NCBI GenBank assembly: GCA_949130485.1
Contig: OX422183.1
Span: forward strand, 301,001 to 365,000
Reading direction: 5' to 3'
DNA: 64,000 nucleotides
DNA from: Agelas oroides
Lineage: Eukaryota > Porifera > Demospongiae > Agelasida > Agelasidae
In this document: positions 1 to 64,000 of the stretch, one piece after another
Numbering within the stretch: position 1 is the stretch's first letter
Layout of the letters: each line of letters opens with the position of its first letter
Program-made: the position numbers and the translations under genes
The notes under the pieces: generated by a model
The model's input: the letters and a program-made list of their open reading frames with translations, nothing else
The model's database searches: none
Told to the model about the DNA's origin: nothing

Positions 1-768
1 CTGAAACTATAGGTTAGGCTGCACCTACAAGCTTCACTGGATGTTGTGTATGCTGCAAATGACCCATTAATCCTATTTCATACTATGGTATGCCTCTTCC
101 ATAGTAATTAAGAAGCATAATACTCGTTAAACGCATTGCACTTGTAAGTCCCACACAGATTAGTGCTGCCCAATTAACTCCTACACTCCTACATATGTTT
201 GAGCGTTGAAAGCCTCAAATTAACCGCCTAGCAGTTTGCAACCAAAGCACTTTGATAGCATTGTAAGGAGTACGTACTTCCCAAATGTTTGGTCGGGTAG
301 TCCATGTTTGTTCAGCAGGTCCGTGTAGAAATTGAAGATTTTAATTGTATCTCTGTATTTGAAGCATTACGTATCGCTGCACTTCTGTTGAGGGTGGGGC
401 TCACATGCACTATGAAGATGTATCATTTGCAGTGTGTACGAGCCCCACCCTAACAGAAGGTTCGGAAGATGCATCATTCGCCTACAAAGCGAAGTCCGGC
501 AATGCAGTGCTTTGAACACGATGATATGCTCAAATTATGCGACGAAACAATAATCAATTTCTGTCCAGGACTGCTACCAATGTTTCATGTAGTCCACCAT
601 TGATGTCTAATCTATTCCTTATGTGTGTGGAACAGGTAGACTCTCTGTCTCGTTCATATTTCCATTCACACATCACAGCAGACAGACAGTCGTCCTCTCT
701 CACATCATGCAAACACTAAAGCCATTTACTGGTGTTTGATGAGGCGCTTGTTTGAAACTCACTGACCC
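1..768. other. intergenic sequence downstream of Ig receptor 1
   Basis: No exon, RNA gene or recognisable protein fragment is visible here. The only clear structure is a fold-back at 382-459: a 21-base arm (382-402) and its near-perfect reverse complement (440-459) separated by 37 bases, carrying the GGGTGGGGCTC / GAGCCCCACCC motif. A related GAGCCCCACCC stretch recurs near 15.88 kb, so this is probably the remnant of a dispersed inverted-repeat element. The 3' end of the minus-strand receptor gene must lie in this stretch, but I see no canonical AATAAA on the minus strand. Confidence 0.6.
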
Positions 769-3700
769 TCAACACAAACAACGTACTTGTTTCCCATATG
801 GAGTGGCGATAAACTCATTGAAATGGGTGGAGTCAGTATCTGGAGGGGGGACCTTTGTCATCTCTATGTCCTCTGACATATGAACTGAGGAGGGAGGAAG
901 GAAGGAGGAAGGGAGAAGGGAGGGAGGAGAGGAGAGGAGGGAGGAGAAGAGAGAGAAGGGAGGAGAGGAGGGAGGAAGGGTGGAAGGAGGAGGAGAGGGA
1001 AAAGAGGAGAGGGAAGGGAGGAGAGGAAGGAGGGAGGGAGGGAAGAGAGGGGAGGAGGGAGGGAGGAGGGAGAGGAAGGAGAGAGGGAGAGGAGGGAGAA
1101 AGAAAGGAGATGAAGGCATGACATGAAATTGTCTAGTCATACATCCAATACCTCCATGGGGATAAGTGGGGGTTGGCCTGTACTGCGGTGGCATAGCGGG
1201 ACGCAAGGTAGGCAAGCTCTCGTAGTCAGGAGCATAAGCTTCTGCCTGTCCAAATTCCTCATCACTGTCTCGGTCCACGTTGCCACGAGCATCTGTAAAG
1301 TTTTGTCCACCATCCCTGTGGAGGATACACCACAAAATATGTTTGTTGGGACAAGCAACCTTCAGATCTGAACACTGTCTCACACAACAATTAGAGTCAT
1401 GATCCTTTCTAACATGCCACATTGACAATCATATATCTTTTCTAACATGTCATGTCGATTGGTGTTGTTGCACTTACTTGCCACTTTCAAATGTCACAAC
1501 TGTGAGGAGAGAAAACAGTCAACTTGACATCAACTCGGCACACGACAGAAGGAAGCCCTCTCCCCCCCCCCCCCCCTCCCCATCACACAAAACACACGCA
1601 AACACTCACCTCCCTCACGGCCCCGTCTGGCACAACAGTACACACACACCATCAACAAGCACACCACGGTGAGCAACAAGACACCTCCAGCACCCCCTGC
1701 CGCTATCCCAATAATCGCTGGTGTGTCTAACACAGCTGTACGTTAGAATGGTGTGGTGGGATAATGAACAACATAATTATATGGGCAGTTATAAAGTTTG
1801 TTAGCAAAAAAAAAAATCCATTTCCCATTTTACGTACATCTATGATGGGTGGGAAAGCAATATGGATGGATATTGCACATTCAAGTGTGCGGACATATTT
1901 TCACACGTTGCAGGGGAGTAGAAATACAACACGTTCAATTCAATATCAACACTGTCGCCTCACAATAATCAGAAATGATTTAGAAAAAGGTTTATTCGCT
2001 GTTTATGTAGCTGCCATGCACAAGTGCATTCCAATTAAAACATACCTATGCAGCACCCTTGTGGGCAATTAAATACAAACCTGGAAAACTATTAGTTTAG
2101 CCTCGTATCCAAGCTACATGTACCAACCAGGCTATTATCACGTTGGTCTACACTATTCTGCAAGAAACCATACAACAGTGAACTTACGTGGTGGTGGTAA
2201 GGCTGCGCAAGATGAATCCATACAACCACAAGAGAGAAACAGAAGAAGAAACATGTCAAAGTTGGTTATTGACACTCATCACTTTCAACAGATTTGCTTG
2301 CTTACGTCCCACTTCCAGTCTCACACTCCTTGTGGTCCTATTAGCAACATTGGTCACAGAGCAGGTATACACCCCCTCATCACTGCGTAGGAGGCTGGGG
2401 ATCTCCAGCTGTGACGTTTTTGTAGTACTCGCTGTACTGTTGATGACCCTCCTATCCCCCTCAAGGAGAAACACACTCCCATCCTTCTCCCAGCGGATAT
2501 CAGGATTTGGAATACCAGTAAAGGTGCATATCAGTTCAAAGCGGTCTCCCTCTGTGTGAAACATTGGTGCTGGCAGGCTCTCTATGGTGGGCTGAGCTGT
2601 AGGGAAGAGAGATATGTGTGAGCAGCTGGTGAGGGGGAAATGCTGCAACCCAGCCACTTACTGCAAAACACGAGTTCCACAGGTTGACTTCGGTTGAGCA
2701 CATTGCTCCCCATCCTAGCCTCACAGACATACTGCCCATCATCAGTCAGCCTGGCATTGGACAGCCTCACAGTGTCAAAGGACACCTGTGTAAAGCGGCT
2801 CCCTTCACCAGTGGTGATCCGCTCTGTTCCCTGATAGAAAATGATTTCTGGTCGTGGGAAACCGTAATTGGCACACTGGATGTCTACTGAAGTTCCACCC
2901 TGCAAGCAGTTAGCGTTAGGAATTCGAAGCTCAGTGATGACCACTGGAACTGCAAGAAACAAGAAACATCAGTCCAGTCAGGACTACCAGCTGTATCCCC
3001 TGTAAGCCAGTATACAGTCAGCATACCTGGTGGTGTGACAAACACCTCCTGCACATCTGCTGACCCAGCTCGGTTGGTTAGTGTTGCAGTGTATGTCCCT
3101 GTTGTTGCTGAGTTGGCAGTGATGGCAAGAGTGAAGTTGAAGGAGGTAGTCCCAGCAGATGCACTGGAGCAGGGGTTACCAATCATGTAATCCCCACCAC
3201 TAACCGCAGTTCCATTCACCCTCCATTCCACCATGTTGGGGCATGGGTCTGCGGTCACCTCTGCAAACAGTGTGACCTGCTCCCCAACATTGGGTGCTAC
3301 CAAGAGTCGCTTGTTAAGGCCACTGTCAACACTTAGAACATTAAAGGATGACATTGTCACAACAGGTGTTGCTGAGGGGGAGGGAGGCAGAGAAAGCTGG
3401 CACTATATTACATCAGTGTGTGTATGCGTGTGTGTGCTCTCACCTGCCATTCTGACCTCCAGGGCCCATGAGTACTGAGCACTGCCAACCACATTACTTG
3501 CAAAGCACTGGAACATGCCAGTGTGCCCCACTGCCAGGGGGTTGATGGTAAGACGGTTCCCATTGATTGTGATTCCATTACCTGCATTGCGCCGTGCTCC
3601 ATTGAAGTACCAGGTGACAGTAGGTGTGGGGATCCCGGCTACATTACAGGTGAAAGTGATTGAGTCTCTTGCAAACTCCTCCAGCCTGTTCTGAGGAAAT

Positions 3701-5273
3701 GGTTCTATTACTTGAGGGGGGGCTGTGTGGAGAGAGGGAGGTGTTTGTCAGGGAAGGAGGTAGTCTCATGCCCAGACTAAATTGAGTCTGGGATTATAAT
3801 AGAGACTATATTCAGGTCGATCCTTCCTACCTTGAACAGTGACGGTGGTCTGAATTGGGGTATTCTGTTGACCAGTGACAAAAGTACAGCCCACTTCAAA
3901 TGTCACACTACTGGCCACTGCAGGTATCTGCTCTCCTACTGTTGTGTCTGGTATAGGTTCAGAAATAACTCCTCCAATGTTTGGTATTTGAAGTGGTGAA
4001 ATATCTGTGTCTAGTGTGTCGCCTGATCGTCGGCAGCTGAGAAGACCCAATGCAGTAACATTACGACCACCACCAACAATGTACGATAGCTCGACGGTGT
4101 CTCCCACTAGTACTGTCCTGTCGACAAACCTCTTGTAAATCATAAACTCATTGGCACCAACATTGTTCACCAGAGCATATGTAGTGGGGCTGGTGCGAGA
4201 CTGATGGAGAAGAGCATTGGTTACCTCGCAACTGTAGGTTGTACTAACCTGTGCAGTTGTCAGCTGATTAATCAGAAGGTAGCGACCATTGTGTAGGAAA
4301 CGTAGCCTATTGTTAACTATAACCTCAGTGAGAGGTCCATTTGCATCATGCCACCTGATTATAGGAGGAGGATTAGCGTCTCTTACGAGACACTCAATTG
4401 CTACAGCTGCCTGAGTACCAGTTGTGACGTTGACATTCACTGTCGGAGGGTCATCAAAACCGTTAAAATCTGAAACAGATAGCACAACACATATGATAAC
4501 ATCATCCAGTGTGAACACATACCCCTTGCCTCTCTCAACTCACATGCATAAGAGAGAGTAGCTGTTTTGCTGCGGATGGTCCCAAATTTGTTCATGGCAG
4601 TGCAGTGGTAGGATGTTCCCGCTTGTGTGGCATCTGTATTCTCAGTGATGTTTGCAATGTGCAGAGTACCATTAGCACTCATCGTTATTCGTGAGTTTAG
4701 ACTGAGGGACACTCCATTGCGGAACCAGGCGATGGTTGGGGTAGGGACCCCTGAGGCCATACAGGTGAGGTTCACTGAGGCTCTGTTCCCAGCATCATCC
4801 CTTTCAAAGACCACCATGTCCTGGGGCTCCTCATCGAAACTTGGGGGTGTGCCAGTAACTACACGGAGAGAGAATGCAATTAACGGCCCGTTACTCCGCT
4901 GGAATGTAATTAATTACCCGCACACTTCCCACCGCCGCTGGAGAGCCCACTTGAGGGAGCCAAACCCACCCTTGTAACCATTCACTTTAGAGCCAATAAA
5001 TCTCAATAGCGCTTCGTGCTCAATAAACTCTAGTCTCGCTGGCGCGTCACACAGACGCACAAAACCCATTTTATCAACTTGTTCGACGGCACGACGACAA
5101 TGTTCGCGCGCATGCAGAAGCCTCACCAATAAAAACGTGCACACTTTCGACTTACCACCGTGTGTAGAAGCAGCTAGGTCCACGGACAGCGCCAACAGTA
5201 ACAGCGCTAGGAGTAGTGCGGTCGAGTAACGCAGCGCCCGGGGGGCGGGAACCAAGGTACAGCTCTCTGCCAT
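769..5273 (-). CDS. Ig receptor 1: single-pass membrane protein with six or seven Ig-like domains
   Basis: Eleven exons, in transcript order: 5273-5156, 4858-4544, 4469-3831, 3722-3444, 3371-3027, 2949-2662, 2596-2306, 1735-1610, 1499-1478, 1315-1152, 884-769. They join in frame to about 900 residues. Residues 1-36 are a hydrophobic signal peptide (run of Leu/Ala). Each ectodomain exon is bounded by phase-1 introns, as is usual for Ig domains. Ig-like units fall at about 40-144, 145-357 (two units in one exon), 358-450, 451-565, 566-661 and 662-758, with W and YxC motifs such as YHCTA, MFQCFA, YVCEA and YTCSV. The membrane helix is at about 765-792. The cytoplasmic tail, about 105 residues, has acidic and Tyr/Pro stretches including YESL, a YxxPhi-type sorting motif. 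The 451-565 domain lacks the usual second Cys (TYTATL). It is probably an adhesion or recognition receptor; no orthologue is recognised. The last exon is less certain because a GTACGT donor lies 13 bases before its stop. Confidence 0.85.
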
Positions 5274-5589
5274 TTACAATCCCTTACACGGAGCTTTGAT
5301 CGATGTTGTTAGAATCCACTGCTCGTACAATCTCTTACAAATTTGACACACAACTTCTCTCTCTTGACACACTTCCAGGTCTCTTCGGAACACACCGAAT
5401 AACAAAGCTGCGGGTTTTTTTTACGCCCTTCAGACCACAAACAAGCCGCAATAAATCATATTCATGACATCAAGGTTTAAATATTACCAAAGGCAATGCG
5501 CATGCGCAATTTAATTGCAAATGTTTGCCACGCCCATTACGGAAATTTCCTTTTTTGCAAAGAGAACAGTGTACCAAGCTGGTCGCATC
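5274..5589. promoter_or_regulatory. compact bidirectional promoter between the two Ig receptors
   Basis: Only 316 bp separate the two divergent start codons, so both 5' UTRs and the promoters must overlap here. At 5497-5508 there is a perfect 12-base palindrome, TGCGCATGCGCA, matching the NRF1 consensus YGCGCAYGCGCR. It lies about 80 bp from the plus-strand ATG. No TATA box is placed convincingly for either gene. The NRF1 assignment is inference from a consensus known in vertebrates and flies; the palindrome itself is seen directly. Confidence 0.65.
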
Positions 5590-26010
<20,421 letters not shown>

Positions 26011-26807
26011 TCTCCCCCCACACACACACACCACCACTTCTTGTCCCTCTGTCTTATCAGTTCCTCAAAGCCAGACACAACTGTGTGTTGCCAAGCTGCG
26101 TACTGTACCTGTGTGTTAGTGTGTGTCCCACTAGTATATTGTGCTGTCATGGTAGTGAAAGTAAAACGATATATCTTAGCGTACATCAGTTGTTGCATAA
26201 TGTACATGTCATACAACGCTCATCTTCTGTAATTATATTAATGTAAGTCTAATTGGTCTCTCTACAATACTAAAATGCATGTAGCCAGACAGACAGAGAT
26301 TGTTGTATCAATGCATGCATGCAGTCCGACATCACAGTACAAAATGATATGGAGTAGAAACAGTGTATATTGTGCTGTCATGGTAGTGAAAGTAAAACGT
26401 ATATCTTAGTGTTGCATAATGTAGTCCGACATCATAGCTTTGGTGAAACGCAACTTTTTGGGCTAAGGTATAGGCGAAACAGGAGTAGGCGAAACAGGTA
26501 CCAAATTCCCCACTAACAAGAGTAATGGGGGAAGAAAAAAACTGTTACCATATGGTGATAGCTACTAAAGTCATGTATATATATTAGTGCATATCTATAC
26601 AAAATAGTACTTAAAAAATGATTTTTTTTTTTAATGAGTAGGCAAAATGCCACTTTTTGGCCTAAAGTAGCTATACGCGAAATGGGAGTAGGCAAACGGG
26701 GAATATCCCTTAGTGGGTAGCATTGCTGTAATTCTTCATGACAACAAGTCATGCACAATCAATGCACCACATTTCCCAGAAAAAGTCAGGCCTAGATGTT
26801 GTAGCTA

Positions 26808-27057
26808 CAGGCAACTGGAGAGGGGAACGTAACAGTACAGGCAACTGGAGAGGGGAACGTAACAATACAGGCAACTGGAGAGGGGAACGTAACAATACAG
26901 GCAACTGGAGAGGGGAACGTAACAATACAGGCAACTGGAGAGGGGAACGTAACAATACAGGCAACTGGAGAGGGGAACGTAACAATACAGGCAACTGGAG
27001 AGGGGAACGTAACAATACAGGCAACTGGAGAGGGGAACGTAACAATACAGGCAACTG
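26808..27057. repeat. 30-bp minisatellite
   Basis: About eight nearly identical copies of a 30-base unit, AGGCAACTGGAGAGGGGAAC followed by GTAACAATAC. The low divergence suggests recent expansion. It is intergenic and non-coding although open in several frames. Confidence 0.92.
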
Positions 27058-27581
27058 TAGCAGAGGGTTCAGAATGTCAGTATCAGTAAGCGAATACATC
27101 TAATTGGACTTTAGTTACAGTAATAGCAATACATGTACCTATATATAAGTTGACATTCTGGGAGTTGACATTTTGGGAGTTGACATTTTGGGAGTTGACA
27201 TTTTGGGAGTTGACATTCTGAGACTAACTCCTGGCTCCCACTATATTCACAATCATGTTTTAGCTACCAGATCTCATCAGCTGTGCTCAGGGATTGAGCA
27301 TACACAGTATATAGCACTGAGTCAACAGTGCATGGCTTCATTCAAAACTTTTGCACTAGAGGAGGAGGCCATAGAAATGGTGGCTGTTCAGCTCCATAGA
27401 CCTCTATGCTGTGGTTTCAAACGGATTTAGACTATAGCTACTCACCACCTGTAATGGGGTCTTACGACTCAATACTCTGTGGTGACAGTCTATGGAGAGT
27501 TTTTTGGTGAACCCATTAGTAGTCCACATGAAGTGAGCGTGGGATTTATAAGCTTGCATGCAAAACCTCATTAAACTCATG

Positions 27582-27884
27582 CAGTGGCGTAGCTAGAAGC
27601 TGACAGTTGGTAGGGCACAAGTACAGACTGGGAACGAGACATGTACTTGGGTAGGCGTGGTTTGTCGTACTCAGTAGACGAAGAGAAGCCCAGCGTGCCT
27701 GGCGGTTGCTCGAATGAAGCTACGTACGTACAGCACTGTTACACTGGCGGTTGTGTAGCTCCAGTAAGTGAGAAAGCCGGACGGTAGGGCTCCAGTTGGT
27801 AGGGCACTTGCAGCAGTTGGTAGGGCACTTGCAGCAGTTGGTAGGGCCTAGGCCTTACCAGGCCCTACCTTAGATCCGCCACTG
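27582..27884. mobile_element. hAT-type MITE with 8-bp target-site duplication
   Basis: Ends CAGTGGCG and CGCCACTG bound a 303-bp insertion flanked on both sides by AACTCATG (27574-27581 and 27885-27892). An 8-bp duplication with CAGTGGCG ends is typical of hAT elements. The interior has three GTTGGTAGGGC repeats and no reading frame of note. Confidence 0.85.
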
Positions 27885-28789
27885 AACTCATGTGCTTTGC
27901 ACTTGGTTTTTATGAGGCTTTTCTTGGGGTTCTAAACCCCCCAGATAAAGAAGTTCGATGTTTGGATTGACAATTTCAAGTGTATAAACTAAGAACTGCA
28001 CATGAACAGTCAACAAACCACATCCCCCTAAAGAATAGGTCTAGATGTTCATCCACTGACTGGACCCACACAGCTCAAGGAGTGGAAGCAAGTGTGCTTA
28101 TATTAGCCATGATCTCTGTGTCTGGCTGCAATGTTGTAGGGGTGAACCAACTGCATGCATGCGTTGATGCATAAGCATGAAGTGGATGCTTGCTTACTCA
28201 CCTACAAGACCTCTGTCTGGCTACATTTTAGTGTTGTAGACAGAGGAAGAAGAGGGGAGTAGAGAAGAAAGAGGCTATAGCTAGGTGCATTGTGTAGCGT
28301 CATGATGACTGGATAAGCTAAGCTGCTCACTACATGTACATAGCACAGGCTAACCCCCTGAAGTGCATGGTGGAGGCTTGCTCACTCATTGCAGTTCTAC
28401 AATATAAGCCACCTGGCTGCATGCATTTTAGTACTGTCTAACATGCATTTTTTACTTGGATGTTGGGCTTGTCAAAGTGACAACCTAAAATAGACTTGTC
28501 TTTGTAAAATAGTGTTTTGGTAGCAAACCCACGTCTTGAGTCATAGGCCCAATGTTGTGTGTGGAATAAGAACAGTTACAAGAAAGCTCTCACATAGACA
28601 GAGAGTCTCTCATAATCTAAATACACCAGTTAAAATCTGCACTGCATGCTTTTTAGGTCGCACAAAATGTGTGGTACAGCTTCATAAAACACGCCCAACG
28701 CGTTAACATTTTGCGCGCGCCATGCGGCCTTGTGGAGATAGGTATAGCCGGCCCGGGGCGCGCAAAAATGCAGCTCGCGTGATCGGATC

Positions 28790-31288
28790 AAATATTTACG
28801 CGCAGCAAATTATCGCCCCGATTCTGCACGGTTGCTAATTACTTTTGTACGGTGTGCTGATATCTGCAAGCGACGTGCGACTGCGGTGAAAGCTGCAAGT
28901 GAGTCAACTGCACTGTGCATGCGTACGCATTTGTGTCATCATTTTCACCGAATGCAAGCAGGTATATAAAAGTATGCACTTTTTTTTTTGCTAGAAGTGT
29001 TGGAGTGTGTTACGACTTGTTTATGAACCCAATCACTAATTTGCTTTATAGTAACTTGTGTGAACGAAAAGGTTTTTCTTAACATTTGGATTTGATGCAA
29101 CGGTAATTTCAAACAAACAAACAAACAAACAAACAAACAAACATTCAAACAAAGGCTCTGGGTTTTTTTAAGGCATTTTCTAATTCCACAAAATTGAGAT
29201 GTCTTGAAGGTGTTCTTAAGCAAGAATTCTCTGTAAAACTACACTTGGGTTACTTTTTGTGTTGCATTATCACATACAGTGCATGTGTACATTAATTTAT
29301 CATACATTTTTTATCACATACAGTGTGTACATTAATTTATCATACATGCTACCAAATAAATTCCCATGAAAGATCAAAGTGTGTACACTGGTATGCAACT
29401 GAGATGAGCGTCAATTTTGGACATGGCAAAAATATACATTTACTACAAGTCTTTAGTTGTAGTAGTTTGTGTGCAGTCACTAAAAATAAATTAGTGGAGA
29501 TACATGTACCTGCTGAACAAACTTCACAAGCCCTCCTTCCTCCCACTAAATATTTTGATTGATACATAATAACATGGGGATGATAGTCATGCCACTAAAA
29601 ATCACAAATCCCCCCCACCGAATGCCACAGTGCTAGCTAATTCATCCGTTTTCTACCTCTGCTGGACATATTCATACTAAAACATCACTATAGGAATGCA
29701 TCGATAGTGAATATGCTGCAGTGCTAGCTAATTCATATGTTTTTACTACCTAGTGCTGTGCTGGGGATAACATACCTATTATACTAAAAGCTTATAAATA
29801 TCTGGGAAGAGATACATCTCTGTTGGAAAGTTCATAAATATCAGACATAGGAATGCATTGACAGTGAATATGGCACAGTGCTAGCTAATTCATCTATTTT
29901 TACTACCTCTGCTTGGAATAACAAACACACAAAAGCTCATGGAAGAGATACATGTTCTCTCTGTGTGATCCTCTCTTGTTAACCATAGGCGTGGTGTAAG
30001 GGCATTCTCCTCTTGGTTGTGCTGGCAGGCCTACTGCACAGAGCTGCAGCTGAATGTCTCGATCAGAGCGAAAGCTGCGATGAGTGCTATGATACACTGG
30101 CAAAGTCACTTGTGAACATGTGCAACAGCAAATACAATCTCCGGAGGGTGTTCTACCCTCTGGAGATAGCATCTCCAGTATTTGTGACCGTGACGTACCA
30201 ATACAATGATAGCAGTGTCCCAAACCAAACATGGTACTGGAGTGCTGGAGTATTCTACTTCATACAGCCACTGCAAGTGTTTCAGTTCACCTCCCTGTTC
30301 TTTGGAAACCCGGCGTGGCAAAGCAGTGAATTAACCTACCAGCAGAATGTGCAAGTGCCTCCAAAGGATTCATGCATGACAGACCTAACTGAACACACAA
30401 GAAAAGAAATAGGTATGTATACATTCCAAGATGGGCATATAGAAGTAAACAATCCTGAGAAGCTGAAGCTTTAAATCGTTCATATATGACTTTAATTCCT
30501 ATGCAAGTGTGCTTGAATACGACAAGATAAATGACGTAGAAGATTGCATAGTTAATTCCAATGCCAGTAGCGTAGAGAGGGTCTGTTATCCAAGCAATAA
30601 TTATGTAGTAGGCGTGTGCAGCAAGAACAAGAAGGGGAACAATCTTCTACGTCAGTCTTCTGGTCATGTTAAAGTTATCTTGCAAAAGAACCAAACAGTT
30701 TTATGATTCATGGACAAAACACAAGTCAGATAAAAGTCGGAAGGTATGTTTTGGAGTACTGGCTGTGTTTGCAGTTTGGCTTGTTTCTCTTTCCTTCCAA
30801 ATATTGGTAATGATATTTTTTGTCTACATCCCAATCAACCACTCTATTGAGAATACACCATCTTCGTTACTCACCATCATACAAGGCATTGGTGCAGTGT
30901 TTCTCGGATTGATTGCATGGAAAGTTGTTGATCCAAGATCTAGAGGCAAGGGGGGACCTCTCTCAATCATCAGTGGTGCACTACGAAAGGCAATTAAGAA
31001 AAAGAGCCCCACATGTAAACTACAAGGTGATTCATCTTTTTATAATTAGTTAATTTAAGGTCAATTCTTTTTCGGTTTCAGTTATTTGTACTATAAATAA
31101 GCTTCTGAAGGATGTGGTCCAGTGATTGTCATCAGTACAGCTGAGGAGACCTGGTATTCGCTGAAATGTGTCCTACTCAGATGTCTAAACCTACAGGGAG
31201 ATGCAGTTCATTGATTATGCATGTTAAAAAATGACTTGTTGTCATGGAGATGAATTACAGCAATCCTAACTTCTAATTAATTAATAAA
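28790..31288 (+). pseudogene. copy A of the seven-helix gene family: broken and rearranged
   Basis: Matches the intact copy B (37.13-42.26 kb). The first non-coding exon is present, ending with a CAA|GTGAGT donor at 28898, and so is the TTAACCATAG acceptor near 29988. After that acceptor the ATG is gone and a TAA follows. The ectodomain coding region (about 30013-30400) is otherwise well kept. The GTGAGG donor that ends copy B's first coding exon is deleted. The region encoding helices 1-3 is missing. The segment 30490-30643 is the reverse complement of copy B 40962-41115, a local inversion. Helices 6-7 are still recognisable at about 30745-31000, and the C-terminal repeat tail is absent. An AATAAA at 31283-31288 matches that of copy B. 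It is probably not functional as a protein. Confidence 0.85.
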
Positions 31289-32789
31289 GTTGTATAGATC
31301 GAATGTTGTGTGTGGAATGAGAAAAGCTGCCAGAGAGCCGTCACATACTGGAGACAGTGGACACACTCTCAGGATAGATCCTGCATGGGACAGAGAACAT
31401 GGCATAACTCTAGCATCCAGCATGGGGCCAACTGTACTGCTCAAATTGATGCTACTTGTATGTAGCACAGACACTTGTCTGCTAGCTACTGCACACGCAT
31501 ACTGCATGCTTCTTATGGTCCATCTGCTGGCTATTATCCAGTTCAGTAACTACCATTCACCCCCCTCACAATTCCGTCAAGCTACCACAGACAAGTGTCT
31601 GTAGTAGATCTTTGCTTCCTAATGAAGCTTGATGGAATTGTTGAGAGGATGGTGGAATGGTGGTTACAGAGTGTAAATTCTCTTCATAGCATATAGTGAA
31701 GATGAAGCGTGACAGAATTGCTAGGGAACAATGGATGGTGATATGTTTGTGAATTCTCCTAATAGCTAGTACTTACCATTATAGTGAACCCTGAAACTGC
31801 AGTAACCACTCAGAGGTGGTTTAAGTACATGCAGGTCCAGGCTGAGGTCTTTCTCTCAATCACAATTGTTTCCATTGCCTCAAAATGGACATGCAACCTG
31901 CACCTGGGAGGATGAAATGTTGGAGAGGTATTGTTTGTGGTCTTTAATTGCTGGACTGGAGAACTCGGACCTCCCAAAAACTTGGTAGTGCTTGAGTGCA
32001 AACTGAATTAGCTGGTGGTGTACACTGCCATATGTGCATTGGCCAAGTCAAGCCAACATACAGTTAGGGACCAGTGTCACTTGTGAGCTTCATGTATAAC
32101 TACAGACAGTTTCTCATACTGTTCCAGACAGCTGGTTGTAGCTACTTCTGCCTTCTGCACTGCAGTGTCTAGGTACATCCTTTGGTGGTCATGAATGTGA
32201 GCCATCTGTTCTTCAAGATGGTTGTGAAGGGTTTCCAACACATGAGGTTAGAGCGATGGGTCGGAAGTTAATTGGAGGGGTCTTGCAATTTTTCAGCCAG
32301 CACACCTCCAGCTGTCACAGTACTGGAGACTGAGACAGAGAGCACAATCTAGCACCTACACAAGTTAACTTGAAATCTGCACTGATTTTTATATAGTTGA
32401 CACAGAATGTGTGGTTGGTTTGTACAGCAAGGAAATTTCATGAAACACCGCGTTTGCGCGTGCCCTGCAACCTCGTTTGTCACAGTCTCCAGTGACTGTG
32501 ACAGCTTTATCGTGGCGGCCTCCCTGTCATGGTGGGATGGGTAGCCTCTTTGGTGGTCATTGCCGACAGTACAACAACTACAGAGCTACAGAACACCCTC
32601 ATCAGACTTTTCATGCCAGATTGTATTGTTTTGTGTGTGTTCAGTTTTTTTGTTTGTACTAAACATGCCCTGACGGTGTTATGATTGATTGATTGATTGA
32701 TTGTTGAAAGTCGCAGAGCGTGCGCAACAAATACAGTGGTGAGGCGCATCATCCATAGATATATGACACGTTCTAGGTTGTTGTCATGT
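31289..32789. other. duplicated 3' flank and unassigned intergenic DNA
   Basis: The first 170 bases (31289-31460) are nearly identical to 42243-42411, the 3' flank of copy B, and so mark the edge of the duplicated block. From 31460 to about 32790 I see no exon, RNA or clear mobile element, apart from a short GATT repeat near 32685-32702. A stretch near 32360-32470 resembles 28640-28740 in part (AATCTGCACTG ... GAATGTGTGGT). Confidence 0.6.
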
Positions 32790-35700
32790 CAGAGGAGTAG
32801 TGTGGATGGAGCTAAAGTTAAGGGAAGGAAGGAAAGTAGCGGTGGGAGTGATATAGCTATGCTAATCCTGAGGGAGTGAGGACTGATGACACAGAAGATC
32901 AGTTTGAAGAGGTGCAGGAGGAGATAGGTAGGCTACAGGAAGAAGGATATGAGGTTGTTGTAATGGGTGACTTTAATGCACATATTGGCTTGGGTATTGA
33001 GCAACAACCAAACAGGAATGATCAGAGACTTTTGAACCGGTGAACTGATCATTTGGGAATGAACTTCCACAGTGTCAGGGGAGGTGGACTTGGGAGTGTG
33101 AGCAGTAATTGACTATATACTGTTCTCAAGGGGACTAGTTGTGGAGAAAATGCAGATTGAGGATTCAGAGGGGAGGGAGATAGGATCAGACCACAATCTC
33201 CTATGGTGTGAAGTGAGACCAGGAAACCTAGAAAAGGTGGTGTTGCAAGATCGGTACAAGTGGAGAATTGATGGGAAATGTGACTGGGAGGACCAGGATG
33301 CAGTTATGGCAGAGTTCGCAGACTGGGATGCCCAACTTGGTGAGCTGAACCAGAACCTGGAAGGAGAAGAACTAGTTGCGGCAGCATGGGAGAGTTGGAT
33401 GAAGGAGGTCATTACAGCAGCAGAAAGAGGGATAGGGAAGAAGATCAGAGAGAACTCAAAAGGTTGGTGGTCCAAAGAGATTGAAGCAGCTATCCAAGCA
33501 AGAAAAGAAGCGTGTAGGAAGGTCAGACAAGGGAAGGATGCTTAATACTAGATGAAAGGACTATAAGGATAAGAGGAAGGCTGTGAAGAAACTGTTGAGG
33601 AGGGAGAAGAAGGAGATGAAGAGAAAGACCTTGAAGAAAATTAGGGAACAGGGGAGAGCCAGCAGTAAACTATTCTGGTGAGACCTGGTTAAAAGAAAAA
33701 GGAAGAGAAGGAGCATACCAAGATTGACGAACAAGATGGGACGAGTAGTGGAAAACCAGGAGGAAGTAGTAGAGGAACTAGCCAAGCATTGGGAGGAGTT
33801 GGGACAGAATGGAGGGTAGTGAAGTACTATGGAAGAAGACAGAATGGAGGGTAGTGAAGTACTATGCAAGAAGACAGAATGGAGGGTAGTGAAGTACTAT
33901 GGAAGAAGACAGAATGGAGGGTAGTGAAGTATGGTCAGACATGTGAGATGGTGACATTTGATGAAGTGGTTGGAATCCTAAAACAGCTGAAGAGGGGTAA
34001 AGCCACTGGACCAGATGGTATTCCCAATGAGATGATGATGTATGGTGGTACAAGGATGGTTGAGACTATGGTGCAGTTGTTCAATCTTGTTGTATAGCAA
34101 GCATGTTGCCCGAAGGACTGGACGAGGAGCTACGTAGTGCCACTTTACAAGGATGGGGATCCAGAGACAGCGAGCAATTATAGAGGAATTGCTCTGGGAA
34201 GTTGTGTGGCTAAGGTGTTGGTGAAGCTGCTTTCAAGGAGGCTGGGCACATTTGCTGAAGAGGAGATCTTAACAGAGGCCCAGGGAGGATTTAGATCTGA
34301 GAGGAGGTGTGCTGACCAGATATTGATTCTGAGGAGTGTGTGTGGGCTGAAGAGGAAAGAAAAGAAGGGGATATACATGGCATTTCTGGATGTAAGCAAG
34401 GCGTACGATACAGTTTGGTGTGATTGGTTGTGGAGGAAAATGCAGCAGTATGGGGTAGAGGAGAAGTTTGTCCGCATCTGTAGAGGATTGTATAAAGGGA
34501 TTGAAGCAAGTGTGGTGTTGGAAGGGGAACAGTCAAGATGGTTTCCGGTTGAAACAGGGTTACGCCAAGGCTGCCCATTGTCACCACTGTTATACAGCAT
34601 ATACATAATGGACATGATGAAGCAGCTAGAGGAAAAGGGTTTGGGAGTGAAAATGGATGGAACTTGGTGTGGGGGTCTGATGTATGTGGATGACATTGTA
34701 CTGTTAGCGGAGACAGGTGATGAATTGCAGAAAATGCTGGATGTGGTGGGTCACTATGCACAGGAGTGGAGATTTCGTTTCAATGCACGGAAGAGCAAAA
34801 CGATGGTTGTTGGGCAAATAAAGGAGAGAGCTGGTCAATTAGCGGAGAGCAGATGGAAGAAGTGATAACATTCAAATACCTATAGGTGTTTGGCTGGATC
34901 GGAAGATGAGAGGGAATGTGCAGATGGAGAGAATGAGGGAGAAGGCTGAGGAGTGGTCAGGATAGACCGAGTGGATGAGTCGAGTTAATGGCCAGATAGA
35001 GGTAGAACGAGGAAGGTTGGTATGGGAACTTCTGGCTCGTCCAAGCCTTGAACATGCAGCAAGTGTATGGTGGACAGGAGGAAAGGTAGCCAGCAAAAGG
35101 TTAGAAGCTGTCCAGGACAGGGTTGGCAGGAAGCCACTTGGAGCAAGCAGGTCTGTGGCGGGAGTGGCACCTAGGGTGGAAGAAGCTAGAGGAAAGGAGG
35201 GAAGAGAAGAAGGTGCTTTATGGAAGGAGAGTGGAGAGGCTTGATGACAGTAGGCTGGTCAAAATGACAATTTAGAGTATGGTGTAATAAAATACTGTAA
35301 TATGATTGGTCAGTGCCTGGATTCTAAATCTCATAGAATCCTGTCTGGCTACTTAGAATCCAAGCCCAGAAGGATTGATATTCAAAAGAATATTGGTTAC
35401 ATGTAACAACTCAACAAGTATAATAACAACAAAAATTATTGTTTACATAATATGAAGAAGATGCAGGATTGTGGAAGTGTCAGCTGGCAGGGTGAGTATG
35501 ATCTGTTGTTAAGGAAGTATGGGTTGGGAGGTAGTGAGACAGGGTCAGCAAAGGAGTGGAAAGAGAGGGTTCATGAGAAAAACTGCAGGGATTGGATGGA
35601 AGAATTCAAATAGAAGGAAAAAGTAGCCTGAAGTGGTATCAGATGGTGAAGGAAGAGGCAGGATTGGAGGAGTACACAAGGTCTTTGGTAGGTCAGGAAG

Positions 35701-35990
35701 GGGTAAGGCTCCGGTTTAGGCTGAGAACAGGATCAGCAGGCCTCTTCGAGGACAAAAAGCGATGTAGGATGTGTGATGATGAAAGGTGTGTGTTGTGTAA
35801 CAGTTGCGAAGTAGAAGATGTGGAACACTTTCTGGTGAGATGCGAGGAATTTAGGTGGGAGAGGCAGTAGCTACTTGTTAGAGAAGGTGGCAGATGGAAG
35901 GAACACAAGAGTGGATAGATGAGTATGGAAGGGTGGGGGACAAGGGAAAGATGGCACTGCTGTTGGGGATGGCACTACTTATTCATTTCT
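32790..35990 (+). mobile_element. decayed non-LTR (LINE) retrotransposon
   Basis: Pieces of one long polyprotein are readable in order. The endonuclease has MGDFNAHIG (about 32963-32990) and GSDHNLL (about 33184-33205). The reverse transcriptase (about 33950-34870) has GKATGPDGIPNEM, FLDVSKAYDTV, GLRQGCPLSPLL and the catalytic YVDD (about 34683-34694). A C-terminal Cys/His motif, CxxC...HFLVRC, lies at about 35763-35850. Stops and frameshifts interrupt it throughout, including an in-frame TGA soon after the endonuclease motif and a 35-bp tandem repeat at 33804-33930. A stretch at about 35266-35472 looks like a later insertion. No poly(A) tail or target duplication is identified. The element is dead; its clade cannot be fixed by eye. 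Confidence 0.88.
33804..33930. repeat. 35-bp tandem repeat inside the LINE
   Basis: Three full copies and part of a fourth of a 35-base unit starting ACAGAATGGAGGGTAGTG. Because 35 is not a multiple of three, the expansion breaks the reading frame between the endonuclease and reverse transcriptase parts of the element. Confidence 0.85.
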
Positions 35991-36315
35991 GTAAATCATC
36001 TGGTTTGTATTTAGTGCTGTATCTGTATTGTATCTGTGCTGTACTAGTATAGCTACTACCATGTTCATGTACCTGTGATGGCCCAAACGGACTCAACTAT
36101 TCCAATTAAATTATGAAAAATCTCGATTCAACTCACTATAGTGTGGGGCTCGCTCATGCTTGCCCAATAAGGCACAACAAACAAACAACAACAAGGCAAA
36201 CAGTGTAAGGCAAACAGTGGGTGTTTGGGCTGTGTGTGCATAAATGTGCCAGGTCAAGTGAACTGCATGTTCAGGCTGTTAATTAAAAAAAACAAAAAAA
36301 AAAATATTAAAATTG

Positions 36316-36868
36316 TAAAAAAGATGTAGGGATGGCATGCCAAAAAGTATGCAAACAAGGTAAGGATAATGCATGAAAGCAAAGGTCAACATATTGGCAA
36401 AGCCCCATCCCTACATCATTTTCACACTACAGCTGATGCAATGCTGCTAGATCACATTAGTCTCGTTCCTGAGTTGGCATATGGGAGAAGGAAAGTGGTC
36501 TGGGGACAAGGCTAAAACCATGCCATATACTTTAACGACACTTATACTATCATAAGTCTGCAGTCTACTCCAACTCACTGCTTAATTAAGTTGTTGAAGA
36601 GGTTCCATATAACATAATGCTACCAAGAGGGTCGTACTAGCCTTATTCCCAGGCCATGTATGAGGAGGAAGTGGCCTGACAATGAGGCTACAGCCAAGAA
36701 CTACCAGTAAAGGTTATGAACTTGTGGTACGTTTTAGGAAGACCTGCATGCACCGTCTAACTGTAGTGTGAAAAAGATGGGGCTTTGCCAATATGTTGAC
36801 CTTTGCTTTCATGCATTATCCTTACCTTGTTTGCATGCTTTTTGGCATGCCATCCCTACATCTTTTTA
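36316..36868. mobile_element. fold-back element with arms of about 110 bp
   Basis: The left arm (about 36316-36435) and right arm (about 36760-36868) are inverted copies sharing GATGTAGGGATGGCATGCC and AAGCAAAGGTCAACATATTG. The interior contains two facing fragments related to the TAGCCTCGTTCC MITE family (near 36.46 and 36.65 kb). It has no coding capacity. Downstream, to 37.13 kb, I see only a GC-rich repeat stretch with a CTCGGGCTACGCCCTCGG dyad. Confidence 0.7.
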
Positions 36869-37129
36869 CCTGTTTAATGTTGTTGTTTTTTTTCAAGTCT
36901 TTTTACAAAAAATAACAAAGGACCAGTCAGGTATATAACAGCTATAGCACAGGTGGCCAGGGATTTATGGCTGTAGTAAACAAACCTCGTCCTCGGGCTA
37001 CGCCCTCGGACTCGGTCTGTTTACTGCCAAAAATTCCTGGGACTTGTGCTATAAACTCACGGATATGCAGGGCGGCGCGCGCCTGCTTCTCAGTACATTA
37101 CTACGCAGTCATCAATATCCTTGATAGCA

Positions 37130-37254
37130 GCATTTGTTACGATATACGCGCAGCAAATTATCGCCCCGCTGCTTCACTGTTGCTGATTACAAACTTACCC
37201 TTGTACGGTGTGCTGGTATCTGCAACCAACGTGCGATTGCGGTGAAACCTGCAA
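37130..37254 (+). promoter_or_regulatory. probable promoter and non-coding first exon of the seven-helix gene
   Basis: The block is conserved with 28.79-28.90 kb upstream of copy A and ends in a strong CAA|GTGAGT donor at 37254. A matching acceptor (TTAACCATAG) sits immediately before the ATG at 38907, giving a 5' UTR intron of about 1.65 kb. A TATAAAA at 37322-37328 (TATATAAA at 28963 in copy A) is also conserved but lies inside that intron; it could mark an alternative start. The left edge of the exon is not determined. Confidence 0.55.
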
Positions 37255-37507
37255 GTGAGTGAACTGTCTCGTGCATGCGTACGCGTTCAGTGTGTCATAA
37301 TTTTTACCGAATGCAGCAGGTGTATAAAAGTATGCAGTGTTTTGCTTTCAGCTAGCTGAATAGAGAAGTATGAAGCTTTACAGTGAATTTTATAAGATTT
37401 GGATCAGTGTTGTTTTAAGCCGTTTTCTATAAAATTGAGATGTCTTGAAAGTGTTCTTAAGCAAGAATTTCTGTAAATTACTTGGTAGCATGTATGGGGT
37501 ATGATAA

Positions 37508-38609
37508 TCCAGGCCCGTAGGCAGGGGGGGTTCGAGGGGGGTTCGCTCGAACCCCCCTTTTGACCTCCAAAAGATTTCTATGTACCGCTAATAACTGTAC
37601 ATTTTAAATGTCCTACCGCGTCTGAAAGTAGTCCACTAGTCTCGCTGCTATTGAGAATCACCGCTGTCTAAACGAGTCTGGTTGCAGCTATGCGAGTTTG
37701 TTCATGGAGGACCAGCGCTGAACGTGTGCGTAAGCTGTTTACGCCGCTGCGATGAAAGGAATGGCTCCTTTTTTCCGCTAATACCGGAGGGATGCGCCCA
37801 ATTGCAACTGTGGTCTACAAACGGATTGCCACCCTCATTGCAGAGAAACGCGACCACAGCAGAACTCTATTTTGGATTCGCTGCAAACTCAGCTTCTCAC
37901 TACTGCGCTCTGCCATTATGTGCATCAGAGTATCAAAGTCCTCATACCATCACTGGGCCCAGCTGCATGGTATGATTGGGGAAGCCATTGACCTCACCTG
38001 CTCGGAGGGTAGAATCGTGTCCTCGCAACAGACATTCTGTAATTGTAACTTTCAGCCTCTCGTTGTTAATTTTCTTACATCATTTATGCGTGTCCAATTT
38101 CCTGCTCTCCCTAGAAAGTACGCGCGCGTAAATACGCGCGTAAATAAATCGCTAGTTCAGGCGCTCGGGAGTTGTCTTTCTAGTGATGTCACCACACCTG
38201 CTGTTCTGCCAACCTCAGTACCTTCTCTCGTGGAAATTCGAAGTCAGCTGGCTTAGCAAATGCATACATGGACAGCCAAAATCGGATGCAATACTCCACG
38301 AGCCCACAGAGAGTATACACTCAAGCGAGTAACTCCCACAGAGCTAATTGCTAAAGAATGAACAGCCTTCTCCAATGCAACTCAGGCAACCACACCTTTG
38401 TTATTTTAACCAAAACATACAGCTGCTATGGCTCTGCTTCTGCCCCAAAATGGCCTCAGAAGCAATCTCAGAGCATCTCTAGCTAATTTCTAAAAAAATT
38501 TCCTGGGGGAGCATGCCCCCAGACCCCCCTAGTCGTAATTGCATGCTTATGCATGCATACATACAAATCAGACATCCATGTAACCCCCCTTCTAAAGATC
38601 CTGGCTATG
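37508..38609. mobile_element. insertion (hAT-like ends) in the 5' UTR intron of copy B, with an ancient coding fragment
   Basis: Comparison with copy A shows this stretch is extra: copy A runs from the CATACATGCTACC region to ACAAACTTCACAAGCCCTCC without it. It starts CAGGCCCGTAGGCAGGGGG and ends near CCTGGCTATGG, suggesting hAT-like termini with a worn right end. Around 37794-37960 a frame reads YKRIATLIAEKR ... CKLSFSLLRSAIMCIR, a block I recall from invertebrate mobile-element polyproteins. A related, frameshifted version lies at 48.29-48.42 kb. The exact element class is uncertain. Confidence 0.6.
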
Positions 38610-38906
38610 GAACAAACTTCACAAGCCCTCCTTACTTCCACTAAATATTTTCATCAATACGTAATAAGATGAGGATGATAGTCATGCCACAATAAATCCC
38701 CCCAAATGCCACAGTGCTAGCTATTTTTCTACCTAGCTCTGCTGGACATATTCACACTAAAAGATCACAACAGGAATGCGAATACGCTGAGGTCCTAACT
38801 ATTTTTACTACCTATAGTGCTGTTCTGGGGATAACATACATACTAAAAGCTCATGATTATCTGGGAAGAGATACACGTTCTGTGGTCCTCTCTTGTTAAC
38901 CATAGG

Positions 38907-41708
38907 ATGGCATCAAGGTCATGGTGTGTGGTCATTCTCTTGGTTGTGCTGGCAGGCCTACTGCACGGAGCAGTAGCAGAATGTCTCGATCAAAGCGAAA
39001 GCTGTGATGAGTGCTATGATACACTCGCAAAGTCACTTGTGAACATGCGCAACAACAAATACAATCTCCGGAGGGTGTTCTACCCTCTGGAGATAGCATC
39101 TCCAGTTTTTGTGACCGTGACATACCAATACAATGATAGCAGTGTCCCAAACCAAACATGGTACTGGAGTGCTGGAGTATTCTACTTTCTACAGCCACTG
39201 GAAGTGTTTCAGTTCACCTCCCTGTTCTTTGGAAACCCAGCATGGCGAAGCAGTGAATTAACCCTAACCCTACCAGCAGAATGTGCAAGAGCCTCCGAAG
39301 AATTCATGACAGAACTAACTGAACAGGTGAGGACCACACAAGAAAAGAAATAGGTATGTACATTCCAAGATGGGCATATAGAAATAAACAATCCTGAGAA
39401 GCTGCATGAAGAAGCTGAGAACACTGCTTTACAAAAGACAGTGCACAAAGCAAACATACTTTCAAGTACTGTCTATGCATGAGGAGCACATGCAGTGCAG
39501 GTTATAGCTAATGGAAGTAAACAATTTCACCTTTTCAATGTTACCAAGCACTTTATATATACCCATGCATGAAAACGACTCTGAATATGAGGCTACACTC
39601 AAGAGGCTACAGTGTGCCTGTGATATCACACACTCATGTAGGAGGCTACAGTGTACTTCAGGAGGAATGGAAGTATGCAAGCAATGAAGTTGCATTGGAT
39701 GAAAGTACTTAGTGGAGCTTTAGGAAGAGAAATGAGGAAAGCAAGTATTGTAATCTCCAAAAATAAGTCCATCTTTCCCATAGTTGTTTACACTATATTA
39801 ATTGGTTACTACAACTGTGTGACTGTTCTTCCTACGTTAATTCAAGAAACATTGTAAAACATTTAGTAGGAGGCTATAGTAAGGTTTACTCAAGTATCAC
39901 CTCCCACTCACGCAACTGTAGTAGTGAAGTGAAGTGAAACTTTAATGGCCATTCAGCCAGAGGCTGTTCTTAGCAAATTGTTTGCTAAAAATAATAACAA
40001 CTTTGTTTTTGCTGTTATGTTAAACACTTGAAAGCATTTGTGAGGAGCTCAGTATACAATAGATGTGGCACTAACAAATGAAGGCATCATCATTCACTGC
40101 TATTGAGTACAGGCCATACAAAACCATGCATACCCAGCTGATGAGGCCAAATGTGTCCTGCACTGTGGGTGACTTTGCTTTACAGCTAGGCCTGCATGCC
40201 TTTTTCACTGAATGTTAAGTTATTGTGTGTGGTCATGAATTTATGTGTGTGTAAGTACTGTGTTATTTCCTGTTGTGCGGGTATAAAATGATATATGTTA
40301 TTTCCTCTATTTTCAGCTCAAACTTTACGCCTCTCAGCTCAATCCCAAACCTTCAATTGACAACGCTTACAAAGCCAAGGGCTTTAATCTGATCACCCTT
40401 AGACGTGACTTGTACACCGGCTCAACCTTTAATGATGCACACCGCCTAAACCTGCTATACTGCTTCCAGTTCTTATTCCCCCTTTTTGCTGCTGTCCTTA
40501 TTGTGATGTACACAGTCTCCTGGTGGTCAATGAACAAGTCTGTTGCTGAGGAACATTCTAAAGACACAGACAGCTGGGCAATCATTATTGCTCATGCTAT
40601 CATAAGTTTAACATTCCTAGTGTACGTCTTTGCACTGGACATTGCTGCTCTGAAATTTCGAGATCCTACACCAGCATACCATAATGCAAACTACAGTGGA
40701 CTGCTATATCATTACCCTGGAAGTGTTCTTTTCTGGGACATACTTGCTTTATTAATAATAGCAATACTGATAATCATAGCATTGGTATTGTGTTATCGTG
40801 AAAACAGGCCCAGGAAAAGAGAAGCGTCCCAGAATGAATCCGTCCAGAGAGAAGCGTCCCAGAATGAATCCGCCCAGAATGAATCCCCCCAGAATAAATC
40901 CGCCCAGAATGAATCCCCCAAGGTAGCAACAGCCACTTTCCCGCTCCTGAAACTTGCTGGAATTGTTCCCCTTCTTTCTCTTGCTGCACACGCCCACTAC
41001 ATAATTATCGCTTGGATAACAGACCCTCTCTATGCTTCTGGCATTGGAATTAACTATGCAATCTTCTACGTCATTTATCTTGTCGTATTCAAGCACACTT
41101 GCATAGGAATTAAAGAGATAAAGGATTTATCAAGTCTGAAAAACCTTAAGCCAAATGTCCGGAAAATAGTGCTTTGTTGCATCGCAGTATCGCTTATGGT
41201 TATAGCTTGGCTTATTTCTGTCTCCCTGCAAATATTGCGATCAGCGTTTTTCGTCTACATCCCAATCAACAACTCTATTGAGGATACACCATCTACGTTA
41301 CTCACAATCATACAAGGTGTCACTGCAGTGTTTCTTGGCTTGATTGCATGGAAAGTGATTGTTAATCCAAGTGGCAAGGGACTTCTGTCAATCATCAGTG
41401 GCGCACTACGAAAGGCATTTAAGAAAAAGAACCACGAATGTGAACTACACAGTGATTCAGAGTGGGATGGATTTGACGATGAAGAAAAACTTGCTGAAGT
41501 CCTGCATCATGTTATTAAAATTAATGATGCACCAAACGCTGACCAAAGCCAGGGCAACCAAAGCCAGGGCAACCAAAGCCAGGGCAACCAAAGCCAGGGC
41601 AACCAAAACCAGAGCAACCAAAGCCAGGGCAACCAAAACCAGAGCAACCAAAGCCAGGGCAACCAAAGCCAGGGCAACGACAGCCAACCACCACCACAAG
41701 GGCAGTAG
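38907..41708 (+). CDS. seven-helix membrane protein of an unrecognised family (copy B)
   Basis: Two coding exons, 38907-39326 and 40317-41708, joined by a phase-0 GT-AG intron, give 603 residues. Residues 1-24 are a signal peptide ending AVA|E. The ectodomain (25-186) has Cys26, Cys33, Cys36 and Cys126 and Asn glycosylation sites (NDS, NQT). Predicted helices: 187-209, 227-252, 275-300, 349-373, 383-405, 423-446, 465-488. Basic residues cluster on the loops that would face the cytosol, consistent with an outside N-terminus. The loop after helix 3 has repeated QNES units, and the tail ends in about ten NQSQG-type units. The layout (signal peptide, ectodomain, seven helices) is receptor-like, but no GPCR motif (DRY, NPxxY) is evident and I do not recognise the family. 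The start is set by the acceptor just before the ATG. A sister copy at 29-31 kb is a pseudogene. Confidence 0.8.
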
Positions 41709-42236
41709 TTAGTTAGTAGCTAGTAGTTGTAGACTAGGCAACAGTGTTGTTTTAGTTACTGCAGTAGGCTTGTTGCCAATTTAGTCAGTTTATAGTTAGA
41801 TGGTTAAGCCCAAATCTTTTAAATTTAGTTATAGTGAGTGATAAAACTTATTGTTTTAGTTACTGGTTTTCTATTTTAGTTTCAGTTTTAGTTATTTTGG
41901 ATCTAAGAATTTAGTATTAGTTTGTTTGTTTTTTTTGGTTATCGTATTTGTAGTGAATATATTGCATCTAAACATTGGTTTTTCTGCATTTTACAAATTA
42001 ATACAAATACTGCTCTGAATTGTTCCCAGAATGACACCTTTCATGTCTGGGAACAAAACTAACTTCATCTTTTTAGTTCAAGATCAATTTATAGTTATTT
42101 GGAGGTAAATTTCAGCAATATTGCTAAACTTTCGGCAGAGTAACCAACGGCAAGGACATGGTCCATTGATTGTGCATGCTAAAAAAGACTTGTTGTCATG
42201 GAGATGAATTACAGCAATCCTAACTTCTAATTAATT

Positions 42237-42242
42237 AATAAA
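42237..42242 (+). terminator. polyadenylation signal of the seven-helix gene
   Basis: AATAAA about 530 bases after the stop codon at 41708, at the end of an A/T-rich 3' UTR. The same signal in the same context sits at 31283-31288 in copy A. Confidence 0.65.
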
Positions 42243-43160
42243 GTTGTATAGATCGAATGTTGTGTGTGGAATGAGAAAGGTTGCCAGAGAGCCGTCACAT
42301 ACTGGAGACAGTGGACACACTCTCAGGATAGATCCTGCGTGGGACAGAGAACATGGCATAACTCTAGCATCCAGCATGGGGCCAACTGTACTGCTCAAAT
42401 TGATGCTACTGATTCATTCCACTTCAACAAAAATTTTGCCTATATAGCATTTTCAGGATGGTAGAAAATGACACTATTTTTGAATTCTTCCTGTAATATT
42501 ATACTATAGAGATGAAACAGGGCACGCTAAATTTCCCTATAGCAATACAGGGATGAAATTATCTCAGGTCTAGCTGCCCTGCTGATAGTTTTATCAACAG
42601 TGAATGCTTCCAACATTCCAGGAAGTGTGATCGCATCTTCCTCAACTCGACTTTAGCTCCATTCGACACATGAACGGATAAGGCCACATTTCCATCTGGT
42701 ATAAATCCAGTGTAGTGACTGTCAACCAATGCTTTGGAAAATAAAGATGTTATGAAGCGAAAGTAGAGGAAAGTGAAAAGGCTGGCAGCCACCGGCCTTT
42801 TCACTTTCCTCTCGTTTCGCCTCATAACATCTAAATTCTATTAATGCTTTCTCTCTTCATCAAAGTGTAATTTGGTCACATATGTTCTCCACAGTCAGAC
42901 TGTCCATAACGTTCAATCTGCAGCAGCATACTGTAAACAAAACAGCTAGGATTTGTTACTTAACAACCTATTGTTCTGGTTATCCATGTTCAAATTTTGG
43001 TTGCTAAGCAACAGACCAACACCTAATACATGTAGCTGGCTATGCTTCTATCTGACTGTACACTGCCAAGTAATCAACAGTCTTGCCTCAATTCAAATGG
43101 TAAACTAAATTACTTATGATATAATGCTGACATTACCTGCGATGTGTATAGACATACATA
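42243..43160. other. duplicated flank, then spacer with a small fold-back SINE fragment
   Basis: 42243-42411 duplicates 31289-31460. At 42745-42838 a compact palindrome (GATGTTATGAAGCG ... CGCCTCATAACATC) carries the GGCAGCCACCGG and GGAAAGTGAAAA end motifs of the tRNA-derived fold-back element at 6.84-7.08 kb, with its tRNA-like centre missing. No gene is seen between 42.84 and 43.16 kb. Confidence 0.65.
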
Positions 43161-46100
43161 TCACATCCCTATATCGTTCCAGGTACATTCATTCATTATA
43201 GGAAGAATTCTGAAATAGCGTGGTTCTATCTACACCCAGCATTTTCTTTTCAGTACAGTAAGATCTCCCCACTTCTTTCCTCCCTTCATCCTCAACCCCC
43301 TCTTTCTCCTTCCCTTTCTCCCTCCCTCCCTCCATTCCTCCATCCATCCACCCATCCATCCACTCATCCCTCCCTCTCTTCCTCCCCTCCTCCCTCCTCT
43401 CCTCTCCTCTCCTCCCTCCCTCCCCTCCGTCGCTCATGACAGTACTCACAGGTTCATTGTGGAGACAGTTGAGCGGTCACACACTTTCTCTACCTTGTAG
43501 TGACAGTGTTTGTGCACCACCATTTCACAGTCTGGGGAGGGGGGGGAGGGGAGGGAGGGGAGGAGGAAGGAAGGGAGGAAGGGGATAGGGAGAAGGAAGG
43601 TGGGTGGAAGGATAGAGGGAGGAAGAAAGAGAGGAGGGGAAAGGAGGAAGGTTACACACACCAAGGTCACAACATAAAGTAAGATCTTGGTATCTTGCTT
43701 TCTTACGTAACACCTTGCAGTGCCTTACATAATCTGTTAGTAAGATTTGCTGAGAACTAACTCCTCCACACACACATGTGTGCACAGTCATGTACATGTA
43801 CATGTCTATGATATAAATGATATACAATAGGTGAGAAGGAGGGAGGGAGGAGGAACGTGAAGGGGAAAACTTTCCAAAGCTCAGGAACATGAGGGGTGCC
43901 TGAAGCTATACCTCCTAAGCTCACCTCTACATGAGTATCCTTGTTTGCCAAATGTTCCTGAAATCTTTTCCTGACAAACTGCGCATAATTTTTGGCGCCT
44001 ATGTGCATGTGTGTGTGTGTGTGTGTGTGAGGTGAAGTGAGTTACTATGAGGGCGCGTATGTGGAAGGACACAGGAGGTCGCATGTGGTTGACCTTCGCT
44101 AATTCTAATTGCTGGGGTCATCACTAATTGATTTTGGATATAGCATGGTATAAAAACTTCTTTATCCTTTGTTATGATTGGACCAGTCATAGCAGGCTAA
44201 AGAGTTTGTCTCGCCCGAATGGAAATCAATTAGTGATGACCACCAGGTATTTTGATAAGCAAAGGTCAACCAAGTCCCACCTCCTCTGGTGGAAGGGTAG
44301 GGGTAGAGAGTGAGGAGGTGGAGAGTAGAGAGGGAAGGAGAGGGAGGAGACAGAGTGTCCTCACTGTCTAAAGTGTGTTGCTATGAAGATGTGGTCATTG
44401 TAGATGTGCAGTTTCGTGGCGTGACTCAGTCGGCGTCTCAGCTTGCTGGCGTGAGCAGGACTCAGGGCCACAATGTGTCTCAAACGTGGACCACTGACCT
44501 CAAAGACAAGGGTAGAGGGAAGCTCGTCGTCAGATGCTGGGAGTGAGTGTGTGAGGGTGTGTGTGTGTCGTGTGTGTGATGAAAAATGTCCAATTAATTA
44601 GTTAAATTAATTGCATGGCGGTTTCTAGTTTCACATGAACAACAGCAGCATGTGTACACCACAAACACTCTCCTCCACCTGCTCCCTTTCCTCTCTCTTC
44701 CCTCCTTCCCCTCCTCTCTCCTCCTACCCTCTTCCCTCCTTCCCCTCCTTCCCCTTTCCTTCATCCCCCCCCAACCATCACTTCTCTCTTCCTGCCTTCC
44801 CCTCCTACCTCCTTCCCCTCAACCTCACAACTGCAATTGAAGCCTCTCCCAGCAACTTACAATATCTTGGTTCCTCTCTGAACACATCGCTCCCAGAGAG
44901 ACTGAGGGTGTGTGACCTGCGTGGGTTAGGACGAGACAGGGAGGAGGTGGGGGACGAAGAGAAAACCATCTCCTGGAGTTTCTCATAGGAGGGCGACCGG
45001 CGCCAGCGAGGGGAGGGAGGGGTACCATCACGGGCTTTCGCAGGGAGTTGGGAGGAAGAGGGGGGAGAGGAGGGGCTGTCCAGTGCATCCTCTGGCGGTG
45101 GCTTGGGGGGGGGGGGGGGGAAGAGTTAACAATGACACACAAGTACAGTGTGACTGAAGTTAGGCCTTGGTAGATTACGCTCACACTTCTCCCCATTATT
45201 CTATTCTTTTATTCCCATAAACTTCACCTATTATTCTTTTCAATGCACCTATTATTCTCAATTATGCTAACTGGATTTCACACAAATGCATATAAAAATG
45301 ACAATGATTTGAAAGTGGTTACAATTAGGATTCTCGCCTCTCTCAGTGGTTGTGTTCTAGCATTACTGAAAGCTGTATGTAGTCCTCTAAAGAAGATTCT
45401 TGCTGTAAACATAAGAAACTTGTTACTGGGAATGAGGCTACAGTGCACTTGGTCGAAAGAGATTGCAAGTTTGCAATGTCCTCGACCACCTGATCAGGAA
45501 AGTGTACCTATTATGCCAGCATAGTTCTTGATGCTCAGGAGCACCTATTATTCCCCAAATTATGCTAGCATAATCTACCAAGGCCTAACTGAAGTGTCAC
45601 AGAGGAACAATGGTTGCCTTGGGTTTGACTTGCTGTCTTTTACTCTCCTACACTTGGTCCAAATCCAATCCACTCTCCCCCCCCACTCCCCACCTGTATA
45701 TACCTACCTGTTCTCTCTCTCTCTCTCTCTCCTTCTCCTCCTTCCTACTGGCACCACCAGATGCTGTGCTCCTCGTTTCAGTGTTCCCACCCTCCTCCTC
45801 TTCCTCTTCCTTTCTACTGCCACCATTTGATGCTGTACTCCCAGCCTCGCTCTTCCTCCTCTCCTCCTCCCCCTCCTCCTCTTCCCCACCTCCACCAGCC
45901 TCACACTGATGGCTTGCAACACAATCAGTACTCTCCTCCTTCACAGTAAAGTCTGAGGAGGGATGAGGGGAGGGGGGAGGTGGGAGGGGGAGGGAGGGAG
46001 CGGAAGGAGACAGGAAGGACAAAAGAGGGAGAAAGGGAAAAGAAGGAAGAGAGAGGGAGGGTGGAGGGGAAGAGAGCGAGTGAAGAGGAAGAGGGAGGGG

Positions 46101-46764
46101 AGAGGCCAGGCGGGAGGAGGTAAGAGAGAGGAGAGTGGAGGGGGGAGGAGGGAGGGGGGAGGAGGGAGGGGGAGGGAGGGGGAGGGGAAGGAGGGGAAGG
46201 AGGGAAGAGACAGGGAGGGTGGAGGGGGGGAGAAGGAAAGAGAGAGGGAGCGGGTGAGGAGGAGGGAGGGAGTCTGTGGGTACACATGCTATTCATGTGA
46301 ATGGTCTGGGAACTAGTCTCACAAGCCTCTGAGGGTCTGGCGATATAAGCTTTGTCTTGTGGCGTTGTACACCTCGTTGGCACTAGTCTCACAAGCCTCT
46401 GAGGGTCTGGTGATAAAAGCTTTGTCTTGTGGCACTGTCCTTTCTCCTTTCTCACATGACGCATCCACTAGCAATGGAGCAAAATACTTTCTAATATTCC
46501 AGTGGGGACTTTTATACTGCATTCACCAGAACCTTCCCTCTCTGTGAACCACTACATGAACTCACCCAACTTCTCATTTCTGCCATTTGCTGGAGCAGTT
46601 CCTTCTTCTCCCTCCTCTTCCACCCCACTGTCCTCCTCCTCCTTCTCTCTTGTCACGCTGTCCTGTCCCTCCGCTCCTGTCCTATTGTCCTCTTGTTCTT
46701 CCTCCTCCACCTCTTCAGGAGCCGACACCAGCACCGTGGGCACTGTGGGAGAGGAGGACACCTG

Positions 46765-46811
<47 letters not shown>

Positions 46812-49800
46812 TTGCACAGGTAAGAAGGTACAGCTATTCATTTCCATTTCCAAGACTTTTGGACACGAATGCCAACAGAACACGTGCGTTTATGTCATCG
46901 CATCGTAGCAACCACTGCTACGCTGCCATCTTGATAGGCTCTCTGCATAGTATAAAATTAGTGAATTTACTACACATTCTCTATCTTTTACAATTTTGGA
47001 TGCTTGCATTTACCACCTCTCATTGTTGTGTTGCATTTTGCAGTACAGCAATTCACATCTGCTGATGGAAATGGTAAGAGGCACTATTACACTACTTACT
47101 AATGCAAAGTTGCCATGCCAAGGTAAAGATGGCCACAGAGTCGATCAATCCTTCATTGTGATGTTAGCGGAGACGGCTAGGTCAAGGGTTGTTAGATATC
47201 ACTACACAAACTCATGTCATAGTTTAAATTTTCACTTGTTGATAACATGCAGAGACTTCTCCCACTAAAATCTTCCTTACTCCAATGTTGTTGGTCTCCG
47301 CTCGTCCCCCTGTCTCACTGGGTGGCACCGGTCTGCTGATCATGATGTCTGATAGACGCAAGTTCATCAGCAATTGTTGAACACCATCAGCTACACTACT
47401 GGCTAGACTCTCTGGCTCCTGCAGGAGGTGAGGGAGGAGAGAGGAGAGAGGTGGAGGAAGGAAGGGGAAGAACTGGTATGAAATAGATAGACAGAATACA
47501 AGTTACACACATGCAGAATATACGGTCTTGCTTGTTTTTATATAAAACTTTGCCATATGGCTGAGAGGAAATGAACAGGATGACAGAGAGAGAGAGGTGA
47601 ACACTAGGGTACTGCACATCAAGAAGGTACAAGCGTGTGTGGGCAAAAATTAATTTCTTGTAAAAGCTGGTAGGCAATTGTACAAAAACAAAAAAAAACT
47701 GGGTTCGAGGCAAAATTAATCCGGAACGGAAAGCCTGGGTTCGAGGCTAGCACTGTACACTCTCACTGTGTGAAAATTTGCATCTGTGAAATTTCCTGCT
47801 CTACATTTCAATTATACTATTACAACGTTCGAATGTCCTTAAATTTAGTTCTTAAAGGGTTAATTAATTTAGTGCTTAATTGCAGGGTTACCTTCACATG
47901 TGGTGAGAGGACAGCGCAGGAGAGAGCCATCTGAGGTGGGCTAGTGTGCTCCATACTCACCAGCAACCCTCCGTCTCTGAGAGCAAAACACACTCGCACC
48001 TGAGGACAAAGAGACAGACAGACTGACTAACACACAGTTCCACTTTTATGGACACAGGAATGTATCACGGATTGGTAGGAGTTTAATGTCTGAGAATATT
48101 CACAGGTGGAGAACATTCTTGGTCAGAGCAACATGCACTATAGGTGGGTGGATACTAACATCCAATTTACTATATAGCACCCACACTCACCACTACTCCC
48201 TTGTTCTAAAACATGGGGACACAATACTCATGCATGAGAAAGAGAAAAAACAATAGGTGGAGCACTCGTCTTTTACTCCACTTGTTTTCTCGGCCACAGC
48301 AGGAATGGAGAGAGAGACAACCTGTTTCTACAAACGCCTGGCCTCCATGCTCGCTCAGAAGCAGCACCACACTCTGGTGGCTAAGGTGTCGTCTGACCTT
48401 TTCCCTCATCCGTTCAACCATCCAACCCTACGAAGAGCAAGATCCTCTCGAGGCCAAGCCGCCCAGCCACAGACCTTGCCATCACTGAGTCCTATATTAC
48501 ACCAGACTTTGTCTCAGTTTCCCTTTTGTTTTGTATATACAACATCACTTACTACACTTTTTTTTTTCATTGTATCACATGCAGTGCATGCAGTGCATGT
48601 ATAAAAAAAGACACAATATACTCTACTATACTGTGATATACTAGAGTATCTTTTAGTTGCCATGGAAACAGATTGCGAGGGTTGGCAGGTGCTCTTACCT
48701 CAGCAAGAAGGTAGTCAAACTGCATGTTGTACGTCACTCTCACTCCCTCCACCTCCGTCACCACCCTCACACCCGGCGTACACCTCGGCCAGGTCACCCT
48801 CCCCACAAACTGCTGCAGAACAAGACACACACAACCGACTGAAAAATTGAAGGTGCTCCAATTTCAAATATACTAGAACTAAGTATCTATCTGAGATATA
48901 TAAAAACCGGACTACTAGAGAATGCAAGGCATTGTGGGGCGAGTCTGAGCAAGCGGTTGTCGTAGTAATTTGTTATTGTTGGTGATAAAGTACAATTTCT
49001 GGCAGCAGTCCTTGAGCCACATTCATAATCGTACCCAGACAATGTGGGAGGAGGAAGAGTGACCTCTCCCATGTGGCCTGGGTACAATCAGTATGTTACA
49101 AAGGTTCTGTCTCCTGAGTTTATGCTTGTGTCTGCTAAGGTTCTTGAGCCAAAACATCATGTCAAATTTTTAATTGCTCCTCGTATGCTCTATTAAATTT
49201 GAATGTACAATACTGCAAGCAATCGAATCAAGTCAAGGCCTGGACTACTACCTGTAGTTTACACAGCAGCACTACATGAGTCTCCTGCTCTGTATGTTAC
49301 ATGCAGTCAAGGCCTGGACTCATGTAGTTTACACAGCAGCACTACATGAGTCTCCTGCTCTGTATGTTACATGCAGTCAAGGCCTGGACTAGCTACTACC
49401 TGTAGTTTACACAGCAGCACTACATGAGTCTCCTGCTCTGTATGTTACATGCAGTCAAGGCCTGGACTCATGTAGTTTACACAGCAGCACTACATGAATC
49501 TCCTGCTCTGTATGTTACATGCAAAATGTGTAGGCTGTAAATATTGCTGCACTGCTATGGTAACTACATTATGGGGCGAGCCTGAGCAAGCTGCAGTGTT
49601 TGGCTACTGTTCCCCAGTGCATTACTACAGCAGATCACACATGTTTGCAAAGATTAAGTCTGGCCAGCTGAACTGCTGACTCAGAACACACTGTCTGGTT
49701 GTTGTGTATAGTTCAAATAGAAATAGTCAAAGTAGCTATGCATGCAAAATAGTCGCAGTACACCGTGAGCTATTCAACATGGACAATCAAAAAATCTCTA

Positions 49801-52800
49801 CTGCCTTCTACGTTCCTGGGACTCCCCCATTTTGTTTTTTTAGTTACTTTGCGTTCACAACAATACACAGAAGCCAAAAAGATGAGGAAGGCCTCACATG
49901 TATCATGTTATGGTGGTCATGTATCATGTTAAAATCACAGCATTTGCAATCTTATATCATGTGAATGACATCAGGTAGATACAAGGTGGACGTGGGAAGT
50001 GGCGCCCCAATATATGTACAATGGACACACTGTTCCCTCTCTCTCTGTGTTGTCACCTCTCCAACTTTGGTCACATGCTAGCATTTTGTAGTAATATTGT
50101 TTGTACTATGACGCTACTCACGTGACAAGCTTTTCCTGTTTCTGTATTGGATGCAAACTAAACAAAGGCTAATCGTATGGTATGCATGGACAATCAAAAA
50201 ATCTCTACTGCCTTCTATGTTCCTGGGACTCCCCTGTTTTATTTTTTAGTTACTTTGCATACACAGAAGCCAAAAAGACAAGGAAGGCCTCACATGTGTG
50301 TCATCATGTCGAGATTAGCCATTCCATTCTACCAATCACAGCATTCGCATTCTTATATCATGTAATGTGAATGTAGATACAAGGTGGATATGTAGGGTGC
50401 CCAACTATAACCCGATGTAGGTGTTAGTAATATTTATAGAAATTAATTATTTGTACTATGACGCTACTCACGTGACAAGCTTTTCCTGTTTTCTGTATTG
50501 GATGCAAACTAAATGGGGAAGGCCTGGAACAAGGCTAATATGCACCCAAACAAAGTCGTGAGTCAAAAAAACAGCTGCGCATGCGTAGAGACTTTCGACT
50601 TCCTATGTGCAAGAAATGTGTACAAGCTGTAAATTGTACTTATAAGTTTTGAAGAGCATGAAGAACTGTTTGTGTGGGGCACGTACAAAGCATTCGTTGC
50701 TGTGAAACTCGACATTATTGATGGAGAACTCTGGGGGCAGTGTGTGCGGCAGTAGACTGGAGACTTCCAGATTAGACCAGTCCTGAGGAGGTAGGGAGGG
50801 AGAAGGGAGGACGAGGAGGAGGTGAAGGAAGGCACAGGGGGGCCAGGGGGAATGAGGAGAGGGGAGGGAGGAGGGAGGAAGAGGAGGAGGGAGGAGGGAG
50901 GAAGAGGAGGAGGGAGGGAGGCACAGGGAGGCACAGGGGGAAGGAGGAGAGGGGAGGGAGGGAAGAAGGAAGAAGAAAAGGGAGAAAGATGGGAGAAAGG
51001 AGAGGAAGGAGGAGGGAGGGAGGGAAGAAGAAAGAGGGGGAAAGAAGGCAGAAAGGAGAGGAAGAGGAGGAAGGAGGGAGGGGAAGGAATAAGAGAGAGG
51101 GACAGAGGAGAGGATGAAGGGGAGGAAGAAAGAGAAGGATGGAGAGAGGCAAGAGGGAAAGGGAGGAGGGAGAGGGAGGAGGGAGAGGGAGGAGGGAGAG
51201 GGAGGAGGGAGAGGGAGGAGGGAGAGGGAGGAGGGAGAGAGAGGGAGGGGTGAAGAGAGATGTTACAGTGCAGAGTATGGTCTGGTTTCAGAAGGGATGA
51301 TCATCTATTCCAACCAGAACATGCCTCCCTCTCATATACTTCTTACTGTCCAATCAGAGCATTAGAGTATGGTCCAATCAGAGCATGCCTCCCTCTCATA
51401 TACTTCTTACTGTCCAATCAGAGCATTAGAGTATGGTCCAATCAGAGCATGCCTCCCTCTCATATACTTCTTACTGTCCAATCAGAGCATACCTCCCTCT
51501 CATATACTTCTTACTGTCCAATCAGAGCATTAGAGTATGGTCCAATCAGAGCATGCCTCCCTCTCATATACTTCTTACTGTCCAATCAGAGCATTAGAGT
51601 ATGGTCCTATCAGAGCATACCTCCCTCTCATATACTTCTTACTGTGCAACCAAATTAATCACTTGATCACTTGATGTTGTGATGTTGACAATAACTACAT
51701 CCCTATACACATTCCTATCTAAGCCAGGCATGCACCATGCAGAACACTTAACCAACCATGTGCAGCAGTGTGAGAGAACTGTTTGTGTAGCTCAGGATGT
51801 TGACAATGGCTACATCCTTACATGGATATGTAACCTCACGTATACATGAGTTATGATGATTATGAAGAGAGAGGAAGGGAGGGAGAATTTTCACATGCGG
51901 TGATGCTTCCATGAGCTATGTTGATTATGAAGAGAGAGGAAGGGAGGGAGAATTTTCACATGCGGTGATGCTTCCATGAGTTATGATGATTATGAAGAGA
52001 GAGTAAGGGAGGGACATATGCGGTGATGCTTCCATGAGCTATGTTGATTATGAAGAGAGAGGAAGGGAGGGAGAATTTTCACATGTCGTGATGCTTCCAT
52101 GAGCTATGTTGATTATGAAGAGAGAGTAAGGGAGGGACATATGCGGTGATGCTTCCATGAGCTATGTAGATTATGAAGAGAGAGGAAGGGAGGAAGAATT
52201 TTCACATGCGGTGATGCTTCCATGAGCTATGTTGATTATGAAGAGAGAGGAAGGGAATGCTCATATGCTCACATGAGTGCTAATGTGGGGGACTTCACAT
52301 TCCAAGTTAAAAGACGCTTCACAGCCATTCTGCTTCTCAGATGACTGCCAATGCATTCAGCGAAAGTCTGGCAATACCACCTTTGCGACTAGCCTTTGCG
52401 ACTAGCCTGAAATATACTGATATATGTGGTACAACAATGATAGCCTGCCACGTGACTAGTCTTTGCGACTAGCCTGAAATATACTGATATATGTGGTACA
52501 ACAATGATAGCCTCCCACGTGACTAGTCTTTGCGACTAGCCTGAAATATACTGATGTATGTGGTACAACAATGATAGCCTGCCACGTGACTAGCCTTTAG
52601 CATTTGATTGCATATGCAAATACAGGCTTTCCATTCTGGATTTTGTCTTGCAACTTTTGAATTTTTCTGCAAAGTTGCGAGACAAAAAACCAGAACAGAA
52701 AGCCTAGGTTTGAGGCTACAGACAGAAAGTAAAAAATCCACAGAATCTACAGCAGCAATACACCCAAGGATATATGGAATTGACTGGAAAACAAAAGGAC

Positions 52801-55701
52801 TCGATAGATGAATACCGTATAGCCGGAAATATTGGCGGTCATTAAATTTGGCAGTTTGGCCCTAAACCGAGCGTAAAAAATATTGGTGGAATTTAAATTT
52901 GGCTGTGGCGCCTCGCAGCGTATTACGTCAACATAAACACTGCCATAACATTGCCGTCCTCTCGTTTGAGGTACTTGGACTAAGCCATGAGTTCGCAGAT
53001 TTACAAGAAATATAACTGGCAGCGTGCTAGCACCGAGCTAGCTATATGTACAGCTTGCGTAGAGGGGCGCCGGGTGGAGCCAAGAGCGCTACTGCATGCA
53101 TTACGTTATTATGCGCGTTGCAAGCGAAAATAATATTGGCGGATTTTAATTCAGCGGTTTCAACTCAGACCGCCAAACCGCAAATTTAATTCCCCGCCAA
53201 ATTTTCCGGCTATACGGTATTTTGTTTGTGGGTTCTCATAACCTTTTGTATGCATTTGGTAAGAGGCCCCAAATTCAACTTTTATGTTCTAGCTTTTTCT
53301 TCCGGTATAGTTGAACAGCTTTCAGAAAATGTACACAGCAATAACTACAGCAGCTTCTAATATTACTTTTCATTTCCTAAAAATGGAAAGACAGTGAAAA
53401 ACTAAAAGTGTCTGTGAATTAGGATCCCCTACCCTACATGGACCGAGAAAGAAAGGGCACCACAATTATCTCACTGACACGGACAAAAACAAAACACTTT
53501 GAGGCTACAGACAGAAAGTAAACACTCTGTCTGTCTGTCTGTCTAAGGGCTTCTAAGGACTGGAGGCCAGAGTGTTTGAAATGTTGTGTCAATACAGCTT
53601 GTTGTTCGAGACTATAATCAAAACAAACTGTTATGGTCTGTGCCTTCTTGACCTTCCTATACATGTACACGATGAAGTCTTCCTTCTGCAACTGTTGCAT
53701 TGAAGTGATCAAATATTGGAGGCCACTGAATGAAACTCACTACATATCACAACCAGCCATAGCCAATCAGTAGCCTCGTTCCTGAGTATGGTAAGACACT
53801 CTGTGCCTTCTGACCTCCCTATACATGTACATGATGAGGTCTTCCTCCAGAGGAGGTTGGAAGCTGGTAATTAGTGAACGCACGAGGTAGCAATTAGTGC
53901 TACGTGAATGACGTAATCATACGGGCTGCCATAGAGGCCATAGTGAAAGGTGAAATCGAATTACACGAACAGCTCTCGTTTGTTAGGCACAAAACTTACT
54001 CAGTAGATGCTACCAGGTGAGCTCTAGATTGACCACTATAGCTCTTCCTTATACATGAAGCATTTCCTTAGGAGTCCCCGTGGAATATTTGCGCACCATA
54101 AAATACTATAGCAGTCAATCTAGAGCTCACCTAGCAGCATCTACTGAGTGAGGTTCGTGCCAAACAAACGAGAGCTGTTTGTGCAAATCGATTTCACCTT
54201 TCACTATGGGCCTCTATGGCAGCCCGTATAATTACGTCATTCGCGTAGCGATCGCGCGCGTCGCTAATTACTAGCTTCCAACCTCCTCTGGTCTTCCTCC
54301 TGCATATTTAAATACTGGAGGCGGTGAAGGCCAGTGGACGAAGCTACAACACACATATCACAACTAGCCATAGCCAATCAGTAGCCTCGTTTCCAGGCTG
54401 TAGGCCTCCCCCATTGTTTACTTCAGTTTGTGCTCACGATGATACACGGAAGGGAAAGAGGTTTCCATTTCTGTGTATGCAAACAGAAGAGTAACAATCG
54501 GGGGAGGCCTGGGAATAGCCAGCAACGGGCTACCCCCAGGCCTCCCCCGATTATGGTCAGACCCTCTGTCTATCTGAGCTTACTTGATCTTGAGCATCTA
54601 CTGCAGTAGTGACACATCCTTTTGATCAGTTGATTTTCATTGGATGCTTCCACAGGCAAGATGTGACTTTCTACATTGACTACATGAAATTGTCTTCCTT
54701 CCTTCCCTTCCTCCTTCAAACACAGACATTTGTAAACTACATGAAACTAACACCCTTCCTCCCTCCTTCAACCACAAGGTCGACTACATTGTTACATGTA
54801 AACATTTTTCCATCCTCCCTCTTCCCTTCCTTCCTTCCTGCCCCCTTACACCAAGTCAGCTGCGGACTACATCAGCCCTTCTTCCATCCTCCCTCTTCCC
54901 TCCCTTCCTTCTTTCAAATACCAAGTTGACTACAGTGGAACCCCGCTTAATGGACACCCCTCAACAGCGGACACCCACGATATAACAGATTCTGAAAGTC
55001 CCGACTGTCCTTCCATTCACTCCAATACTTAAGTAATCCCTAAACAGCGGACACCCCGCTACTCCGTATAACGGACAGCTTTCGCAGTCCCAATTGTACG
55101 CGAACAATACTCAATGACCCCGACTTAGCGGACACTCATCGACCTTTTCAGCAAGATTGTCAACCATCGCTGCTGTAGTTAACAACATGACATTAGATTA
55201 GTGCTGTTACTGCTTAGCCTTCCCTGCCAGCGTACAGTAAAGGAAAGCTCTGAAAACGCAGCCATGTTGTGTTCAACAGCCCGATTACGCATATATACCA
55301 CGCCTACTGGAAATATACCGGAAGCCCCTGATTTAGGGACACCTCGCTATAAGGGACAAAATGTTGGTTCCCAATGGTGTCCGTTATAGAGGGGTTCCAC
55401 TGTATATAAAATAAATGAATGTGTCTCCCCACCTTAAAACACGAACTTCCCTTAAAGATTACGAACACCCCACCAGTACCTCTGACTTGGCTCTTTTGCA
55501 CGCAACTTTGTTCAGCACATGTATGGCCTCCTCAGTTGTGGGGGTGTGGCACCCATGATCAGCCAACCAGGTGTGCAACAGAAGGAGATTGGTCGCAGCG
55601 TCTCCACCTCTGGCTCGTCTCCTCCTCTGCCACTCACTGAACACAACCAGCACACCAACCAGACCCAGGAACAACGTGAAGAGCACCACCAAAGAGAACA
55701 T
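43161..55701 (-). CDS. membrane-anchored SMP-like and C1-domain protein
   Basis: Twelve coding exons, in transcript order: 55701-55480, 50782-50687, 48812-48699, 47999-47892, 47418-47281, 46764-46566, 45952-45708, 45101-44861, 44536-44365, 43998-43925, 43531-43450, 43209-43161; 579 residues in one frame. A non-coding first exon ends at 55941. Residues 1-21 are a membrane helix followed by an Arg cluster. Residues about 60-215 resemble an SMP lipid-transfer domain of the TMEM24/PDZD8 kind (LPPEFSINNVEF ... VADGVQQLLMNLRL). Residues 227-450 are an acidic, Ser-rich linker. Residues 503-554 form a C1 zinc domain with His503, Cys517, Cys520, Cys535, Cys538, His543, Cys546 and Cys554 in C1 order and GKQG before Cys535; the first spacing is one residue longer than usual. 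It probably acts at ER membrane contact sites. The SMP call is by pattern only. The last short exon and the absence of extra exons in the 4.7-kb first intron are less sure. Confidence 0.78.
44089..44272. mobile_element. small MITE in an intron of the SMP-C1 gene
   Basis: Inverted ends of about 48 bp (44089-44136 and 44224-44272) share GGTCATCACTAATTGATT and GGTTGACCTT. The total length is about 184 bp, with no coding capacity. It lies between the two exons that bracket the start of the C1 domain. Confidence 0.65.
45160..45588. mobile_element. 429-bp MITE with perfect 18-bp TIRs and 6-bp target duplication
   Basis: Ends TTAGGCCTTGGTAGATTA and its exact complement, flanked on each side by CTGAAG (45154-45159 and 45589-45594). 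The interior has several CACCTATTATTC repeats near both ends. The superfamily is not recognised. It is inserted in an intron of the SMP-C1 gene. Confidence 0.8.
46311..46450. repeat. 70-bp direct duplication
   Basis: Two tandem copies of a 70-base unit beginning ACTAGTCTCACAAGCCTCTG, in the intron between exons 6 and 7 of the SMP-C1 gene. It is non-coding. Confidence 0.85.
46765..46808. repeat. (GT)n tract at the exon 6 acceptor of the SMP-C1 gene
   Basis: About 44 bases of GT on the plus strand, read as (CA)n on the transcribed minus strand, running straight into the CACAG acceptor of the acidic-linker exon. Confidence 0.9.
48290..48425 (+). pseudogene. frameshifted mobile-element coding fragment
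   Basis: In an intron of the SMP-C1 gene but on the opposite strand. One frame reads FYKRLASMLAQKQHHT and, after a +1 shift, the next reads LWWLRCRLTFSLIRS. Together they match the YKRIATLIAEKR ... WIRCKLSFSLLRS block inside the insertion at 37.8-37.96 kb. I recall this block from invertebrate transposon polyproteins but cannot name the element class. Confidence 0.5.
49230..49520. repeat. 70-bp tandem repeat, four copies
   Basis: Units contain GTAGTTTACACAGCAGCACT and CAGTCAAGGCCTGGACT. Two of the four carry a short AGCTACTACCT variation before GTAGTTT. They lie in the second intron of the SMP-C1 gene. Confidence 0.88.
49777..50530. repeat. direct duplication of about 400 bp in the second SMP-C1 intron
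   Basis: 49777-49965 recurs at 50187-50365 (GGACAATCAAAAAATCTC, GGAAGGCCTCACATG). The following TATGACGCTACTCACGTGAC segment at 50105 recurs at 50456. No coding function is seen. Confidence 0.85.
50783..51250. repeat. purine-rich low-complexity tract
   Basis: G/A-rich on the plus strand, so it is a long pyrimidine tract directly upstream of the exon 2 acceptor in the transcribed minus strand of the SMP-C1 gene. It ends with (GGGAGAGGGAGGA)n. Confidence 0.88.
51297..51645. repeat. 64-bp tandem repeat carrying CCAAT motifs
   Basis: About five 64-base units, each with two CCAATCAGAGC elements; eight perfect copies and one CCTATCAGAGC variant are present. CCAATCAG matches the NF-Y consensus. 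The array is in intron 1 of the SMP-C1 gene, so regulatory use is only a possibility. Confidence 0.88.
51843..52258. repeat. 65-bp tandem repeat, six to seven copies
   Basis: Units contain GATTATGAAGAGAGAGGAAG and ACATGCGGTGATGCTTCCAT; two units lack the AGAATTTTC part. The array is in intron 1 of the SMP-C1 gene. Confidence 0.9.
52378..52592. repeat. 67-bp tandem repeat, three copies
   Basis: Units contain CTTTGCGACTAGCCTGAAAT and GGTACAACAATGATAGCCT. The array is in intron 1 of the SMP-C1 gene. Confidence 0.88.
52812..53220. mobile_element. MITE with ATACCGTATAGCCGGAAA ends
   Basis: A 409-bp element with inverted ends ATACCGTATAGCCGGAAA and complement. The similarity continues inward through repeated TTGGCGG / CCGCCAA motifs for about 60 bp on each side. 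No transposase is present. It is inserted in intron 1 of the SMP-C1 gene. Confidence 0.75.
53848..54291. mobile_element. 444-bp fold-back MITE with 9-bp target duplication
   Basis: Inverted arms of almost 190 bp begin CAGAGGAGGTTGGAAGCT and meet near a GAGCTCTAGATTGAC centre. GTCTTCCTC flanks both sides (53839-53847 and 54292-54300). The surrounding DNA is a tandem duplication (unit 1 about 53633-53790; unit 2 about 53795-53847 plus 54292-54390), and unit 1 shows the uninterrupted site. Long TIRs and a 9-bp duplication suggest a Mutator-like origin. Confidence 0.87.
54933..55402. mobile_element. pogo/Tigger-like MITE
   Basis: A 470-bp element ending CAGTGGAACCCC and GGGGTTCCACTG, flanked by TA on both sides, as for the Tc1/mariner superfamily. 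The terminal GTGTCCGTTATAGAGGGGTT pattern resembles pogo/Tigger ends. No transposase is present. An older copy is at 22078-22540. Confidence 0.85.
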
Positions 55702-56170
55702 GACTGACAGGGGAAGGAGAGGAAGGAGGGAAGGAGGGAAAAAGTGCTTTGTGAAATGATCCAGTCATCTTGAGGGAATGAAACTTGTATCAGACATGCA
55801 CCAACCAAATATTGCCTCACGTCCTGACTGTAAACATATGTAATCTCACGCAGCCCCTCGTATATGTTTAGCTGCTAACATAGCAAAACATCAACTACTA
55901 ATGCCAAAGAATAGATCAAAACTCCGTGATGCATACTCACCTCACAGTCTCACAGCGACGCGGCAAACAGACAGACAGTCTCCTCCCACCACCGGCTGAA
56001 TAAGCACTCTAATTAGAGCGCCCCATGCGTGATAGGCTCGTGACGCGACAGATATAATCGCAAAGCCCTGGCAGACAGACCGAAAAACACAGTCGACCTT
56101 CTTCTTAATCCAGCGCCCCCTCCTCCCCTCCGTACCATCTCAAGATAGTGGCTGCAGCCTCACTTGTGGA
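55702..56170. promoter_or_regulatory. shared 5' region of the SMP-C1 gene and MAP2K7
   Basis: 469 bp lie between the divergent ATGs. On the minus strand a 5' UTR intron ends in CTGTCAG two bases before the SMP-C1 ATG, and its donor (GAG|GTGAGT) is at 55941/55940, so transcription of that gene starts between 55942 and roughly 56050. The MAP2K7 ATG is at 56171. The core is GC-rich and includes GTGACGCGAC (about 56040), a CRE-like half site. No TATA box is evident. Confidence 0.6.
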
Positions 56171-57073
56171 ATGGATTCCAGTATTCCAGAGGCTGGCCCG
56201 AGACCCACTCGCTCCATCAGCTTACAACCTGAGACAGTGATGGAGAAGTAAGCCGCGGGGAAGAGAGGGAAGGGAAGATGAGGCTTGTTGATCTACAGCA
56301 GACAGATATGGTAGTCATGTCCTGTTCATCCCTCTCTCACTCCCTCCACTACAGACCTGTGTCTGGTGCCAGGAAGCCTACATCCTTATATGGCCCTCGC
56401 AGACCTAAACAGACTCTCAACCTGTTCAACCAGGGCACAGGTACAGTAGCTGGCTCCTGAGAGTCTGGTCTGTGAGACTAGTAGATGCGGGCTATTATGA
56501 TAGTGTTCAATACACAAGAGAATTTCCGATATTCAAGAACAAATTGAGTGTAATGAGAGCACAAAGCGGACAACTGCTGTGCACATAGCAAGCATAGCAT
56601 GTAGCAGGTCTGCTGACTTTTCACTGGCCAATTTCACAGCACATGTTATTACATGTACATCAAGGGGTAGGCAGGGTAGGTGTGTGTTGGCTTTTGAAAC
56701 ATTTGCAACAAGATTCAACAGCGGCAGAAATTGTACTCGATCGTCCAAAGCTCTTGATTGGTTGATTTACAGTAGCTCAAAGGACCTTATCGTTGACCGC
56801 TTGATTTTTGCCGTTGGAAGTCACCAGTAGAAATGATATTGATTTCGTTTGTAGTCACGGTTGCAGTAATGGTTGGAAATTCCTCGCCAGTGTGTGATCA
56901 TGCAACTTCTTACTTGCAGTTTTATTCTTGACCTCTGACCTTTACATGTGCAGGTCCTCCGTCTCCTGGGAAGAAAATAGCTGCAGCGGAAGGGTATGGT
57001 CACACTCATCACACCCTCACATGCACACATGCTCTAGGTCACACTTTTACCTCCACCCCTGCACACACACACA

Positions 57074-57124
<51 letters not shown>

Positions 57125-57306
57125 TCACACACACACACACACACATTCACACACACACACACACACATCCACACACACATACACACACAGTTTGAAGAAG
57201 AAAAAGGACCAGCTACAACAGGAGCAACAACTTCAGGAAATCAAGCAAAGAATGGACACGCTCTCCTTCTCCGACAGGAAGGTATCTGGCAAGAGTGTGT
57301 GTGTAG

Positions 57307-57361
<55 letters not shown>

Positions 57362-60300
57362 CATGTGTGTGTGTGCACACATTACAGGAAGGTACAGTCT
57401 TGGCGTCCATTATTTCACTTATTGACGTCTCTCTCTCCTGCAGCAATTTGAACTAAAACCAGGAGACATTGAGACACTGGGTAAGATTGGCAATGGCATA
57501 TCTGGGGAGGTGTTCCGTATGAAGTTCAAGCCAACTGGCGCCATCATGGCTGCCAAGGTTAGCAAAGCTGTTTAAGTCACTCCTTTTTTGTTGTTGTTAA
57601 ACAAATGCACCCACAATTGGCTAGAAATAAGCAGGATAGGGAACAAGTAATGAGGGACTCTTTTTCTCTTGTAGCATACAAAGTTCTGATTACCACAGTA
57701 CTTATGGATCAATTACATGCTAGCTAGATCGTTCATTTGCGTGTTGGTCAGGACTTCTGATGTTCACAGGGTTGTTTACTCGTAAGAAACTCGCTTTCAA
57801 GCTTAACACGTGTAATTTGATGCGTCCCTCCTCCATGTTGTTTACCATGTACCCACTAATGATCCCAGGCCTTCCCCATTTTTCACCACTCTTCTGCTTC
57901 CGTACACAAAGCTAATGTACTCCTTTATCGAACGTTGTGAGCCTACGAAACTGCTTACCACAATACCAGCATCAGTACTGCAAGTGAAAAGTGGTATACT
58001 GCGTATGATAGCAAATTTTACTGTCCTATTATACTAATGCTTGTTGGTAAATAATGGCAAGGAGGAAGGGGGAGAAAGGGCTACATGTATGTCACTGTGT
58101 TGGAGATGGAAGGGAGAGGGATGGAGGGTGGAGATGAAGGAGAGAGAGAGATGGGGAGGAGGGGGGAGGGGGAGAAAGTAGAGAGGAAGAGAGGGGGAGG
58201 AGTAGACTATGCGACTACACTGGTTTGTCTGGTGCCCCTGCAGAAGATGGTGTGGCTAGACGACAAGGAGGAGCGGAAGAGAATTTTAATGGACCTCCGA
58301 GTCATGACCAGCCATCGGAGCCCCTACATTGTCCAGTACTACGGCTCCGTCATATGGAATGTACGTGTACATGTCAGTTGTGTGTGATGGGGTGTGTGCT
58401 ACTGTGTGTCCGAATGTGTGTGCACTGTCAGTGCTGTGTGTGTGAGGGTCCAAATGGTGTGTGTTTGCAAATTAATTTGTGTGAGTGGAGCAATAAATTT
58501 CCTTCTCCTCTCCCCCCCTTCTCCACACACCCATCTCCACACACTGCTGCTCTGCCCACACTCTCCCCTGCTCCCCCCTCACACTCCACCCCTGCACAGA
58601 ATGATGTCTGGGTGTTCATGGAGCTTATGGCCACGTGTCTGGACCGGCTGCAGAAGAAACTAAAGGGACCATTTCCTGAGGAGATTGTGTGCAAGATGAC
58701 CGTCTCAGTGAGTGTACATGCTGTGTTGTACGTAGCTCCCTTCCTTTCTTCTCATCCTCTCCTTCCTCTTCCTCCTCCTCGCCTCTTTCTTCTCATCCTC
58801 TCCTTCCTTCTCCTCGCCTCTTCCCTCTCCTTCTCTTCCTCGCCTCTTCTCTCCTTCTCCTCGCCTCTTCCCTCTCCTTTCTTCCTCCTTGTTCTCTCCC
58901 TCCTCCTGCCCCCCCTTCCCCCTGCAGATTGTAAAGGCTCTGGACTACCTGAAGAATGAACATCAAGTTATCCACAGAGGTGTGTGTGTGCATACAATCC
59001 TTCGTGGCATCAAAGTATCATAGTAATTCTCTGTACATGTGTATATTAACTTCTTCCCCTCCAACACTCCCACACACTCCCTCCCACACACCATTCCCTC
59101 CCACACTCACCCCTCCGCAGACGTAAAACCTTCCAATATCCTGCTGGACGGGCAGGGTAATGTGAAGCTATGTGACTTTGGTATCAGCGGTCGACTGGTA
59201 GACTCCCAAGCCTTCACCAGAAATGCCGGCTGCGCAGCTTACATGGCGGTGAGTGTCCCCTCTGCTAGGAGCTACCCAACCTGCAGATTGCTAAAAGCTT
59301 TATCGTAAGGTTTTATCAAGCCACAATTCACCCTCAAGGGAGGAGCTACGATTTTGTCCAGTTGTGACACGTGCATAGATGAATCAAAGTATCGTGCTTC
59401 TGACATCAAATGTTAGTACCTCATAACATACAGTGAAAACCACCAAATTTTCTGACTTAGAACAGCTTGCACCAAGAGCTGCTACAAGTTATAGAACACA
59501 TTCAACATGCAAATTGAGAGCTAAAAGCAGACAATGTCTCGGATAACTGTAGTGACCTTAACACATAACCTTCACCAGAAATGCACAGCTTACATGGCAG
59601 TGAGTCATAGTGTCTGTCTGCTCTGCTAGGAGCTACCCCAAGTGCCCAACTGTCCCCTCCATTAGCTGCAGATGGATTGCAATTGAGAGCTAAAAGAATT
59701 ATCAAGCCACAATTCACCCTCAAGGGAGGGGTCACACAAGTATTTACCCTTTATTTATTTGGCATCTTTGGCTGCAAGACCAAACCATGCTATGCCCTCA
59801 GAGCTAGCGTATAAGGTCACTATCAACTTCTGTGTTTGGTCTCCGACTGACGGTGTTGTCTGGTTGTGACACGTGCATAGATGAATCAAAGTATCGTGCT
59901 TCTGACGTCAAATGTTAGTACCTCAGCCATAACATACAGTGAAAACTACCAAATTTTATGACTTAGAACAGCACAACGCTTGCATTCATTTACCTGTAGC
60001 TGTACTTTAAGGAGACACCAAGAGCTGCTAGAAGTTATGGAACACATTCAACATACAAATTAAATTAATCCTGGCAGACAGTGTCCCAGATTAACTCTTG
60101 TGACCTTAACACATAACAAGCTCAAGCAGATTGATACATGTAGATAATTTAGGAAATGCCTTTTCAGTCCGACTTCCAGAGGGTCAAGTTGCTTAGAAAT
60201 TCTTGTTTCAGCTCACTTTCACTTTCCTGTACTTTGGCCTCATAACATCTGTCTGCACACCCAGTACCCTTCACCCTCCCCCACCCTGAGCCACTGTTGT

Positions 60301-61665
60301 CCTCAAAAGCGTCCTGAATCCCTAAGCTATCCCATTAAGCTCAATTCCAGGAAGCGGCTAACATTATCACAGGCCATGTTTATGTTTATGTGATGTTTGA
60401 TCTACTTGAAGTCCCAGCCACACCTGACTATGAATATTGTTAAGGCCTTGAATTTTTGAAACAAACTATATTCATAGGCCAGAGGTTCTCTTGCAGTGTA
60501 TGATGCTTAATTCTGAGAAGTGTTTAATGGTTATCTTCAAAGCTAGCTCACTAGTGATGTATTTTGAATCAAAAACTTTACTAGGACAGGACTCTGCTGG
60601 ACAGCTGTTTGTCCACTTACTCGCTACTTTCAAATTGTTCCATATTGGGTCACCCACACACGTGCACATACACGACCCCATGTGCAACTATATAGGCCTG
60701 TCTGCCTTTTAATTAAGATATGGTGGGTCGATCATTGATAGTGATGTCCTCTCCCCCTTCACACACACATACACATGCACACACGTTCTCTCTCTCTCTC
60801 TCCCCCCCCTCCCCCCCTCCCCCCCTTTCCTCACCCACACACACACTAGCCGGAGCGTATCAAACTTCAGTCAGGCAACGAGGGGTATGATGTCCGTGCA
60901 GACATTTGGAGCGTGGGAATGTCGTTAGTGGAGCTGGCCACAGGGGGATCCCCCTACAATATGAAGGCTTTTGGCACAGAGTTTGAGCTGTTGACACACA
61001 TTGTGGATGCCCCGCCCCCACTGCCCGACAGTTCAAAGTTCTCCACAAACTTCTACAATTTTATCGCCAAGTGGTAGGTGGGAGAGGGAGAAGTGAGGGA
61101 GAGAGAGGGAGGGAGAGAAGTGAGGGAGGGAGAAGGAGGGAGGGAGAGGAAGGGTGAGAGGGGAGGGAGGAGAGAAGTGAGGTAGGGAGAGAGAGGGAGG
61201 AAGGAAAGAAGTGAGGTAGGGAGAGAGGGGGAGGAGAGAAGTGAGGTAGGGAGAGAGAGGGGGAGGAGAGAGACAAGGGAGAGAGAGGGGGAGGAGAGAA
61301 GTGAGGTAGGGAGAGAGAGGGGGAGGAGAGAGGCGAGGGAGGGAGAGGGAGGGAGGAAAGAAGAAAAGAAGCAAGGGAGGGGAATATGTGATGGAGTTAG
61401 AAGGCAACTCCAGCCTGTTGTGCATACAGTAAGCAACTGGACAGTGACAAAGGCTCAGGAATTCCTCATGAGAGGTCAAATGAGGTTTGGAGACACAATC
61501 ATCCCCTCTCCCCTCACACCACACACTAGCCTCACAAAGGATGTAGAGAAACGTCCTCACTACTCTGAGCTGCTCACTCACCCTCTCATCCTCGAGTACG
61601 AGTCCAAACCAGTGGACATTGGACTCTGGTACCAAGAAGTCTGCAAGACCCACGGCCACCCCTGA
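56171..61665 (+). CDS. MAP2K7: MAP kinase kinase 7 (MKK7) orthologue
   Basis: Eleven exons: 56171-56247, 56355-56440, 56954-56993, 57191-57281, 57444-57557, 58244-58360, 58600-58707, 58928-58979, 59121-59248, 60850-61073, 61530-61665; 390 residues in one frame. MKK7 phosphorylates and activates JNK in the cytosol. Residues 41-49 (RRPKQTLNL) fit a MAPK docking motif; 68-90 are a Gln/Lys-rich coiled coil. Kinase features: glycine loop GNGISGEV 114-121, ATP-binding Lys136 (AAK), HRDVKPSN 227-234, DFG 247-249, and an activation loop with Ser257 and Thr261 in the SxxxT spacing of MKK7, followed by GCAAYMAPER. The KRILMDL, PYIVQ and ISGRLVDS segments match MKK7 rather than MKK4 or MKK3/6. The C-terminal part corresponds to the docking (DVD) region. 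It is head to head with the SMP-C1 gene and tail to tail with the next gene. Length agrees with short MKK7 forms. Confidence 0.95.
57062..57362. repeat. (CA)n and (GT)n tracts flanking MKK7 exon 4
   Basis: (CA)n with ATTC interruptions runs from 57062 into the acceptor of exon 4 (57191-57281), and (GT)n follows at about 57310-57358 in the next intron. In the transcript the two tracts are complementary and bracket the 91-nt exon. Confidence 0.9.
59211..60117. repeat. tandem duplication including part of MKK7 exon 9
   Basis: The last 38 bases of exon 9 plus its donor and following intron (59211 onward) are repeated from 59569: CTTCACCAGAAATGC, CAGCTTACATGG, a donor-like GTGAGT and GCTAGGAGCTACCC. 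Later segments (GTGACACGTGCATAGATG, GAACACATTCAACAT) also recur in order. The second exon piece has an internal deletion that breaks the frame, so it is a decayed exon copy. Confidence 0.8.
60225..60252. mobile_element. fragment of the fold-back SINE end
   Basis: TTTCACTTTCCTG and GGCCTCATAACATCT match the right end of the element at 6.84-7.08 kb and the palindrome at 42.75-42.84 kb. It is a short remnant in intron 9 of MKK7. The rest of this intron, to 60.85 kb, shows nothing coding. Confidence 0.5.
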
Positions 61666-61856
61666 ACCCCTCTCACCTCCACAACCTTCTCCTAGTGCTC
61701 GTCTGTCTCTTACCATAGACTTGTCTGACTTTACAGAAGTGTAACATTTTTAATTCTAGTTTCTTTCAAATGAATTCTTTCATGTACTTGTTATGTAATC
61801 CGCTATATATAACACCTGTATTGACATTTGTTTATACAAACACACACAGAATATAT

Positions 61857-61862
61857 TTTATT
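61857..61862 (-). terminator. polyadenylation signal of the rightmost gene
   Basis: AATAAA on the minus strand, 80 bases after the stop codon at 61943. The MKK7 3' UTR overlaps or abuts this stretch from the other side and has no canonical plus-strand signal of its own. Confidence 0.55.
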
Positions 61863-61942
61863 GCTGGTCCACAGCAATATGATTTGATTGAACTATTAGC
61901 TGTTGACAAAGTAACTTGATTTCCTAGGTTCATCATATGAGG

Positions 61943-63481
61943 TCAGAGTGGTGGTGGAACGGCAATCTGACCTCGAGTGAACTTTCTGCATGGACATAAT
62001 CTCTGGTAGCTCTGGTGGTGCCCTGAGGGAGGAAGGGATTAAGGATATTATATATAAAAATAGAAAGTGAACAAACACAATGAGACTTGAGCTATAGACA
62101 AAGCCAAGACAAGCCTTCCCCCTCCGTTTGAGCATACCGAAAGCAGAATCAAAAGGCCCAGGAAGGCATGGGAATGAAACCAGTCTTACACATACTCCTA
62201 GATTAAGACTAATCAGGCTTTGCCGCTCATAAGCTCCTGGACTAATCTACTCTACAATAATACTTACGTGAGTGCGGACTATGTTCTACCACTTTCAATA
62301 TAAATAAAGAGGACTATTGTTCCTTCGGCAGCTCGATGAGCATGCACCCTTGTTAACATGCAGCCACTATTCTTTTTTTATTTTTTAATTTTTTAATGTT
62401 AGCAATCTGAACAAGTACAGAGTTGCAAGACCCCAATAGCATAGGCTAATATAAAGGGATCAGAAAATAAAATGAAATGAAATGAACAAAAGGTGAGGTA
62501 CAAGGCTCAGGTAAGGTACAGATCTTTTAAGGCGCACTTAAAAGAACTAAGACTTAAGCAACAACATCTGAAGATAAACAGTTCCACAATTTAACAGTAG
62601 ACAAAGTACGAAAAAGAAAAGAAAACCGTTCTAGCAAAGGGATGCAAGAATTGTTTATTAATTCTTAAATTAGGTTGGGGGTGATAAGTAAAAAGAACAA
62701 AGGGACAGAAAACATGATTGTTTAAAACTTTAAAAGCAAAAATCAAAAATAAGTTTGAGATATGAGCATACACATTCTCCTCTTTTATCCCTCCCTACCT
62801 CTCCCTCATTCTTTCATCTTCCGTATAGCTCTGAGCTCCTTCCCAACTCTGTGTTGCTACCCTCCCTCCCTCCCTTTTTACCCACCTGCACACGAGAGAA
62901 GCATAGAGTTGCTATTGGTAACACATATTCCTGGTGAGACTCCAGTCGTCTTGTCTCTGCTCACCGCCACAGCTGGAGGGAAATCCACATGGCTGGGAGG
63001 AGAGGGAGAAGAGGGGTATTAAAGTATTGAAAAGGTAACTGCTGGGATGGAGAACAGTAAGGTTACAGAGGTGCATCACATGATGAGAGAGAAGAGGTGA
63101 CAGGGAGGACAGGGTTAGTAGAGAAAGGGCCAGGGAGGACAGGGTTAGTAGGGAAAGGGAAAGGGAGGACAGGGTTAGTAGAGAAAGGGACAGGGAGGGA
63201 AAGATGTGAGGTAGAGAAGGAGGGAGAAGGAAAATAACTGAGAGATGGAGGAGGAGACAGCGGAGGGGAGGGTGTATGGGGCACTAAGACAGAGGGAAGA
63301 GGGGAGGGTGTATGGGGCACTAAGACGGAGGGAAGAGGGGAGGGTGTAGTGAGATAAGTGTTGTGATGAAAGTGGTTATTACTCACTGTGTTTCCATGGC
63401 GATGGTACCAGCAGAACAATTGAATACCTTCCTCACAACCGTCTCTTTGTTCAGAGCTTTGAAGTACGCTGGTTCACAAAC
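61943..63481 (-). CDS. 3' part of an unrecognised gene
   Basis: Three exons, in transcript order 63481-63387, 62992-62886 and 62022-61943, join with matching phases (2 then 1) into about 94 residues ending at a TGA. The sequence begins VCEPAYFKALNKET, includes FNCSAGTIAMETHHVDF and ends GQIAVPPPL. It is moderately Cys-rich (seven Cys) without a pattern I can name. Acceptors are a (CA)n-CAG, CCTCCCAG and CCCTCAG; donors are GTGAGT and GTGGGT. Upstream exons must lie to the right, in the last 500 bases or beyond the window. It is convergent with MKK7, whose stop is 278 bp away. Function unknown; the exon chain is consistent but unsupported by homology. Confidence 0.55.
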
Positions 63482-64000
63482 CTGTGTGTGTGTGTGTGTG
63501 TGTCAGAGTGTGTGTTGTGTGTATGTGAGAGTGTGTGTGTGTGTGCGTGTGTGAGGGGAGGAAGGGAGGGAGGAAGGAGGAGAGTAGTTAACATAAGTGC
63601 TACAACTGTGTGGTGAGGGAGACAAAGGGGTGGGGGCAACTCAACTATAGTGTCTTAAGTTTGGAATGAACCGCTTGGAAACACATGGAGACAGTTTAGT
63701 ATACTCATGACAGTTTGGTGGTGCCGAGTGGCACCAGCCTTAATGCAAGCAACTGTGCTCAAGCGAGGTCAGGCTGCTCTGTCTGTGGATTGTACAACTT
63801 TGTGTGTTGATGCATCAGTGTGCAGCTTGAGGTTAATGGTCACCTAACTCCTTGTACTGCTGTATAAAGGAGTGCAGGAGCATCCTTCACCTGGTTACAA
63901 AAAACAAACTCCAGTGGTAACCATTGCTGTTAGGTGTTCACTTGTCTGAAAATGTACTATGGACACTGTTAATCAGTATCATGGTAAAAGAGGGGCTAGA
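63482..64000. other. right-hand edge, probably intron or upstream sequence
   Basis: A (GT)n tract follows directly at 63483-63555, then a short purine-rich stretch. From about 63650 to the end I see no convincing exon on either strand. Confidence 0.5.

Follow-up and report, generated by a model that had tools for sequence, protein, structure and literature searches.

A two-exon gene for a predicted seven-helix protein

What kind of protein is encoded by a sponge gene that has the layout of a receptor and lacks the motifs of the known receptor classes? We addressed this question in the window, the whole 64,000-nucleotide stretch of DNA analyzed here (C1:301001-365000), which belongs to a genome of 259 Mb in 141 contigs. 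When spliced, window positions 38907-39326 and 40317-41708 of the plus strand read as a two-exon gene for 603 residues, with the putative splice sites placed from the reading frame and from relatives. The gene is open and apparently an intact member of a family. Its features, in window coordinates, are as follows.

38907..39326, +, exon 1 (140 codons): signal peptide, then Cys-containing ectodomain; ends in CAG, followed by GTGAGG; close paralogs share the start position
38907-38978, +, signal peptide (residues 1-24), within exon 1
39327..40316, +, phase 0 intron at the boundary of ectodomain and helix block (GTGAGG...TTTCAG); relatives have a matching junction
40317..41708, +, exon 2: LKLYA linker, seven helices, and tail, 463 codons plus stop (coding 40317-41705, stop 41706-41708)
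40452..40523, +, TM1 (residues 186-209), by hydropathy
40575..40649, +, TM2 (residues 227-251), contains D248 (15/15 models)
40722..40796, +, TM3 (residues 276-300), contains D281 (15/15 models)
40818..40920, +, QNES repeat, a 15-base minisatellite in ICL2; relatives lack it
40953..41021, +, TM4 (residues 353-375), the most conserved helix; P358 and H365 in 15/15 models
41040..41108, +, TM5 (residues 382-404)
41166..41240, +, TM6 (residues 424-448)
41292..41366, +, TM7 (residues 466-490)
41542..41686, +, NQSQG repeat, a 15-base minisatellite in the cytoplasmic tail

The ectodomain spans residues 25-140 (about 116 residues), with Cys at positions 26, 33, 36, and 126, and is followed by a linker of 45 residues (141-185), the seven hydrophobic segments, and the tail. 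Hydropathy analysis of the window protein detected the signal peptide and seven further hydrophobic segments. For comparison, 15 full models of family members were kept, chosen for completeness. With one threshold, eight segments (signal peptide plus seven) were found in 10/15 models; three models gave seven, with TM5 below the threshold, and one each gave nine and ten, with the extra segments in the ectodomain or tail. Since the counts vary among models, the number seven leans on the alignment as well. Taken together with this alignment and with relatives of the same layout, these results confirm the sequence-only reading, which had described a seven-helix protein with a signal peptide and a Cys-containing ectodomain.

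That reading had also placed the N-terminus outside on the basis of charge. Averaged across 15 aligned exon-2 proteins, net charge was +2.2 for ICL1, +1.5 for ICL2, 0.0 for ECL1, -0.9 for ECL2, and -1.3 for ECL3, a pattern that fits a predicted outside N-terminus. The exceptions are ICL3, whose mean of -1.7 is contrary to the charge rule, and the window protein's own ICL1 (2 K/R versus 4 D/E). A structure model from the single sequence was poor (pLDDT 49.5, pTM 0.35), with helices at the expected places. Foldseek searches with it gave 17 matches at E <= 10, none at E <= 0.001, and no GPCR, as expected given the quality of the model.

A rearranged neighbor copy in the window

Repeats link 28.8-31.5 kb with 37.1-42.4 kb of the window, indicating a genuine local duplication. 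The interval 37130-42260 corresponds approximately to the duplicated unit, of which the gene occupies only 38907-41708. The other copy consists of the following parts.

28794..28985, +, 5' flank of the duplication, matching 37142-37343 at 83% identity
29986..30402, +, broken copy, region resembling exon 1; start lost, frame shift close to its end
30480..30643, -, inverted 164-base TM4-TM5 piece of the broken copy
30639..31040, +, broken copy, remnant resembling TM5 to tail
31194..31456, +, 3' flank of the duplication, matching 42151-42410 at 96% identity

A stop codon sits at the position of the gene's start, and no TM1-TM3 match was found beside the TM5-to-tail remnant. Because of the lost start, the frame shift, the missing TM1-TM3, and the inverted piece, the neighbor copy at 30 kb is rearranged and broken. 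A reverse transcriptase frame (window 34098-34862, plus strand; RVT_1, E 2.7e-37) separates it from the intact gene and may have helped its rearrangement. Parts of interspersed repeats were observed upstream of the gene at window 38114-38305 and 38421-38600, with at least 82 matches for 38000-38600. At the left end of the window, Ig-domain exons (I-set, Ig_3) on both strands of 2259-6620 indicate at least one gene of the Ig superfamily.

The QNES loop and NQSQG tail had been singled out earlier as unusual features. Both turned out to be 15-base tandem repeats private to the window copy and absent as a family trait. The tail repeats differ among relatives, being Gln-rich, PMQATL, or QEQPP in some and absent in others, and such stretches look like slippery low-complexity spacers rather than part of the functional core.

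Relatives across the genome

A search with the window ectodomain gave 29 matches and at least 25 core loci, the window gene and its broken neighbor included. These loci are both clustered and dispersed (three on C1, five on C2, three on C3, four on C9, one on C11, eight on C16, and one on C18), and two contain stops within the match (C1:330986 and C16:650769). Searches with two other members (L034 and L036) recovered mostly the same core loci, and one of them added two loci on C10. At least seven loci (two each on C10, C2, and C18, one on C5) form a sister branch. Four weaker matches (C6, C3 twice, and C23; E 6e-5 to 4e-4) may extend this branch; the only one read, on C6, has an ectodomain frame followed by a frame with LKAYA and eight hydrophobic segments. 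All counts are lower bounds, giving a total of at least 36 (25 core, 7 sister branch, and 4 weak); two weak helix-block matches (C8 and C10) and 11 matches at nine places (E 1e-5 to 8e-4), mostly over a charged repeat of the query L037, were left out. The suggestion that the locus was duplicated locally, perhaps more than twice, is thus borne out, with the second local copy broken.

The ectodomain and helix block lie on separate exons in 15/15 full models. Among 20 core loci fetched, exon 2 starts with L-K-(L/I)-Y-(A/S) after CAG in 16, in a search whose pattern itself required a Gln codon before this motif; the start was not seen in L021, L032, L033, and L035. A donor was found at the matching place in 18/20 core loci, 11 of them in a first scan limited to codon boundaries, which makes phase 0 there true by construction. 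A second scan that allowed all phases detected a phase-0 donor after LTQR or a similar motif in 7/8 loci; none was found in L032, and L021, which is split across frames, lay outside the scans. The helix exon ends early in L019 (231 residues) and L025 (180 residues). The 15 full models share the ectodomain exon, the LK(L/I)Y(A/S) start, seven helices, and D248/D281/H365/D376, a feature set that defines the core family and is itself a description of these models chosen for completeness.

All four sister-branch members read (L039, L051, L052, and L053) have a helix frame with seven hydrophobic segments. Comparison of core and sister-branch profiles gave a probability of 98.1 (E 7e-14, score 88.5) for the ectodomain and 93.8 (E 1.8e-7 across TM2-TM5, score 61.0) for the helices. 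In 30 block-shuffled controls, the top score was at most 32.2 (ectodomain) and 27.2 (helices), and reversed alignments scored 13.3 and 34.3, respectively. These profile comparisons support joining the two branches. The layout persists among relatives whose helix blocks are 18-44% identical and whose ectodomains are 32-73% identical. This shared layout, together with pooled dN/dS values below 1 in ectodomain and helices, goes beyond chance. In the tree of the 15 full models, a split into 5 and 10 had a support of 100/100, and the gene closest to the window gene was L027 (51% identity over 533 columns), followed by C9/C16 genes.

Several further observations were made at these loci. Three near-identical copies, L029-L031 (C2:16.14, 16.29, and 16.51 Mb), are spaced by 150-220 kb; their dS values (0 in the ectodomain, 0.03-0.08 in the helix exon) point to recent duplications. 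L039 (C10:2566123-2566794) and C10:2570526-2571197 lie in opposite orientation with ectodomain frames 100% identical over 224 residues, reflecting either a recent duplication with inversion or an artifact of assembly. By eye, the tail of one family member carries several ~50-residue repeats (KQLMKAFVENF...GKVLGRLAFTI; L034:4130-5872, minus strand), and another adjoins a kinase-like frame with coiled-coil-like repeats (L026:4055-6430, minus strand). On C4, a cysteine-protease-like exon reads GASYAF, with Ser in place of the cathepsin Cys, a mark of silicatein that makes it very likely that the animal is a demosponge.

Comparison with profile collections

At the cut-off, no Pfam profile matched the window protein, enzyme and transporter profiles included. 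No Pfam GPCR model was detected at E 0.01 among 14 members, nor up to E 10 for the window protein, and no GRAFS 7tm Pfam profile matched the family. These results support the earlier observation that motifs of known GPCR classes are lacking. The 14 helix blocks matched seven Pfam models at E 5e-4 to 9e-3, each in 1/14 members, with cut-offs given for the first member only; four sister-branch helix blocks matched two models at about E 0.001, each in 1/4. Sixteen ectodomains gave two Pfam matches (E 0.085 and 0.097), with no GOLD model among the matches at E 0.1. In NCBIfam, two models were matched, the best at E 0.0012 and 18.9 bits, where the cut-off is 80. No Pfam or NCBIfam model was common to more than one of the 14 members. 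Searches of the PDB gave a best E of 0.77 with the window helix block and 0.33 with A4, and nothing up to E 10 with A1 and A2. We read all these scattered matches as chance. A citrate transporter was considered and rejected: CitMHS (E 5e-4) matched the window protein only, at 19.7 bits versus a cut-off of 31.9. A CREST-type hydrolase was rejected as well; such hydrolases carry several conserved His, and just one His is invariant in the 15 models.

The sequence-only reading had suggested a comparison with TMEM145/GPR180. In this genome, the GPR180/TMEM145 profile (PF10192) matched three places (two on C14, one on C7) and no family locus, and it was absent from the Pfam matches of the window protein. 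GOST_TM (PF06814) matched six places, all within 8.83-8.85 Mb of C10, and likewise no family locus. Against the first part of the GPR180-like protein encoded in this genome, hhalign gave a probability of 0.1 for both the helix block and the ectodomain. By sequence, this lead therefore found no support. In the viral and prokaryote collections, a weak test, single short A1 or A2 patterns matched 11, 66, and 7 stretches, and tblastn detected no relatives. Literature searches, weak because the motifs are not text-searchable, found no title or abstract describing this family. Similar uncharacterized proteins are presumably present in other sponges and cnidarians.

Pattern of constraint

A column was called near-invariant when it was the same in at least 13/15 full models. 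Such columns were frequent in the ectodomain (30/116), TM4 (9/23), and ECL2 (2/6), amounted to 7/45 in the linker, and were absent from ICL1, ICL2, and ICL3 and likewise from ECL1 (0/24) and TM6 (0/25). Six residues, D248, D281, H365, D376, P358, and P456, were invariant in 15/15. Measured from the outer face by the drawn helix limits, D248, D281, and H365 lie at fractional depths of 0.12, 0.21, and 0.45, and D376 lies in ECL2. The window protein deviates in TM4 at Ser361 (Cys in 14/15) and Ala364 (Ser in 13/15). Among the sister-branch members read, three of four have the TM4 His (L039 has Gln), one of four has the TM2 Asp (the others have Asn), and none has the ECL2 Asp.

Pooled dN/dS was estimated by the Nei-Gojobori method from non-independent pairs, without a significance test and with uncertain loop alignments. 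In a set of four C9/C16 genes, the values were 0.13 for the ectodomain, 0.14 for TM4 plus ECL2, 0.29 for all TMs (0.107/0.368), 0.79 for the ICLs (0.303/0.385), and 0.84 for ECL1. For the window gene against five relatives, with dS partly saturated, they were 0.28 for the ectodomain, 0.32 for TM4 plus ECL2, 0.51 for the helices, 0.52 for the ICLs, and 1.16 for TM7. Gene conversion is not favored as the source of the conserved ectodomain, whose dS (0.307) was close to that of the helices (0.368). Overall, conservation is highest in the ectodomain, TM4, and ECL2, and the intracellular loops drift. The locus had been likened to a diversifying receptor family; the expansion stands, but the ectodomain is the most conserved part and the intracellular loops are the least.

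A candidate orphan surface receptor

We favor the reading, with a probability of about 0.5, that the gene belongs to an expanded seven-helix family of orphan surface receptors with a shared outside ligand and diversified insides. The signal peptide would take the protein into the secretory pathway, toward a presumed location at the cell surface, where the Cys-containing ectodomain, possibly held by disulfides, would stand above the outer mouth of the helix bundle. An extracellular ligand, much alike across the core family, may be bound jointly by the ectodomain and by an acidic site on the outer side (D248, D281, and D376 with H365). Binding would move TM4 and its neighbors and relay inward, and the copy-specific loops and tail would couple to different partners inside. 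This reading fits best because of the conserved ectodomain, TM4, and ECL2, the drifting ICLs, the signal peptide, the seven helices, and the burst of copies, and it is supported by the invariant three Asp and one His toward the outer face. It is weakened by the absence of a known signaling domain among the features found in the tail and by the drift of the cytoplasmic face, which GPCRs usually conserve. Receptors for varied ligands usually vary on the outside, whereas this ectodomain does not. Outer conservation is also uneven, as ECL1 shows in both measures, and in the comparison of the window gene with five relatives the helices are no more constrained than the ICLs and TM7 exceeds 1. The loss of the acidic site in the sister branch and the CitMHS match, though under its cut-off, weaken it further.

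A carrier, transporter, or channel would suit the same pattern. In a GOST-like cargo carrier, the ectodomain and an outward-open cavity of the helix bundle would hold a lipidated or membrane-bound client, as in Wntless, without an inward signal. The order of parts is identical, a carrier could show a conserved ectodomain with free intracellular loops, and G-protein signaling is described as unproven for GOST proteins in two reports (PMC9711517, PMC12716839). This reading is nevertheless unlikely, given that the GOST_TM and GPR180-TMEM145_TM profiles match other loci, that hhalign found next to no similarity, and that at least 25 core loci are, in our judgment, many for a carrier. The invariant acidic and His residues could instead coordinate a metal or move an ion in a membrane enzyme, transporter, or ion channel. 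We regard this as rather improbable, since weak profile matches occur in single members only and the sister branch mostly loses these residues yet keeps the architecture.

It is quite unlikely that the family is a sponge branch of the published Hi-GOLD receptors. That seven-helix group is reported to have an N-terminal GOLD domain directly before the helices and homologs in sponges and cnidarians (PMC12716839); the ectodomain here looks mixed helix/strand by eye, not all-beta, and the 16 ectodomains matched no GOLD model.

The orphan receptor reading can be widened to a deep and as yet undescribed receptor class at the cell surface of early-branching animals, with seven helices, one ectodomain exon and one helix exon, that would bind a shared ligand via the outer acidic site without the usual G-protein face; this we put forward only tentatively, as possible and on balance doubtful. 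The family is large and so far unnamed, and it probably serves to sense or bind something in the extracellular space. Sponges sense and respond without neurons, and a large family whose ectodomain is conserved and whose inside varies offers candidates through which sponges might sense, recognize self, or recognize microbes.

Relation to known systems

The GRAFS and cAMP-like receptors of the sponge Amphimedon were identified through Pfam (PMC4302439); a list made in this way would overlook families lacking a Pfam model. Those receptors resemble the present family in having seven helices and sponge-specific groups; they differ in being Pfam-detectable, whereas the family described here matches no Pfam GPCR model. 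The Hi-GOLD group, compared by its published description only (PMC12716839), shares an N-terminal domain directly before the seven-helix block, a place outside the older named classes, and a reported occurrence in sponges; it differs in the GOLD domain that the paper describes, for which the ectodomains here gave no Pfam match at E 0.1. GOST proteins (GPR180/TMEM145, GPR107/108, TMEM87, and Wntless) likewise have an ectodomain followed by seven helices, an outside N-terminus, and doubtful G-protein coupling, but the family has no profile similarity to them. In TMEM87A, a seven-stranded beta-sandwich is joined to the first helix by a 10-residue loop (PMC9711517), in contrast to the 116-residue exon-1 ectodomain and 45-residue linker found here.
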